A stretch of DNA of 62,691 bases, taken from positions 1 to 62,691 of the forward strand of contig NZ_VWPY01000023.1 of assembly GCF_011839805.1 (NCBI RefSeq), in the 5' to 3' direction. The notes beneath the pieces were generated by a model, which saw only the letters and a list, made by a program, of their open reading frames with translations, was not told the origin of the DNA and made no database searches. The DNA comes from Kineococcus rubinsiae (lineage in GTDB: Bacteria > Actinomycetota > Actinomycetes > Actinomycetales > Kineococcaceae). Positions 1-62,691 of the stretch are shown here, in pieces (positions within the stretch are counted from its first letter, which is position 1; each line of letters opens with the position of its first letter). Position numbers and translations under genes: made by a program.

Positions 1-32
1 CCCCGCACCCCGCACCCCGCACCCCGCACCCC
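1..32. repeat. 7-bp tandem repeat (CCCCGCA)x4 at window edge
   Basis: Four head-to-tail copies of CCCCGCA followed by a partial copy fill the left edge. The array may continue outside the window. Together with the following bases to 98 it forms the non-coding stretch downstream of the secreted repeat protein. No gene or clear terminator hairpin is seen here. Confidence 0.8.
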
Positions 33-98
33 GGGAGCGGGGCACGAGGACGGTCCGGCAGCTCGCGCCCGCGGCCGGGGCCGCCGCCGCGGTGCGCG

Positions 99-845
99 TC
101 AGGACGTCGCCGCAGGGGCGTCGGTCGGCGCGTCGGTCGGCGCGCCGCTCGGGGCGGCCGGGGCGTCCGCGGGCGCCGGGGCCCCCTGCGGCGGGGCCGA
201 CGGCGTGCCCGTCCCGGGCACGGGCGGCGTGGGCATGATCACGGCGGAGGCGGCCACGCGGTCCGTCGTGGCCGCGGGGTCGGTCTGCGTCACGTGGACG
301 TGCTCGCCGACCGCGAGGTCGGACACGGCCGCCGAGGCGGGCTCGGTGCCCGGGCCGGCGTCGCGGGTGACCACGACGTCGTCGGGCAGGGAGATCGTGG
401 TGCTGCCCTCGGGGTTCTCCACGGTGATGCTGCCGTCGCCCACGGCGGTCACGTCCCCGTGGACGGTGCCGTCGGCGACGGGCGGGGCGGGAGCGCCCGC
501 GGGACCACCGGGGGCACCGGGGGCACCGGGGGCACCGGGGGCACCGGGGGCACCGGGGGCACCGGGGGCACCGGGGGCACCGGGGGCACCGGGGGCACCG
601 GGGGCACCGGGGGCGCAGCCGGGGGCCGGAGCGGCGGGGGTCGTCCCGTCCGGCGCCGTCGCGGCGGGGGCCGACGGCGCGCTCGAGCTGCTCGTCGACG
701 GGCTGGCGGTCGAGGGGTTGTCGGTCGAGGCCTGGGCCACCGCGGCGCCGCCCGCGACGACGGCGGCGACGCCGAGACCGGCGAAGGCCGCGCGCAGCGC
801 CCGGCGGCGGCGGGGGGTGGTCCGGGGGGTGGGCTGGTCGGTCAC
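99..845 (-). CDS. Secreted Gly-Ala-Pro (collagen-like) repeat protein with DUF5666-like domain
   Basis: The 248-residue product has a basic N-terminus and a hydrophobic export signal (about residues 15-40, ending near AQA-S). A Ser/Thr/Pro/Ala-rich low-complexity stretch follows, then about eleven uninterrupted Gly-Ala-Pro triplets (collagen-like Gly-X-Y). After that comes a beta-rich module, about residues 128-205 (GDVTAVGDGSITVENP and following), which resembles the DUF5666 family, and a Pro/Ala/Asp tail. It starts at GTG 845 with GGAGG five bases upstream. It is divergent from the two-component regulator at 1026 and shares a repeat-containing control region with it. A cell-surface or exported role is inferred; function is unknown. 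Confidence 0.8.
   Translation of the reverse strand: MTDQPTPRTTPRRRRALRAAFAGLGVAAVVAGGAAVAQASTDNPSTASPSTSSSSAPSAPAATAPDGTTPAAPAPGCAPGAPGAPGAPGAPGAPGAPGAPGAPGAPGAPGAPGGPAGAPAPPVADGTVHGDVTAVGDGSITVENPEGSTTISLPDDVVVTRDAGPGTEPASAAVSDLAVGEHVHVTQTDPAATTDRVAASAVIMPTPPVPGTGTPSAPPQGAPAPADAPAAPSGAPTDAPTDAPAATS
508..616. repeat. 9-bp minisatellite encoding the Gly-Ala-Pro tract
   Basis: The unit GCACCGGGG is repeated with an exact 9-bp period; GCACC recurs at 514, 523, 532 and so on to 604, eleven times. The unit keeps the reading frame, so copy-number changes by slippage would lengthen or shorten the collagen-like tract without a frameshift. It also creates repetitive shadow reading frames on both strands. 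Confidence 0.95.
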
Positions 846-914
846 GAGGTCCTCCGTGTGGAGCGGGTGCGGGCCACCGGTCGGCGGCTCGTGGTCCCAA
901 CAGACCGGCCGGGT

Positions 915-969
915 CTGAAGCCGACCTGAAGCCGGGGCGCTGCAGCGCAGACCTTCAGCGAGCCTTCAG
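915..969. promoter_or_regulatory. Paired 11-bp-spaced CTGAAG/CTTCAG repeats (candidate response-regulator sites)
   Basis: CTGAAG occurs at 915 and 926 and its reverse complement CTTCAG at 953 and 964. Within each pair the spacing is 11 bp, about one helical turn. The block lies between the divergent repeat-protein and response-regulator genes. OmpR-family regulators commonly bind tandem half-sites with 10-11 bp spacing, so this is a likely operator for the adjacent regulator and for autoregulation. That assignment is inferred from spacing and position. Confidence 0.55.
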
Positions 970-1025
970 GCGCGCGGGGGGCCCCGGGGCTGGGCGGCGG
1001 GGCCTGCCTCGGCGATGCTCGGCAG

Positions 1026-1709
1026 GTGCCCTCCCCCGCCGTCCGCGTCCTGCTCGTCGAGGACGACCCCCTGATCCGGGACTCCACGGCCTCGACGCTG
1101 CGCGCAGCGGGGATGCTCGTGGAGGCCCGGGCTGACGGCGGCGAGCTGCCCGCGGTCCTCGACGCGTTCCGCCCGGACATCGCCGTCCTCGACGTCATGC
1201 TCCCGGGCGAGGACGGCCTCTCGCTCGCGCGCCGCTGCTGCGCCCCGCGCGACGTCCCGGTCGTCTTCGTCACGGCCCGCGACGCGGTCCCCGACCGGCT
1301 CGCGGGGTTCCACGCCGGCGCCGACGACTACCTCGTGAAGCCGTTCGCGGTCGAGGAGCTGCTCGTGCGGCTGCGGGCCGTGCTGCGCCGCAGCGGGCGC
1401 ACGGCCCAGGTCGTCGAGGTGGGCGACCTCGTCGTCGACGAGTCGGCCGGGCTGGCCGTGCGCGCGGGCGTCGCCCTGGAGCTGACCGCGACGGAGTTCC
1501 GGCTGCTGACCCAGCTCGCGCGCCACCGCGGGCGGGTGCTGTCCAAGGTGCAGCTGCTGACCCAGGTGTGGGGCTACGACGACTACGACACCAACCTCGT
1601 CGAGGTCCACGTGAGCGCGCTGCGGCGCAAGCTCGAGGAGCACGGCCCACGCCTGGTGCACACCGTGCGCGGCCTCGGCTACGTCCTGCGGCCCGGGAAC
1701 GGCCGGTGA
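1026..1709 (+). CDS. OmpR-family two-component response regulator
   Basis: The 227-residue DNA-binding regulator has a receiver domain at residues 6-120, with acidic pair Asp13/Asp14, phospho-acceptor Asp56 (VLDVMLPGEDG), Thr83 and Lys105 (DYLVKPF). A winged-helix effector domain follows (about 130-225; LTATEFRLL, HVSALRRKL, VRGLGYVL). The length is standard. The GTG start at 1026 has no Shine-Dalgarno but has GATGCT six bases upstream, consistent with a leaderless transcript. The kinase gene overlaps its end (GTGA), so the two are one operon. The target is unknown; the divergent secreted repeat protein is the obvious candidate. Confidence 0.95.
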   Translation: MPSPAVRVLLVEDDPLIRDSTASTLRAAGMLVEARADGGELPAVLDAFRPDIAVLDVMLPGEDGLSLARRCCAPRDVPVVFVTARDAVPDRLAGFHAGADDYLVKPFAVEELLVRLRAVLRRSGRTAQVVEVGDLVVDESAGLAVRAGVALELTATEFRLLTQLARHRGRVLSKVQLLTQVWGYDDYDTNLVEVHVSALRRKLEEHGPRLVHTVRGLGYVLRPGNGR

Positions 1710-3124
1710 GGACCGTCTCCCTGCGCCGGCGGGTCGTGCTCAGCGCGATCGCCGTGCTGGCCCTGCTGCTCGTCGCGGTCGGCGTCTTCGTCGACCTGAG
1801 CCTGGGGGCGCGGCTGCGCTCCGACGCCGAGGGGCGCCTGCGCCAGCTCACCGCGCTCGCGGTCCAGCTCGACGGCACCGTCGACGCCCAGACCCTGGCC
1901 GACCGCCTCACCACGGCGGGTGCGCTGGCGACGCTGGACACCTCCAGCGGCACGGTCGTGGGGCGCCCCGGCCCGCCACCGGGCCCCGGGACGGCCCCCG
2001 CGCCGCGGCCGGCCCCGACCGCCGCCGCGGCCGCCCCCGTCACGGTGCGCCGAGCGGGCGACGACCTCGTCGCCCGGCAGGAGCTGGCCGGCGGCGACGT
2101 CCTGGAGCTGTCCACGAGCCTGGCCCCCGTCCAGGAGGCGCTGGACCGCTTCCGCGTCCTCATGACCACGGGCAGCCTCGCGGGGCTGCTGCTCGCCGCG
2201 GTCGTCCTGCACCTGCTGCTCGGGCGGGCCCTGCGCCCGCTGGACACCATGACGGCGACGGCGCGCTCCATCGCGGGCGGCGACCGCGGGCGGCGGCTGT
2301 CGCCGGACCGCCAGGACACCGAGCTCGGTCGGGCGGCGACGGCCTTCGACGCCATGCTCGAGGACCTCGAGGGCGCCGAGCGCCAGGCCACCGACGCGCG
2401 GGACCGCCTGCAGCAGTTCCTCTCCGACGCCGCGCACGAGCTGCGGACCCCGCTCGCGGGGGTCACGGCGGCCGCGGAGGAGCTGCTGCTCGACACCTCC
2501 GCCGCGGAGGACGGCAGCGACGGGGGCGCGCTGCGGGAGCGGCGCGAGCGCTCGGCGGTCCGGATCGTGCGCGAGGCCCGGCGCGCCTCGCGCCTGGTCA
2601 CCGACCTGCTGACGGCGTCGAGGCTGGAGGAGGTCGCGGCCCAGCTCGCGCCCGTCGACGTCGGGGCGCTGGTCCGGGGCGTGCTGGACGCGTCCCCGTC
2701 GGCCGGCGCGGGCCGCGTCGAGGTCGCCGCCGCGGCCGGCGCCATCGCCGTCGCCGACGCCGACGCCGGGCACGTGCGGCAGGTCGTCGAGAACCTCGTG
2801 GGCAACGCCCTGCGCGCGGCCGGCACGGGCCGGGTGCGCGTCGAGGTGGCACGGCCCGCGGTGGGCGGGGCGCGCGTCGTGGTCAGCGACGACGGCCCGG
2901 GGGTGCCGCCCGCGGAGCGCGAGCGCGTCTTCGACCGGCTCGTGCGCCTGGACCCCGCCCGCGGCGACGGCGGGGCGGGTCTGGGCCTGTCGATCGCGCG
3001 CGGCCTCGCCGAGGCCGGCGGGGGGCACCTGCGCTGCGCGGCACCGGGAGAGCCCGGTCTGCCCACCGGCACCCTGCCGGGGGCCGTCTTCGTCCTCGAC
3101 CTGCCCGTGCCGCCGGGCGCCTGA
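1706..3124 (+). CDS. Sensor histidine kinase of the adjacent two-component system
   Basis: I start this 472-residue kinase at GTG 1706, which overlaps the regulator's stop by 4 bp. The reading frame is open further upstream, but that region is the coding sequence of the regulator. Domains in order: TM1 (about residues 9-29), an extracytoplasmic region of about 120 residues with a Pro/Ala-rich stretch, TM2 (about 155-175), HAMP, HisKA with phospho-acceptor His244 (AAHELRTPL), and HATPase_c with N box ([12 protein letters not shown]), G1 (DDGPGVP) and G2 ([13 protein letters not shown]). It autophosphorylates and phosphorylates Asp56 of the upstream regulator. The signal is unknown. Confidence 0.94.
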
Positions 3125-3185
3125 GCCGCCGGCGGCCCGCGCGAGCCGTCGTCCCGGGTCGGCGCGCGGTGGCAGACTCCGCCCC

Positions 3186-3857
3186 GTGAGCACCGATCCC
3201 ACCCGATGGACCCGCGCCGACGTCGCCCGCCTCGTCGACCACACGCTGCTGAAGCCCGAGGCCACCGCCGCCGACGTCGTCGCCCTGTGCGACGAGGCCC
3301 GCGCGCTCGGCGTCCTCGCCGTCTGCGTCTCGCCCTCGATGCTGCCCGTGGCGGGCGACGGCCTCGTCGTCGCGACCGTCTGCGGGTTCCCCTCGGGCAA
3401 GCACACGAGCGCGACGAAGGCCGCCGAGGCCGCGGCCGCGGTCGCCGCCGGGGCGCACGAGGTCGACATGGTCATCGACGTCGGCGCGGCCCTCGCCCGC
3501 GAGTTCGACGCCGTGCAGGCCGACATCGCCGCCGTGCGCACCGCGGTGCCCGCGCCGGGCGTGCTGAAGGTCATCGTGGAGTCCGCGGCCCTGCCCGACG
3601 ACGTCCTCGTCGCCGTGTGCCAGGCCGCCGAGGCCGCGGGCGCCGACTTCGTCAAGACCTCGACGGGTTTCCACCCCACCGGCGGCGCGAGCACCCACGC
3701 GGTGGAGCTCATGGCGCGCACGGTCGGCGGGCGCCTCGGCGTCAAGGCCAGCGGCGGGATCCGCAGCACCGAGGCGGCGCTGGCGATGCTGGACGCGGGC
3801 GCGACGCGCCTGGGCCTGTCCGGGACGGCGGCCGTCCTGGCCGGCCTGCCCGGCTGA
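3186..3857 (+). CDS. deoC: Deoxyribose-phosphate aldolase
   Basis: This cytosolic class I aldolase splits 2-deoxy-D-ribose 5-phosphate into glyceraldehyde 3-phosphate and acetaldehyde in deoxynucleoside salvage. The 223-residue length is typical. The Schiff-base lysine is Lys157 (DFVKTSTGF) and the second conserved lysine is Lys187 ([10 protein letters not shown]); the N-terminal [10 protein letters not shown] motif is present. It starts at GTG 3186. It stands as a short gene before the HAD phosphatase, with about 56 bp between them, so co-transcription is possible. No other deoxynucleoside catabolic gene (deoA, deoD, cdd) is adjacent. Confidence 0.97.
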
Positions 3858-3913
3858 GCCCGACGACCGCAGGAACAGCACGGGCAGCGGACGAGACGAC
3901 GGGAGTGGGCGGC

Positions 3914-4693
3914 GTGCAGGACGAGCACGAGATCGAGTGCTGGCTGACGGACATGGACGGGGTCCTCGTCCACGAGGAGCGCGCCCTGCCCGGCGCCGCG
4001 GAGTTCCTGGCCCGGCTGGTCGACACCGGCCGCCGGTTCCTGGTGCTGACCAACAACTCGATCTTCACCCCGCGCGACCTGGCCGCGCGCCTCACGCGCA
4101 GCGGCCTGAACGTCCCCGAGGAGTCGATCTGGACGTCCGCGATGGCGACGGCCGACTTCCTCGCGCGGCAGATGCCGCAGGGTTCCGCCTACGTCATCGG
4201 GGAGTCCGGCCTCACGACCGCGCTGCACGAGGCGGGCTTCGTGCTGACGGACACCGAACCCGACTACGTCGTGCTCGGTGAGACGCGCACGTACTCCTTC
4301 GAGGCGATCACCCGGGCGATCCGGCTCGTGGAGAAGGGGGCCAGGTTCATCGCGACGAACCCCGACGCCACCGGCCCCTCCGCGGAGGGGTCGCTGCCGG
4401 CGACGGGGTCCGTCGCGGCGCTCATCACGCGGGCCACGGGTGCCGAACCGTACTTCGTGGGCAAGCCGAACCCGATGATGTTCCGCTCGGCCATGAACCG
4501 CATCGAGGCCCACTCCGAGACGACCGCGATGATCGGCGACCGGATGGACACCGACGTCGTCGCCGGCATCGAGGCCGGGCTGCGGACGTTCCTCGTCCTG
4601 ACCGGCTCCACGAAGGCCGACCAGGTCGAGCGGTTCCCGTTCCGGCCGCACCGCGTCGTCGACTCGATCGGCTCGCTCGTCGACCTCGTCTGA
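3914..4693 (+). CDS. NagD/PgpP-type HAD-IIA sugar phosphatase
   Basis: The product is 259 residues from GTG 3914, chosen because GGGAG lies eight bases upstream; GTG 3905 is an alternative. Motifs are those of HAD class IIA phosphatases: DMDGVLVHEE (nucleophile and acid/base Asp), LTNNS (motif II), a C2 cap, GKPNPMMF (motif III Lys) and IGDRMDTD (motif IV). Family members dephosphorylate small sugar phosphates or nucleotides in the cytosol; the substrate cannot be read from sequence. It follows deoC on the same strand and converges with the TPR gene, whose end lies 14 bp away. Confidence 0.92.
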   Translation: MQDEHEIECWLTDMDGVLVHEERALPGAAEFLARLVDTGRRFLVLTNNSIFTPRDLAARLTRSGLNVPEESIWTSAMATADFLARQMPQGSAYVIGESGLTTALHEAGFVLTDTEPDYVVLGETRTYSFEAITRAIRLVEKGARFIATNPDATGPSAEGSLPATGSVAALITRATGAEPYFVGKPNPMMFRSAMNRIEAHSETTAMIGDRMDTDVVAGIEAGLRTFLVLTGSTKADQVERFPFRPHRVVDSIGSLVDLV

Positions 4694-4707
4694 CGACGCG
4701 TCACGCC

Positions 4708-5091
4708 TCAGTCGGCGCCGAGGACGTGCGCCATCACGCGGTGGCCGCGCGCCTCGGAGGCGCGGGACTGGCGCTCGAGGCAGCGCGACAGCAGCAGGTG
4801 CGCGTAGGCGTCGGACGGGCTGCGGCGCACCAGGTCGCGCGCCTGCGCCTCGGCCTTCGCCAGCATCGCCGCGGAGTAGTAGCTGCGCGCCAGCAGCTCG
4901 CGCGCGGCCCGGTCGTCCGGGTGCCGGGTCACGAGGGGTTCCAGCGCCGAGACGGCGTCGGTGAACCGGCGGTCGTCGAACGCCGAGCGCGCGAGCGTGA
5001 ACTGCAGCGCGTCGACGGAGAGGTCACCCAGACCTGGCGGGAGGCTCACGGGCGGCTGGGTCGGCCCGCCCTGGATCGTGTTCTCGGTCAT
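4708..5091 (-). CDS. Small tetratricopeptide-repeat protein
   Basis: This 127-residue soluble protein has about three helical TPR-like repeats (residues 30-120; ALQFTLARSAFDDRRFTDAV, then ARELLARSYYSAAMLAKAEA, then AYAHLLLSRCLERQSRASEA) after a Pro/Gly-rich N-terminus. TPRs mediate protein-protein contacts; there is no catalytic domain. It has no signal peptide or membrane segment. It stands alone, convergent with the HAD phosphatase and downstream of the LysR gene on the same strand. The partner is unknown. Confidence 0.85.
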   Translation of the reverse strand: MTENTIQGGPTQPPVSLPPGLGDLSVDALQFTLARSAFDDRRFTDAVSALEPLVTRHPDDRAARELLARSYYSAAMLAKAEAQARDLVRRSPSDAYAHLLLSRCLERQSRASEARGHRVMAHVLGAD

Positions 5092-5146
5092 GCCGGCTCA
5101 ACGGTTTCCCGGGGGCCGCGATTCCTGCGGCCGCCGCCGGCGGACC

Positions 5147-6040
5147 TCAGCCCGCCGCGGCGGCGTCGCGGACGGCCGCCACGTACTCCAGGACGGCCGG
5201 GTCGGACTCCTGCGCGCGCCAGCACAGCAGCACCGTCGCGTCCTCGACGTCGTCCAAGGGGACGAACACCACGCCGGGCCGGACGTAGTGCTGCGCGACC
5301 TCGGCGCTGGCGATGTTCAGCCCCTCCCCCGCGGCGCAGCGGTCCAGCACCTCCTCCACGTCCGTGACGACGGGCCGCCGCCGCGGCGACGAACCGTCCG
5401 CGCGAGGGTCGACGAGCCACCAGCCCGTGGTCGCCGGGTCGTCCGTGACCACCGTCAGGAACACCTCGTCGTTGGTCTCCTCCACGCTCACCGACGCCCG
5501 CCCCGCGAGGCGGTGCCCGGCCGGGACGACCAGCACCCGCGGCGTGCGGGAGACGGCGACCGCGCGGATCCCGGTGGCCGGTCGCGGCAGCGGCGCGGGT
5601 GCGAAGGCGACGTCGATGCGGCCCTCGCGCAGCGCGGCCGCCTCCTCCAGGAACGCGAGGCGCCGGGTCCCGACGACGAGGCCGGGCCGGGCCTCCACGA
5701 CGGGGCGCACCGCGGCGCGGACGTCGGCGCCGGCCGCCGCGACCACCCCGACCCGGACGGGCCCGCTCGCGTCCCCGCCGCGCGCCGCGGCCCAGCCGAC
5801 GACGGCCTCGTGGGCCTCGAGCACGGCCCGGGCCAGCGGCAGCAGCTCCGCCGCCGCGGGCGTCGGGCGCACCGAGCGGGAGGTGCGGGTGAACAGCGGC
5901 ACGCCGAGGCGCTTCTCCAGCCGCGCGATCTGCTCCGACAGCGAGGGCGTGGTCACGTGCAGGCGCTGCGCGGCCCGGCCGAAGTGCAGCTCCTCGTGCA
6001 GGGTCACGAAGCAGCGCAGCGCCGGCGTGGAGACGTCCAC
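5147..6040 (-). CDS. LysR-family transcriptional regulator
   Basis: The 297-residue regulator has an N-terminal winged HTH (about residues 5-62; HFGRAAQRLHVTTPSLSEQIARLE) and a LysR substrate-binding domain (about 90-290). The GTG start at 6040 is preceded by GGAGGGGG. It is divergent from a cupin/esterase pair at 6140-7650, and a perfect inverted repeat lies between them, so it probably controls that pair and itself. The effector is unknown. Confidence 0.93.
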   Translation of the reverse strand: MDVSTPALRCFVTLHEELHFGRAAQRLHVTTPSLSEQIARLEKRLGVPLFTRTSRSVRPTPAAAELLPLARAVLEAHEAVVGWAAARGGDASGPVRVGVVAAAGADVRAAVRPVVEARPGLVVGTRRLAFLEEAAALREGRIDVAFAPAPLPRPATGIRAVAVSRTPRVLVVPAGHRLAGRASVSVEETNDEVFLTVVTDDPATTGWWLVDPRADGSSPRRRPVVTDVEEVLDRCAAGEGLNIASAEVAQHYVRPGVVFVPLDDVEDATVLLCWRAQESDPAVLEYVAAVRDAAAAG

Positions 6041-6065
6041 CGCGCACCCCCTCCGGCCGCCCGAT

Positions 6066-6084
6066 CGTCAGGCGGAACCTGACG
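6066..6084. promoter_or_regulatory. Perfect 7-5-7 inverted repeat, candidate LysR operator
   Basis: CGTCAGG-CGGAA-CCTGACG is a perfect dyad 25 bp upstream of the LysR start and 55 bp upstream of the cupin start. Its size and position in a divergent LysR promoter region fit an LTTR recognition site. Binding is inferred. Confidence 0.6.
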
Positions 6085-6139
6085 GTCCTCAGTCAAGTCC
6101 ACCTGGACCGCGGGGCGCCACCCGGCGCAGGCTGCCGGG

Positions 6140-6715
6140 ATGAGCTTCAGCCACCTCGCCGACCCCGGCGGCACCCCCGCCTGGCAGGGCGTCCTGCCCG
6201 GCCGTCCGGAACCGTTCTTCCTCGAGGCGGGCCAGGGCGAGCACGGGCTGCTGTTCAACGACCTGTTCACGCTGCTGCTCAGCGGCGACGAGACGCAGGG
6301 CCAGTTCGGGGTGTTCACGAGCCGCTGCCCCGCGGGCGACACCATCCCCACCCACGCCCACGCCGGCACCCACGAGGTGTTCTACGTCCTGGAGGGCGCG
6401 GTGCGGCTGTTCGTCGCCGACGCCGAGGGCCGCAAGGCCACGAAGCTGCTGCGGCAGGGCGACTTCGGCTTCGTGCCGGCGGGGCTCGCGCACGCCTACC
6501 GGGTCGAGGAGCCCTCGAACCTGCTCGGCGTCGTGAGCGGCGGGTTCGAGCGGTTCCCCCAGCGCATGGGCACGCGCACCGACACCGCGGGCGAGCAGCC
6601 GCCGTTCGTGCCGCCCGTGCCGCAGCTGCTGGCGGCGGCGAGCGAGCTCGACGTCGAGTTCCTGCCCGGCTACGAGTGGCCGGAGCCGGGCGAGGCGCCG
6701 GGCGCCCTGACATGA
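6140..6715 (+). CDS. Single-domain cupin, quercetin 2,3-dioxygenase-like
   Basis: The 191-residue protein has one cupin barrel. Motif 1 is PTHAHAGTHEVFYVLEGAV, with the His-His-Glu metal ligands of G(X)5HXH(X)3-4E(X)6G; motif 2 is GDFGFVPAGLAHAY with the fourth His. This pattern is common in proteins annotated as quercetin 2,3-dioxygenase, which open flavonol rings, but most such actinobacterial proteins have unproven substrates. It overlaps the following esterase gene by 4 bp (ATGA), so they are co-translated, and it is divergent from a LysR regulator. A role in processing a small aromatic or ester substrate is inferred. Confidence 0.85.
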   Translation: MSFSHLADPGGTPAWQGVLPGRPEPFFLEAGQGEHGLLFNDLFTLLLSGDETQGQFGVFTSRCPAGDTIPTHAHAGTHEVFYVLEGAVRLFVADAEGRKATKLLRQGDFGFVPAGLAHAYRVEEPSNLLGVVSGGFERFPQRMGTRTDTAGEQPPFVPPVPQLLAAASELDVEFLPGYEWPEPGEAPGALT

Positions 6716-7650
6716 GCAGCCCGGACGTGAGCACCCCGCCTGCCGGCTTCCCGCTGCCGCCGCCCGAGCACCTCGCGCCCCTGCCGCCCGCCCGGACCAC
6801 GGCGGACGGCGTGCGCGTCCACAGCGGCGTCGTGTTCGCCGCCCTGCCCGGCGTGCGGCCGCTCGAGCTCGACCTGCACCTGCCGCCGGCGACGGTGCCC
6901 GGGCCCGTCCCCGTCGTGGTGTTCCTGCACGGCGGCGGCTGGCGGGCCGGCAGCCGCCGCAGCGCGGGCCCCGCCTTCGCCGGCACGACGGCCCCGCAGG
7001 AGGTCCTGGCCCGCGCCGGGACGGCCGTCGCGAGCGTCGACTACCGCCTCAGCGGCGAGGCCGTGTGGCCCGCGCCGCTGCACGACGCCAAGGCGGCCGT
7101 GCGCTGGCTGCGCGCCCGGGCCGGGGACCTCGGCGTCGACCCCGACCGCGTCGGCGCCTGGGGCGAGTCGGCGGGCGCCCACCTCGCCGCGCTGCTGGGG
7201 CTGACGGCCGGGCAGGCGCACCTCGAGGGCTCCGGCGGGATCACCGGTCCCGCGAGCGCCGTGCGCGCCGTCGCGGCCTGGTACCCGCCGACGGACCTGA
7301 CCGGGCTCGCGGCCGACCTGGGCGCCGACCCGGACGCCCCCGACAGCCGGGAGGCGCAGCTGCTCGGGGCGCCCGTGTCCTCGGTGCCCGAGACCGCGGC
7401 CGAGGCGAGCCCGCTCACCCACGCCCTCGCGGGTGCGGGCGCGGGCACGCCGTTCCTGCTGCTGCACGGCGGTGCGGACCGGCTCGTGCCCGCCGTCCAG
7501 AGCGCCCGCCTCGCCGCGGCGCTGCGGGCCGCGGGCGGCGACGTCGAGCACCACGTCCTGCCGGGCGCCGACCACCTCTGGCGCGGGTCCGCCGACGCGG
7601 GGGCGCAGGCGCTGGCCCGGACGGTCGCCTGGCTGCACGAGCACCTCTGA
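6712..7650 (+). CDS. Alpha/beta-hydrolase (carboxylesterase, HSL/BD-FAE-like)
   Basis: I start this 312-residue protein at ATG 6712, overlapping the cupin stop. It has the oxyanion motif HGGGW, nucleophile Ser in GESAG, an acid in LLHGGADRLVP and His in PGADHLWRG, so the catalytic triad is complete. There is no signal peptide, so it is a cytosolic esterase or lipase acting on small acyl esters. With the cupin it forms a two-gene operon probably governed by the divergent LysR regulator. The substrate is unknown. Confidence 0.9.
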   Translation: MSSPDVSTPPAGFPLPPPEHLAPLPPARTTADGVRVHSGVVFAALPGVRPLELDLHLPPATVPGPVPVVVFLHGGGWRAGSRRSAGPAFAGTTAPQEVLARAGTAVASVDYRLSGEAVWPAPLHDAKAAVRWLRARAGDLGVDPDRVGAWGESAGAHLAALLGLTAGQAHLEGSGGITGPASAVRAVAAWYPPTDLTGLAADLGADPDAPDSREAQLLGAPVSSVPETAAEASPLTHALAGAGAGTPFLLLHGGADRLVPAVQSARLAAALRAAGGDVEHHVLPGADHLWRGSADAGAQALARTVAWLHEHL

Positions 7651-7678
7651 GCGGGCCGGGCGGGTCAGGGCGGGCGGG

Positions 7679-8035
7679 TCAGGCCCAGCCGAGCTCGTGC
7701 AGCCGGTCGTCGTCGAGGCCGAAGTGGTGGCCGACCTCGTGAACCACGGTGGTGCGGACCTCGGCCACCACCTCGTCCCGGTCCGCGCACAGCGCCAGCG
7801 TCGGGTTCCGGAACACCGTGATCCGGTCGGGCAGCGACCCGGCGGCCCACCACTGGTCCCGCTCGGTCAGCGGGGTGCCCTCGTAGAGGCCCAGCAGGTC
7901 CGCCGGGGCGCCCTCGGGCGGGTCGTCCGCGACGAGCACGACGACGTCGACCATGGCCCGCGCCAGCTCGTCGGGGATCGCGTCCAGGGCGTCGACGACG
8001 GCCTCGCCGAACTCGTCCTCGCCCATCTCGACCAC
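7679..8035 (-). CDS. Zincin-like metallopeptidase-family protein
   Basis: The 118-residue protein ends with the extended zinc motif HEVGHHFGLDDDRLHELGW (HExxH with downstream acidic/His residues), typical of the small actinobacterial zincin family (Zincin_1, PF06262). It is short and cytosolic. Such proteins are conserved but proteolytic activity is seldom shown. It converges with the esterase and lies downstream of the cstA/ybdD pair on the same strand, 23 bp from the end of ybdD. Confidence 0.88.
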   Translation of the reverse strand: MVEMGEDEFGEAVVDALDAIPDELARAMVDVVVLVADDPPEGAPADLLGLYEGTPLTERDQWWAAGSLPDRITVFRNPTLALCADRDEVVAEVRTTVVHEVGHHFGLDDDRLHELGWA

Positions 8036-8058
8036 CCCCCGATCATGCCCGAGGGGCG

Positions 8059-8235
8059 TCAGCAGCAGCGCGCCCCCGGGGTCGCGGCCCGGGCGTCGGC
8101 GCGGGCCCGCTCGAACTCCCGGCGCGAGGGCGGAGCGTGCCCGTGCTCCGCGCAGTGCGCCAGGTGCGCCTCCCAGCGCGCGGTCCCGCCGATCTCCCGC
8201 AGGTACCAGCGCACCCCCCGCAGCAGCGACCTCAC
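8059..8235 (-). CDS. YbdD/YjiX-family small protein
   Basis: This 58-residue basic protein starts at GTG 8235, overlapping the cstA stop (GTGA). It has the family features: an N-terminal RWYLREIGG segment, an HC pair in the middle and a C-terminal SRREFERARADAR. YbdD/YjiX proteins are encoded immediately after CstA/BtsT carriers and are reported to be needed for pyruvate uptake. The gene order supports the call. It ends in CC. Confidence 0.88.
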   Translation of the reverse strand: MRSLLRGVRWYLREIGGTARWEAHLAHCAEHGHAPPSRREFERARADARAATPGARCC

Positions 8236-10409
8236 CGCAGCACCTCCTCCCCGCGCTGCGCCTCGGCCGCCGCGCGCTTCTCCGCCGCGGTCGCCACGAG
8301 GCCGGCCGGCTCGGTGAGCCGCGAGCGCACGGCCGGGACCTCCGTGGTCGGCAGCGACCCGGCCCGCACCGCCCGCGCGACGACCACGGCGGCGTTCGCG
8401 AGGACGACGAGCACGAGCACGGCGAAGACCGACTGCAGGACGCCGTTGACGGTCGAGTTCGTCACGACCTGCTGCATCTGCGCCGCGTCCTTCGCGGGCG
8501 CCAGGAGCGTCCCCGCGTCGAGGGCGTCGGCGTAGCGCGAGCGCTGCGCGAAGTACCCGATCGCCGGGTTGTCGGAGAACACCTTCTGCCAGCTCGCGGT
8601 CATGGTGGTGATGAGGTCCCACACCAGCGGGACGCCCGGCACCCACGCGTAGCGCAGCCGGCCGTGCTTGATCAGCAGCGTCGTGACGAGCGTCAGCGCG
8701 ATCGCCGCGAGCAGCTGGTTGGCGATGCCGAACAGCGGGAAGAGCTGGTTGATGCCGCCCAGCGGGTCGGTGACGCCCACGTAGAGGAAGTAGCCCCACG
8801 CGGCCACGACGACCGCGCTGGCCAGGAGGTTCGCGGGACGCCACGACAGGTCCCCGAACCGCTTCCACACGTTGCCGACGGTGTCCTGCAGCATGAACCG
8901 GCCCACCCGGGTCCCCGCGTCGACGGCGGTGAGGATGAACAGGGCCTCGAACATGATCGCGAAGTGGTACCAGAACGCTTGCAGCCCACCGCCGAACGCC
9001 TGGTGGAACACCTGGGAGATGCCCAGCGCGAGCGCCGGGGCGCCGCCCGTGCGGGAGACGAGGTTCGGCTCCTGCACCGCGGCCGCGGCGGCCGTGAGGG
9101 CGTCGGGGCTCGTCGGGAACCCGAGGCCCGTGACGAACTCCGCGGCCGTCGCGGCGGTGCCGCCCGTCGCCCCGGCCGGGGAGTTGACCGCGAAGTAGAG
9201 GCCCTGGTCGATGACCGAGGCCGCGATGAGCGCGCTGATGGCGACGAAGCTCTCCATGAGCATGCCGCCGTAGCCGATGAGCCGGACCTGGCGCTCCTTG
9301 GCGACCATCTTCGGCGTGGTGCCGGAGGCGATGAGGGCGTGGAACCCGGACAGCGCGCCGCAGGCGATGGTGATGAACACGAACGGGAACAGGGAGCCCG
9401 CGAAGACCGGGCCGTTGCCCTCCCGGGCGAAGCTCGTGACGGCCTCGTTGGCGAGGACGGGCCGGGCCACCAGCAGGCTCGCGGCGAGCAGCAGGATGAC
9501 GCCGATCTTCATGAAGGTCGAGAGGTAGTCGCGCGGGGTGAGCAGCAGCCAGACCGGCAGGACGGAGGCGACGAACCCGTACACGACGAGGGCGACGACG
9601 AGCGTCTCCTTGCTCAGCGTCAGGCCGTCGGCCAGGCCGAGCTGCTCGACGTAGCCGCCGCCGACGATGGCGGCGAGCAGCAGGACGACGCCGATGCCCG
9701 TGGCCTCCAGCACCCGGCCCGGGCGCAGGAACCGGAGGTAGACGCCCATGAACAGCGCGATCGGGATGGTCAGCGCGATGGAGAACACGCCCCACGGCGA
9801 CTCGGCCAGCGCGTTGACGACGATCAGCGCGAGCACCGCCAGGATGATGATCATGATGGCGAACACGGCGATGAGGGCCGCGATCCCGCCGACCAGCCCG
9901 ATCTCCTCGCGGACCATCTGGCCGAGGCTCTTGCCGTCGCGGCGCATCGAGAAGAACAGCACCGTGAGGTCCTGCACCGCGCCGGCGAACACGACGCCGA
10001 CGACGATCCAGATCGTGCCGGGCAGGTAGCCCATCTGGGCCGCGAGGACGGGACCGACGAGCGGCCCGGCGCCCGCGATCGCGGCGAAGTGGTGCCCGAA
10101 CAGCACCCGGCGGTCGGTGACCTCGAAGTCGACGCCGTTGTGCAGGCGCTCGGCGGGCGTCGCGCGGCTGTCGTCCGCGCGCAGCACCCGGTAGGTGATG
10201 AACCGCGCGTAGAAGCGGTAGGCGATCGCGTACGAGGCGAGGGCGGCGAAGAGGATCCACAGCGCGCTGACGGCCTCCCCGCGGGCCAGGGCCAGCACCG
10301 TCCAGGCGACGGCACCGACGAGGGCGACGAGCGTCCAGACGACGATCGAGCGGATGCGGTGCGAGCGCGTGGCGCCCGGGTGGTCCTGGGTGGTGGTCCG
10401 GCTGGACAC
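8232..10409 (-). CDS. cstA: Carbon starvation protein CstA (pyruvate/peptide carrier)
   Basis: The 725-residue polytopic membrane protein has an N-terminal CstA domain (about residues 30-420; YRFYARFITYRVLRAD, FGHHFAAIAGAGPLVGPVLAAQMGYLPG) and a CstA_5TM C-terminal part (about 450-610). Around 16 membrane helices are visible. Relatives CstA and BtsT of E. coli import pyruvate or peptides during nutrient limitation. Length matches the family. The downstream ybdD overlaps it. The 107-bp upstream gap should hold the promoter; no CRP-type site is obvious. Confidence 0.96.
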   Translation of the reverse strand: MSSRTTTQDHPGATRSHRIRSIVVWTLVALVGAVAWTVLALARGEAVSALWILFAALASYAIAYRFYARFITYRVLRADDSRATPAERLHNGVDFEVTDRRVLFGHHFAAIAGAGPLVGPVLAAQMGYLPGTIWIVVGVVFAGAVQDLTVLFFSMRRDGKSLGQMVREEIGLVGGIAALIAVFAIMIIILAVLALIVVNALAESPWGVFSIALTIPIALFMGVYLRFLRPGRVLEATGIGVVLLLAAIVGGGYVEQLGLADGLTLSKETLVVALVVYGFVASVLPVWLLLTPRDYLSTFMKIGVILLLAASLLVARPVLANEAVTSFAREGNGPVFAGSLFPFVFITIACGALSGFHALIASGTTPKMVAKERQVRLIGYGGMLMESFVAISALIAASVIDQGLYFAVNSPAGATGGTAATAAEFVTGLGFPTSPDALTAAAAAVQEPNLVSRTGGAPALALGISQVFHQAFGGGLQAFWYHFAIMFEALFILTAVDAGTRVGRFMLQDTVGNVWKRFGDLSWRPANLLASAVVVAAWGYFLYVGVTDPLGGINQLFPLFGIANQLLAAIALTLVTTLLIKHGRLRYAWVPGVPLVWDLITTMTASWQKVFSDNPAIGYFAQRSRYADALDAGTLLAPAKDAAQMQQVVTNSTVNGVLQSVFAVLVLVVLANAAVVVARAVRAGSLPTTEVPAVRSRLTEPAGLVATAAEKRAAAEAQRGEEVLR

Positions 10410-10516
10410 GACCGCCTCCTCGCGGTGGTTCCGTCACGGCTCCTTCGCCGCCTGACGGACCGATCCTGTCCACCTGTGCGTCCGCTGTCACGCCGACGGG
10501 CCCGGCGCGGTGCGGC

Positions 10517-11302
10517 TCAGGGCCGGGTGAGACCGCCGTACAGCTCCGGGCGGCGGTCGGCGAGGTAGGGGTTGGCCTCCTGCTGCTCGGCGACCACGGC
10601 CGGGTCGATGCTCGCGTAGAGCAGCACGTCACCGTGCCCCGCCGCGGCGAGCACCTCACCCGACGGCCCGACCACGCTGCTGCTGCCGACGTACTCCAGC
10701 GAGCCCTCGCGCCCGTCGTGGTTGACGTAGGCGACGTAGACCTGGTTCTCCCAGGCCCGGACCCGGATGAGCTGGTCGGCGACGAAGCCGAACGGCTCCA
10801 TCTGCGCGGTGGGCACGAGGACCACGTGGGCGCCCCCGGCGGCCGCGGCCCGCACCGACTCGGGGAACTCGACGTCGTAGCAGATGAGCAGCGCGATCCG
10901 GACGTCCGCGAGGTCCACGAGGGTTACCAGCTCGTCGCCCGCGGCGAAGACGGCGCGGTCCAGGGCCCCGAAGAGGTGCGCCTTGCGGTGGCGGGCCAGC
11001 AGGGCGCCGTCGGGCCCGACCAGCGCGGCGGTGTTGTAGCAGGCGGCGCCGTCCAGCTCGGGCAGGCCGGCGACGACGGCGATCGCGTGCCGGCGGGCGA
11101 TCTCCGCCACGCGGGCCAGCAGGTCCTCGCGGGCGAGCTCGTGCACCAGCTCGCCGATGTCGTAGCCCGTCACGAACATCTCGTCGGTGACGAGCAGGTC
11201 GGCGCCGTGGGCGGCGGCCTCGGCGCAGGCCGCGTCGAGCGCCGCGAGGTTGGCCTCGACGTCGCCGGGCGTCCCCGCGGCCTGCAGGCAGGCGATCTGC
11301 AC
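10517..11302 (-). CDS. Carbon-nitrogen hydrolase (nitrilase superfamily amidase)
   Basis: The product is 261 residues from GTG 11302, which has GGAGGG six bases upstream; the frame is open much further upstream but that region is antisense to the fusion gene. The Glu-Lys-Cys triad is present: Glu in LLVTDEMFVTGY, Lys in RHRKAHLFG and Cys in ALLICYDVEFPE. The enzyme hydrolyses an amide or nitrile in the cytosol; omega-amidase or N-carbamoyl-type substrates are possible. It is divergent from the acyl-CoA-reductase fusion, with a 96-bp shared promoter region. Confidence 0.93.
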   Translation of the reverse strand: MQIACLQAAGTPGDVEANLAALDAACAEAAAHGADLLVTDEMFVTGYDIGELVHELAREDLLARVAEIARRHAIAVVAGLPELDGAACYNTAALVGPDGALLARHRKAHLFGALDRAVFAAGDELVTLVDLADVRIALLICYDVEFPESVRAAAAGGAHVVLVPTAQMEPFGFVADQLIRVRAWENQVYVAYVNHDGREGSLEYVGSSSVVGPSGEVLAAAGHGDVLLYASIDPAVVAEQQEANPYLADRRPELYGGLTRP

Positions 11303-11398
11303 GTGACTCCCTCCGCCGGGGCCCCGGCGGCCCCCCGGGCGGAAGCGTAGGCGCGCGGGCGCACGGCGGGGGCCGCGGCTCGTGGTTGGATTCCTCGC

Positions 11399-13693
11399 GT
11401 GCGATTGGCTGAGCAGCTCGACGGCAAGCGGTTCCTCCTGACGGGGGTCACCGGGTTCATCGGCGAGGCGCTCATGCAGCGCCTGCTCGTGGACCTGCCG
11501 GGCACCAGCGTGGTCGCGCTGGTCCGGCCCAAGCCCGGGCAGAGCGGTGAGGACCGGCTGCGCTCGGTCCTGCGCAAGGGGATCTTCCACGCCGCGGGCG
11601 ACGCCGACTCCCTGCTCGCCACACGCGTCGAGGCCCTCGAGGGCGACCTGGCCGCGGTGCCGGAGCTGCCCGCGGGCATCGACGTGGTCGTCCACTGCGC
11701 CGGTGACGTGTCCTTCGACCCGAAGATCCAGGACGCCTTCACGACCAACGTCGTCGGCACCCGCCTGCTCGTCGAGCGGACGCTGGCCGCGGCGGAGGCC
11801 GAGGGCCGCGCGATCCACTACGTGCACATCTCCACGGCCTACGTCGGCGGCCGCCGCCGGGGCGCGGTCCCCGAGCGGGCCGTGGACCACACCGTCGACT
11901 GGCGCACCGAGACCGAGGCCGGCCTGCGCCTGGCCGCGCGCATCGAGGAGGACTCCCGCCTGGACGCCCAGCTGCGCCGCTTCCTGCGCGCCGCCGAGCG
12001 CGACCACGGCCGGGCGGGCCCGCTGAGCGTGGCCGCCGGCGCCGAGGAGCGGCGCCAGCAGTGGGTCGCGGAGCAGCAGAAGGCGGCCGGCAAGGAGCGC
12101 GGGCGCACGCTGGGCTGGACCGACTGCTACACGTTCACGAAGTCGATGGGCGAGCGCGCCGTGGAGGAGCTGTCGGCGCCGTTCATCCCGACGACGATCC
12201 TGCGCCCGAGCATCGTGGAGTCGGCCCTCAAGCACCCGCACCCGGGGTGGATCGAGGGCTTCAAGATGGCCGAGCCGATCATCCTGGCCTACGGGCGCGG
12301 GGAGCTGACCGAGTTCCCGGCCGCCCCCGACTCGGTCGTCGACATCGTCCCCATCGACCACGTCGTCAACGCGATCCTCAAGGCCTCGGCCACCCCGCCG
12401 CCGCTGTCGCAGCCCGCCTACTACCACGTGTCGTCGGGCAACCGGAACCCCGCGACCTTCCGGGACCTCTACGAGCACGTGCGGGCGTACTTCACCGACC
12501 ACCCCTTCGACTCCTCCCCCGAGGTCCTGCCGACGTGGGACTTCCCCGGTGTCGACAAGGTGGAGCGGCAGGTGCGCACCGGTGAGCGCCTGGCCCGGAT
12601 CGGGGACCGCGTGCTGGCCCTGGCCCCGCGCTCGGAGCGGGTGCGCTCGGCCTCGCGCCGCATCGACAAGGCCCGCGACCAGGTCGAGTTCGCCCGCCGC
12701 TACATGGACCTGTACCGCGCCTACACCGAGGCCGAGCTGCGCCTCGTCGACGACAACACGCTGGCGCTGCACCGCTCGCTGGACCCGGCCGACGTCGACC
12801 TCTTCGGCTTCGACACCGCCGTCGTGGACTGGACGGAGTACTTCGAGAAGACGCACTGCCCGTCGGTCACGACGCAGATGCGCAAGTACGAGGAGATCCG
12901 CCGCCGCCGCAAGCAGACCGAGGTCACCGGCCCGCGCACGCTGCGGCCCGTCGCCGAGGGCGCCGCCCCGGTCCTGGCCGTCTTCGACCTCGCGGGCACG
13001 CTCATGCCCGGCACCGTCGTCGACACCTACCTCGCGCTGCGGCTGTCCGAGCTCGACGCCCCTGCCCGCGTCCGCGAGTTCGCGCGCATCGTGCGGCACC
13101 TGCCGGGCTGGATCGCCGCCGAGCGCCGCGACCGCGGCAGCTTCCTGCGGTCGCTCTTCCGGGGCTACGCGGGGGCCGACCTCGACGCGCTGGAGGCCTA
13201 CGTCGACGACGTGTTCGCGCCGGGCTTCCTGGAGCAGGTCAGCTCCGACGCGCTGCGCCGCATCCAGGCCCACCGCGACGCGGGGCACCGCACCGTGCTC
13301 ATGACCGGCGACGTGCGGATGGTGACCCGGCCGCTGTCGGCGCTGTTCGACGAGATCGTCTGCACGGACCTCGACGAGGAGCTCGACGCCGAGGGCCACC
13401 GCCGCGCCAGCGGCTTCCTCACCTCGCCCCCGCTGGTCGGCGAGGCCCGCGCGGCCTGGGTGCGCCGCTACGCCGAGGTGGAGGGGGCGGACCTGGCGGC
13501 GAGCTACGCCTACGCCGACTCCCACTCGGACCTGCCGCTGCTGAAGACGGTCGGCAACCCCACGGCCGTCTCCCCCGACGTCCCGCTGTTCCGCGCGGCG
13601 CGGGCCGCGCGCTGGCCCGTGGCCGACTGGGCCGCGAGCTCGGCGACGTTCCGGCTGCGCCTGCCGCAGCAGGTGCTCGCGGGCACCGACTGA
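11399..13693 (+). CDS. Fatty acyl-CoA reductase-like (NAD_binding_4) / HAD-IB fusion protein
   Basis: The 764-residue two-domain protein has an N-terminal 'male sterility' SDR domain with TGVTGFIG nucleotide motif (residues 17-24), long insertions and YTFTK active site (Tyr244, Lys248). A reductase-type C-terminal segment follows (about 370-500), then an HAD-IB domain from about 525 (FDLAGTL, Asp530; ADSHSDLPLL motif IV). The HAD acid/base Asp is Ala532 and the usual GEGK lysine is absent (GEAR), so phosphatase activity is doubtful. It is followed by a PlsC acyltransferase gene, suggesting long-chain lipid or wax/phospholipid synthesis. Starts at GTG 11399. Confidence 0.88.
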   Translation: MRLAEQLDGKRFLLTGVTGFIGEALMQRLLVDLPGTSVVALVRPKPGQSGEDRLRSVLRKGIFHAAGDADSLLATRVEALEGDLAAVPELPAGIDVVVHCAGDVSFDPKIQDAFTTNVVGTRLLVERTLAAAEAEGRAIHYVHISTAYVGGRRRGAVPERAVDHTVDWRTETEAGLRLAARIEEDSRLDAQLRRFLRAAERDHGRAGPLSVAAGAEERRQQWVAEQQKAAGKERGRTLGWTDCYTFTKSMGERAVEELSAPFIPTTILRPSIVESALKHPHPGWIEGFKMAEPIILAYGRGELTEFPAAPDSVVDIVPIDHVVNAILKASATPPPLSQPAYYHVSSGNRNPATFRDLYEHVRAYFTDHPFDSSPEVLPTWDFPGVDKVERQVRTGERLARIGDRVLALAPRSERVRSASRRIDKARDQVEFARRYMDLYRAYTEAELRLVDDNTLALHRSLDPADVDLFGFDTAVVDWTEYFEKTHCPSVTTQMRKYEEIRRRRKQTEVTGPRTLRPVAEGAAPVLAVFDLAGTLMPGTVVDTYLALRLSELDAPARVREFARIVRHLPGWIAAERRDRGSFLRSLFRGYAGADLDALEAYVDDVFAPGFLEQVSSDALRRIQAHRDAGHRTVLMTGDVRMVTRPLSALFDEIVCTDLDEELDAEGHRRASGFLTSPPLVGEARAAWVRRYAEVEGADLAASYAYADSHSDLPLLKTVGNPTAVSPDVPLFRAARAARWPVADWAASSATFRLRLPQQVLAGTD

Positions 13694-13712
13694 CCGCCCA
13701 CCACCCGAACCG

Positions 13713-13734
13713 CGGGCGCCGCACCCGGCGCCCG
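13713..13734. terminator. Short GC hairpin after the fusion gene
   Basis: CGGGCGCC-GCACCC-GGCGCCCG is a perfect 8-bp stem 19 bp after the fusion stop codon. It could end or attenuate transcription before the acyltransferase gene. No U-tract is present, as usual in this GC range. Confidence 0.45.
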
Positions 13735-13826
13735 GCGGGCGGCGCGGGGGGCCCGTGGAAGGATGCCCCCGTGCTCCCGCCACCGACGCTGAACGCGCCC
13801 GGAGCCGTGCGCGAGGAGGTCCGCTG

Positions 13827-14504
13827 ATGACGAGGGACGACCAGCACAAGGTCCACCGCAACGACTGGGTCCGCTCGGGGCCCGCCACGCTCGTGCGTTC
13901 GGGCCTGCAGCGCGCGCTGCTGGGCCCGCTGATGCGCGCCGAGCTGCGCATCGCCGTGCACGGCGCCGAGAAGCTGGACGCGATCGGCGGCCCGGCCGTC
14001 CTGGTCGCCAACCACTCCTCCCACCTCGATGCCCCGGTGATCCTCGAGGCGCTGGGGGCCCGCCGCCGGCGCCGCGTGGCCATTGCGGCCGCCGCGGACT
14101 ACTTCTTCGACGTGTGGTGGCGCGCGGCCCCCTCGGGCCTCGTCATCGGCACCTTCCCGCTCGAGCGGCGCGGCGGCCGCGGCCCCAACACCTCCGCGCA
14201 GCTGCTGCACGACGGCTGGAGCCTCGTGATCTTCGCCGAGGGCGGGCGCAGCTACACCGGCGAGATGCGCCCCTTCAAGAAGGGCGCGGCCTACCTCGCG
14301 CTCGACGCGGGCGTCCCCGTCGTGCCGATGGCGCTGCGCGGGACGTACGAGGCGATGCCCCCGAAGAAGAACTGGCCCGTCAAGGGGCGCCCCGCCGTCT
14401 CGGTGACGTTCGGCGACCCCCTGCACGGGCTGCCCGGCGAGCGCGCCGGCGACTTCACCCCGCGCATCCAGGACGCCGTCGCGAAGCTGCTCGCCGACAG
14501 CTGA
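13827..14504 (+). CDS. 1-acyl-glycerol-3-phosphate acyltransferase family (PlsC-like)
   Basis: The 225-residue protein starts at ATG 13827, chosen because GAGGAGGT lies eight bases upstream; an open frame extends to 13755 without a good start. It has the acyltransferase motif NHSSHLD (HX4D), the FAEGGRS motif (EGxRS) and the VPMALRGTY substrate/membrane motif. It transfers acyl groups from acyl-CoA/ACP to a lysophospholipid or related hydroxyl acceptor at the membrane. It follows the acyl-CoA-reductase/HAD fusion, with which it likely forms a lipid-synthesis unit. Confidence 0.93.
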   Translation: MTRDDQHKVHRNDWVRSGPATLVRSGLQRALLGPLMRAELRIAVHGAEKLDAIGGPAVLVANHSSHLDAPVILEALGARRRRRVAIAAAADYFFDVWWRAAPSGLVIGTFPLERRGGRGPNTSAQLLHDGWSLVIFAEGGRSYTGEMRPFKKGAAYLALDAGVPVVPMALRGTYEAMPPKKNWPVKGRPAVSVTFGDPLHGLPGERAGDFTPRIQDAVAKLLADS

Positions 14505-14704
14505 GCCGCCCGCGGCCCGGCCCGGGACGCGTGTGACGCGTGGGGCCGGCGGGGCGTCGTGCCCGTGAGACCTTGGCCACACCGCGCCCCCGATCCGCGC
14601 AGCGGCGGGGCCCCCGCATCACGGAGCGGACACGGGACGGTGTACGGGAGGGCTCTGCCTTGTTACGGTTCCCCCGTTCCCGGCACTGCTGGGGACACGG
14701 CCGC

Positions 14705-15560
<856 letters not shown>

Positions 15561-15603
15561 CCCGCGCCGCTCGCGCCGGCCGGACCGGCGCGCAGGCCTG
15601 AGC

Positions 15604-15647
15604 ACGCACGAGAGCCCCGGACCGTGCGGTCCGGGGCTCTCGTGCGT
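15604..15647. terminator. 20-bp perfect-stem bidirectional terminator
   Basis: ACGCACGAGAGCCCCGGACC pairs perfectly with 15628-15647 around a GTGC loop. It lies between the convergent Rpf and M6-protease genes. The GAGAGCCCCGG core recurs in hairpins at 18144 and 20072. Confidence 0.9.
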
Positions 15648-15678
15648 CCGCTCCTCGCGGCCGCGGTCGGGGTGGGGG

Positions 15679-17955
15679 TCAGCCCACCCGCACCTGCATG
15701 AAGGAGTCGCGGGCGCTGGTGCTCACGACGGTGATCTTCGTGCCCGTCCTCGGCACGTCCACACCGGACCAGCCGTCGGCGTCCGGCTGCTCACCCGGGG
15801 CGACGTACCAGTCCCGGGTGTCGTCGAACGTCGCCACGGCGGGCAGGCCGCCGTAGGTGCCGGCCCGGCCGGTGTCCGGGTCGTGCAGGGTGAAGCGGTC
15901 CGTGGCCTGCAGGCCGAAGGTGGAGTCGTGCGACTGCACCCGCGGCCGCCAGCTCTCGCCGTTGGTCCGGTTCGTGCCCTCGTCGTCGGTGGGCTCGTAC
16001 AGCAGGCCCGGGTGCGCGTCGACGGGGAGGACGAGCCCCCCACCGGGGTGGGCGCCGACGTTGTTGTCGGCGTACTGGCTGTTCCAGTAGGTGACGAGCA
16101 GGCCGTCCTGGTAGGGGTAGCGCTCGGCGTGGTCCGGGTGGGCCGGGTCGCCGAAGTTGTACGGACCGGTGGCCAGGCTGGCGTCGAAGCCGCGGTACTG
16201 GCGGTACTCGGCCAGGTAGGCGTTGAAGAACGACTCGGTGCTGGTGCCGGTGCTGAGGGTGAAGCCGTCCAGCGTCCAGCTCGTCACCGGCGTCGAGCCG
16301 AAGGAGACCGCGTCGACCTGCAGGCCGGGTTCCGTCGCCGCGCCGTCGGTCCAGTACCGGAAGCCGACCAGCGCACCGGCGGGCACGCCGGTCAGGGACG
16401 CGGTCAGGTCCACCCACTGCCCACCGGTGGTCCCGGTGATGCCCTGCCCGGAGTTCTGGCCGTTCGGGTCGGTGGTGGTGGAGCGGTTCGTCGGCAGGGA
16501 CGTGAACGTCTTCCCGCCGTCGGTCGAGTACACGGCGTAGGCGTAGTCCCAGTCCTGCTCGATCTGGTACCTCACCTTCGCGCTCAGCGTCGTGGCCCCC
16601 GCGGGCAGCGGTGCGAGCATGGTGTTGTCCAGGTCGTCACCGGCACCGGAGTACCAGAAGTCGCGCCCCTCGAACGGGGTGCCGATCGTGGTGGTGACCT
16701 GCCTGTCGGGCAGCTGCACGAGCAGCGCCTGCGCCTGCTTGGTGTTCGCCTCGGCCGGGCCCAGCTTGGTGTTCACCTTCGCACCGGGCGCCACGGTCTC
16801 GTGGTTCAGCCAGCCCAGCTGCAGCTTCTCCCAGGCGCCCATGTGCATCGGCTCGGTGCCGATGCCGTCCGCGGGACGTCCGCTGTTGCCGTAGGAGCCG
16901 GACGACATCAGCGACCAGAAGGCCGTGGAGTTCTCGGCCCCGCCGGAGTTGCCGGAGGTGTCGTACAGGTCGGGCAGGCCCAGGTCGTGGCCGAACTCGT
17001 GGGAGAAGACGCCGACGCCGCCGTTCTCGGGTTCGACGGTGTAGTCGCCGACCCAGTACTTCGACTGCCCGATGCGGGTGCCGCCGAGCGCGACGGTCTT
17101 GCCGCCGACCGTCGGGCCGGCGGTGCCGGTGCGGTTGGTCTGGTTGTACCAGCGGTGCGACCAGATCGCGGCCTGCCCCAGGGCGCCGCCGCCGACCTCC
17201 TCGCCCTCGCCCGCGTGGACGGCCTGGAAGTGGTCGATGTAGCCGTCCGGCTCGTCGAAGTTCCCGTCACCGTCGAAGTCGTAGCGGTCCCACTGGTCGA
17301 AGCGGGAGAGTTCCTGGTCGATCTGGGCGACCGTCCGGCCGGCGGCGAGCTGCTTCGCGTACCAGCCGTTGAGCGAGTCGTTGACGAACGTCCACGCCGC
17401 ACGGTCGCCCAGCGCGTTGTCGCCGTAGGAGCGTCCGGTGCCGGGCACCCGCACCCAGTCGGTGACGGCCCCCTCGACCGTGTAGCGGCCGGAGGACACC
17501 TCGTCGTAGTAGTTGGCCATCGAGACGTCACCACCGGCCTGCGAGAACAGCAGGTCCTGGTAGTACGGCTGGGAGAAGTCGGCGGTCCAGATGGTCGTGT
17601 CGTCCACGGACCGGTCGGGCGCGGGGATCGCGTTGTGCGGCAGGTCGGAGAACTCCCCCAGGACGGTGAAGATCTGGTCGGTGTCCTCGCGGGCGAGCTC
17701 GACGTACTGCCCCTTGGCGACCTGCACGACGTCGTTGTCGCCCCGGGGGGTGGCCTCACCGGAGAGGACCTTCTCCAGGCCGGCGGCCCGGAGTTCGCGC
17801 TGCTTGTCGCTGAGGGGGCTGGGGAGGTCGTCGACGCGCCCGCTCCCCTGCGGGCCGGCGGTGCTGGTGCGCTCTGCGCTGGGGGCTGCGGCGGCGACCG
17901 CCGGGGTGACCACGACCAGCGCGGCACCCAGGACGGCGCACAGAGTTCTTCTCAC
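15679..17955 (-). CDS. Secreted M6-family metalloprotease (immune inhibitor A-like)
   Basis: The 758-residue exoprotease has a signal peptide (about residues 1-24), a propeptide-like N-terminal region, and a peptidase M6 catalytic domain with the zinc motif HEFGHDLGLPD at 319-329 (HExxHxxGxxD). A DGDGNFDEPDGYIDHF calcium-type loop is upstream. After that comes a beta-rich MAM/jelly-roll-like region (about 430-570) and a C-terminal Bacteroides/Bacillus InhA-like domain. It would degrade extracellular proteins. It is monocistronic, flanked on both sides by members of the same terminator family. Confidence 0.95.
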   Translation of the reverse strand: MRRTLCAVLGAALVVVTPAVAAAAPSAERTSTAGPQGSGRVDDLPSPLSDKQRELRAAGLEKVLSGEATPRGDNDVVQVAKGQYVELAREDTDQIFTVLGEFSDLPHNAIPAPDRSVDDTTIWTADFSQPYYQDLLFSQAGGDVSMANYYDEVSSGRYTVEGAVTDWVRVPGTGRSYGDNALGDRAAWTFVNDSLNGWYAKQLAAGRTVAQIDQELSRFDQWDRYDFDGDGNFDEPDGYIDHFQAVHAGEGEEVGGGALGQAAIWSHRWYNQTNRTGTAGPTVGGKTVALGGTRIGQSKYWVGDYTVEPENGGVGVFSHEFGHDLGLPDLYDTSGNSGGAENSTAFWSLMSSGSYGNSGRPADGIGTEPMHMGAWEKLQLGWLNHETVAPGAKVNTKLGPAEANTKQAQALLVQLPDRQVTTTIGTPFEGRDFWYSGAGDDLDNTMLAPLPAGATTLSAKVRYQIEQDWDYAYAVYSTDGGKTFTSLPTNRSTTTDPNGQNSGQGITGTTGGQWVDLTASLTGVPAGALVGFRYWTDGAATEPGLQVDAVSFGSTPVTSWTLDGFTLSTGTSTESFFNAYLAEYRQYRGFDASLATGPYNFGDPAHPDHAERYPYQDGLLVTYWNSQYADNNVGAHPGGGLVLPVDAHPGLLYEPTDDEGTNRTNGESWRPRVQSHDSTFGLQATDRFTLHDPDTGRAGTYGGLPAVATFDDTRDWYVAPGEQPDADGWSGVDVPRTGTKITVVSTSARDSFMQVRVG

Positions 17956-18143
17956 GGAACGTCTCTCCTGGTGTCTGGGCCCGGTAGCGCTGGACGGTGC
18001 ACCAGCGGTCCTGCCGAGCGGACGCCACCCTAGGACGGTTCACAGCTGGATCACATCCCGTGACACGCTGTTGACCACCGGCGTGTCGCCGCACCCGACC
18101 CGCGGACGTCGGAGACCGCGCCCGGCCCGGCGCGGGCCTGAGG

Positions 18144-18187
18144 ACGCACGAGAGCCCCGGACCTCGCGGTCCGGGGCTCTCGTGCGT
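18144..18187. terminator. Second copy of the 20-bp GAGAGCCCCGG terminator
   Basis: The stem arms are identical to those at 15604-15647; only the loop differs (TCGC). It lies between the M6-protease upstream region and the DUF892 gene's end, so it probably ends the minus-strand DUF892 transcript before the protease promoter. Confidence 0.88.
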
Positions 18188-18211
18188 GCCGCCGGCGGGC
18201 GGGCGCGCCCC

Positions 18212-18997
18212 CTACGGGCGGGTGCGGTGCTCGCTCTCCTCGATGCGCTCCTCGAGCGCGTCGTCGTTGAACTCCTCGGCGCTGGTGGCCGACCCGGTGG
18301 CGGGCACCGTGGCGGTGGTCGTGTCCCCCGCGGTGGGGGTGCTCGTCGCGGCCGTGGCGCCGGACCCGGTGACCGTCGTGGCCTCCGGGGTGCCGGTCTC
18401 GTGGTGATCGCCCGCCTTGAGCGCCGCCGCGGCGGCGGCCCCGACCGTCGCCGCGACACCCGCGACGATGCCGGCCTTCGCGCCGCGGCTCATCCCCTCG
18501 GTGGGCACGGCCACGCCGCTGACGGCGATCCGCTCGGCCAGGGCCTTCACCTTGGCGCCGGCGCTCTGCTCGATGGCCAGGTTCGTCTCCAGGACGCCCA
18601 CCACCGAGGCGGCGCCGCGGGCGCGGGCGTGGAGGAGGAGCGTCTCGTAGACGGCCTGCTCGTGGTGCTCCGTCTCCAGCGCCCCGGCGAGGATGACCGC
18701 GTCGACGAGGGAGTCGTCGGTCTTCTTGATCGTCGCCTTGCCCTCGGCGGCGATGGCCTTGATCACCGCGCACGGCGACGCGTCGACCTCCTCGTCCAGC
18801 AGCGCGAAGCACTGCTCGATCATCGAGATCTGCCGGCGGGTCTCCTCGGCGTGCTCGGCCAGCAGCTGCTTCAGCTCCGGGCGGCGGGCCTCGTCCTCGA
18901 GGTCGGCCAGCATGGCGAGGGTGTCCCGCTCCATCGTGAGGGCCGACCCCAGCTTGAAGCTGAAGATCTCCTCGGGGGTGTTCAGGCGCTCGAACAC
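18212..18997 (-). CDS. DUF892 (YciE/YciF ferritin-like) protein with membrane segment and acidic tail
   Basis: In this 261-residue protein, residues 1-165 form a helical bundle resembling DUF892 ferritin-like stress proteins (GSALTMERDTLAMLADLEDEA; EEVDASPCAVIKAIAAEGK; ETEHHEQAVYETLL). A hydrophobic Gly/Ala-rich helix (about 172-195) and a long Thr/Ser/Glu-rich, probably disordered C-terminus (195-261) follow; these are not part of the usual 160-170 residue family. Relatives are induced by osmotic or oxidative stress and a metal-binding role is suspected. The tail suggests membrane association. A stress-type SDR is divergent next door. Confidence 0.8.
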   Translation of the reverse strand: MFERLNTPEEIFSFKLGSALTMERDTLAMLADLEDEARRPELKQLLAEHAEETRRQISMIEQCFALLDEEVDASPCAVIKAIAAEGKATIKKTDDSLVDAVILAGALETEHHEQAVYETLLLHARARGAASVVGVLETNLAIEQSAGAKVKALAERIAVSGVAVPTEGMSRGAKAGIVAGVAATVGAAAAAALKAGDHHETGTPEATTVTGSGATAATSTPTAGDTTTATVPATGSATSAEEFNDDALEERIEESEHRTRP

Positions 18998-19137
18998 GGC
19001 AACTCCTCTGCGTCGGTGGTCTGGGTAGCGGTCAACCTGGCACGCCTCCGCCGCGTCCGCGCGTCCGGAACTGCGCCGCCGCCCGGCCGGGGACCGCGCT
19101 GCGGCGGCCGGGGTTTCCGGGCCCGGCCACGGGGTAG

Positions 19138-20046
19138 ATGACGATCATGAGCAGCGGCGACCAGTTCACCCCGCAGGACCCCACGACCTCGCAGACCGCG
19201 TCGGAGGACCTGCCCGGGCACACCCTCGAGCACCCGGGCCGGGAGTCCGACATGCCGGTCGCGCCGGACTTCGGCGAGTCCAGCTACCGGGGCAGCGGCC
19301 GCCTCGAGGGCCGGCGGGCCCTCATCACGGGTGGCGACTCGGGGATCGGGCGGGCCGTCGCGCTGGCCTTCGCGCGCGAGGGCGCGGACGTCGTCATCTC
19401 CTACCTGCCCGAGGAGGAGGACGACGCGCAGGAGACGGCGCGCGTGGTGCGCGACGCCGGGCGCCGCTGCGTCCTGGCGCCCGGGGACGTGCGCGACGAG
19501 ACCTACTGCGGGGAACTGGTCGAGCGCACCGTCGCCGAGCTCGGCGGTCTGGACGTGCTGGTGAGCAACGCGGCCTACCAGATGGCGATCGAGGGCATCG
19601 CGGACCTGTCCACGGAGCAGCTCGTGCGCACCTTCACGACCAACGTCTTCGCGGCGTTCTGGCTGTGCAAGGCGGCCCTGCCGCACCTGCAGCCGGGGGC
19701 CAGCATCATCGTCACGACGTCGATCCAGGCCTACCAGCCGTCGCCGTCGCTGCTGGACTACGCCTCCACGAAGGGTGCGCTGCTGAACTTCGTCAAGGGG
19801 CTCTCGCAGGAGCTGGCGCCGCAGGGGATCCGCGTGAACACGGTCGCCCCGGGCCCGATCTGGACCCCGCTCATCCCGGCGACCATGCCGGCCGAGGAGG
19901 TCGAGGGCTTCGGGGCGCAGACGCCGATCGGGCGCGCGGGCCAGCCGGCCGAGCTGGCACCCGCGTACGTCTTCCTCGCCTCGCAGGAGTCGAGCTACGT
20001 CACCGGCGAGCGCATCGGCGTCACGGGCGGCATGCCCACCCCCTGA
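19138..20046 (+). CDS. SDR oxidoreductase of the general-stress (YhdF/Gsp39) type
   Basis: The 302-residue NAD(P)-dependent dehydrogenase has an N-terminal extension of about 45 residues (QDPTTSQTASEDLPGHTLEH) typical of general-stress SDRs, the TGGDSGIGRA nucleotide motif, NNAG replaced by SNAA, catalytic Ser in TTSIQAYQPS, YASTKGAL (Tyr/Lys) and VTGERIGVTGGMPTP at the C-terminus. Starts are possible at ATG 19138 and ATG 19147. It is divergent from the DUF892 stress-like protein. The substrate is unknown. Confidence 0.93.
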   Translation: MTIMSSGDQFTPQDPTTSQTASEDLPGHTLEHPGRESDMPVAPDFGESSYRGSGRLEGRRALITGGDSGIGRAVALAFAREGADVVISYLPEEEDDAQETARVVRDAGRRCVLAPGDVRDETYCGELVERTVAELGGLDVLVSNAAYQMAIEGIADLSTEQLVRTFTTNVFAAFWLCKAALPHLQPGASIIVTTSIQAYQPSPSLLDYASTKGALLNFVKGLSQELAPQGIRVNTVAPGPIWTPLIPATMPAEEVEGFGAQTPIGRAGQPAELAPAYVFLASQESSYVTGERIGVTGGMPTP

Positions 20047-20071
20047 CCACCGGTCCCGCACTGCACCGCGC

Positions 20072-20119
20072 GGACGACCGAGAGCCCCGGACCTCCCGGC
20101 CCGGGGCTCTCGGTCGTCC
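20072..20119. terminator. Variant GAGAGCCCCGG terminator
   Basis: GGACGACCGAGAGCCCCGG pairs with 20101-20119 as a 19-bp stem around a 10-base loop. It shares the GAGAGCCCCGG core with the hairpins at 15604 and 18144 but has a different base of the stem. It separates the convergent SDR and Gfo/Idh/MocA genes. Confidence 0.88.
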
Positions 20120-20152
20120 TGCGGGTGCGGTGCTCCTGCCCCCGGCGGGCGG

Positions 20153-21385
20153 TCAGCCCGCGGAGGCCTCGACCGGCCGGCGGGCCGCCGTCCAGTCCGC
20201 GGGGGCGTCGCCGTGGTCGGGGATCGGCAGCCGCTCGCCGCCGCGGCGCATCGACTCGTGGGCCACGATGCCCGGCAGCGTGAAGCGGGCGGCCACCCAC
20301 GCGTTGACGGGCGGCAGCGTCCCCTCGTTCACCGACGTGACGAAGTCGTCGACGAGGAAGTGGTGCGCGCCCTCGTGACCGTTCGGCGCGCCCTCGAGGC
20401 TCTCCGGCAGGCGGCTGCGGTCGTGCACCGGCGCGGTGCCGGAGACGAAGGCCGCGCGCAGGGCCGGCGAGACGTGGGCGAGCGACGGGTCGTCCTCGGA
20501 CACGGAGGGGCGCGCCTGCAGGTGGTCGGTGACGTCGGTGACGCCCTGCTTGTCCTGCCACAGGCTGTGGATCGCGGTCTGCTCGAAGCTGGCCTCGGTG
20601 CCGAAGAACCGGAAGCGCGACTCCTTGAGGTGCGAGGGGTAGCCGACGCGGCGGAACTCGTTGGTGCGCATGGACCCGCCCCCGGCGAGCTCGAACAGGG
20701 CCGTCGCGTTGGAGACGTCGTTGTCGAACATGCTGACCTCGCGGTCGAACACGCCGTCGCCGCGGCGGTCGGGCACGCCCACGCAGCTCACGCTCACCGC
20801 GTGGGTCGGCAGGGCGCCGAGGACGCCGCCGGTCGCGTGCGTCGGGTACAGCATGGGCGGGTAGCTGGCCGTGGCCTTCCAGCCCTCGCCGCCGGAGTAG
20901 CGGTAGGCGTCGTAGAAGCCGAGGTCCATGTCGTGGACGTAGTCGCCCTCGGCGTAGAACACCTGGCCGAGCTCCGCGAGGCGCTCGCGCACGTAGACCG
21001 TCGCGGGGTTGTAGTAGCTCGTCTCGCCCATCATGTAGACGAGGCCGAGGCGCTCGACGCGCTCGATGATCCCGGCGATCTCCTCCGCCGTGATCGCCAT
21101 CGGCACGGCCGAGTACACGTGCTTGCCCGCGTCGAGGGCGGCGGTGACCAGCGGGCCGTGGGTCCAGCGCTGGGTGAACAGCGCGACCGCGTCGACGTCT
21201 GAGGCGAGCATGTCCTCGACCGAGTCGAAGGTGCCCGCCAGGCCCTGCTCGTCGACGAGCGCCTGCGCGCGCTCGGGCAGCAGGTCGGTGACGTGGATGT
21301 CGCCGACGCCGGGGTGGAGGGCGAAGAGCTTGGCGAAGGAGCCGGCGAACTGGCCGGCACCGATGATGCCCAGGCTGAAGGTCAT
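20153..21385 (-). CDS. Gfo/Idh/MocA-family oxidoreductase
   Basis: The 410-residue NAD(P)-dependent sugar or cyclitol dehydrogenase has an N-terminal Rossmann fold (GIIGAGQFAGSFAKLF), the family's EKP position altered (VYSAVPMAI in place of EKP), and a C-terminal alpha/beta substrate domain. The EKP lysine that usually binds cofactor and acts in catalysis is therefore not evident at the usual place. It starts at ATG 21385 with AGGGAC upstream and is a single-gene unit between TrmH and a convergent SDR. Substrate unknown. Confidence 0.87.
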   Translation of the reverse strand: MTFSLGIIGAGQFAGSFAKLFALHPGVGDIHVTDLLPERAQALVDEQGLAGTFDSVEDMLASDVDAVALFTQRWTHGPLVTAALDAGKHVYSAVPMAITAEEIAGIIERVERLGLVYMMGETSYYNPATVYVRERLAELGQVFYAEGDYVHDMDLGFYDAYRYSGGEGWKATASYPPMLYPTHATGGVLGALPTHAVSVSCVGVPDRRGDGVFDREVSMFDNDVSNATALFELAGGGSMRTNEFRRVGYPSHLKESRFRFFGTEASFEQTAIHSLWQDKQGVTDVTDHLQARPSVSEDDPSLAHVSPALRAAFVSGTAPVHDRSRLPESLEGAPNGHEGAHHFLVDDFVTSVNEGTLPPVNAWVAARFTLPGIVAHESMRRGGERLPIPDHGDAPADWTAARRPVEASAG

Positions 21386-21532
21386 GGCGGGGTCCCTGAG
21401 GGCCTTCCTCGTCGTTGAGCAGGTGGGTCGTCGACACGCGTGGCGGCGCTCTGCACCACCCCGAGAGTTCTACGAGAGAAGCCACGCCGCGTCAAGCGCA
21501 GCTGCGCGTCGTTGCACAGGGCATCAGCGGGC

Positions 21533-22246
21533 TCAGTGGCTTCCGCGGTGGAACTCCTGCCGCAGCGGCAGCTGGCCGAACACGTGACGGCGGACCCACG
21601 CGTGCTGGGCGATCGCGGCGGCGGCGCCCACGTTCAGCGAGCGCGTGGAGCCGAACTGGGCGATGGCCAGGACCGCCGTGCAGCGGGCCACGGCCTCCTC
21701 GCTGAGGCCCGGCCCCTCCTGCCCGAACAGCAGGACGCACGCCCGGGGCAGGTCGTAGGTCTCCAGCGGCACCGAGCCGTCGACGTTGTCCACGCCCACC
21801 AGCGGCAGGCTCCGCTCCGCCGCCCACGCGGCCAGCGCCGCGACGTCGGCGTGGTGGTGCACGCTCAGGTAGCGGTCGGTGACCATCGCGCCGCGGCGGT
21901 TCCAGCGGCGGCGCCCGACGACGTGCACGCCGGCCGCGTTCACGGCGTTCGCGGTGCGCACCACCGAGCCGATGTTCGCGTCGTGCTGCCAGTTCTCCAC
22001 GGCCACGTGCAGGGGGTGGCGCCGCGCGTCGAGCTCGGCGACGACGGCCTCGTGCGTCAGGTAGCGGAACTCGTCGGCGACGTTGCGCCGGTCGCCCTCG
22101 CGCAGCAGCTCCGGGTCGTAGCGCGCGTCCTCGGGCCACGGGCCCTCCCACGGGCCGACGCCCACGACGCGCGCCTCGCCCGCCGGGTCCTGCTCACCGG
22201 CGGGCCGGGCGGACGGGTCGGTCGGGTCGTCGTCGGGCGCAGGCAC
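21533..22246 (-). CDS. TrmH/SpoU-family RNA 2'-O-methyltransferase
   Basis: The product has the SPOUT motifs: NIGSVVRTANA (motif 1), VLLFGQEGPGLSEEAV (motif 2) and FGSTRSLNVGAAAAI (motif 3). It would methylate a ribose 2'-OH in tRNA or rRNA using SAM. I give 237 residues from GTG 22246, which has GAGGA seven bases upstream, but this codon lies inside a strong hairpin following the permease gene. GTG 22165 (210 residues) with GAGG upstream is a good alternative start that avoids the hairpin. Confidence 0.87.
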   Translation of the reverse strand: MPAPDDDPTDPSARPAGEQDPAGEARVVGVGPWEGPWPEDARYDPELLREGDRRNVADEFRYLTHEAVVAELDARRHPLHVAVENWQHDANIGSVVRTANAVNAAGVHVVGRRRWNRRGAMVTDRYLSVHHHADVAALAAWAAERSLPLVGVDNVDGSVPLETYDLPRACVLLFGQEGPGLSEEAVARCTAVLAIAQFGSTRSLNVGAAAAIAQHAWVRRHVFGQLPLRQEFHRGSH

Positions 22247-22280
22247 CCGGGCATCCTCGCTCAGCCCGGGTGCCTGCGCC
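22236..22280. terminator. 16-bp perfect inverted repeat after the APC permease
   Basis: GGCGCAGGCACCCGGG (22236-22251) pairs perfectly with 22265-22280 around a 13-base loop, 10 bp past the permease stop on the minus strand. It is well placed as that gene's terminator, and it contains the upstream candidate start codon of trmH. Confidence 0.75.
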
Positions 22281-22289
22281 GACGCCCCC

Positions 22290-23834
22290 TCAGCGGGTGG
22301 GGACCTGCACGCGCTCGGCCTCGCGCCGCGTCTCGCGCCGCCCCGCCGACCAGAACCACGCCGCGATGGCGGTGAAGACCACGAGCGGGACGAGCTCGGT
22401 GCCGAGGTACAGCCAGCGCTCGGAGGCCACCCAGCCCTCGGGCCGGTAGTCCTCGCCGAACCAGTCGTCACCCAGGCCGGGGAAGAGGATCTGCACGGTG
22501 CAGAACGCGATCCAGGCCATGGCGAGGACCGTCGTGAACCCGATGGCGGGCGCGCTGTAGGGGCGCGGGCGGTCGGGGTTCGCGCGGCGCAGCTTCCACG
22601 CCGCCGGGAAGATGCCGAGGTAGGAGATCAGGGTCGTGGAGATCGCCAGCGCGAGGACGACGCCGAAGAACTTGGCCGCGTCGCCCTCGGTGATCTCGGT
22701 GGCCGCGACGAACACGACGCTCGACACGACACCCGAGAGGACGTTGACCCGCACCGGGGTGCCGAAGCGGCTGGAGAACCGGCCCAGCGCGCGGGGGCCG
22801 GCACCGTCGTAGCAGGACACCGCGAGCGTCCGGTCCGAGCCCATGATCCAGGTCAGGCCCGACGTGAAGGCCACGATCGCGACCAGGATGCCCATGGCGT
22901 AGCCGACCGCGGTGGCGGAGGTGCCGAGCGTCGTGACCGCGGTGCCGTCGGCGGCCGTCGTCACGGTGCCGCCGAACACCGACAGGGACTGGCGGATGGC
23001 GTCGGGGAACCCCGTGAGGCCGCTGGCCTGGCTGGTCGGGAGCACGAGCAGGATCCCGAGCACCGGGATGCCGTAGAGCAGGCCCGTGGCCACGACGGAC
23101 TTGGCGATGCCGGCGGGCACGTCCTTCTGCGCGTCCGTCATCTCCTCGCCCGCGGCGCTGGGCAGCTCGAACCCGACGAGGCTGAACAGGACCAGCGGCA
23201 CCAGCGCGACGAACCCCGAGAAGGACGGCACGTACTCGCCCGCACCCGGCCCGCTGAACCCGTTCTCGACGCCGTAGACGACGACCAGGACGCTGAACAG
23301 GCCCAGCAGCAGGAACCGGGCGATCGCGCCGATGGTGGCGATCCACTTGCCGACCCGGAACGACAGGACGGCGAACAGGACGCCGGCCCAGATGAACACG
23401 GCGGCCACGGCGTAGTTCACGCCGCGGGAGTAGTCCTCGCCGTCGTGGAAGAAGGTGATGAAGCCGCCCAGCGCGGTGCCGACGAGCGTGCCGCCCATCC
23501 ACACCGGGTTCGTCACCCAGTAGAAGAAGTTGTTCACCGCCCCCGCGAAGTGGCCGAAGGCCATCCGGACCCACACGTAGGGGCCGCCCTCGTCGGGGTA
23601 GGCCGCACCCAGCTCGGCCAGGAGCATGGCCGAGGGCACCGCGAAGAGCAGCACGCAGACCAGCAGCCACGTGAAGCCCTCACCGCCCTCGGTGGCCAGC
23701 GTGCCGAGGCCGTCGACCCCGACCAGGGTGCAGACGAGGAAGAAGAAGATGTCGACCCGGCCGAAGTGCTTGCGCAGCTTCGACTTCTCCTCCAGTGCGG
23801 TGACGCTGACGTCCGCGTCGGCCTCGACGGCCAT
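22290..23834 (-). CDS. APC-family amino acid permease
   Basis: The 514-residue inner-membrane carrier starts at ATG 23834, picked because GGGGGAG lies six bases upstream; a start at 23879 would place a perfect hairpin inside coding sequence. It has about 12-13 membrane helices and family motifs FFLVCTLVGVDGLGTLATEGG in helix 1 and FELPSAAGEEM in helix 6. The pattern resembles glutamate/GABA-type or YjeM-like APC antiporters. It stands alone between trmH and the exporter genes. Substrate unknown. Confidence 0.92.
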   Translation of the reverse strand: MAVEADADVSVTALEEKSKLRKHFGRVDIFFFLVCTLVGVDGLGTLATEGGEGFTWLLVCVLLFAVPSAMLLAELGAAYPDEGGPYVWVRMAFGHFAGAVNNFFYWVTNPVWMGGTLVGTALGGFITFFHDGEDYSRGVNYAVAAVFIWAGVLFAVLSFRVGKWIATIGAIARFLLLGLFSVLVVVYGVENGFSGPGAGEYVPSFSGFVALVPLVLFSLVGFELPSAAGEEMTDAQKDVPAGIAKSVVATGLLYGIPVLGILLVLPTSQASGLTGFPDAIRQSLSVFGGTVTTAADGTAVTTLGTSATAVGYAMGILVAIVAFTSGLTWIMGSDRTLAVSCYDGAGPRALGRFSSRFGTPVRVNVLSGVVSSVVFVAATEITEGDAAKFFGVVLALAISTTLISYLGIFPAAWKLRRANPDRPRPYSAPAIGFTTVLAMAWIAFCTVQILFPGLGDDWFGEDYRPEGWVASERWLYLGTELVPLVVFTAIAAWFWSAGRRETRREAERVQVPTR

Positions 23835-23853
23835 GTGCTGCTCCCCCATCTCG

Positions 23854-23883
23854 TCGGGTGCTCCCGGGACGGGGAGCACCCGA
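23854..23883. promoter_or_regulatory. Perfect 12-bp hairpin in the permease leader
   Basis: TCGGGTGCTCCC-GGGACG-GGGAGCACCCGA lies 20-50 bp upstream of the permease start. It could be an operator, a leader attenuator or an upstream terminator for the exporter genes ending at 24054. Which of these it is cannot be decided from sequence. Confidence 0.55.
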
Positions 23884-24053
23884 TGGTGCCACTCCGGGTG
23901 TTTCCGCGAGGTGACTTCCGCGTGACGGCGGCGTCGTCGTCACCGTCGTGTCCAGAGCAGCACGTCCGGCCCGCGCGCGGCAGGCCCGTCCGGGTGGTTC
24001 CGCGCCCGGTCCCCACCCGGCGCCACCGCTCACCGGCGCCGCACGGGCGGCGC

Positions 24054-25280
24054 TCAGGCCGCGCGCCGCCAGGCGGACCGCAGGGAGAGGCTGCGGCCGG
24101 TCTGCAGGAGGGAGTTCTCGTACAGGCGCCGGGCCACGGCGACGAGCACCGCGGCCGTGGCCGCGATGAGCAGCAGGGACAGCAGGGGCTCCCACAGCGC
24201 CACGTCGCCCGCGAGCACGCGGCGCGGCATCACCATGGGCGAGGACAGCGGCAGGTAGGAGAGCACCGTCTGCACCGTGCCCGGGTCGTTGGCGAAGAAC
24301 GACGCGAAGAACGGCAGCATCACGAGCATCTGCACGGGGGTCGCCGTGGACTGCAGGTCCTCCAGCCGGCTGGCCATCGCCCCGGCCGCCGCCCACAGGC
24401 ACGACAGCATCGCGAAGCCCAGGACGAAGAACACCACGAACCACAGCGCCGCGACGGGGACGCTCGGCAGCGACGCCAGCAGGTCGCGCTGGGCGACGAA
24501 CAGCCCGGCCAGGCCCGCCAGCACGAGCAGCGCGAGCTGGGCGAGGGCGAGCAGGCCGTTGCCGAGGATCTTGCCGATGAGCAGCTGCCGCACGGGGACC
24601 GTCGTGACGAGCAGCTCGATGACCCGGGTCTGCTTCTCCTGCACCACGCTCTGCGCGATCGCGTAGCCGAAGATGAGGACGATCTGGAAGAACAGGACCG
24701 AGAACGCCAGGCCCAGCAGCGCGGTCGTCGTGGGGTCCACGGCGTCCGGGTCCAGCAGCCGCTGCACCGCGGGCGGCGTGGCGAGGATCCGGGCCGCGGT
24801 GGCGCCGTCGACGCCCGCGGCCGCGAACCCCGCGAGCACCTGCGCCGCACCGACGCGTGCGGTGAGGAGGTCACCCAGGCCGCTCGGCACGGAGGACTCA
24901 CCGACGACCTCGACCGCGCCGCCGGCACCCGGGAGCACGGCGGCGTCCACGTCCCCGGCCCGCACGAGGGCCTCCGCGGCGCCCGCGTCCGCGACCGTGC
25001 GCAGGCCCACCTGCACGTCCTGCTCCCCCGGCTGAGCGTCGCCCACGAGGGCGGCGGTGTCCGCCGTGACGGCGACCTCGTAGCGGTCGGTGCCGCCGCT
25101 GAGCAGGCCGGGCAGGAACGACGCGGCCAGCACGACGACGAGCAGGAACACCGTGGAGAACACGAAGCCCTTGTCGTGCAGGCGCTCGGAGATCTCGCGC
25201 TGCGCGACGATCCACCACTGCCGCTGCACGCGCGCGGGAGCGGCCGGGGTGGTCGGGGACGTGGTCGGCGCGGCGCTCAC
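24054..25280 (-). CDS. ABC-2 type exporter permease, NatB-like
   Basis: The 408-residue permease starts at GTG 25280, overlapping the ATPase stop (GTGA). It has an N-terminal cytoplasmic helix (WWIVAQREISERLHDKGFVF), a first membrane helix, a long extracytoplasmic domain of about 170 residues, then five C-terminal membrane helices ending in ARRLYENSLLQ. This is the NatB/YhaP architecture. With the upstream ATPase it forms an exporter, by analogy for Na+ or a small drug/lipid; the substrate is not known here. Confidence 0.92.
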   Translation of the reverse strand: MSAAPTTSPTTPAAPARVQRQWWIVAQREISERLHDKGFVFSTVFLLVVVLAASFLPGLLSGGTDRYEVAVTADTAALVGDAQPGEQDVQVGLRTVADAGAAEALVRAGDVDAAVLPGAGGAVEVVGESSVPSGLGDLLTARVGAAQVLAGFAAAGVDGATAARILATPPAVQRLLDPDAVDPTTTALLGLAFSVLFFQIVLIFGYAIAQSVVQEKQTRVIELLVTTVPVRQLLIGKILGNGLLALAQLALLVLAGLAGLFVAQRDLLASLPSVPVAALWFVVFFVLGFAMLSCLWAAAGAMASRLEDLQSTATPVQMLVMLPFFASFFANDPGTVQTVLSYLPLSSPMVMPRRVLAGDVALWEPLLSLLLIAATAAVLVAVARRLYENSLLQTGRSLSLRSAWRRAA

Positions 25281-26161
25281 CGCGACACCTCCTGGAAGAG
25301 CTCGGACAGGGTCGGCAGCACGGGGGCGAACGCGCGGACGGGCCCGCGGCGCACGGCCTCGGCGAGGACGCGCTGGTCGGCGCCGGGGGCCAGCAGCTCC
25401 AGCAGGGCGCTGCCGCGGTCGAGCTGCAGGACCCGGACGCCCGCGACGTCGCGCACCCAGTCGGCGTCGCCGTCGACCTCGAGGGAGTAGCGCGAGCCGC
25501 CGCGGGAGCGCCGCAGCTCCTGGGGTTCCCCCGCCGCGACGACCCGGCCCGCGTGCAGGATGACGAGCTCGTCGCACAGCCGGTCGACGAGGTCGAGCTG
25601 GTGGCTGGAGAACAGCACGCCGACCCCGGCGCGGGTGCGTTCGCGCAGGATCTCCGCCATGGCGTCGACCGCGAGGGGGTCCAGGCCCGAGAAGGGCTCG
25701 TCGAGGACCAGCAGCTCCGGGTCGTGGACGAGGGCGGCCGCGACCTGCACGCGCTGCTGGTTGCCGAGCGAGAGGGACTCGAGCTTCTCGCCGAGGCGGT
25801 CCCCCAGCCCGAGGCGCTCGAGCAGCTCCGTGCCGCGCCGGCGGGCCGTGGCCGTGTCGACGCCGTGCAGCCGGGCGAGGAACACCAGCTGGTCCAGCAG
25901 CCGGCCCTTCGGGTAGAGCCCGCGCTCCTCGGGCATGTAGCCGAACCGCCGCCGCACCGCCAGGTCGGGTTCGCGGCCGCGGAACGTCACCGTGCCGCTG
26001 TCGGCCGCGAGCACCCCGAGGGCGATGCGCATGGTCGTGGTCTTGCCGGCGCCGTTGGCCCCGACGAAGCCGACCATGCGGCCGTCCGGCACGGCGAGGC
26101 TCACGCCGTCGAGGGCGGTCCGGTCGCCGAACCGCCGGGTGATCGCGTCGAGGACGAGCAT
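25277..26161 (-). CDS. ABC transporter ATP-binding protein, NatA-like
   Basis: The 294-residue cytosolic ATPase has Walker A GANGAGKTTT, a Q-loop, a signature LSLGNQQRVQ (serine retained, G-N-Q variant), Walker B LLVLDEPFSGLD and a switch His in FSSHQLD. A C-terminal domain of about 80 residues is typical of NatA-type exporters. It is followed with a 4-bp overlap by the permease gene. It starts at ATG 26161 after a short gap from the molybdate ATPase gene. Confidence 0.95.
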   Translation of the reverse strand: MLVLDAITRRFGDRTALDGVSLAVPDGRMVGFVGANGAGKTTTMRIALGVLAADSGTVTFRGREPDLAVRRRFGYMPEERGLYPKGRLLDQLVFLARLHGVDTATARRRGTELLERLGLGDRLGEKLESLSLGNQQRVQVAAALVHDPELLVLDEPFSGLDPLAVDAMAEILRERTRAGVGVLFSSHQLDLVDRLCDELVILHAGRVVAAGEPQELRRSRGGSRYSLEVDGDADWVRDVAGVRVLQLDRGSALLELLAPGADQRVLAEAVRRGPVRAFAPVLPTLSELFQEVSR

Positions 26162-26236
26162 GCGCCGAACGTAGCGACGGGCTCCGGCCGTCCACGTCCG
26201 CCGATCGTCGGACGTCGGGCGCGACGCCCGGCCCCC

Positions 26237-27358
26237 CTACGGGGAGGTGCGGCCGACCGCGTGGACGGCGACGGCCGTCGCCTTGACCACGAGGTGCACG
26301 GGCGAGCCCGCGACGAGGTCGAGGTCGGCGACCGAGGACGCCGTCACGTCGGCCAGCACCTCCTCCCCACCGGGCAGCAGCCGGGCCCGCACGCGCACGA
26401 GGGCGCCGCGCGACGCCGGCTCGCGGGAGGTCAGGTCCTCCACGACGGCGGCCCACCGGTTGCGGGGGCTGCCGCCGGGGTCGTCGCGGTGCACGGCGAC
26501 CGCGGCCGGGCTGAAGGTGGCGACCGCGGCGTCGCCCGGGGCGCAGTCGGGGTCGCGCAGGCCCGCGAGCGCCGTGCCCCCGGCCGTGCGCAGGCCGTCC
26601 GCGGTGGCGGTCCCCGCGAGCAGGTCGAGCCCCGCGATCCGGGCGCCGAACGCGCTGCGGGGCGAGGCGAGCACGTCGGCGACGGGCCCCTCCTCCACGA
26701 CCCGGCCGCCGTCCAGGACGACGACGCGGTCGGCCAGCGCCAGGGCGTCGAGGAGGTCGTGCGTGACGAGCACGGCGCTGCGCCGCTGCTCCCCGCGCAG
26801 CACCTGCCGCAGGACGCGGCGGACCTCGGGCGCCGCGCCGACGTCGAGGGCGGCCAGCGGCTCGTCGAGCAGGAGCAGCCGCGGGTCGGCCGCGAGCGCC
26901 CGCGCGACCGCGATGCGCTGGGCCTGGCCGCCGGAGACCTCGTGCGGGCGCCGCCGCGCCAGGTCGGCGGCACCGACGACGTCGAGCCAGTGCCGCGCGG
27001 CGGCCCGCGCGTCCCGCCGAGAGGCGCCCGCGCTGCGCGGGCCGAAGGCCACGTTGGCCTCGACGCGCAGGTGCGGGAAGAGCAGCGGCTGCTGCGCGAG
27101 CAGGGCCGTGCCGCGCCGGTGCGGCGGGGTGGGCCGGTGGCGGCCGTCGGCGAGGACCTCCCCGTCCAGCACGATGCGCCCGCCCGTGGGGCTCAGCAGG
27201 CCCGCGAGCAGGGACAGCACCGTCGACTTCCCGGCGCCGTTGGGCCCCAGCACCGCGAGGACCTCGCCGGGCGCGAGCCGCAGGTCCGCCGCGAGGTCGC
27301 GCGGGGCGTGGCGCAGCTCGGCGACGAGGCCGTCGGCCGGGCCGTCCGCGGGGCCCAC
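26237..27358 (-). CDS. modC: Molybdate ABC transporter ATPase with C-terminal MOP domain
   Basis: The 373-residue protein has Walker A GPNGAGKS, signature VSGGQAQRIA, Walker B LLLLDEPLAALD and a switch His (VTHDLLDAL), then a TOBE/MOP-type domain (about residues 290-365) that binds molybdate. It energises molybdate import through ModB. GTG 27358 starts one base after the modB stop, so it is the last gene of the regulator-modA-modB-modC operon. The N-terminus before Walker A is somewhat short. Confidence 0.95.
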   Translation of the reverse strand: MGPADGPADGLVAELRHAPRDLAADLRLAPGEVLAVLGPNGAGKSTVLSLLAGLLSPTGGRIVLDGEVLADGRHRPTPPHRRGTALLAQQPLLFPHLRVEANVAFGPRSAGASRRDARAAARHWLDVVGAADLARRRPHEVSGGQAQRIAVARALAADPRLLLLDEPLAALDVGAAPEVRRVLRQVLRGEQRRSAVLVTHDLLDALALADRVVVLDGGRVVEEGPVADVLASPRSAFGARIAGLDLLAGTATADGLRTAGGTALAGLRDPDCAPGDAAVATFSPAAVAVHRDDPGGSPRNRWAAVVEDLTSREPASRGALVRVRARLLPGGEEVLADVTASSVADLDLVAGSPVHLVVKATAVAVHAVGRTSP

Positions 27359-27359
27359 C

Positions 27360-28169
27360 TCAGCGCGCCCCGGCGCCGCGGCGGCCGTGGACGGCCACGA
27401 CGACGACGGCCGCGACGACCACCAGCACCAGCGCCAGCGCGACGGCCGCGTCGGGGTCGGTCTCGCGCTGCAGGTAGATCTCCAGCGGCAGGGTGCGGGT
27501 GGTGCCCTGCAGGCTGCCCGCGACGGTGAGCGTGGCCCCGAACTCCCCGAGCGAGCGGGCGAAGGCCAGCACGGCCCCGGACACGAGCCCGGGCAGCACC
27601 AGCGGCAGCGTCACGCGCAGCAGGACCCGCGACGGCGCCGCCCCCAGCGACGCCGCGACCGCCTCGTAGCGCCGCCCCGCCGTGCGCAGCGCCCCCTCCA
27701 GGCTGACGACGAGGAAGGGCAGGGACACGAAGGTCTGCGCGAGCACCACCGACGCCGTCGTGAAGGCCACCCGGATCCCCGCGGCCTCCAGCGCCGGCCC
27801 GAACAGCCCCTGCCGCCCGACGGCGTAGAGGAGGGCGAGGCCGCCGACGACGGGCGGCAGCACCAGCGGCAGGAGCACCACGGCCCGCAGCACCCGCAGC
27901 CCCGGCAGGGCGGAGCGGGCCAGCACGAGCGCCAGCGGGACCCCGACCACGATGCAGCAGGCCGTGCTCGCACCGGCCGTGCGCAGGCTGAGCCGCAGCG
28001 CGGCCACCGACGACGCCGACGTGACGAGCGCCGGGAACCGCACCCAGTCCACCCGCGCGACGATCGCGGCGAGCGGGACCGCGACGAGGAGCACCCCCAG
28101 CGCCGCCGGGACGAACACCCACCGGGGCAGGGCGCTGCCCTCGCCGCCCGCGGCCCGGGCGGCCCTCAC
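27360..28169 (-). CDS. modB: Molybdate ABC transporter permease
   Basis: The 269-residue protein starts at GTG 28169, overlapping the modA stop by 4 bp. It has about six membrane helices and the EAA-type loop [21 protein letters not shown] that contacts ModC. It carries molybdate, and possibly tungstate, across the membrane with ModA and ModC. A longer open frame upstream is antisense or shadow to modA. Confidence 0.95.
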
Positions 28170-28963
28170 GCCGGCGGCTCGCCGAACCCCGCGGCCGCGA
28201 GCACGGCCCGGCCGTCGGCGGACGTCACGAAGTCCCGGAACGCCGCGGCGTCCGCGGCGTGCTCGGAGTTCGACAGCGCCGCGATCGGGTAGGTGTTCAC
28301 GGCGCCCGCGGACTCCGGGAACGGCACCCCCGTCACGGCCGCGCCCGCGGCCCGGACGTCGGTGGCGTAGACGAGGCCCGCGTCGGCCTCGCCCGAGGTG
28401 ACCTTGCCGAGGACGTCGGTCACGGAGGACTCCTCGCTGACCGGGGTGAGGGTCGTGCCGGTGGCCGCCTCCGCCTTCACCGCCGCTGCCCCGCAGGGCA
28501 CCTGGGGCGCGCACACGACGACGTCGAGGCCCGGCCGGGCCAGGTCGGCGAAGGACGCGACGCGGGCCGGGTTCCCCGGCGGGGTGGCGATCTCGAGGAC
28601 GTTGGTCGCGAAGTCCACGGCCCGGCCGGCGATCAGCTCCTGCTCGAGGACCTTCGCCATGTTCGCCTCGTCGGCCGAGGCGAACACGTCCGCGGGGGCG
28701 CCGGCCACGATCTGCGACACCAGGTCGGAGGACCCCGCGAAGCTGAACGCCACCGTCGTGCCGGGGTGGCGGGCCTCGAACGCGGCGCCCAGCTCGGTGA
28801 AGCTGGTGCGCAGCGACGCCGCCGCGAAGACCGTGATCGTCAGGGGTGCCGCGGAGGACGACGCCGAGGACGCGGCCGACGGCCCGGCGGCCGAGGGGCC
28901 CGCGCCGCACCCCGCCAGCAGCAGAACCGCCACCACCGGCAGGGCCGCGGCCCGCCGCCTCAC
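28166..28963 (-). CDS. modA: Molybdate-binding lipoprotein
   Basis: The 265-residue product starts at GTG 28963, overlapping the regulator's stop. It has a lipobox (LLLAGCG) with lipidated Cys after a short signal, then a periplasmic-binding fold with [25 protein letters not shown] and [14 protein letters not shown], characteristic ModA motifs for oxyanion binding. The protein is anchored outside the membrane and hands molybdate to ModB/ModC. Confidence 0.95.
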
Positions 28964-29370
28964 GCGCGGTCCCCGGCGGGCGTCTCGACGATCACCGAGG
29001 TCGCCTTCACCACGGCGACGGCGCGGCGGCCGGGCACGAGCCCGAGCTCGGTGGCGGCCTCGCTGCTCATGAGCGAGACGACGCGGTGCGGGCCGCACTG
29101 CAGCTCGACCTGGGCCATGACGCCGTCGGCGACGACGCGCGTGACCAGCCCGACGAAGCGGTTGCGGGCCGAGCGCCCCACGCCCGACGGGTCCGGCGCG
29201 GCCGCGGCCGCGTTCGAGACCGCGAAGGCCGCGAGGTCGGCACCGTCCACGACGAGCCGCCCCGCCTCGTCCTTGGTGGCCGGCAGCGTCCCGGCGTCGG
29301 TCCAGCGGCGGGCGGTGTCGTCGGAGACCCCGAGGAGCTCGGCGACCTCGCGGATCCGGTACAGCGGCAT
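28960..29370 (-). CDS. MerR-type HTH / TOBE regulator (candidate molybdate sensor)
   Basis: The 136-residue protein joins an N-terminal excisionase/MerR-like HTH ([27 protein letters not shown]) to a C-terminal TOBE/MOP domain (about residues 72-130) like those in ModE and ModC. It is the first gene of the operon and probably represses or tunes modABC in response to molybdate; it differs from E. coli ModE in its DNA-binding domain. The start at ATG 29370 is supported by TACGGT six bases upstream (leaderless pattern). Confidence 0.85.
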
Positions 29371-29386
29371 CCCAGCACCGTAACCG

Positions 29387-29431
29387 ACCGCAGGTGCGGA
29401 CGTCAGCGCTTCCCGCGACCGCACCTGCGGT
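29387..29431. promoter_or_regulatory. Two CCGCA-NN-TGCGG palindromes before the mod operon
   Basis: CCGCAGGTGCGG (29388-29399) and CCGCACCTGCGG (29419-29430) are each palindromic and also pair as a 13-bp inverted repeat. Centres are 31 bp apart (about three turns). The proximal one lies directly upstream of the TACGGT -10 of the regulator gene. They are candidate operators for the HTH/TOBE regulator; a terminator role for azlD cannot be excluded for the combined hairpin. Confidence 0.6.
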
Positions 29432-29440
29432 GGGTCCCGA

Positions 29441-29746
29441 TCAGCCCAGTCCGGCCGCCCGGAGCCCCGCGGCGGTCGCCGCCCCCAGCAGGACGACCAC
29501 GACGAAGGGCGCCCGCAGCAGCAGGGCGAGGGCCGCGACGGCCACCGCGCCGAGCCGGGCGTCCAGCACGAGCGCCCCGTCGCCGCCCACGGTCTGCACG
29601 ACGACGAGTGCCGCGAGGCAGCCCGCGGTGACGAGGTCGGTGGTCCGCCCGACGCGGGGGTCGGCGAGCACCGCGGCGGGCAGGAGGTAGCCGGCGAGCT
29701 TCAGCAGCAGGCAGGCCAGCGCCGACGCGACCAGCCAGCCGGTCAC
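29441..29746 (-). CDS. azlD: AzlD-family branched-chain amino acid exporter small subunit
   Basis: The 101-residue, almost fully hydrophobic protein has three to four membrane helices (ALACLLLKLAGYLLPAAVL; VTAGCLAALVVVQTV; APFVVVVLLGAATAAGL) and a PRVGRTTDL motif typical of AzlD. It pairs with AzlC to export branched-chain amino acids. GTG 29746 overlaps the downstream stop of the azlC frame (GTGA), so the two are translationally coupled, yet azlC is interrupted (see next entry). Confidence 0.85.
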   Translation of the reverse strand: MTGWLVASALACLLLKLAGYLLPAAVLADPRVGRTTDLVTAGCLAALVVVQTVGGDGALVLDARLGAVAVAALALLLRAPFVVVVLLGAATAAGLRAAGLG

Positions 29747-30474
29747 GGCGCCGCCCCGCGCGGGGGGCGGGTGCGCCACCAGCCCAGCGCCGCGGCCGCG
29801 ACGGCCGCGGCGAGGACGGGGACGCCCGCCGGGGCCACGGGCAGGACGAGCGCCGCGACCAGGGCCGCCACCGCGGCCACCGCGGCGGTCTCGCGCCGCC
29901 GCAGCCGCGGCCAGAGCAGCCCGAGGAACGCGGCGGCCGCCGCCCCGTCGAGGCCCCACCGCTGCGGGTCGCCCAGCGCACTGCCGAGCAGGGCGCCCGC
30001 GAGCGTGGCGACGTTCCAGAAGGCGAAGACCCCGGCGCCCGCGGCTCAGAAGCCGCGCCGCGCCTCGACCGGATCGCCCTGCGCGGCCGAGACGGCCGAG
30101 GACTCGTCGATGGTCAGGTGCGCGGCGAGCAGGCGCCGCCACCCGCGCAGGCCGAGGCGCGGGGCGAGCTGCAGGCCGTAGACCGCGTTGCGCAGCCCGA
30201 GCAGCGTCGCCGACGCGAACCCCGCGACGGGCGCCCCGCCCGCGGCGAGGACCCCGACGACCGCGAACTGCGAGCCGCCCGTGAACATCACGAGGCTGAG
30301 CAGGCAGGCCTGCACCACGCCGAGCCCCGCCGCCGTCGCCAGCGCCCCGAAGGACAGGCCGTAGAGGCCGGTGGCGAGGCCGACCGAGACGCCCTGCCGG
30401 ACGGCGGGCGAGCGCAGCAGAGCGCTCCGGGCCCTCCCGCCGGGCACGCCCGCGGCGGGCTCGTCGGTCGACAC
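29743..30474 (-). pseudogene. azlC: azlC interrupted by an in-frame TGA
   Basis: The azlC-type frame from 30474 encodes 142 residues of the exporter large subunit (VGLATGLYGLSFGALATAAGL; ATLLGLRNAVYGLQLAP; HLTIDESSAV) and stops at TGA 30048-30046. The same frame stays open to 29743 and encodes the rest of AzlC (GVFAFWNVATLAGALLG, DPQRWGLDGAAAAAFLGLLWPRL). The full frame would give 243 residues, the family norm, and overlaps azlD by 4 bp. The stop sits after RRGF, where homologues commonly have Trp (TGG). Nonsense mutation or sequence error are the options. Confidence 0.9.
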
Positions 30475-30482
30475 CCCTGCGC

Positions 30483-30893
30483 CTAGGGCCGCGGCCGGCG
30501 CAGCAGCTCGAGCATCTCCGGCAGCTCGAACACCTGCGCGACGGCGACACCCGACTGCCGCCCGAGCTCCGGGTCGGCGCCCGCGGCGAGGAGGTCGGTG
30601 ACGATCGCACCCGCGCGGCGGAACACCGCGGCGCCGAGCGCGGTCTGCCCCTTGTCGTTGACGCGGGCGTGGTCGGCGCCGCGGGCCAGGAGCATCCGGA
30701 CCGTGTCCTCGTGCGCGTGGTAGGCCGCGAGGACCAGCAGGGTGTCGCCGCCGGCGTTGGTGAGGTCCACCGGGACGCCCCGGGCCACGCGCTCCTCGAG
30801 CTCGGCGGTCGCGCCCTCGCGCGCCAGGTCGAAGGTGTCCTGCAGGAACCGCAGCTCCTCGGCGGTCAGCGGTTCCGGCGGCGGCTGGCTCAC
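30483..30893 (-). CDS. Ankyrin-repeat protein
   Basis: The 136-residue cytosolic protein starts at GTG 30893. It has three ankyrin repeats (GGDTLLVLAAYHAHEDTVRM; DKGQTALGAAVFRRAGAIVTD; and a degenerate last repeat). These repeats bind proteins. The longer open frame upstream is shadow coding. It ends 9 bp before the azlC frame begins and is divergent from the sugar-isomerase operon. Partner unknown. Confidence 0.87.
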   Translation of the reverse strand: MSQPPPEPLTAEELRFLQDTFDLAREGATAELEERVARGVPVDLTNAGGDTLLVLAAYHAHEDTVRMLLARGADHARVNDKGQTALGAAVFRRAGAIVTDLLAAGADPELGRQSGVAVAQVFELPEMLELLRRPRP

Positions 30894-31005
30894 GCGGGGA
30901 TCGTAGCGACGGCGGCCGTCCTGCTCCGCTGCCGTCCTGGTCCGCTGCCGTCCCGGGTCGCGGGACGGGGGTGGTGGAGCGCCCCCCGGAGCGCCTACGG
31001 TCTGC

Positions 31006-31017
31006 TTAACCGGTTCG
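31006..31017. promoter_or_regulatory. LacI-type palindrome TTAACCGGTTCG
   Basis: AACCGGTT at 31008-31015 is a perfect 8-bp palindrome, part of TTAACCGGTT, closely like LacI/GalR-family operators with central CG. It lies about 90 bp upstream of the isomerase gene at 31104 in the ankyrin/isomerase intergenic region. No LacI gene is in the window, so a regulator would act in trans. Confidence 0.55.
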
Positions 31018-31103
31018 GTGCCGACGGCGAGGGTCGTCGTGGGTGGCACCATCGGGTCGAGGCGTCCATCGACGGGCGCCCCGCAGCGGACCGAGAGGAC
31101 GAC

Positions 31104-31853
31104 GTGCTCGACAACGACAAGATCTCCGTGCAGCTCTACACGGTGCGGGAGGCGCTCGCCGCCGACCTGGACGGCACGCTCGCGCGGCTGGCCGCCATGG
31201 GGCTGCGCAAGGTGGAGCCCTTCGGCCTGCCCCAGTTCGCGGACGCGCTCGCGACCGCGCTGCCCGCCCACGGGCTGACCGCCCCGAGCACCCACGCGCG
31301 CATCGTCGGCGGCGACGTCGACGAGGCGCTCGCCGCGGCCGCCAAGACCGGCACCGCGCTCGTCATCGAGCCCCACGTGGACCGCTCGCGCTGGACCACC
31401 GAGTCCGACGTCGCCGCGATCGCCGCGGAGCTCAACGCCGCCGCCGCCAAGGCCGCGGACGCGGGCGTCACCATCGGCTACCACAACCACGAGTTCGAGC
31501 TGCAGACGAAGATCGGCGGCCGCCCGGCGCTGGAGGTCTTCGCCGAGCACCTCGACGCGGCCGTGGTCCTCGAGGTCGACACCTACTGGGCGGTCGTGGG
31601 CGGCGTCGACGTCCCCGAGCTGCTCGGCCGGCTCGGCTCCCGCGTGAAGGCCGTGCACCTCAAGGACGGCGACGGCACCCGCGAGACGAAGAACCAGGTC
31701 GCGCTCGGCCAGGGCGTGCTCGACATCCCCGCGATCCTCGCCGCGAGCAGCGGCGTCGACCTCGGCGTCATCGAGCTCGACGACACCACCGGCGACGTCT
31801 TCGAGGCCGTCGCGGGCGGCGTGCGCTACCTCACCGAGGCGGCCGGGGCATGA
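31104..31853 (+). CDS. Sugar phosphate isomerase/epimerase (xylose isomerase-like TIM barrel)
   Basis: The 249-residue cytosolic TIM-barrel enzyme starts at GTG 31104, with GAGAGGA about five bases upstream. Metal-ligand motifs are GYHNHEFE, LEVDTYW, AVHLKDGD and GVIELDDTTGD. Family members (IolE/IolI-like) act on keto-sugars or inosose. It overlaps the following Gfo/Idh/MocA gene by 4 bp (ATGA), so the pair catabolises one sugar or cyclitol. The substrate is unknown. A LacI-type palindrome sits upstream. Confidence 0.92.
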   Translation: MLDNDKISVQLYTVREALAADLDGTLARLAAMGLRKVEPFGLPQFADALATALPAHGLTAPSTHARIVGGDVDEALAAAAKTGTALVIEPHVDRSRWTTESDVAAIAAELNAAAAKAADAGVTIGYHNHEFELQTKIGGRPALEVFAEHLDAAVVLEVDTYWAVVGGVDVPELLGRLGSRVKAVHLKDGDGTRETKNQVALGQGVLDIPAILAASSGVDLGVIELDDTTGDVFEAVAGGVRYLTEAAGA

Positions 31854-32980
31854 GCGCCCCCGAGGCCCGCACGGGTCCCGTCGGCATCGGTGTCATCGGC
31901 GCCGGCGTCATCAGCGACACCTACCTCGAGAACCTGACGTCCTTCCCGGACGTGGAGGTGCACGCGATCGGCGACCTGTTCCCGGCCGCGGCGAAGACCC
32001 GCGCCGAGCAGCACGGCATCGCCACCCACGGCGCGATGGACGCGGTGCTGACGCACCCGGACGTCGAGATCGTCGTGAACCTGACGATCCCGGCCGCCCA
32101 CGTCGAGGTCTCCTCGGCCGCGATCGCGGCGGGCAAGCACGTCTGGAGCGAGAAGCCCCTGACGCTGGACCGCTCCGGCGGCGAGACGCTGCTGCGCGAG
32201 GCCGAGGCGGCCGGGGTGCGGCTGGGCTGCGCGCCCGACACGTTCCTCGGCTCGGGCCTGCAGGCGGCGCTGAAGGCGATCGCCCGCGGCGACATCGGCA
32301 CGCCCCTGTCGGCGCTGACCCTCATGCAGTCCCCCGGCCCCGAGTCGTGGCACCCGAACCCCGCGTTCCTGTTCCAGCACGGCGCGGGCCCGCTGTTCGA
32401 CATTGGGCCGTACTACTGGACGACCCTCGTGCAGGCGTTCGGGCCGGTGGCCTCCGTCGCGGCCATCGCGTCCACGGCGCAGGCGCAGCGGACCATCGGC
32501 TCGGGCCCGAAGGCCGGCGAGGTCTTCGACGTCACCGTCCCGACCCACGTCAACGCCATCGCCCGGTTCCAGGGCGGGCAGACGTCGCAGAGCGTCTTCA
32601 GCTTCGACACCGCCGTGACGCGGGCGCCGTTCCTGCAGATCAACGGCACCGAGGGCGTCCTCGAGCTGCCCGACCCGAACATGTTCGACGGCGACATCGT
32701 GCTGCTGCGCCCGGGCGGGGACCGGTTCGAGCTGGTCACCACCACGACCGCGACCCGCGCGCAGTCCACCCGCGGCACGGGCGTCCTGGAGATGGCCCGC
32801 GCCATCCGCGAGGGCCGCCCGCACCGCGTGCAGGGCGCGCTGGCGCACCACGTCGTCGACATCCTCGTCTCGCTCGAGGAGGCCGGGGCGTCGAAGCAGT
32901 TCGTCGACGTCACGAGCACCGTGGAGGCGGCCCCGCCGCTGCCCGACGACTGGGACCCGCTGGTCCGCACGGTCGACTGA
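31850..32980 (+). CDS. Gfo/Idh/MocA-family dehydrogenase
   Basis: The 376-residue NAD(P)-dependent oxidoreductase has a Rossmann motif GVIGAGVISDTYL, SEKPLTL with the conserved EKP lysine, and a C-terminal domain with PLFDIGPYY. It oxidises a sugar, inositol or related polyol. Start ATG 31850 overlaps the isomerase stop, so they are an operon; a 19-bp hairpin terminator follows at 32993. Together they look like a cyclitol/sugar catabolic pair. Confidence 0.93.
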   Translation: MSAPEARTGPVGIGVIGAGVISDTYLENLTSFPDVEVHAIGDLFPAAAKTRAEQHGIATHGAMDAVLTHPDVEIVVNLTIPAAHVEVSSAAIAAGKHVWSEKPLTLDRSGGETLLREAEAAGVRLGCAPDTFLGSGLQAALKAIARGDIGTPLSALTLMQSPGPESWHPNPAFLFQHGAGPLFDIGPYYWTTLVQAFGPVASVAAIASTAQAQRTIGSGPKAGEVFDVTVPTHVNAIARFQGGQTSQSVFSFDTAVTRAPFLQINGTEGVLELPDPNMFDGDIVLLRPGGDRFELVTTTTATRAQSTRGTGVLEMARAIREGRPHRVQGALAHHVVDILVSLEEAGASKQFVDVTSTVEAAPPLPDDWDPLVRTVD

Positions 32981-32992
32981 GGACCCCTCCCT

Positions 32993-33035
32993 CCCGCGGT
33001 GATCATGCAGGGACCACCTGCATGATCACCGCGGG
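32993..33035. terminator. 19-bp hairpin with GTGATCATGC core
   Basis: The arms 32993-33011 (CCCGCGGTGATCATGCAGG) and 33017-33035 are perfect complements around GACCA, just after the dehydrogenase stop. The same GTGATCATGCAGG core recurs in a hairpin at 61768-61810. Confidence 0.88.
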
Positions 33036-33179
33036 GCAGGGACAACGAGTGACCGTCTGTGACGGTCGTTGGACCCGCCGTGGCGACCTCCGGCGGGAGG
33101 AGGACGCAGGGTCATCCTGTCGGCTGAACCTGGGCACTGAGGGTCCTCGACGGACCCCACGGCGACCTACCCTGGAGAC

Positions 33180-33911
33180 GTGCCTCTCCTCGCTGAGCTC
33201 TCGGCTGCCCTGCCCGCCGCCGCGCCCGCGCTGCTGCCGGACTGGATGGAGCCGGAGTCGCTGCTGAACTCCCTCGGCCCCGCGGCGCTGTGGGTGTCGG
33301 CCGCGATCGTCTTCACCGAGTGCGGGCTGCTGCTGTTCTTCCTGCCCGGCGACTCGCTGCTGTTCACCGTCGGCCTGTTCACCCACGCGGGGCACCTGGC
33401 GTTCCCGATCTGGGCGTCCTGCCTGCTGCTGTCGGCCTCGGCGTTCCTCGGCAACGTCGTCGGCTACGAGATCGGCCGCAAGGCCGGCCCCGCGATCTTC
33501 GACCGGCCCGGCAGCAAGCTGCTGACCCCGAAGCGCGTCGAGCAGACCCGGCAGTTCTTCGAGCGCTACGGCGCCCGGGCGATCATCCTGGCCCGCTTCG
33601 TGCCCGTGGTGCGCACCTTCATCACCCTCGCGGCCGGCGCCGGGGCGATGGCCCGCCACACCTTCTTCGTCTTCTCCGCGATCGGCGCGGTCCTGTGGGC
33701 GTCCGGCATCACCCTGCTCGGCTACGCGCTCGGCGGGGTCCAGCTCATCGCCGACAACCTCGAGATCGGGCTGCTCCTGCTCGTCGTCCTGTCGCTGATC
33801 CCGGTCGGCATCGAGGCGCTGCGCGCCCGCGCCAAGGAGCGCTCCGCCTCCACCACCACCCTGCCCAACCAGGGCAGCAGCACGCAGAGCACCCCCGACC
33901 GCCAGCGCTGA
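33180..33911 (+). CDS. DedA-family membrane protein
   Basis: The 243-residue integral membrane protein has the DedA pattern: FTECGLLLFFLPGDSLLF, GYEIGRKAGP and RFVPVVRTFITLAAGAGAM with the conserved Arg/Pro, and about five helices. A Ser/Thr-rich tail follows. DedA proteins are lipid scramblase/flippase-type proteins that support membrane and envelope homeostasis. GTG 33180 is preceded six bases upstream by TACCCT, suggesting leaderless transcription. It is the first gene of a DedA-thioesterase-DedA row. Confidence 0.93.
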   Translation: MPLLAELSAALPAAAPALLPDWMEPESLLNSLGPAALWVSAAIVFTECGLLLFFLPGDSLLFTVGLFTHAGHLAFPIWASCLLLSASAFLGNVVGYEIGRKAGPAIFDRPGSKLLTPKRVEQTRQFFERYGARAIILARFVPVVRTFITLAAGAGAMARHTFFVFSAIGAVLWASGITLLGYALGGVQLIADNLEIGLLLLVVLSLIPVGIEALRARAKERSASTTTLPNQGSSTQSTPDRQR

Positions 33912-33934
33912 GCACCCCCGGGCAGGATGGCCGG

Positions 33935-34399
33935 GTGGCACCCCGGCGACTGCTCCTGTCCCTGCGCTGGGGCGACATGGACGCCTACCGGCACGTGAAC
34001 AACGTGCAGGTGATGCGGCTCCTCGAGGAGGCCCGCGTGCGCGCCTTCGGCATCGCCGCCGACGACGGGGCCGCCCCGATGCTCGCGACGGGCATGGTCG
34101 TCGCCAGCCACCAGGTCGACTACCTCCGGCCGCTGGACTACCGGCTCGCCCCCGTCGCCGTCGACCTGTGGGTCCACCGCGTGGGCGGCGCCAGCTTCGA
34201 CGTGCGCTACGACGTCTGCGAGCCCGACACCTCCGCCGTCGGGGAGCTGCGCAGCTACGTGCGCGCGACGACGACCTGCGTGTCCTACGACTTCGACGCG
34301 GGGCGTCCCCGCCGCCTCGGGCCGGACGAGCGGGCCCGGCTCGCCACCCTCGCGGGCGAGGGTGACGAGGAGCACGGCGGAGGTCCGCCCGTCCTCTGA
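33935..34399 (+). CDS. Acyl-CoA thioesterase (hotdog, 4HBT-like)
   Basis: The 154-residue protein starts at GTG 33935. It has the hotdog motif with catalytic Asp in LRWGDMDAYRHVNNVQ, then MVVASHQVDYLRPL. It would cleave acyl-CoA thioesters to free acids in the cytosol, with chain length unspecified. It lies 23 bp after one DedA gene and 12 bp before another, so co-expression is likely. Confidence 0.93.
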   Translation: MAPRRLLLSLRWGDMDAYRHVNNVQVMRLLEEARVRAFGIAADDGAAPMLATGMVVASHQVDYLRPLDYRLAPVAVDLWVHRVGGASFDVRYDVCEPDTSAVGELRSYVRATTTCVSYDFDAGRPRRLGPDERARLATLAGEGDEEHGGGPPVL

Positions 34400-34411
34400 C
34401 AGGATCAGGCG

Positions 34412-35050
34412 GTGTCCGACTGGCTCGCTCAGCTCGCCGACCCGAACCTGGAGGGTCTCGGGGCGCTCGGGCTGTACGCGCTCGTGTTCGGCATCGTCTT
34501 CGCCGAGACCGGGACCCTGGTGGGGTTCTGGCTGCCGGGCAGCACCGTCCTCTTCACGGCGGGACTCGTCGCGGCGCGCGAGGACTCCCCCGTCTCGCTG
34601 ACCGTCCTCGTCGTCGGGGTGTCCGTGGCCGCCATCGCGGGCGACACCGTCGGGTACTGGACCGGCCGGCGCCTGGGCCGGCCCTGGCTGCTGCGCCGGG
34701 CGGGCAAGGCGGCCGCGCGCCTGCCGCAGGCCGAGGCCTTCTACGCCCGCTACGGCTGGTTCGCCGTCGTCGGCTGCCGCTACATCCCGTGGCTGCGCGC
34801 CTTCACGCCGATCATCGCGGGCACCGCGGCCATGTCCTACCCGCGCTTCGCCTCGGCCAACGTCGTCGGCGCGCTGACGTGGGGCGCGCTGCTCGTGCTG
34901 GCGGGCTACGCCGCGGACTCGCTGCCGTGGATCCGCTCGCTGGCGTACACGATCGCGGGCGTCGCGATCCTCGTCTCGATCGTGGCCCCGGTCGTGGGCT
35001 GGATCCGCCGTCGCCGCTCGCGCGCGCCCGGTCAGGCCGGCGGCGCGTAG
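34412..35050 (+). CDS. Second DedA-family membrane protein
   Basis: The 212-residue membrane protein resembles the DedA at 33180 but is distinct: FAETGTLVGFWLPGSTVLF, DTVGYWTGRRLGRP and RYIPWLRAFTPIIAGTAAMSYPRF. About five helices are visible. It starts at GTG 34412. Its end overlaps the convergent rRNA methyltransferase by 19 bp. The two DedA genes flank a thioesterase, which hints at a lipid-related unit. Confidence 0.92.
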   Translation: MSDWLAQLADPNLEGLGALGLYALVFGIVFAETGTLVGFWLPGSTVLFTAGLVAAREDSPVSLTVLVVGVSVAAIAGDTVGYWTGRRLGRPWLLRRAGKAAARLPQAEAFYARYGWFAVVGCRYIPWLRAFTPIIAGTAAMSYPRFASANVVGALTWGALLVLAGYAADSLPWIRSLAYTIAGVAILVSIVAPVVGWIRRRRSRAPGQAGGA

Positions 35051-35898
35051 ACCGAGACCCGCACGGCCACGGTGACCCCGAGGACCGCCGGGAGGCCGGC
35101 GAGGCGGGCGTCGAGGTCCCCCGCGTCGACGTGGTGGGCGCTGGGCCCCATGCCGACCAGGGCGCGGACGTCGGCCCGGTCCAGCTGGACCTCGCGGCGC
35201 AGGTCGGTGCTCGCGGCGCGCGTGAAGTCGGCGAGGTCGGCGGCGAGGCGGTCGTCCTTGCGCTCGTCCACGCTCAGCATCCCCAGCGGCCCGACGAGCT
35301 CCTGCAGGTGCTCCGGGCGGGGCGTCACGACCACCCAGCGGCCCCCGGGGGCCAGGACGCGGACGACCTCGGCGGGGTTGCGGGGCGCGAACACCGACAG
35401 CACCGCCGCCGCGCACGCGTCCGCGAGCGGCAGACCGCGCCACACGTCGACGCCGAGGGCCGCGACGCGGGGGTGCACGCGGGCGGCGCGGCGCAGGGCC
35501 GCGCTGGAGGAGTCCAGGCAGAGGCCCTCGCGCACGCCCAGCGCGGGCGGCAGCCGCTCGAGGACCTGCGCGAGGTACCAGCCGGTGCCGCCGCCGACGT
35601 CCACGAGCGGCCCGGGCGGCAGCGCGCCGCCCTCCGCGAGGGCGTCCGCGACGGACTGCGCGATGGGGGCGTAGTGCCCGGCGCCCAGGAAGGCGTCGCG
35701 GGCCGCGACCATCGCGGGGGTGTCGCCGGGGTGGGTCCGCCCGCCCACGACGAGGTTCGCGTAGCCCTGCCGGGCGACGTCGACGGCGTGGCCGAGACCG
35801 CAGCGCAGCACCCGGCCCTCCAGGGCCAGCGGCTGCCCGCACACGGGGCAGCGCAGCTGCTCCAGGGCGCCGAGCAGCGCGCCCGGCACGTCGGCCAC
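35032..35898 (-). CDS. RlmA/TlrB-type 23S rRNA (guanine-N1)-methyltransferase
   Basis: The 288-residue SAM-dependent methyltransferase starts at GTG 35898. It has an N-terminal zinc ribbon (Cys17, Cys20, Cys33, His37: CPVCGQPL..LRCGLGH) followed by a Rossmann methyltransferase fold with LVDVGGGTGWYL and LSVFAPRNPAEV. RlmA(II)/TlrB members methylate G748 of 23S rRNA and can add resistance to mycinosyl macrolides. The function as resistance or housekeeping cannot be told. The long open frame upstream is shadow. Confidence 0.85.
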   Translation of the reverse strand: MADVPGALLGALEQLRCPVCGQPLALEGRVLRCGLGHAVDVARQGYANLVVGGRTHPGDTPAMVAARDAFLGAGHYAPIAQSVADALAEGGALPPGPLVDVGGGTGWYLAQVLERLPPALGVREGLCLDSSSAALRRAARVHPRVAALGVDVWRGLPLADACAAAVLSVFAPRNPAEVVRVLAPGGRWVVVTPRPEHLQELVGPLGMLSVDERKDDRLAADLADFTRAASTDLRREVQLDRADVRALVGMGPSAHHVDAGDLDARLAGLPAVLGVTVAVRVSVYAPPA

Positions 35899-35906
35899 GC
35901 GGGCGC

Positions 35907-36293
35907 TCAGCCCTGGTGGTCGGCCGCGGCGCCGAGCGGGTGCATGCCGGTCAGGGCCGCGACCCAGGAGGTCGGGACGCCGGCGAGGCGGTGGTCGTAG
36001 GCGCGCACGGCCGCCGCGTGGAAGGCGATGTCGCCCGCCAGCCGGCGCTCGGCGTCCTCGACGGCGCGGCGGACCGCGGAGTCGGTGCCGCCGTCGGCGG
36101 CCTCGGCGCGGGCGTCGACGCGGTTCAGCGACAGGTCGGCCAGCCGCGAGCGCCGCTGCTCGGCGAGCGCGCCGGCCTCCACGGCCAGGTCGCGCAGGCG
36201 CACGAGGGCCGCGCGCGTGCTCGCGGCCCACGCGACCGCGAGCAGCACGAGGACCACGACGAGGACGAGGACGACGGTCCCACCGGTGCCCAC
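35907..36293 (-). CDS. LemA-like membrane-anchored protein
   Basis: The 128-residue protein starts at GTG 36293. It has one N-terminal membrane helix (TVVLVLVVVLVLLAVAWAAS) and a long helical domain ending FHAAAVRAYDHRLAGVPTSW, which matches the LemA C-terminal AVRxYN..FP pattern. It lies one base after pyrE and eight bases before the rRNA methyltransferase, so it is in the pyrE operon. Function of LemA proteins is unclear. Confidence 0.7.
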   Translation of the reverse strand: MGTGGTVVLVLVVVLVLLAVAWAASTRAALVRLRDLAVEAGALAEQRRSRLADLSLNRVDARAEAADGGTDSAVRRAVEDAERRLAGDIAFHAAAVRAYDHRLAGVPTSWVAALTGMHPLGAAADHQG

Positions 36294-36294
36294 G

Positions 36295-36885
36295 TCAGCC
36301 CCCCAGCCCGATGTCGGCCAGGCCGAAGGCGGCGCGGTAGGGCAGCCCCTCGGCCTCGACGCGCTCACGCGCCCCGGTGGCCCGGTCGACGATCACGGCG
36401 ACGCCGACGACGTCGGCGCCCGCCTCGCGCAGCGCCTGGACCGCCGTGAGGACGGAGCCCCCCGTCGTCGAGGTGTCCTCGACGGCCAGCACCCGGCGGC
36501 CCGCGACCTCGGGGCCCTCGATGCGGCGCTGCAGCCCGTGGGCCTTCTCGGCCTTGCGCACCACGAACGCGTCCAGCGGCGCGCCCTTGGCCTGCGCCCA
36601 GCCGGCGGCGTTCGCGGCGTGGACCATGGCCAGCGCCACCGGGTCGGCGCCCAGCGTGAGCCCGCCGACGGCCTGGAAGTCCCAGTCGGCGACGAGGTCG
36701 AGCATCACGGGCCCGATGAGCGCGGCGGCCTCCCCGTCGAGGCTGGTGCGGCGCAGGTCGACGTAGTGGTCGGCCTCCTTGCCGGAGGAGAGGGTCACGC
36801 GGCCGCGCACGACGGCCCGGGCGGCGATGAGGGCGGCGAGCCGGTCGCGGGCCTGCTGACCGGCGGCGGGCGGGGAGTCGGTCAC
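36295..36885 (-). CDS. pyrE: Orotate phosphoribosyltransferase
   Basis: The 196-residue cytosolic enzyme joins orotate to PRPP to make OMP in pyrimidine synthesis. PRPP motif VLAVEDTSTTGGSVLTAV and SSGKEADHYVDLRR are clear. The GTG start at 36885 has TAGAGT eight bases upstream, a leaderless-like arrangement. It is first of a pyrE-lemA-like-rlmA-like row and is divergent from xth. No other pyr gene is adjacent. Confidence 0.96.
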   Translation of the reverse strand: MTDSPPAAGQQARDRLAALIAARAVVRGRVTLSSGKEADHYVDLRRTSLDGEAAALIGPVMLDLVADWDFQAVGGLTLGADPVALAMVHAANAAGWAQAKGAPLDAFVVRKAEKAHGLQRRIEGPEVAGRRVLAVEDTSTTGGSVLTAVQALREAGADVVGVAVIVDRATGARERVEAEGLPYRAAFGLADIGLGG

Positions 36886-36982
36886 AGGGCGGAACTCTAG
36901 TCAGCCGCCGGGCCGCGGACCGCCGCGCCGCACCCGCACCGCCGGGGGTGGGTGTCCGCAGCGCCGGGTAACCTCCACGCTC

Positions 36983-37777
36983 GTGCGCCTGGCGACCTGG
37001 AACGTGAACTCCGTCCGTGCCCGCCTCGACCGCGTCCTCGCGTGGGTGGAGCGCAGCGACGTCGACGTCGTCGCGCTGCAGGAGACCAAGTGCAAGGACG
37101 AGCAGTTCCCCGAGCAGGCGTTCGCGGAAATCGGCTACCAGGTGGCCCACCACGGCCTGTCGCAGTGGAACGGCGTCGCGCTCCTCTCCCGCGTCGGCCT
37201 CGACGACGTCAGCACCGCCTTCTCCCCCGACGTCCCCGCGTTCGGCGACCCGGCCGTCGTCGAGGCGCGCGCGCTGGGCGCGACGTGCGGCGGGGTGCGG
37301 GTCTGGTCCCTGTACGTGCCGAACGGCCGGGCGCTGGGCGACCCGCACTACGACTACAAGCTGCAGTGGCTGGACCGGCTGCGCGCGGCCGGCACGCAGT
37401 GGCTCGGCGAGGACCCGGCCCGGCAGGTCGCGCTCGTCGGCGACTTCAACATCGCCCCCACCGACGAGGACGTCTGGGACCCGGCCGTGTTCGCCAGCTC
37501 CACCCACGTCTCGGCGCCGGAGCGGGCCGCGTTCCAGGCCCTCGTCGACGCGGGGTTCACCGACGTCGTGCGGCCCCACGCGCCCGGCCCGGGCGTCTTC
37601 ACGTACTGGGACTACACGCAGCTGCGCTTCCCCAAGCGGCAGGGCATGCGGATCGACTTCGTGCTCGGCAGCCCCGCCCTGGCGGCCCGCGTGACGGGCG
37701 CGACGATCGACCGGCAGGAGCGCAAGGGCAAGGGCGCCTCCGACCACGCACCCGTGATCGTCGAGCTCGCGGACTGA
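36983..37777 (+). CDS. xth: Exodeoxyribonuclease III / AP endonuclease
   Basis: The 264-residue Mg-dependent nuclease removes abasic sites and 3' blocks in base-excision repair. Motifs: LATWNVNSVRARL (metal Asn), LQETKC (Glu), VGDFNIAPTDEDVW (Asp/Asn) and ASDHAPVIVEL (Asp-His). Length is standard. GTG 36983 has TAACCT eight bases upstream. It is divergent from pyrE. Confidence 0.96.
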   Translation: MRLATWNVNSVRARLDRVLAWVERSDVDVVALQETKCKDEQFPEQAFAEIGYQVAHHGLSQWNGVALLSRVGLDDVSTAFSPDVPAFGDPAVVEARALGATCGGVRVWSLYVPNGRALGDPHYDYKLQWLDRLRAAGTQWLGEDPARQVALVGDFNIAPTDEDVWDPAVFASSTHVSAPERAAFQALVDAGFTDVVRPHAPGPGVFTYWDYTQLRFPKRQGMRIDFVLGSPALAARVTGATIDRQERKGKGASDHAPVIVELAD

Positions 37778-37892
37778 CGCGGGGAGCCGTCCCGAACGGC
37801 CCGGTGATCACGACTGCGCCGAACGGTGGACTTGTCCCCCAACGCCGCCCGCGGGGGCGACGCGAGGGGGTCGTCTCACTAGATTCGCTGAG

Positions 37893-38441
37893 GTGCGAAC
37901 CCCCGTCACGAGCCACGACCTCGAGTGCGTCGAGCTGAACGCGTCCACCGACGCGCGCGGCCATCGCGCGGTGTCCCTGCTCCTGCAGTCGTGGGCGCGG
38001 CAGCAGGTGCCCGGGGACACCGTGTCCCGCGGCCGGCTGCTCGTCGCGGCCAGCGAGCACAGCGCGTTCGCGGGCGACGCCCGGCGCTGCCTGAAGCTGG
38101 CGCAGCAGGCGCTGGCCACCGGCGACCACGTCGCCCCCGACACCCGCTGCTACGTCGTGTCCGCGCTGCTGCTGTGCGGGCGCACCCACGAGGCGGTGCT
38201 GCTGGCCCACGAGGTGCTCGACGAGCGCGGTGACGACGTCGAGGCGCACATCTTCCTGGGCGACGAGTTCTCCTGGCACCACGACAGCGAGGAGGCCACC
38301 CGCATCTACACGCTGGGGCTGTTCCGCTGCGCGCAGGACGACGAGGACACCGACGCCCTGCTCGGCGCGTGGCGGCGCGGGCGCGCCCCGCACGGGGTCG
38401 TCGACGTCCGGCGCGGCCAGCCGGTCACCGTCCACGACTGA
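37893..38441 (+). CDS. TPR-like protein of unknown function
   Basis: The 182-residue soluble protein is mainly helical with tetratricopeptide-like pairs (RGRLLVAASEHSAFAGDARR; RCYVVSALLLCGRTHEAVLLA; DVEAHIFLGDEFSWHHDSEE). It has no catalytic motif I recognise. GTG 37893 follows TAGATT by seven bases, a good leaderless promoter. It converges with the DUF1684 gene and shares a hairpin with it. Confidence 0.78.
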   Translation: MRTPVTSHDLECVELNASTDARGHRAVSLLLQSWARQQVPGDTVSRGRLLVAASEHSAFAGDARRCLKLAQQALATGDHVAPDTRCYVVSALLLCGRTHEAVLLAHEVLDERGDDVEAHIFLGDEFSWHHDSEEATRIYTLGLFRCAQDDEDTDALLGAWRRGRAPHGVVDVRRGQPVTVHD

Positions 38442-38461
38442 CCCGTCCACGACCGACCGCG

Positions 38462-38497
38462 CCCCTGACCGGGCCACCGGCCCGGACCCGTCAGGGG
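38462..38497. terminator. Convergent-gene hairpin overlapping the DUF1684 stop
   Basis: CCCCTGAC-CGGGCC-ACC-GGCCCG-gaccc-GTCAGGGG forms a two-part stem. It overlaps the last codon and stop of the minus-strand DUF1684 gene and follows the plus-strand gene by 21 bp, so it can serve both. Confidence 0.8.
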
Positions 38498-39075
38498 ACG
38501 AGCTCGCCGGCCTCGACGGCGACGTCGACGGTGTTGCCCGGCGAGGGCAGCGGGCACGCCCACTCGGGGTCGTACGCGCACGAGGGCGGGTAGGCGAAGT
38601 TCAGGTCGACCACGAGCCCGCCGTCGAGGGAGCCGAGGTCGGCGCCCTTGACGGTGTCCAGGACGTACCGGCCGCCGCCGTAGCCGCGGCCCGGGTCCTT
38701 GATCGGCAGGAACAGCCCGCCGCCGTACTGGTCGAGCCACCACACGTCCAGGCCGCCGACGCCCGGCAGCTCCACGCGCCCGATGCGCTCGAAGGCCACG
38801 GTCCCGTCGGTGCCGGTGACGGACTCGCGGCGCTGCGCGGGGGCGTCGCGCACCTCGGCGACGAAGCGCAGCGCCGGGTCGTAGGGCGCCACGAGCAGCC
38901 CCGTGAACCCGGCGCGGTCGGCGGGCAGCAGGGGCGAGGCGGGGTGGGTCGCGAACAGCTCGTCGCGCCCGGCCCGCCACAGGGCGTGGCCGGCCTCCGG
39001 GCTGGGGGCGGCACGCACCGCGGCGTACAGGGCACCGATGCGGCGGCGCCAGTCGAGGACGTCGAGGCGGCTCAC
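38491..39075 (-). CDS. DUF1684 domain protein
   Basis: The 194-residue protein starts at GTG 39075, overlapping the sufU stop by 4 bp. It matches the DUF1684 pattern (WRRRIGALYAAVR, ELFATHPASPL, FLPIKDPGRGYGGGRYVLD, DLNFAYPPSCAYDPEWACPLP). Biochemical function is unknown. Its tight coupling to sufS-sufU may mean an Fe-S or sulfur link, though such family members often occur elsewhere. Confidence 0.86.
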   Translation of the reverse strand: MSRLDVLDWRRRIGALYAAVRAAPSPEAGHALWRAGRDELFATHPASPLLPADRAGFTGLLVAPYDPALRFVAEVRDAPAQRRESVTGTDGTVAFERIGRVELPGVGGLDVWWLDQYGGGLFLPIKDPGRGYGGGRYVLDTVKGADLGSLDGGLVVDLNFAYPPSCAYDPEWACPLPSPGNTVDVAVEAGELVP

Positions 39076-39502
39076 GCGGGCACCGAGGCCCGGCCGAGCG
39101 CGTCCGTGAACGCCATCCAGGACAGCAGCGCGCACTTCACGCGCGCCGGGTAGCGCGAGACGCCCGCGAGGGCGACACCGTCGCCCAGCACGTCCTCGTC
39201 GCCCGGGTCGGTGCCGCGGCTGGTGAGCATGGCGCGCATCGCGGTGTGCACGGCGAGGCCGTCGGCGACGCTGCGCCCGACGACGAGCTCGTGCAGCACC
39301 GACGCGGACGCGCGGGAGATGGAGCAGCCCAGCGCGTCGTAGGACACGTCGCGCACGGTGTCGCCGTCCAGGTCGAGGCGCAGGGTCACCTCGTCGCCGC
39401 AGGTGGGGTTCACGTGGTGCACCTCGGCGTCGAAGGGGTCGCGCAGCCCGGCGCCGTGGGGGCGCTTGGAGTGCTCGAGGATGAGCTCGGCGTACAGGTC
39501 CA

Positions 39503-39503
<1 letters not shown>
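39072..39503 (-). CDS. sufU: SufU-family Fe-S assembly sulfurtransferase
   Basis: The 143-residue protein starts at ATG 39503 (TGATG overlap with sufS). The three conserved cysteines Cys35 (NPTCGDE), Cys60 (LGCSISRAS) and Cys124 (VKCALLSW) and Asp37 are present; these bind zinc and accept persulfide from SufS in the Gram-positive pathway. It works with SufS to supply sulfur for Fe-S cluster building. No sufBCD is in the window. Confidence 0.94.
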
Positions 39504-42153
<2,650 letters not shown>

Positions 42154-42176
<23 letters not shown>

Positions 42177-42897
42177 CCCGGGCGCACCAGCCGGCCGGCC
42201 GTCCCGGTGCGCTCACCAGGGCAGGGTCCCGTCCTCGTCCTGGAGCGTCCCGGTCGGGCCGGCGGGGTCGGGGGTGGCCCAGGCGGACGACGACGCGCGC
42301 GCTCTCCTGCACCGGTCGCCCGATGCCGAACGCGGCGGTCATGTCGGTGGCCGTGGCGCCCGGCTCGACCGCGTTGAACCGGATGCCGGGCTGCGCCTTG
42401 GCGTACTGCACCGTCAGCATCGTGGCCGCGGCCTTGGACGCCGCGTACAGCGCGAGGGGGAACCCGGACTCGGGCCGGTCGGGGTTCGTCACCGCCCAGA
42501 ACGAGCCCATGCTGCTGGAGACGGTGACGACGGTGGGGTTCGCGGACCGGCGCAGCAGCGGCAGCGCGGCCTCCGTGACGAGCACGACGCCGACGGCGTT
42601 CGTCGTGAACGAGCGCAGCGCGGCGGGGCCGTCGAGCGCGGTCTCCAGGACCCCCGCGTTGTGGATGAGGACGTCCAGGCGGCCCTCGGCGGCGTCGACC
42701 GTCGCCAGGGCCCGGCGCACCGACTCCTCGTCGGTCACGTCGAGCTGGACGAACCGCGCCCCGAGCTCCGCGGCGGCCTTCTCGCCGCGCTCGGCGTCCC
42801 GCGCCCCGACGTAGACCTCGTGCCCCAGCTCCAGCAGCTGCCGGGCGGTCTCGTACCCGAGGCCCTTGTTGGCCCCGGTGATCAGTGTGACGGTCAT
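42154..42897 (-). pseudogene. SDR oxidoreductase with C-terminal frameshift
   Basis: An SDR from ATG 42897 (TGANKGLGYET nucleotide motif; HNAGVLETAL; TVSSSMGSFWAV; LYAASKAAATM) reads normally to ARVVVRLG. The remaining frame then turns into an unrelated Arg/Pro-rich tail ending at 42154. Removing one base from the CCC run at 42278-42280 restores an expected ending (LATPDPAGPTGTLQDEDG then LPW-stop at 42213). So the functional gene would be 42213-42897, about 228 residues, and the record contains one extra base or a true mutation. It is divergent from an HTH regulator, itself frameshifted. Confidence 0.8.
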
Positions 42898-42919
42898 GTC
42901 TCTCCCTGCTCGCGTGGCC

Positions 42920-42939
42920 CGTTCGGGCCGTGCCGAACG
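42920..42939. promoter_or_regulatory. Perfect 7-6-7 dyad between SDR and its HTH regulator
   Basis: CGTTCGG-GCCGTG-CCGAACG lies 23-42 bp before the SDR start and overlaps a minus-strand TAGCGT -10-like element. It is a candidate operator for the divergent HTH regulator. Its perfection favours a protein-binding site; hairpin formation is also possible. Confidence 0.6.
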
Positions 42940-43033
42940 CTAGGAACGGCCCGCGGGAGCAGCCAGAGCCCCGCTCGGACGGGGGTCCCGCAGGACCCTC
43001 CCCGGGCCCCGCGCGCCGCCGTACGCTCGCCCC

Positions 43034-43890
43034 GTGAGCGAGTCGACGAACCCCCTCGGGGCGTTCCTGCGGGCGCGGCGGGAACTGGTGACGCCGGAGC
43101 AGGTGGGTCTGGTGGACACCGGGGTGCGGCGCGTGCCGGGCCTGCGGCGCGAGGAGGTCGCGATGCTCGCCGGCATCAGCGCCGACTACTACCTGCGCCT
43201 GGAGCGGGGCCGTGACCGCCACCCCTCCGTGCAGGTGCTGGAGTCGATCGCCGGGGTGCTGCAGCTCGACGACGAGCACGTCGCACACCTGCTGACGCTG
43301 GTCGCGGAGGTCCCCCGCCGGCGCAGGCGCCGGGCGCGCCGGCAGACCCCGCCGGCGGGCGCGCTGAAGCTGCTGGACTCCCTCGCCCAGCCCGCGTTCA
43401 TCGAGGACCGGTACTTCGACATCCTCGCCGTAAACCGGCTGGCGACCGCGCTGTCGCCCGGCACCGTCGTCGGCGGGAACCAGCTGCGGGACCTGTTCCT
43501 GGACGCGGCGACGCAGGCCCTCTACCCGGAGTGGGAACAGGTGACGGAGTGCTTCGTCGCGAACCTCCGGCAGGCCGTGGGGACAGACGTCGACGATCCC
43601 CGCTTCATCGAGCTCACCGGTGAGCTGTCGCTGGCGAGCGCGCGGTTCCGGCGGCTCTGGCCCGGCACGAGGTGCGGGGGCAGCACGGCTCGCCGCTCCG
43701 GTTCGACCACCCGCAGCTCGGGACGATGACGCTGAACCGGGAACGGCTGGCGATCAGCGGCACCGACGACCTGATGCTCGTCGTCCTGCACCCGGACGCC
43801 GGCTCGGGCGACGCCGAGAAGCTGGCCCTGCTCGCCTCCAGCGCGCTGCCCACCGCGGGGGCGCCGGAGGACGCCCTGCGCTCCGCCTGA
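43034..43890 (+). pseudogene. HTH (XRE/MmyB-type) regulator with internal frameshift
   Basis: From GTG 43034 (TACGCT six bases upstream) the frame encodes an XRE HTH (VPGLRREEVAMLAGISADYYLRLERG) and most of an MmyB-like ligand-binding domain, as far as SARFRRLW. After base 43660 it runs into an Arg-rich tail and stops at 43729. Adding one G at the TGG/CCC junction (43660/43661) joins it to the +1 frame, which encodes the expected ending (ARHEVRGQHGSPLRFDHPQL, then LNRERLAISGTDDLMLVVLH) to 43890. The intact protein would be about 285 residues. Confidence 0.85.
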
Positions 43891-43898
43891 CCACCCGG

Positions 43899-44333
43899 TC
43901 AGTCCTGCGCCGCCACCGGGGTCAGCCGCCCGAGCTCCGCCGCGTCGGGGCATCCCGGCCCCGTCAGGCCGTAGTAGCCCGGGGCCTGCTGGTCCGCATC
44001 CGTCGTGTTCTCGTCCGCCGCGTCCCCGTCGTCAGCCGACGGGTCGTCGACGCCGACCTCGCCGAACGGCTCGCCGTTCGCCAGGACCGTCGTCACCGCC
44101 CCGGTGGGCACGTCCGCCGCCAGCAGGGTGTCGACACCCCCCGAGGCCGTCACGAGCTCGACCCCGTGCTGCTGGAAGCTGAACCGCACGACGCCGGTGT
44201 CGGGGCGGGGCAGCTCGGTGCCCCAGCAGACGACGACCCGCTGCGTGGGGGCGGGATCGTCCGCGCCGCAGCCGGCCGACGCGCCGAGGACGGCGCCGAG
44301 CAGCACCGCGGCCCACCGCCGGTTCCTGGTCAC
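43899..44333 (-). CDS. Putative lipoprotein of unknown function
   Basis: The 144-residue product from GTG 44333 has a basic, hydrophobic N-terminal signal and a lipobox-like GASAGCG, followed by an acidic extracytoplasmic domain of about 115 residues with no family I recognise. It converges with the HTH regulator and is divergent from the alcohol dehydrogenase. It is probably exported and lipid-anchored; the lipobox -3 position (Ser) is weak. Confidence 0.7.
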   Translation of the reverse strand: MTRNRRWAAVLLGAVLGASAGCGADDPAPTQRVVVCWGTELPRPDTGVVRFSFQQHGVELVTASGGVDTLLAADVPTGAVTTVLANGEPFGEVGVDDPSADDGDAADENTTDADQQAPGYYGLTGPGCPDAAELGRLTPVAAQD

Positions 44334-44525
44334 CGACGGAGTGAAGCACGCCGGCGCCCCGTCCACGTGCTCCTCGGGGGAACTCCCCGCGCCCGCCCGG
44401 ACACCGTCGGTCGACCGGCCGGACCTGCACTGGCACCCGCGCCGGTCCGCGGGCACAGTGTCGCCAGGGTCGAGCCGCCGGCCCGTCGTCCGAGGGCGGC
44501 CGCCGGCCGCGACGGGAGGCGTCCC

Positions 44526-45674
44526 ATGCGCGCCATGGTGTACCGCGGGCCGTACCGCGTCCGCGTCGAGGAGAAGGACCGCCCGCGCATCGAGCACCCG
44601 AACGACGCGATCGTGCGGGTGACGCTCGCCGCGATCTGCGGGTCCGACCTGCACCTGTACCACGGGCTGATGCCGGACACCCGGGTCGGGATGACCTTCG
44701 GGCACGAGTTCATCGGGGTCGTCGAGGAGGTCGGCGGGTCGGTGCAGTCGGTGAAGCCCGGCGACCGGGTCATGGTCCCGTTCAACATCTCGTGCGGCTC
44801 CTGCTTCTACTGCGCCCGCGGGATGCTCGCGAACTGCCACAACGTCAACCCCAACGCGACCGCGGTGGGCGGCATCTACGGGTACTCCCACACGACGGGT
44901 GGTTACGACGGCGGCCAGGCCGAGTACGTCCGGGTGCCGTTCGCCGACGTCGGGCCGACCCTGATCCCCGACTGGATGCACGACGAGGACGCGGTGCTGC
45001 TCACCGACGCCACGGCCACCGGGTACTTCGGCGCGCAGCTCGGGGACATCCGCGAGGGCGACGTGGTGGTCGTGTTCGGCGCGGGGCCCGTCGGGCTCGT
45101 CGCGGCGCAGTCGGCGTGGCTCATGGGCGCGGGGCGGGTCATCGTCGTCGACCACCTCGACTACCGGCTGGAGAAGGCGAGGACCTTCGCGCACGCGGAG
45201 ACGGTGGACTTCACCGAGCACGACGACGTCGTCGTCCACCTCAAGCGGATCACCGACCACCTCGGCGCCGACGTCGCCATCGACGCGGTGGGGGCCGAGG
45301 CGGACGGGAACCTGCGCCAGCACGTCGCCGCCGCGAAGCTCAAGCTGCAGGGCGGTTCCGCGGTGGCGCTGAACTGGGCGATCGACTCCGTCCGCAAGGG
45401 CGCGACGATCTCCGTCATGGGGGCCTACGGCCCGATCCCCAACTCGGTGAAGTTCGGGGACGCCATGAACAAGGGGCTGACCCTGCGGATGAACCAGTGC
45501 CCCGTGAAGCGCCAGTGGCCGCGGTTGTTCGAGCACGTCCGCAACGGCCACCTGACCCCTCGCGACCTCGTGACGCACCGGATCCCGCTGGAGCACATCG
45601 CCGAGGGTTACCACATCTTCTCGTCGAAGCTGGACGAGTGCATCAAGCCCCTCGTCGTCCCGAACGCCGCCTGA
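44526..45674 (+). CDS. Zinc-dependent alcohol dehydrogenase (MDR)
   Basis: The 382-residue cytosolic NAD-dependent dehydrogenase starts at ATG 44526, with GGGAGG upstream. It has a catalytic zinc site (CGSDLHLYHG, GHEFIG), a structural four-Cys lobe (CGSCFYCARGMLANC) and a GAGPVGLVAAQ Rossmann motif. It resembles glutathione-independent formaldehyde or threonine-type dehydrogenases; substrate unproven. It leads a three-gene row with two small proteins; the gaps are 10 bp and 11 bp. Confidence 0.93.
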   Translation: MRAMVYRGPYRVRVEEKDRPRIEHPNDAIVRVTLAAICGSDLHLYHGLMPDTRVGMTFGHEFIGVVEEVGGSVQSVKPGDRVMVPFNISCGSCFYCARGMLANCHNVNPNATAVGGIYGYSHTTGGYDGGQAEYVRVPFADVGPTLIPDWMHDEDAVLLTDATATGYFGAQLGDIREGDVVVVFGAGPVGLVAAQSAWLMGAGRVIVVDHLDYRLEKARTFAHAETVDFTEHDDVVVHLKRITDHLGADVAIDAVGAEADGNLRQHVAAAKLKLQGGSAVALNWAIDSVRKGATISVMGAYGPIPNSVKFGDAMNKGLTLRMNQCPVKRQWPRLFEHVRNGHLTPRDLVTHRIPLEHIAEGYHIFSSKLDECIKPLVVPNAA

Positions 45675-45684
45675 GGAGGTTCCC

Positions 45685-46266
45685 GTGACCTACCGACCGC
45701 AGAAGCCGCCCCTGCCGGAGACGACCGAGGAGCTGCGCGCGCGCATCCCCGGCTGGGGCGTCGACCTCGACCCCGCCGACCGCCCGTCCGTGCCGCAGGA
45801 GGTGTTCGACCCGGGCGCCTACGGCGCGCGGTGGGAGTTCCCCGAGCGCCAGCCGGAGCTGCTGCCGCGGGAGCGCTCGATCGAGCACGCGTTCCTGACG
45901 CCCGTGTTCGGCACCTCCGCGCCGCTGAAGGGGTTCTCCGGCGCCGTGCGCCGCTACGCCTACCGCCGCTTCAGCGAGGGCCGCGCCGCCCACTGGCTGC
46001 TGCTGGTGGCCGGGGACCGCCTCGACGTCCTGGAGAGCACCGTCGGCTCCTACGCCTCGAAGCACCCGGACAACCCGTTCGCCGAGACGGGTGTCCGCGC
46101 GGAGTTCACGCACCACGGCGTGCGGTCGCGGCTGGGCCGGGGCCGCGCGGACGTCAAGCACGCGTGGATGGACCCGGTCGTCGTCGGCGGGCCGTGGCTG
46201 GCCGCCGGTGCGGGACTGGCGGTGGGCGCCACGGCGCTCGTGCGGCGCCTCGGCCGCGGGAACTGA
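45685..46266 (+). CDS. Conserved protein with C-terminal membrane helix, dehydrogenase-linked
   Basis: The 193-residue protein shows no named domain that I recognise. It has charged, conserved-looking blocks (GWGVDLDPADRPSVPQEVFD; FSEGRAAHWLLLVAGDRLDV; DVKHAWMDPVVV) and one C-terminal hydrophobic helix (GPWLAAGAGLAVGATALV) before RRLGRG. It follows the alcohol dehydrogenase by 10 bp, and so is almost surely co-transcribed. A membrane-tethered partner is possible. GTG 45685 has GAGGAGG upstream. Confidence 0.75.
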   Translation: MTYRPQKPPLPETTEELRARIPGWGVDLDPADRPSVPQEVFDPGAYGARWEFPERQPELLPRERSIEHAFLTPVFGTSAPLKGFSGAVRRYAYRRFSEGRAAHWLLLVAGDRLDVLESTVGSYASKHPDNPFAETGVRAEFTHHGVRSRLGRGRADVKHAWMDPVVVGGPWLAAGAGLAVGATALVRRLGRGN

Positions 46267-46277
46267 GGCGGGCACGC

Positions 46278-46706
46278 GTGGGTCCCGAACGCAGCGAGGT
46301 GGTCGACCTCTACCGGCGCTACCTGGCCTGCTGCAACGCGCACCGCTTCGACGACCTGGGCGAGTTCGTCGCCGAGGGCGTGAGCGGCTCCGGGCCCGTC
46401 GACGGGCTGGCCGCCTACGTCGAGGGGGTCCGGGCGGTCGGGACGGGTTTCCCGGACTACCGCTGGGAGCTGCAGGACCTGGTCGTGGAGGGGACCACGA
46501 TCGCCGCCCGGCTCACGGGGCGGGGGACGCACACCGGGACCTTCAGCGGCGTCGCCCCGACCGGGCGGCGGATCGCCGTCCAGGAACTGGTCGTCTACCG
46601 GGTCGCCGCCGGGCGGATCGCCCACTGCTGGGGCGATCTGTTCCCCGTCGTCCGCGACGCCCTCACGCGCCCGGGCGGTCCATCCGCAGGCGACGCTCCT
46701 CGCTGA
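46278..46706 (+). CDS. SnoaL/NTF2-like fold protein
   Basis: The 142-residue protein from GTG 46278 has the NTF2/SnoaL pattern: helix VVDLYRRYLACCNAHRFDDLGEF, then a cone of strands with GTGFPDYRWELQDLVVEG, RGTHTGTFSGVAPTGRRIAV and IAHCWGDLF. These are cyclases, isomerases or ligand-binding proteins; here no specific function can be assigned. It follows the membrane-helix protein by 11 bp and overlaps the convergent flavin reductase end by 44 bp. Confidence 0.85.
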   Translation: MGPERSEVVDLYRRYLACCNAHRFDDLGEFVAEGVSGSGPVDGLAAYVEGVRAVGTGFPDYRWELQDLVVEGTTIAARLTGRGTHTGTFSGVAPTGRRIAVQELVVYRVAAGRIAHCWGDLFPVVRDALTRPGGPSAGDAPR

Positions 46707-47274
46707 TCGTGAAGTAGTCCGCAGGTCCGCCGCCGCGCAGCAGCGGGTCCGCGGCGAGGGTGTCGAAGACCCCGTCGACGAGCACCCGGTCGTCGATGTG
46801 GATCATCACGACCTCGCCCAGGACCAGCCAGGCGTCGACGCCCTGCTGCGCGGTGTCGGTCAGCTCCTGCACGCGGGTGACGCGGCACTCGAAGGCGACC
46901 AGGCTCTCCGCCACGCGGGGCGGGCCCACGAGCACCGAGGGTGCGGGGGTCAGCCCGGCGAGCTCGAACTCGTCCACCTCGGGTCCCACCGGGGCGGAGG
47001 TCTGGTTCATCCGCTCCGCCAGCGGCACCGACGCGAGGTTCCACACGAACTCCCCGCCGGCCTCGGCGTTGGCGACGCTGTCCTTGCGGCCGGTGCTGGA
47101 GAAACCCACGATCGGCGGGCGGTAGTTGAAGAGGTTGAAGAAGCTGTACGGCGCGAGGTTCCTCGTCCCGTCCGCCGCCGTGGTCGACACCCAGCCGATG
47201 GGCCGGGGCGCGACGATCGAGTTCAGCGGGTCGTGCGCCAGGCGGTGGCCGTCGCAGGGTTCGTAGGAGTGCAC
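46663..47274 (-). CDS. Flavin reductase-like (FMN-binding split barrel) protein
   Basis: The 203-residue protein has a flavin-reductase fold: DPLNSIVAPRPIGWVSTTAADG, NLAPYSFFNLFNYRPPIVGF and KDSVANAEAGGEFVWNLAS. It would bind FMN and reduce flavin or act as a small oxidoreductase. It starts at ATG 47274. It stands alone and overlaps the SnoaL gene's end by 44 bp. Physiological partner unknown. Confidence 0.93.
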   Translation of the reverse strand: MHSYEPCDGHRLAHDPLNSIVAPRPIGWVSTTAADGTRNLAPYSFFNLFNYRPPIVGFSSTGRKDSVANAEAGGEFVWNLASVPLAERMNQTSAPVGPEVDEFELAGLTPAPSVLVGPPRVAESLVAFECRVTRVQELTDTAQQGVDAWLVLGEVVMIHIDDRVLVDGVFDTLAADPLLRGGGPADYFTISEERRLRMDRPGA

Positions 47275-47403
47275 GAGCCACGACGCTACCCGGGGCTCCT
47301 GGCGCTCTCCCTGGCAGCTCCCGGGTCCGTCGTCCTCGTGGCCCCGACCGGCGGGCGTGTCGAGGCGGGCACGACGACAGCACTGACCGAACCGTGGCCG
47401 TGG

Positions 47404-48873
47404 CTAGCTGGCCCGTCGTTGCGGTGGGTCCTCGGCGTCCGCGCGCAGGCGGGTGCCGAGGTCGCGGGTGAGCTGACGGTCGGAGGGGTAGGTGTTGCGC
47501 ACCCACGGTCGTGGCGCGCTGTGGCCGGGCCAGCGCGGCTCGCGGTGGATCCACCGGGCCTCGACCGTGCGGTCGGGGCGGAGCCTCACCTCGAGGTGTC
47601 TCGCGTGCCAGGCGCGGTGGTGGGCCGGGCAGAGCAGGACCATCCGGTCGAGGTCGGTGGTGCCGCCGTTCTCCCACTCCGGGACGTGGTGGGCCTCGCA
47701 CGCCCACGGCGCGGTCGTGCAGCCCGGTGCCACGCAACCACCGTCGCGGACGGCCAGCGCGGTCCGCTGGCTTCGGGTGGCGAGGCGGGTGGTCCGGCCG
47801 AGGTCGAGGACCGCACCCGCGGGGGTCTTCAGCACCCGCTGCAGCGTCGCGCCGCAGGCCAGGTAGCCGAGGGTGGCCGTGGAGACCGGGCCGTGGCCCT
47901 CGACGGTGGCCGTGGTCTGCGCCGTGCGGTGCTCCAGCGCGGCCTGGACGTCGGCGACGGTCGCCACGACGGAGACCCGGGCGCTCTCGGCGACGGCGGG
48001 GCCGCTCGCGGCCGCGCCGCGCTGGACCAGGGTGACGAAGGCGTCGGCGTCGCGCTGCCGCTTCGAGCGCGGGTCCCGCACCGCCTCCCCGTTCTCGGTG
48101 ACCTGCACGGGCAGCGGCGCCGACGCCGCGGCGAGGGCCTGCCTCACCACGAGCGCTGCGGTCTCGTCCAGGTCCACGGTGAACCGCGTCATCCCGCCGC
48201 TGGGCGCACCCACGACCAGGCCGCGGCGGGCGGCGGCGTCGGGGTCGGAGAACGCGCGGTCCTCGTGGTCGGGATCGAGGGTCAGGACCAGTTCCCGGGC
48301 GAGGCGGCCGGCGACCCCCGGGCAGTGCCGGGCGGCGCTGCGGGTGAAGTGGGCATCGAGTAGTTCGGCGTTGCGGTGCTCGACGACCTCCCCCGAGGTG
48401 GTGTCGGTCATCGTCGTCGTGCCGCGCCGGATCGGGGTCGGGATGCGGTGCAGCGACTGGACCGCGACGTCGAGGTGGGCCCGCGACGCGTTCCCGGCGG
48501 CGAGGGCGTCGCCCAGGTGCTGCAGCGCGCCACGGTCACCGTCGCTGCCACCGACGCCGCCGTCCCACACGACCGAGGGATCGGTGACCTTCGCGGCCTC
48601 CACGTCGCGGTTCGCCTGGCCGCGGGTGAGGTGGTTCGGCGCGCAGGCCAAGAATCGGGCGGTCTCCGACGCGGAGGACCCCACGTCCCCGAGGCCCCGC
48701 AGCAGGTGCAGGTACGCGGCGTCCACCTGGTGCCGCAACCGCAGGAACGCCGTCACCGCCTCCTGCGCCGCGGGCAGGGAGAACTCCGCCGGCCTGCTGT
48801 CCAGGACCCCCCGCAGCGCGCCCTCGAGCACAGCGAACGGCTGCGTCAGGGGCTGCTCGTCGGTCCAGGTCAC
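47404..48873 (-). CDS. DUF222 / HNH endonuclease (13E12-repeat type)
   Basis: The 489-residue protein has an N-terminal DUF222 region (about residues 15-330) and a C-terminal HNH nuclease (about 375-435; CVAPGCTTAPWACEAHHVPEWENGG, then LLCPAHHRAWH), with the Cys pairs of a zinc site. This is the 13E12-repeat class abundant in actinobacteria. Start ATG 48873 lies 14 bp from an SOS box, so LexA control is likely. The role is unclear; DNA damage-linked cleavage or mobility is suspected. Confidence 0.95.
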   Translation of the reverse strand: MTWTDEQPLTQPFAVLEGALRGVLDSRPAEFSLPAAQEAVTAFLRLRHQVDAAYLHLLRGLGDVGSSASETARFLACAPNHLTRGQANRDVEAAKVTDPSVVWDGGVGGSDGDRGALQHLGDALAAGNASRAHLDVAVQSLHRIPTPIRRGTTTMTDTTSGEVVEHRNAELLDAHFTRSAARHCPGVAGRLARELVLTLDPDHEDRAFSDPDAAARRGLVVGAPSGGMTRFTVDLDETAALVVRQALAAASAPLPVQVTENGEAVRDPRSKRQRDADAFVTLVQRGAAASGPAVAESARVSVVATVADVQAALEHRTAQTTATVEGHGPVSTATLGYLACGATLQRVLKTPAGAVLDLGRTTRLATRSQRTALAVRDGGCVAPGCTTAPWACEAHHVPEWENGGTTDLDRMVLLCPAHHRAWHARHLEVRLRPDRTVEARWIHREPRWPGHSAPRPWVRNTYPSDRQLTRDLGTRLRADAEDPPQRRAS

Positions 48874-48886
48874 GTCTGAAGTCTAC

Positions 48887-48902
48887 TCGAACGGACGTTC
48901 GA
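48887..48902. promoter_or_regulatory. Actinobacterial SOS (LexA) box
   Basis: TCGAAC-GGAC-GTTCGA is an exact match to the TCGAAC-N4-GTTCGA LexA operator of mycobacteria. It sits 14-29 bp upstream of the DUF222/HNH start codon and would block its transcription. In mycobacteria 13E12 family genes carry such boxes, so this is expected in type though strong in quality. Confidence 0.93.
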
Positions 48903-49141
48903 TGGACAGAGTAACCTTCTGTGCTGCAACAGTTTCAGCACACCGGGTGACCACCGTGTGCTTGCCCCCGTAAGGTTCCCGGGTGATCGACCACGGGAAC
49001 CTCGTCAGATCGCCCGACGTCCGGGGCGCGACGTCGTGAGGGGTTTCACCCTGTCCCCCGGCGACGACCTGGACGGGTTCGTGGTGGCCGGGGACGCCGG
49101 CCCGCACGCCGGTGGCACGCGCGACGGGGAGGACACGTCCG

Positions 49142-49951
49142 GTGGGTGAGAGAGGGGGACGGCCCGGGCCGCGACCGGTCACCGCGCCGTCGCTGGCGCA
49201 GGACCTGACCGCTCTCGGGGTCCGCACGGGTTCCACGGTCATCGTCCACACGTCGCTGTCCGCCCTGGGGTGGGTGGTCGGCGGCGAGCAGGCCGTCGTG
49301 GCCGCCCTGCGGGCGGCGGTGGGACCGGCCGGGACGATCGTGATGCCGGTCCAGTCGTGGCAGCTGTGCGACCCGGCCCTGCTCCATCAGACCGATCCGT
49401 CCTGGTGGCCGCTGGTGCGCGAGCACCTGCCGGTCTACGACGCCGCCACCACCCCGAGCCGGACGATGGGTGCCGTGGCGGAGCACTTCCGCACCCTGCC
49501 CGGGACGCTGCGCAGCGCCCACCCCCACCGATCCTTCGCGGCCGCGGGCCGGCTGGCGCACGAGGTGGTCGCCCGGCACGACCTCAGCGAGCCGATGGGT
49601 GAGGGGTCCCCGCTGGCCGTCCTCCACGACCTCGAGGCGGACGTCCTGCTCCTCGGCGTCGGCGCCGCGAAGTGCACCGCGCTGCACCTGGCCGAGCACC
49701 GCTGCGAGTACCCCGGCAAGCACCGGGTGACCAACGGCGCCGTCGTGCTCGTCGACGGGCAGCGGCGGTGGCGCTCCTGGCAGGAGCTCGCGGTCAGCGC
49801 CGACGACTTCGAGGAGGTCGCCGACGACTTCGCCGCCACCACCGGCCTGCGCCGCACCGGCGCGGTCGGCGCGGGGGTGGGGCAGCTGCTGCCGGTGCGG
49901 CCGCTCGTCGACCACGCGACCGAGTGGTTTCCCCGCCACCGCGGCGGGTGA
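49142..49951 (+). CDS. AAC(3)-type aminoglycoside N-acetyltransferase family
   Basis: The 269-residue protein from GTG 49142 (GGGGAGGA about nine bases upstream; GTG 49112 is an alternative) has AAC(3) features: VIVHTSLSALGWVVGGEQAV, GTIVMPVQSW, RSAHPHRSFAAAG and LLLGVGAAKCTALHLAEH. It acetylates aminoglycoside 3-amino groups with acetyl-CoA. Resistance is possible, but chromosomal actinobacterial members may act on other amines. No mobile element is nearby. Confidence 0.9.
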   Translation: MGERGGRPGPRPVTAPSLAQDLTALGVRTGSTVIVHTSLSALGWVVGGEQAVVAALRAAVGPAGTIVMPVQSWQLCDPALLHQTDPSWWPLVREHLPVYDAATTPSRTMGAVAEHFRTLPGTLRSAHPHRSFAAAGRLAHEVVARHDLSEPMGEGSPLAVLHDLEADVLLLGVGAAKCTALHLAEHRCEYPGKHRVTNGAVVLVDGQRRWRSWQELAVSADDFEEVADDFAATTGLRRTGAVGAGVGQLLPVRPLVDHATEWFPRHRGG

Positions 49952-49957
49952 GCCGTT

Positions 49958-50530
49958 CTAGGAGGCCGGCTCCGCGGCCCCGCCGGTCTCCCCGCGCGCG
50001 GCCCGCAGGCGGGCGAGCGCCTCGCGGTCCTGCTCCTTCCAGCGGGCCGCGGCCTGCACGCCGCTGATGTCGTGGACCTCGCCGACCTCCGCCCACGTCG
50101 CCCCGAAGTGCACGGCGGCGCGACGGTCGTCGGGCGAGTCGGAGCCCGCGGCGACGGCCGCGGCGAGCTGGCGCAGGTGGCGCTCCTTGCGGGCGACGGC
50201 CTCGGGGTCGACCGGCTGCAGGTAGCGGACCTTGGTGGCCCGCACGGTCGCCGGCCGGCCCTGCTCGTCCTGCACGAGCAGCTGCAGCGGCTCGCCCACG
50301 GCGCAGGAGCGCACCTCCACGAGCGGCAGGACGACGCCGTCCAGCGGGCTCGGGGTGAGGGTCGGGACCGTGTCGGTGCTGCGCAGGACCGTGCGCGCGT
50401 CGAGGTCCAGGCGGACCGTCACGCGGGAGGCGCGGACCCGCCACGTCCCGGTGCCGGCGTCGTCGAGCACGCGCACCGGCGCACCCCGCGGCGGGATCAG
50501 CTCGGCGAGGTGCTGCAGGTCGTCGTCCAT
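49958..50530 (-). CDS. Uncharacterised protein, no family recognised
   Basis: The 190-residue soluble protein starts at ATG 50530. Its N-terminal half is beta-rich with a repeated R-V-R-L-D pattern (TWRVRASRVTVRLDLDART) and its C-terminal third is helical and charged (ARKERHLRQLAAAVAAGS; AARWKEQDREALARLRAARG). The HFGATWAEVGEVHDIS stretch is distinctive. It converges with the AAC(3)-like gene with a 6-bp gap. I cannot assign a function. Confidence 0.75.
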   Translation of the reverse strand: MDDDLQHLAELIPPRGAPVRVLDDAGTGTWRVRASRVTVRLDLDARTVLRSTDTVPTLTPSPLDGVVLPLVEVRSCAVGEPLQLLVQDEQGRPATVRATKVRYLQPVDPEAVARKERHLRQLAAAVAAGSDSPDDRRAAVHFGATWAEVGEVHDISGVQAAARWKEQDREALARLRAARGETGGAAEPAS

Positions 50531-50618
50531 GCCCCGATCATCCCGGACGCGCGGCGGCCTCCAGGACACCGCGTCCTGACCCGCTGCGCCGCAGCACCTG
50601 CGCCCGTCCCGGACGCGG

Positions 50619-51086
50619 TCAGGGGTGGCGGTGGGCGCCCTTGACGACCTTGTCGACGGCGTTCTTCGGCCCGTGCACGGCCAGGCCCACGAGGTCGAGG
50701 TCCTCCCCCGCGACGGCGCGGACGGCGGCGCGGTTGGCGGCGTCGTGGCCGGTGGAGAACATCGCGGACGTGAACACCGCGACGGGCAGCTCGCGGCCCA
50801 GGGCGCGGGTGCGCGCGGCCGCGAGGACGTCGGCGCCGCCCTCGAGCACGATCACGGGACGCCCCAGCAGCGGCAGGTACGCGGTGCCGTCGGCGTCGGC
50901 GTACGGCTCGCCGACGAGGTCGCCGTGGCGGGCCGTGAGGCCGGAGGCGAGGAACGCCGTGACGTTCAGCCGCTGCCACACCGGCAGGTCGTCGCGGAGC
51001 ACCACGACGGTCTTGGTGTCGAAGCGGACGGGCTCGTCGGCGGCGGGAGCGGGGACGTCGGCGATGGGGGCGGAGCTCTCGGTCAC
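50619..51086 (-). CDS. DUF2000-family protein
   Basis: The 155-residue protein starts at GTG 51086 and matches DUF2000 (KTVVVLRDDLPVWQRLNVTAF, then HGDLVGEPYADADG, then VFTSAMFSTGHDAANRAAV). It is divergent from an AraC regulator; DUF2000 genes are frequently paired this way. Function unknown, possibly a small PTH2-like fold protein. There is a direct-repeat site between them. Confidence 0.88.
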   Translation of the reverse strand: MTESSAPIADVPAPAADEPVRFDTKTVVVLRDDLPVWQRLNVTAFLASGLTARHGDLVGEPYADADGTAYLPLLGRPVIVLEGGADVLAAARTRALGRELPVAVFTSAMFSTGHDAANRAAVRAVAGEDLDLVGLAVHGPKNAVDKVVKGAHRHP

Positions 51087-51115
51087 CCGCTCAGGCTCGC
51101 GCCCCCGCCGCACAG

Positions 51116-51132
51116 GTTCTTGTACGTTCTTG
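51116..51132. promoter_or_regulatory. Direct repeat GTTCTTG x2, 10-bp spacing
   Basis: GTTCTTG recurs at 51116 and 51126 in the 48-bp gap between the DUF2000 and AraC genes. AraC-family proteins bind tandem half-sites about one turn apart, so it is a candidate operator. The second copy ends 2 bp before the AraC start. Confidence 0.55.
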
Positions 51133-51134
51133 AC

Positions 51135-51929
51135 GTGCCGGACGGCGAGCGGGTGCGCAGCTGGCGGCCGGACGTCCCGGGGGTCGCCGAGGTCCTGCAC
51201 GCGCGGTTCACCGAGCACGCCTACCCGCTCCACACGCACGACACCTGGACGGTGCTACTCGTCGACGAGGGCACCGTCGCCTACGACCTGGACCACCGCG
51301 CGCGCACCACGACCCCGTCGCTGGTCACGCTGCTGCCGCCGCACGTGCCGCACGACGGGCGCGCCGCGTCCGCGCAGGGCTTCCGCAAGCGGGTCCTCTA
51401 CCTGGAGCCCGACGTGCTGCCCGTCAGCCTCAGCGGGGCAGCGGTCGACGCACCCGTGCTGCTCGACCCCGGCGTCGGGCGGGCCGTGTCCCGGCTGCAC
51501 GCGGCCCTGGTCGTCCCCGGCGAGGAGCTGGAGGCCGCGAGCCGGACGGCGCTGCTCACCGCGGGGCTGCGGACCCTGCTGGCCCGCCGCGGCACGCCCC
51601 CGCCGCCGCGGCCGGACCCGTCGCTGGCGCGGCGGCTGCGCGACCTGCTCGACGCCGACGTCGTCGCGGGCGTCACCCTGGCCGAGGCGTCAGCGGCGCT
51701 GCAGGCCGACCCGGCCCACCTGGTGCGCGCCTTCCGCACCGAGTTCGGGCTGCCCCCGCACCGCTACCTCACGGGGCGGCGGGTCGATCGGGCGCGGCGG
51801 ATGCTGCTGGCCGGGGTCCCGCCGGCGGAGGCCGCCGTCCTCGCCGGGTTCTACGACCAGTCCCACCTCACGCGGCACTTCAGGCGCGTGCTGGGGGCTC
51901 CACCCGGCCGGTTCGGAACCCGGCGCTGA
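51135..51929 (+). CDS. AraC-family transcriptional regulator
   Basis: The 264-residue protein starts at GTG 51135. It has an N-terminal cupin-like sensing domain (about residues 10-140; YPLHTHDTWTVLLVDEG) and a C-terminal AraC double HTH (about 165-260; TLAEASAALQADPAHLVRAF, AAVLAGFYDQSHLTRHFRRVLG). It probably controls the divergent DUF2000 gene. Its 3' end overlaps the convergent APH-like gene by 50 bp. Confidence 0.93.
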   Translation: MPDGERVRSWRPDVPGVAEVLHARFTEHAYPLHTHDTWTVLLVDEGTVAYDLDHRARTTTPSLVTLLPPHVPHDGRAASAQGFRKRVLYLEPDVLPVSLSGAAVDAPVLLDPGVGRAVSRLHAALVVPGEELEAASRTALLTAGLRTLLARRGTPPPPRPDPSLARRLRDLLDADVVAGVTLAEASAALQADPAHLVRAFRTEFGLPPHRYLTGRRVDRARRMLLAGVPPAEAAVLAGFYDQSHLTRHFRRVLGAPPGRFGTRR

Positions 51930-52848
51930 CGCGGGCCCGCACCCAGTCGAGCAGGGCCACGCCCTGCACGCGCTGGAACTCCCGGACCGTCGGCAGCCCG
52001 GGCGGCGGGGGCTGCCGGGCGGCGTCGAGGAAGTAGCCCACCAGGCCCGCGAGGACCCCCGTCAGGTCGTCGGGGTCCACGTCCCGCGTCAGCGGCAGCG
52101 TCGCGAGCAGCCCGTCGACGTCGTGGCCGCCGAACCGCTCGACCTCGACGAGCAGCAGCAGCGTGTCGAGCCACGCGGGCCCGCGGCAGGCCCACGGCCA
52201 GTCCACGAGCACCGCACCCGCCCCGGTGACGAGGACGTTGTCGGCCCGCAGGTCCCCGTGCACGAGGGTGTCGCCGTCCAAGGCCGCGAGACCGCGGACG
52301 GCGAGGCGCCGCAGCGGTTCCAGGTCCGGCAGCGCGGGTTCGGGAGGACCGGGGCGCTCGGCGAGGCGGTCGAGACCCGCGAGCTGGGCCGCCATGGCCG
52401 TGCGGGCGTCGGGCAGGTCCGGCACGGGGCACGGCGTCGCCCGCTGCGCGAGGTCCGCCAGCGCCCGCAGCACGGCGTCGAGGTCGGTCCGGGTCCAGGG
52501 CAGCGCGGGAACTGCGCCGTCGACGTCCTCGAGGACGAGCGCGACCCAGCCGTCGACGTCCACGGCGCCCAGCAGCGCCGGGACGGGCAGGTCGCTCGGC
52601 AGCCACCCGGCGATGCGGGCCTCGTCGCGGTGGATCCCGGGGCTGTCGGGGTTCAGCGGGAGCCCGACGGCCTTGACGAAGGCCCGCCGCGCGTCCGCGG
52701 TGCGGACCCGGTCCGCGGAACCCGGGGAGAAACCCCCCGGCTGGCTGACGGCGCGCACCACCGGGGAGCCGAGCACGTCCTCGACGCCCCGGCGCACGGC
52801 CGCGGGCAGCGCGGCGAACGCCACGCGCGAACCCCCGGAACCCAGCAC
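51880..52848 (-). CDS. Aminoglycoside phosphotransferase (APH)-fold kinase
   Basis: The 322-residue protein has the APH/choline kinase catalytic loop HGDLRADNVLV (Asp-His-Asn pattern) and the following metal Asp in VLVDWPWACRG. N-terminal glycine-rich segment GGFSPGSADRV and FVKAVG lysine fit. It phosphorylates a small-molecule hydroxyl, possibly an antibiotic, with ATP. Substrate unknown. It stands alone, opposed to the AraC gene at its 3' end and to the enolase-family gene upstream. Confidence 0.87.
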   Translation of the reverse strand: MLGSGGSRVAFAALPAAVRRGVEDVLGSPVVRAVSQPGGFSPGSADRVRTADARRAFVKAVGLPLNPDSPGIHRDEARIAGWLPSDLPVPALLGAVDVDGWVALVLEDVDGAVPALPWTRTDLDAVLRALADLAQRATPCPVPDLPDARTAMAAQLAGLDRLAERPGPPEPALPDLEPLRRLAVRGLAALDGDTLVHGDLRADNVLVTGAGAVLVDWPWACRGPAWLDTLLLLVEVERFGGHDVDGLLATLPLTRDVDPDDLTGVLAGLVGYFLDAARQPPPPGLPTVREFQRVQGVALLDWVRARVSAGFRTGRVEPPARA

Positions 52849-53049
52849 GCCCGCCAGGCTGGCAGAGCCCGGCGGGCGTGGTCGAGCGGTTTCCCCGGCC
52901 CGCGCGAGCGGAGCGGGCGACGTGCGTCGGGCGACGCGGGAGCACAGGGAGGTCCTCGGCGTCGCTCGTCACGTCCTGCGCCGGTGTGGAACAGTTCCGT
53001 CCGCCGGTCGAGACCGCGCAGACCCGACGCCGACGACCGCGAGGACGAC

Positions 53050-54186
53050 ATGGAGATCACCGGGTACCGCCTGCTGACGACCTACCACGACTGGGGTCGT
53101 CCGATCGGTGACGTCAACGGGTTCATCGCCTCGGGGATCACCGCCGTGCCGCTGGTGCTCCTGGAGACGGACGCCGGGGTGACGGGTGTCGGCGTCGGTT
53201 CCCACCAGGACGTGGACAAGCTCTTCCCGGCCCTGGAGGGACAGGACCCCCGGGCGACGTCGTGGCTCTACGACCGCATGCTCGCCCGCGTGTTCAAGGC
53301 CGGGCACGCCGGCGCGACGTTCGGGGGGATCGGCACCCTGGACACGGCGCTGTGGGACCTCAAGGCGAAGCTCGCCGGGGAACCGCTCTGGCGTCTGCTC
53401 GGAGCGGGCGACCGCTTCGTCCCCGGCTACGCCTCCCCCCTCGACATCGCCCTCAGCGACGAGGAGCTCGCCGGCTTCTTCGCCGACGCCGTCGCGCGCG
53501 GGTACACGAGCGGCAAGCTCAAGGGAGGCCGCGACGTCGACACCGACCTCCGCCGGCTGCGCCTCGTGCAGGACCTCCTGCACGAGGGCACGACCTCGCC
53601 GACGCTCATGCTCGACGCGAACGAGTCGTGGAACCTCAAGCAGGCGGTGCGCTACGTGAGCCGCCTCGAGACGCAGGTCGACCTGGCGTGGATCGAGGAA
53701 CCGCTGCGGCGGTGGGACGCCGACGGCCACGCGCGACTCTCCGGCGCCGTCCGGGCGGCGGTCGCGACCGGCGAGAACCTCACGGGCCTGGAGCAGTTCC
53801 GGCCGCTCTTCGACGCCCGGGGGGTGGACGTCGTCCAGGGGGCCGCCGTCTGGGGCGTCACCCACTTCCTGCGGCTGGCCGTCGCCGCCCACAGCCGCGA
53901 CCTGCCCGTCAGCCCCGTCGGCCTCAGCCTGAACCCGTCGGTGGCGCACGCGGCGGCCGCGGTCCCGAACCACCTCACGGCCGAGGTGCAGGACTTCGGG
54001 CAGCCGCACGGGCTCAGCGTCGACCAGCAGTTCGTCGACGGCGGCATCGTCCTGGGCGACGAGCCGGGCAACGGGATCAGCGTCGACGAGGACGCGATCC
54101 TGTCCGACCCGCGCTCGGCGTCCTGGCTGGTCGCGGCCGGCCCCCACGTCCGATCCCCCCGGGCCGGGCTGCGGCTGGAGGTCTGA
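53050..54186 (+). CDS. Mandelate racemase/enolase-superfamily enzyme
   Basis: The 378-residue protein starts at ATG 53050 in the frame giving a full-length MR domain. It has an N-terminal capping domain and a barrel with KLKGG (KxK catalytic), metal ligands Asp in LMLDANESWN, Glu in WIEEPL and Glu in ATGENLTG, and later VQGAAVWGVTHFL. It abstracts an alpha-proton from a carboxylate sugar or acid (dehydratase or racemase). Substrate unknown. Convergent with clpB across a strong hairpin. The 5' open frame beyond 53050 is shadow. Confidence 0.92.
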   Translation: MEITGYRLLTTYHDWGRPIGDVNGFIASGITAVPLVLLETDAGVTGVGVGSHQDVDKLFPALEGQDPRATSWLYDRMLARVFKAGHAGATFGGIGTLDTALWDLKAKLAGEPLWRLLGAGDRFVPGYASPLDIALSDEELAGFFADAVARGYTSGKLKGGRDVDTDLRRLRLVQDLLHEGTTSPTLMLDANESWNLKQAVRYVSRLETQVDLAWIEEPLRRWDADGHARLSGAVRAAVATGENLTGLEQFRPLFDARGVDVVQGAAVWGVTHFLRLAVAAHSRDLPVSPVGLSLNPSVAHAAAAVPNHLTAEVQDFGQPHGLSVDQQFVDGGIVLGDEPGNGISVDEDAILSDPRSASWLVAAGPHVRSPRAGLRLEV

Positions 54187-54202
54187 CGGGACGACCGGAC
54201 GG

Positions 54203-54240
54203 CCCCGCTGCGCCCGCCGGACCCGGCGGACGCAGCGGGG
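54203..54240. terminator. Strong two-part hairpin between convergent genes
   Basis: CCCCGCTGCG-c-CCGCC-ggaccc-GGCGG-a-CGCAGCGGGG forms an almost perfect stem between the enolase-family gene (ends 54186) and clpB (ends 54250). It can end both transcripts. Confidence 0.9.
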
Positions 54241-54249
54241 ACACCCGGA

Positions 54250-56895
54250 TCAGACCGCGGTGACGGCCGTGTCCGCGCGCCGCACGACGAGGCCGGTGCG
54301 CCGGGCCGAACCCGGGTCGTCCAGGTCGAGGGAGAACCCGCCGTCCTCGACGTCCACCTCGACGGTGTCGCCGTCGCGGACGGTCCCGGACAGCAGCGCC
54401 TTCGCGAGCCGGTCACCGATCTCGCGCTGCACCAGCCGGCGCAGCGGCCGGGCCCCGTAGGCGGGGTCGTAGCCCGTGATCGCGAGCCAGTCCTTGCCCG
54501 CGTCGGTGACCTCCAGCGCGATGCGGCGGTCGGCGAGCCGGGCCGCGAGCCGCTGGACCTGCAGGTCCACGATGCGCGACAGCTCCTGCGTCGACAGCGG
54601 GTCGAACACCACGACGTCGTCGAGGCGGTTGAGGAACTCCGGCTTGAAGTTCGCCCGCACCGCGCTCATCACGGCGTCGCGCTTGGTCTCCTGCGACAGC
54701 TCCGGGTCCACCAGGAACTGCGAGCCCAGGTTCGAGGTGAGCACCAGGATGACGTTGCGGAAGTCCACCGTGCGGCCCTGGCCGTCGGTCAGGCGACCGT
54801 CGTCGAGGACCTGCAGGAGGATGTCGAACACCTCCGGGTGGGCCTTCTCCACCTCGTCGAGCAGCACGACCGAGTAGGGGCGGCGCCGGACGGCCTCGGT
54901 GAGCTGACCGCCCTCCTCGTAGCCGACGTAGCCCGGAGGGGCCCCGACGAGGCGGGCCACCGCGTGCTTCTCCGCGTACTCGCTCATGTCGATGCGGACC
55001 ATGGCCCGCTCGTCGTCGAAGAGGAAGTCCGCCAGCGCCTTCGCGAGCTCCGTCTTACCCACCCCGGTGGGGCCGAGGAACAGGAACGAGCCGGTCGGGC
55101 GGTCGGGGTCGTTGACCCCGGCCCGGCTGCGGCGCACCGCGTCCGAGACGGCGCCGACGGCCTCGGCCTGGCCGATGAGGCGGCTGCCCAGGAACTCCTC
55201 CATGCGCAGCAGCTTCGCGGTCTCGCCCTCCAGGAGGCGGCCGGCGGGGATGCCCGTCCAGCCCGCGATCACCTCGGCGATGTCGTCGGGACCCACCTCG
55301 TCGGCCACCATCGGCGGCTGCGAGATCCCGGAACCCTCCGCCTGCTGGGCGGCGGCCAGGTCGGCCTCCAGGCCGGGGATGCGGCCGTAGAGGATCTCGC
55401 TGGCGCCCGCGAGGTCACCCTCGCGCTGCAGCCGCTCGGCCTGCGAGCGCAGCTCGTCGACGGTCTTCTTCAGGTCGCCGACCCGGTTCAGGCCCGCCTT
55501 CTCCTGCTCCCACCGGGCGTTCAGCGCGGTCAGCTGCTCCTGCTTGTCGGCCAGCTGCGCGCGCAGCGCACCGAGCCGCTCGCGGGAAGCGACGTCGTCC
55601 TCCTTGGACAGCGCCAGCTGCTCCATCTTCAGCCGGTCGACGGCGCGGCGGAGCTCGTCGATCTCGATGGGCGAGGAGTCGATCTCCATGCGCAGCCGGG
55701 ACGCGGCCTCGTCGACGAGGTCGATCGCCTTGTCGGGCAGCTGCCGGCCGGAGATGTAGCGGTCGGACAGCGTCGCGGCGGCGACCAGGGCGGCGTCGGA
55801 GATCGACACCTTGTGGTGCGCCTCGTAGCGCTCGCGCAGGCCGCGGAGGATGCCGATGGTGTCGGGCACGCTCGGCTCGCCGACGAACACCTGCTGGAAG
55901 CGGCGCTCCAGCGCGGGGTCCTTCTCGATGCGCTCGCGGTACTCGTCCAGCGTGGTCGCGCCGACGAGGCGCAGCTGACCGCGCGCGAGCATGGGCTTGA
56001 GCATGTTGCCCGCGTCCATGGAACCCTCGGCCGCACCCGCGCCGACGACGGTGTGCAGCTCGTCGATGAAGGTGACGACCTGCCCCTCGGAGTTCTGGAT
56101 CTCGGTCAGGACGGCCTTCAGCCGCTCCTCGAACTCCCCGCGGTACTTCGCGCCCGCGACCATCGAGGCGAGGTCCAGGGAGATGAGGCGCTTGCCGCGC
56201 AGGGACTCCGGGACGTCACCCGCGACGATGCGCTGGGCCAGGCCCTCGACGACGGCGGTCTTGCCGACGCCGGGCTCGCCGATGAGGACGGGGTTGTTCT
56301 TGGTGCGGCGGCTCAGCACCTGCACGACGCGGCGGATCTCGGCGTCGCGGCCGATGACCGGGTCGAGGCGGCCCTGGCGGGCCTGCTCCGTGAGGTCGAC
56401 GCCGTACTTCTCCAGCGACTTGTAGGTGCCCTCCGGGTCGGGCGAGGTGACCTTCGCGCCGCCGCGCACGGCGGGCAGGGCGTCGAGCAGCGCGTCGCGG
56501 GTCGCGCCGACGGCGCGCAGCGCCTCACCGGCGGCGGACGTCGAGGCGGCCGCACCCAGCATCAGGTGCTCGGTCGAGACGTAGGCGTCGTCGAGCCCGC
56601 GCGCCTCGTCGCCCGCGGCCTGCATGAGCGCCACGGCGGGGCGGGAGAGCTGCGGCTGGCTCACCGAGGAGCCGGACGCGCTGGGCAGCGACGCGAGCGC
56701 GCCCCGGACGCGGGTGGCGACCGTGGCGCGGTCGGCGCCGACGGCGTCGAGCAGGTGACCCGCGACGCCGTTGTCCTGCTCGAGCAGGGCGGCCAGCACG
56801 TGCAGGGGCTCGACCTGCGCGTGGCCCCCGGTGGTGGCGCGCCCGACGGCGTCGGCGAGGGCCTCCTGGGCGCGGGTGGTGAGCTTCAGGTCCAC
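54250..56895 (-). CDS. clpB: ClpB disaggregase
   Basis: The 881-residue AAA+ ATPase starts at GTG 56895, with GGAGG five bases upstream; a longer start at 56970 would swallow the HAIR operator. Domains: Clp N domain (1-145), AAA-1 with Walker [11 protein letters not shown], a coiled-coil middle domain (about 400-520), AAA-2 with [10 protein letters not shown], and C-terminal D2-small domain. With DnaK it pulls apart aggregated proteins after heat stress. Regulation by HspR is likely through the HAIR element at 56949. Confidence 0.97.
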
Positions 56896-56948
56896 AGGTA
56901 CCTCCAGGACGAACGGGGTGGACGACGACACCGGGGTCAACGATGCCA

Positions 56949-56973
56949 GAGTTGAGCTTGTTCCGCTCAACTC
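56949..56973. promoter_or_regulatory. HAIR (HspR-associated inverted repeat) before clpB
   Basis: GAGTTGAGC-TTGTTCC-GCTCAACTC is a perfect 9-7-9 dyad, very like the HAIR consensus CTTGAGT-N7-ACTCAAG that HspR binds in Streptomyces and mycobacteria. It lies 54 bp upstream of the clpB start. HspR would repress clpB under normal conditions. The hspR gene is not in the window. Confidence 0.9.
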
Positions 56974-57113
56974 GGGTGGCGACCCGTCGGCGCCGACCCC
57001 CGAAGAGGGGCCGGACGAGTCGACGGGAACCCCTGCCGGCGCCCGGCGGGCCGTCCTACCGTCGGTCCGCGCGACCGCCCGGCGCGCACCCCTGCCGCCT
57101 CCCGGAGCCCGCG

Positions 57114-57944
57114 GTGACCGTTCCCACGACCTCGACCACGCTCGTCCCCACCCGCCTGGGCCGCCTGGCCGTCCGCACCGTGGGCGAGGGCCCCACGGCG
57201 GTCCTCTGGCCCAGCATGTTCGTCGACTCGCGCAGCTACGACCGCGTCGCCGAGGGCCTCGCCGCCGCCCGGCGCCTGGTCCTCGTCGACGGCCCCGGCT
57301 GGGGTGCGAGCGACCCGCTGCTGCGGACCACGACCATCGCCGAGTGCGCCCTCGCGGCGCAGGACCTCCTCGACGGCCTGGGCGAGACCGGGCCCGTGGA
57401 CTGGGTCGGCAACGCCTGGGGCGGGCACGTCGGGTACCGGATCGCGGGGACGAGCCCGGGCCGGCTGCGCAGCCTGGTCGCGGCGAGCTCGCCGACCTTC
57501 CCGCTGCCGGCCGGACGCCGGCGGCAGCTGGCCGTCCTCGCGCACGTCGTGCAGCGCACCGGGATCGCCGGGCCGCTGCGCGGGATGGTCGCGCAGGCGC
57601 AGCTGACCGACGCGAGCCGCGCCGCCGACCCCGGGGCGGTTGCCGTCCTCACCGGCAGCCTCGCCGCGGCGGACCGGCGCAGCCAGGCCGCGAGCCTGCG
57701 TTCGTTCATCGTGGCCCGCACCGACCTGGGTGCCGAGCTCGCCCGCGCCCGGGTGCCCGTGCTGCTCCTGGCGGGCGACGACCGCGGGGACCTGAGCCCC
57801 GAGCAGGCCCGCGCGGCGGCGGCCACCTGCCGCGACGCCAGGGTGGTCGTGGTCCCCGGCGCGCGCACGCTGATCCCGGTGGAGCGCCCGGACGGGTTCA
57901 CGGCCGCCGTGCTCGCGTTCTGGGCGGGACTGCCCACCGGGTGA
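57114..57944 (+). CDS. Alpha/beta-hydrolase-fold protein lacking catalytic Ser and His
   Basis: The 276-residue protein starts at GTG 57114. The fold is clear ([30 protein letters not shown]), but the nucleophile elbow reads [10 protein letters not shown], with Ala101 in place of Ser, and the histidine position reads [12 protein letters not shown], with Thr252 in place of His when aligned to the usual GAGHxxPxERP. It is therefore probably not a normal esterase and may bind a ligand or partner. Its end overlaps the aztB gene by 47 bp. It is divergent from clpB. Confidence 0.85.
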
Positions 57945-58758
57945 GGGCGCGCCACCCCGACGCGAGCACCGCGACGAGGAAGATCGCCAGGGCCAGCAGC
58001 ACGATCGTCCCGCCCGGCGGCGTCCCGAGCCGGTAGCTCGCCACGACCCCGCCGGTGCCGGCGACGAGGCCCACGGCGCACGCCGTGACCTGCACGGCCG
58101 CGAAGCTCGTGCAGGTGCGCTGCGCCGCGGCGACGGGCACCACCACGAGGGCGCTGACGAGCAGCAGCCCGACGGTCCGCATCGAGAGCACGACGGTGAC
58201 CGCGGTGAGCACCGCGAGGCCCGCGGTCAGCGCCCGGGCGGGCAGGCCGACGGCGCGGGCGTGCTCCTCGTCGCTGGAGACGGCGAAGAACCACGGGCGC
58301 AGGAGCAGGACCGCGACCAGCAGCACCAGGGCCAGCGCGCCGAACGTGCGCACGTCGGCGGGGCTGGTCGTGGTGAGGGCGCCGAACAGGTAGCTCTCGA
58401 GGTTCGCGGGGCTCCCGGGTGGGGCTGCGCTCATCAGCACGACACCGCCCGCGATCCCGCCGTAGGAGATGACGGCGAGGGCCACGTCGCCGCCGGTGCG
58501 GCCGCGGGCTCTGACGGCCTCGACCGCGAGCGCCGCCGCGACGGCCGCGACGAGGGCGGTCCAGACGGGGGCGGAACCGGTCAGCACGCCCGCGGCGACC
58601 CCCGTGAGGGCGACGTGGCCGAGGCCGTCGCCGATGAGGGAGAGGCCGCGCTGGACGACGAAGGCCCCGACCAGCGGTGCGGCGACCCCGACGAGCGCGG
58701 CCGCCAGCAGGGCGCGGCGCATGAAGTCGTAGCTCCACAGCTCGAGCAGCTCCGTCAC
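57898..58758 (-). CDS. aztB: Zinc ABC transporter permease (AztB/ZnuB-like)
   Basis: The 286-residue inner-membrane protein starts at GTG 58758, overlapping the ATPase stop by 4 bp. It has about eight helices and the ABC-3 motif QRGLSLIGDGLGHVALTGVAAG. It moves zinc delivered by AztC. Naming as AztB rather than ZnuB rests on the neighbouring aztC and aztD genes. The open frame upstream is shadow to the ATPase. Confidence 0.9.
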   Translation of the reverse strand: MTELLELWSYDFMRRALLAAALVGVAAPLVGAFVVQRGLSLIGDGLGHVALTGVAAGVLTGSAPVWTALVAAVAAALAVEAVRARGRTGGDVALAVISYGGIAGGVVLMSAAPPGSPANLESYLFGALTTTSPADVRTFGALALVLLVAVLLLRPWFFAVSSDEEHARAVGLPARALTAGLAVLTAVTVVLSMRTVGLLLVSALVVVPVAAAQRTCTSFAAVQVTACAVGLVAGTGGVVASYRLGTPPGGTIVLLALAIFLVAVLASGWRALTRWAVPPRTRARRP

Positions 58759-59474
58759 CGCCCCGCCACCGCGCCCTCGGTCGCGCGGACCCGCCCGTCC
58801 CGGACCTCGACGCGCCGGGTCACGAGGTCGCCGAGGGCCCCGGGGTCGTGGGTGACCACGACGAGGCCCACGCCCTGGTCGCGCAGCCGCCGCAGGACGG
58901 CGCCGACGACGCGCTGGTTGGCCTCGTCGACCCCGGCGGTGGGCTCGTCCAGGAGCAGCAGCCGCGGCTCGGACGCCAGCGCCCGGGCGAGCAGGACGCG
59001 ACGCTGCTGCCCGCCGGAGAGCCGGGCCACCGCGTGGTGCGCCCGGTCCGCGAGGCCGACGGTCCGCAGCGCTGCGAGCACCGCGGCGCGGTCGCCGCGG
59101 CGCGCGGCGGGCGCCCACCGCCGCAGGGGCCCCGTCAGGGGCAGCCGCCCGACGGCGACCACCTCGGCCGCGGTCGCCGGCACGGAGGCGAGCACGGAGT
59201 GGCGCTGCGGGACGAGGGCCACCCGCGCCGTGCGCCGCAGCACCTCCCCCTCGACGACGTCGGCGAGCCCGAGCGCCGCGCGCACGAGGGTGGTCTTGCC
59301 GGCGCCGTTCGGCCCGGTGACCGCGAGGCACTCCCCGGCCCGCACGACGAGGTCGACGTCGCGCAGCAGCGGCACCCGGTCGTGACCCAGGGCCGCCGAG
59401 CGGAGCTCCAGCAGGAGCTCGGGGGCCTCCGGGGCCTGGAGACGCGGCGGAGGTGCGGGTCGGGTGAGCGGCAT
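58755..59474 (-). CDS. aztA: Zinc ABC transporter ATPase (AztA/ZnuC-like)
   Basis: The 239-residue ATPase has Walker A GPNGAGKTTL, signature RLSGGQQRRVLLA, Walker B LLLLDEPTAGVD and switch His VTHDPGA. It powers AztB. Start ATG 59474; a Zur-like site lies 14 bp upstream. Its operon is aztA-aztB and is divergent from aztD-aztC, giving a split zinc-import locus. Confidence 0.9.
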   Translation of the reverse strand: MPLTRPAPPPRLQAPEAPELLLELRSAALGHDRVPLLRDVDLVVRAGECLAVTGPNGAGKTTLVRAALGLADVVEGEVLRRTARVALVPQRHSVLASVPATAAEVVAVGRLPLTGPLRRWAPAARRGDRAAVLAALRTVGLADRAHHAVARLSGGQQRRVLLARALASEPRLLLLDEPTAGVDEANQRVVGAVLRRLRDQGVGLVVVTHDPGALGDLVTRRVEVRDGRVRATEGAVAGR

Positions 59475-59487
59475 GGCGCGACCTTAT

Positions 59488-59502
59488 CGGTAATGGTTCT
59501 CA
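59488..59502. promoter_or_regulatory. Candidate Zur box in the azt divergent promoter
   Basis: CGGTAATGGTTCTCA agrees at about 10 of 15 positions with the Zur consensus TGAAAATGATTTTCA, with the central AATG and TT kept. It lies 14 bp from aztA and 73 bp from aztD. Zinc repression of both arms would fit. Match is imperfect. Confidence 0.5.
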
Positions 59503-59574
59503 TCACTGCTACGGTCGGCGCCACCCCCGACCGCGGCCCACCGCCGCGGCCGCCGACACCACCGAAGGGTTCCC

Positions 59575-60882
59575 GTGCACCTCGCCTCCCGCACCCGCCG
59601 TCCGCTCGCCCTCGCCGCGACCCTGCCGCTCGCCCTGCTGACGGCCTGCTCGACGACCGGGGACACCGCCGCGCCCACCAGCGCCCCGTCCTCGAGCGCC
59701 CCGTCCTCGACCACCGCGGCCGACGGCGCGACGGTCGAGACCGGCGCCACCGAGGCGGCGGCCGCGTCGCCCCGGCTCGCCATCAGCTACGACGGCGGCG
59801 TCCAGGTCCTCGACGCGACGACGCTGGAGGTGCTGGCCGACGAGGAGTTCGAGGGCTTCACCCGCCTGAACCCCGCCGGCGACGGGCGGCACTTCCTGGT
59901 CTCCGGGAAGGGGGGTTTCCACGTCCTGGACGGGGGCTCCTGGGAGCAGCCGCACGGCGACCACTCCCACTACTACACCGCCGAACCCCGGGCCACGGGC
60001 ACGGTGTTCGCCGCAGAGGAACCCGGACACGTCGTGACCCACGCCGGGCGCACCACGCTGTTCGACGACGGCACCGGGAACGTCGTCGGGTTCGACAGCA
60101 CCGACCTCGAGGACGACGCCCGCACCATGCGCACGTACACCACCCCCGCCGCGCACCACGGCGTCGCGGTGGAGCTCCAGGACGGCCGCATGGTCGTCTC
60201 CGAGGGCACCGTCGACGCCCGCACGGGGATCCGCGTGCTGGACGCGCAGAACGCCGAGATTGCCCGGAACGACACCTGCCCCAGCGTCCACGGCGAGACC
60301 GTCGCCGCCGACGAGGCCGTCGTCATCGGCTGCACCGACGGGGTCCTGGTCTACCGGGACGGCGTCATCACCAAGGTCGCGAGCCCGGACGCCTACGGCC
60401 GCGTCGGGAACCAGTTCGGGACCGAGGAGTCCCCGATCGTCCTGGGCGACTACAAGACCGACCCCGACGCCGAGGTGGAGCTCACCACCCGCGTCTCGCT
60501 CATCGACACCACCACCGCGCAGCTGCGCCTCGTCGACCTGCCGTCGTCGTACTGGTACCGCTCCCTCGGGCGCGGGGAGGACGGCGAGGGCGTCGTCCTC
60601 GGCACCGACGGTGCCCTGCACGTCATCGACACCGCCGCCGGGTCCGTGACGCGGTCGGTCCCGGTCATCGCGCCCTGGGAGGTCCAGGAGGACTGGCAGT
60701 CCCCCCAGCCGCAGGTGTTCACGATGGACGGCACCGCGTACATCACCGACCCCGCGGCGAAGGCCGTGCACGCCGTCGACATCGAGACCGGCGAGGTGTT
60801 CGAGAGCGCCGACCTGACGGTCGTCCCGAACGAGCTCACGGGCGTCCCGGGCGAGGTCGACGACTCCGCCGCCGGCGCGTGA
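59575..60882 (+). CDS. aztD: Zinc metallochaperone AztD-like lipoprotein (beta-propeller)
   Basis: The 435-residue exported lipoprotein has a signal with lipobox LLTACST, a Ser/Thr linker (residues 27-60), and a beta-propeller made of blades with repeated D-x-A/V strand patterns (LAISYDGGVQVLDATTLEVL; HVIDTAAGSVTRSVPV; VHAVDIETGEVFESADL). The His-rich HGDHSHYY segment suits zinc binding. In Paracoccus, AztD chaperones zinc to AztC. Start GTG 59575. It overlaps aztC by 4 bp. Confidence 0.88.
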   Translation: MHLASRTRRPLALAATLPLALLTACSTTGDTAAPTSAPSSSAPSSTTAADGATVETGATEAAAASPRLAISYDGGVQVLDATTLEVLADEEFEGFTRLNPAGDGRHFLVSGKGGFHVLDGGSWEQPHGDHSHYYTAEPRATGTVFAAEEPGHVVTHAGRTTLFDDGTGNVVGFDSTDLEDDARTMRTYTTPAAHHGVAVELQDGRMVVSEGTVDARTGIRVLDAQNAEIARNDTCPSVHGETVAADEAVVIGCTDGVLVYRDGVITKVASPDAYGRVGNQFGTEESPIVLGDYKTDPDAEVELTTRVSLIDTTTAQLRLVDLPSSYWYRSLGRGEDGEGVVLGTDGALHVIDTAAGSVTRSVPVIAPWEVQEDWQSPQPQVFTMDGTAYITDPAAKAVHAVDIETGEVFESADLTVVPNELTGVPGEVDDSAAGA

Positions 60883-61748
60883 ACCCCCTCCCGCGCAAGC
60901 TGTTCGCCACCGCCCTGCTGGCGGCCGCCACCACCCTCGCGGCGTGCGGGGGTGGCGCGGCGGCGCAGGAGGACCGCGCGGGGATCAGCGTCGTGACGTC
61001 GAGCTACCCCCTGGAGTTCGTGGCCGCCGCGGTCGCGGGCGGGCGCGCGCAGGTTGCGAACCTGACGCCGCCCGGCGCCGACACCCACGGCCTGGAGCTC
61101 TCGCCGCAGCAGGTCGGGAGCCTCGGCGAAGCCGACCTCGTCGTGCACCTGTCGGGCTTGCAGCCCGCCGTCGACGCGGCCCTGGACCAGCAGGCCCCCG
61201 CGCACGTCGTGGACGCGGCGCCGCTGGCGGACCTGCGGGGCGACCCGCACTTCTGGCTGGACCCGCGGCGGATGGCCGACCTCGGCCACGACGTCGCCGC
61301 CGGGCTCACGGAGGTGGACCCGGCGGGCGCGGCGGAGTACGACGCGGCCGCCGGACGACTGGAGGACAGCCTCACCGCGCTGGACACCGAGTTCACCCAG
61401 GCGCTGGAACCCTGCCGCGGTGCGACCCTCGTCACCTCCCACGAGGCCTTCGGCTACCTCGCCGCCCGGTACGGGTTGCAGCAGGTGGGGATCGCCGGCA
61501 TCGACCCGCACGTCGAGCCCACCCCGGCCCGGGTGCGCGACGTCGTGGACGCCGTGCGCGGCCGGGGGGTGCGCACCGTGTTCTTCGAGGCCACCACGAG
61601 CCCGGCCGTCGCCGAGACGTTCGCCGACGACCTGGGCGCGGGAACGTCCGTGCTCCACCCGGTCGAGCGCGTCGGGACGGGCCAGGACTACCCCGGGCTC
61701 CTGCACGAGAACCTCGAGGCCCTGCGCACGGGCCTCACCTGCGGCTGA
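60879..61748 (+). CDS. aztC: Zinc-binding lipoprotein of the ABC importer (AztC-like)
   Basis: The 289-residue solute-binding protein starts at GTG 60879, overlapping aztD. It has lipobox LAACGGG and cluster A-I metal ligands: PPGADTHGLELS (His), DPHFWLDP (His), SHEAFGYLAARYG (His) and FFEATTSP (Glu). It lacks the long His-rich loop of ZnuA, as in AztC. It receives zinc from AztD and passes it to AztB. Confidence 0.92.
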   Translation: MNPLPRKLFATALLAAATTLAACGGGAAAQEDRAGISVVTSSYPLEFVAAAVAGGRAQVANLTPPGADTHGLELSPQQVGSLGEADLVVHLSGLQPAVDAALDQQAPAHVVDAAPLADLRGDPHFWLDPRRMADLGHDVAAGLTEVDPAGAAEYDAAAGRLEDSLTALDTEFTQALEPCRGATLVTSHEAFGYLAARYGLQQVGIAGIDPHVEPTPARVRDVVDAVRGRGVRTVFFEATTSPAVAETFADDLGAGTSVLHPVERVGTGQDYPGLLHENLEALRTGLTCG

Positions 61749-61767
61749 CGCCCGACCTGTGGGTGAG

Positions 61768-61810
61768 CCCGCCGTGATCATGCAGGGATTACCCGCATGA
61801 TCACGGCGGG
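61768..61810. terminator. GTGATCATGC-type hairpin, second copy
   Basis: CCCGCCGTGATCATGC (61768-61783) pairs with 61795-61810, plus two inner pairs across one mismatch. It separates aztC from the convergent YhgE-like gene. It shares the GTGATCATGCAGG core with the hairpin at 32993. Confidence 0.85.
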
Positions 61811-61816
61811 GTGGGG

Positions 61817-62691
61817 TCAGAGGGTCAGGCTCGGGTGGAGCTTCGCGACCGACCAGGTCCGGCGGCGGTGGCAGGCGACGAGCGTGACGCCGATGGCCAG
61901 CAGCCCGAACACCACCAGGGCCCCGACGTCGCTCCACACCTGCGCCGTCGCGCCCTCGGCGATGAGGCGCCGCAGCCCCTGCACGCCGTAGGTGAGCGGC
62001 AGGAACGGGCTGAGGGCCTCGAAGAGCGGGCCCGCCGTCGCGACCGGGTAGGTGCCGCCGGCCGAGGCCAGCTGGAGCATGAGCAGGACCAGCGCGACGA
62101 GGCGGCCGATGCCGCCCAGCAGGGCGTTGAAGCACTGGTGGATGCTCGTGAACACGACGGCGACGAGCATCGCGAACCCGATCGTGGCCCAGGTGCTCGC
62201 GGAGCTGAGGCCGAGGAACAGGTGCAGGCACGCGAACAGCGCCCCGGCCTGCACGACGCCGAACGCCGCGCCCGGCAGCCAGCCCGACAGCGCCGCGCGC
62301 CAGGAGCTCGCGGTCGTCGCCAGCGCCCGCGGGGACACGGCCCGCAGCACCATGTACGTGATCATCCCGCCGATCCACAGCGACAGGCAGATGAAGTACG
62401 GCGCCAGCCCCTCGCCGTAGGCGCTCACGGCGTTGGCCCGCGTGAAGGTCGACTGCACCGGCGCGGCCGCGACCTGCGAGCGCTGGGCGCGGTCGGCGTC
62501 GGAGTAGGTCGGGACGGCGTCGGCGCCGGTGCGCAGCCCGTCGGCGAGCCGGGTGCTGCCGTCGGCCAGCTGGGCGGTGCCGTCGGCGAGCTGCGAGGCG
62601 CCGTCGCGGGCGCTGCCCGCCCCCGCGGCGAGCTGCTGCGCCCCGGTGTCGACCGCGTCGGCACCGCCGGCCAGGGTCGCCGCCCCGGACG
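61817..62691 (-). CDS. YhgE/Pip-family membrane protein, C-terminal part (runs off window)
   Basis: The minus-strand frame is open from the window edge to a stop at 61817, so 291 C-terminal residues are seen and the N-terminus is missing. First comes a coiled Gln/Leu/Ala/Asp-Gly repeat region (GASQLADGTAQLADGSTRLADG) typical of YhgE/Pip, then about six membrane helices with YFICLSLWIGGMITYMVL and PFLPLTYGVQGLRRLIAEG. Relatives are ABC-2-like permeases or phage-infection receptors. Substrate unknown. The first two bases at the edge are a partial codon. Confidence 0.85.
   Translation of the reverse strand, partial: SGAATLAGGADAVDTGAQQLAAGAGSARDGASQLADGTAQLADGSTRLADGLRTGADAVPTYSDADRAQRSQVAAAPVQSTFTRANAVSAYGEGLAPYFICLSLWIGGMITYMVLRAVSPRALATTASSWRAALSGWLPGAAFGVVQAGALFACLHLFLGLSSASTWATIGFAMLVAVVFTSIHQCFNALLGGIGRLVALVLLMLQLASAGGTYPVATAGPLFEALSPFLPLTYGVQGLRRLIAEGATAQVWSDVGALVVFGLLAIGVTLVACHRRRTWSVAKLHPSLTL

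Follow-up and report, generated by a model that had tools for sequence, protein, structure and literature searches.

The counterpart of AzlC/AzlD in E. coli is YgaZH. This E. coli system is stated to export valine and methionine (PMC10963904). According to a second study (PMC7918605), in-frame stops in bacterial genes whose dN/dS stays below 1 are widespread but tend to persist only briefly in evolutionary terms; that study was limited to stops common to two or more species as a guard against artefacts. The locus described here belongs to Kineococcus rubinsiae and lies in a window (the whole stretch of DNA that was analysed, 62,691 nucleotides of contig NZ_VWPY01000023.1) of a 4.88 Mb draft genome in 119 contigs. 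Its azlC reading frame is cut by one in-frame TGA, and we evaluate below whether this codon is likely to have inactivated the gene, to be an error, or to be translated.

Gene layout of the azlCD locus

The features discussed in the text are the following:

30049..30474, minus strand: first 142 codons of azlC, from a GTG start at 30474 (Pfam AzlC, E = 3.6e-26; residues 19-142 are 89% identical to those of K. siccus R8)
30046..30048, minus strand: in-frame TGA at a conserved Trp site of azlC, identified by codon comparison with relatives
29743..30045, minus strand: remaining 100 codons of azlC and its normal TGA (82% identity to K. siccus over 100 amino acids)
29441..29746, minus strand: azlD, intact, with a GTG start that overlaps the azlC stop (Pfam AzlD, E = 9.7e-07, searched from 29743)

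The whole azlC frame runs from 30474 to 29743 on the minus strand and has a single internal TGA at 30048-30046. When re-read, it stops there after 142 residues just as a preliminary description of this DNA had claimed, and the GTGA overlap which that description gave for the end of azlC and azlD was found at the same coordinates (azlD GTG at 29746-29744, azlC TGA at 29745-29743), so that the azlD partner (PF05437) directly adjoins azlC. The amino-terminal half alone covers positions 2-104 of the 137 in the Pfam AzlC profile with 92.7 bits, and the carboxy-terminal half alone reached no Pfam family at E 0.001. In a six-frame profile search of the strain's own genome, AzlC (PF03591) was matched over positions 2-137 of 137 through the stop, flagged as '1 TGA', with a score of 108 bits versus a cut-off of 32.1. 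The carboxy-terminal half alone also matches nine of the ten congener copies by tblastn (E at most 3.02e-14), which upholds the earlier statement that 100 stop-free, AzlC-like codons follow the TGA; the tenth copy, L011, gave no tblastn match to either half. A run of 100 further in-frame codons homologous to AzlC is no chance event. The profile search of the own genome detected neither a second azlC nor a second azlD, the latter gene being single.

On the same strand, within 26237-29424, genes for an HTH plus TOBE-domain protein and for a solute-binding protein (SBP_bac_11), both assigned by Pfam, adjoin azlCD, and beyond the SBP_bac_11 gene there are open reading frames that resemble an ABC permease and ATPase by eye. 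This set of neighbours may be linked to molybdate.

The interrupted codon in relatives

The genus search covered 11 Kineococcus genomes, the window's own included, and AzlC was present in 10 of them, with two copies in one congener; the congener genome without an AzlC match (one of ten) is G010. At the site equivalent to the stop, TGG is found in all nine congener copies that could be placed (of ten, L011 being unmatched), and each of these nine is a single uninterrupted frame. The wider set consisted of 119 of 122 loci, after exclusion of L001 and L122 (the window's own) and of L032; the site is covered by the alignments of 108 of them, the remaining 11 being without a match, and the 108 include the nine congener copies and count K. 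siccus twice (L002 and L013). In this uneven sample, whose loci were chosen by similarity to the window azlC or as best-scoring matches of the order search, 94 of the 108 aligned loci carry TGG at the site and 14 have a sense codon for another residue (Phe in 6, Ile in 3, Arg in 2, Leu in 2 and Met in 1), with not one stop and not one Cys codon among them. The preliminary description had stated that homologues commonly have Trp here, and the congeners and the wider loci agree; among the loci aligned over the site, there was no relative whose azlC ends there.

Five alignments of the wider set contain stops elsewhere, at query residues 7, 15, 15, 15 and 237 of 243, and we read these as lying ahead of the genuine start codon or at the normal terminus. 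The order search gave no AzlC match in 64 of 396 genomes (55 of 379 when the more complete ones are considered), and among the matches listed a stop in AzlC occurs only in the strain's own genome (G000). As for the excluded L032, it is titled Vibrio cholerae strain 35D, stands among Arthrobacter loci and has 57% identity to the window AzlC; its title may be wrong or its contig foreign.

The nearest named relative found, by a search from which records of the own or very near genomes were possibly omitted, is Kineococcus siccus R8. A 10.4 kb stretch of K. siccus runs collinear with the window over about 8.3 kb, where the nucleotide identity is 83-86%. The strain came from a biocrust of the Tabernas Desert, and its genome is an Illumina MiSeq draft of 502 contigs (PMC7601052).

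Constraint on either side of the stop

The comparison with K. siccus showed no relaxation of constraint beyond the stop, dN/dS being 0.179 before it (118 codons) and 0.175 after it (100 codons). The raw dN is higher after the stop than before (0.116 and 0.067, respectively), as is dS (0.660 vs 0.376), and the after/before dN ratio of 1.72 falls inside the range of 0.69 to 2.87 given by pairs without the window. The 18 amino acid differences from K. siccus after the stop divide into 2 derived in the window, 6 derived in K. siccus and 10 unpolarised, and the 13 before it into 5, 2 and 6, respectively. Where the other eight copies are invariant, the 46 such columns after the stop show no window-only change and two K. 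siccus-only changes, and the 70 columns before it show three and one, respectively. An unconstrained carboxy-terminal half would be expected to have gained about 39 to 68 replacements on the window branch since the split, a crude estimate made from dS, versus at most 12 observed even when all 10 unpolarised differences are counted.

Given that the carboxy-terminal half is undecayed, the stop is either young relative to the split from K. siccus, or an error, or a codon that does not remove the protein. In the first case, it would have been present for only a minor fraction of the period since the two species separated. The absence of decay limits age and does not on its own decide function, and we therefore use the term recent nonsense allele for the azlC copy in preference to established pseudogene.

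Interpretation of the stop

The three options offered at the outset, namely that azlC is newly inactivated, that it is read through, or that the base call is wrong, are those left after testing, the word 'newly' being backed by the absent decay, and they are not further separable from sequence. We rank a nonsense allele above a base error, and the latter above useful readthrough, and this ranking is a judgement that was not computed. In our opinion, a recent nonsense substitution at a conserved Trp of the only detected azlC has probably inactivated AzlCD. With the base taken as real, a Trp codon would have been changed to TGA by a recent nonsense substitution, translation would normally end there by means of RF2, and the product would be a 142-residue fragment that lacks roughly the final quarter of the AzlC domain and all that follows it in the protein. 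The AzlC-AzlD amino-acid exporter would then be lost or nearly lost, both subunits presumably being needed for export. Termination about 300 bases upstream of the overlapping azlD start could also leave azlD poorly translated. Loss of amino-acid export appears the most likely outcome, and it is tolerable: azlC is dispensable, since neither the 64 genomes of the order mentioned above nor the congener G010 gave an AzlC match. Inactivation is also supported by the fact that no compensating azlC was detected in the own genome. The undecayed carboxy-terminal half counts against it, being equally expected under a wrong base or under readthrough.

The TGA could instead be a base-call or assembly error, azlC being intact in the living strain, which we consider unlikely although well worth keeping in mind, given that a single base is involved, that the downstream half is undecayed, that the assembly is a draft and that nothing in the data contradicts it. 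However, modern assemblies as a rule contain few substitution errors in their consensus, and the stretch is not visibly error-rich. When open reading frames of K. siccus were compared with the window, with matches taken at 55% identity or more, 5 of the 29 matched K. siccus frames were flagged for a stop, one of them azlC, and the other four had stops that, by eye, lie ahead of a conserved start codon or within shadow frames, two of these (K. siccus contig 1547-3985 and 12477-12818) being judged on their low-complexity look only. The reverse comparison flagged 3 of 27 matched window frames, and the frames with no match at 55%, which are thus uninformative, numbered 22 of 51 in K. siccus and 29 of 56 in the window. 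A scan of the window for stops flanked on either side by same-frame sequence of high GC3 returned 25 sites; going by codon-position composition, most of these resemble antisense shadow frames, and a few have the look of gene ends or of adjacent genes that share a frame, and we read azlC as the one among them that continues a single gene.

Useful readthrough, in which a near-cognate tRNA-Trp would decode the UGA and give a reduced supply of full-length AzlC, has in our view only a slim chance of being correct, and it is slightly more doubtful again that the ordinary tRNA-Trp reads UGA enough to keep AzlCD export going at a lowered, perhaps condition-dependent level. Such decoding by tRNA-Trp would make sense of the uninterrupted constraint downstream of the stop, and frequent readthrough of in-frame stops has been inferred for bacterial genes that keep dN/dS below 1 (PMC7918605). 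A very recent mutation, however, accounts for the persisting constraint equally well, and the stop is shared by none of the 108 aligned loci, which gives no sign of its being kept. The own genome has an intact RF2 gene with no internal stop, and the anticodons read in 51 tRNA matches plus the tRNA-Sec include a single tRNA-Trp gene with the ordinary CCA, TCA being seen only in the tRNA-Sec among the tRNAs found. TGA ends 49 of the 56 window open reading frames that have a coding signature, a set that includes the truncated azlC and in which 11 pairs have more than half the length of their shorter member in common, so that some are shadow frames; given that it ends 48 of the 55 frames other than azlC, TGA is an active stop codon in this genome. 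A genome-wide reassignment of UGA to Trp is contradicted by this stop usage, by the presence of RF2 and by the CCA anticodon of tRNA-Trp, and was rejected.

The tRNA matches also include two tRNA-Leu (TAA) of 55.9 bits each, about 2.2 kb apart on a 4.9 kb contig (L158, G000:C10:1680-4120), and a further tRNA-Leu (TAA) on C101 (L162).

It is very improbable that the two halves work as separate proteins, or that the 142-residue fragment works alone: the reading frame is indeed open on either side of the stop, but all nine placed congener copies are uninterrupted, and no ATG, GTG or TTG occurs in frame until codon 56 past the stop. Reinitiation and a split azlC were rejected on the lack of these start codons across the first 55 codons; CTG, which rarely serves as a start, first appears at codon 19 past the stop, and a restart of the carboxy-terminal half is unlikely.

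Selenocysteine at the UGA has next to no chance of being the answer. The genome does have a tRNA-Sec (69.5 bits, anticodon TCA; L170, G000:C1:100282-100373) and, about 3.6 kb from it, a SelB candidate (L182, G000:C1:95611-96648; 258.9 bits versus a cut-off of 242.25, a partial match over 2-342 of 581 positions), so that the strain may make selenoproteins, and the hairpin after the TGA agrees with a loose SECIS-like rule patterned on published bacterial ones. Within the window, however, that rule is also satisfied by 122 of 254 TGG codons and by 25 of 49 TGA stops (the azlC site being among the 49), the hairpin falls short of the average stability of its codon-shuffled controls (z 0.94), and a better fold is obtained at the equivalent place in the K. 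siccus copy, which bears TGG (z -2.11). Despite the tRNA-Sec and the SelB candidate, selenocysteine was therefore rejected on the unremarkable hairpin and on the lack of any Cys or TGA homologue among the 108 loci, where Trp predominates.

With the recent nonsense substitution retained as the preferred reading, annotation of this strain should record an interrupted azlC, the only copy detected, and AzlCD export should not be presumed in its metabolic reconstructions. If full-length AzlC is made after all, the locus would provide a clean example, confined to one site, of a tolerated UGA in a high-GC actinobacterium.

Comparison with known systems

A stop such as this one in azlC is nothing out of the ordinary and of a familiar kind, and it adds one more candidate from one draft genome. 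Literature searches that were not aimed at this azlC stop gave no publication title on it, which does not imply its absence from print. Compared with the in-frame stops of PMC7918605, the azlC stop differs in having no second genome that shares it and would fail the filter applied there; it resembles them in that azlC likewise combines a single in-frame stop with a dN/dS that stays under 1. With regard to the AzlC/AzlD (YgaZ/YgaH) branched-chain exporter, the pair in the window is alike in its two families (PF03591 and PF05437), in the adjacency of the genes and in their stop/start overlap, and it is unlike that exporter in that its azlC is interrupted once, by a TGA at a conserved Trp.
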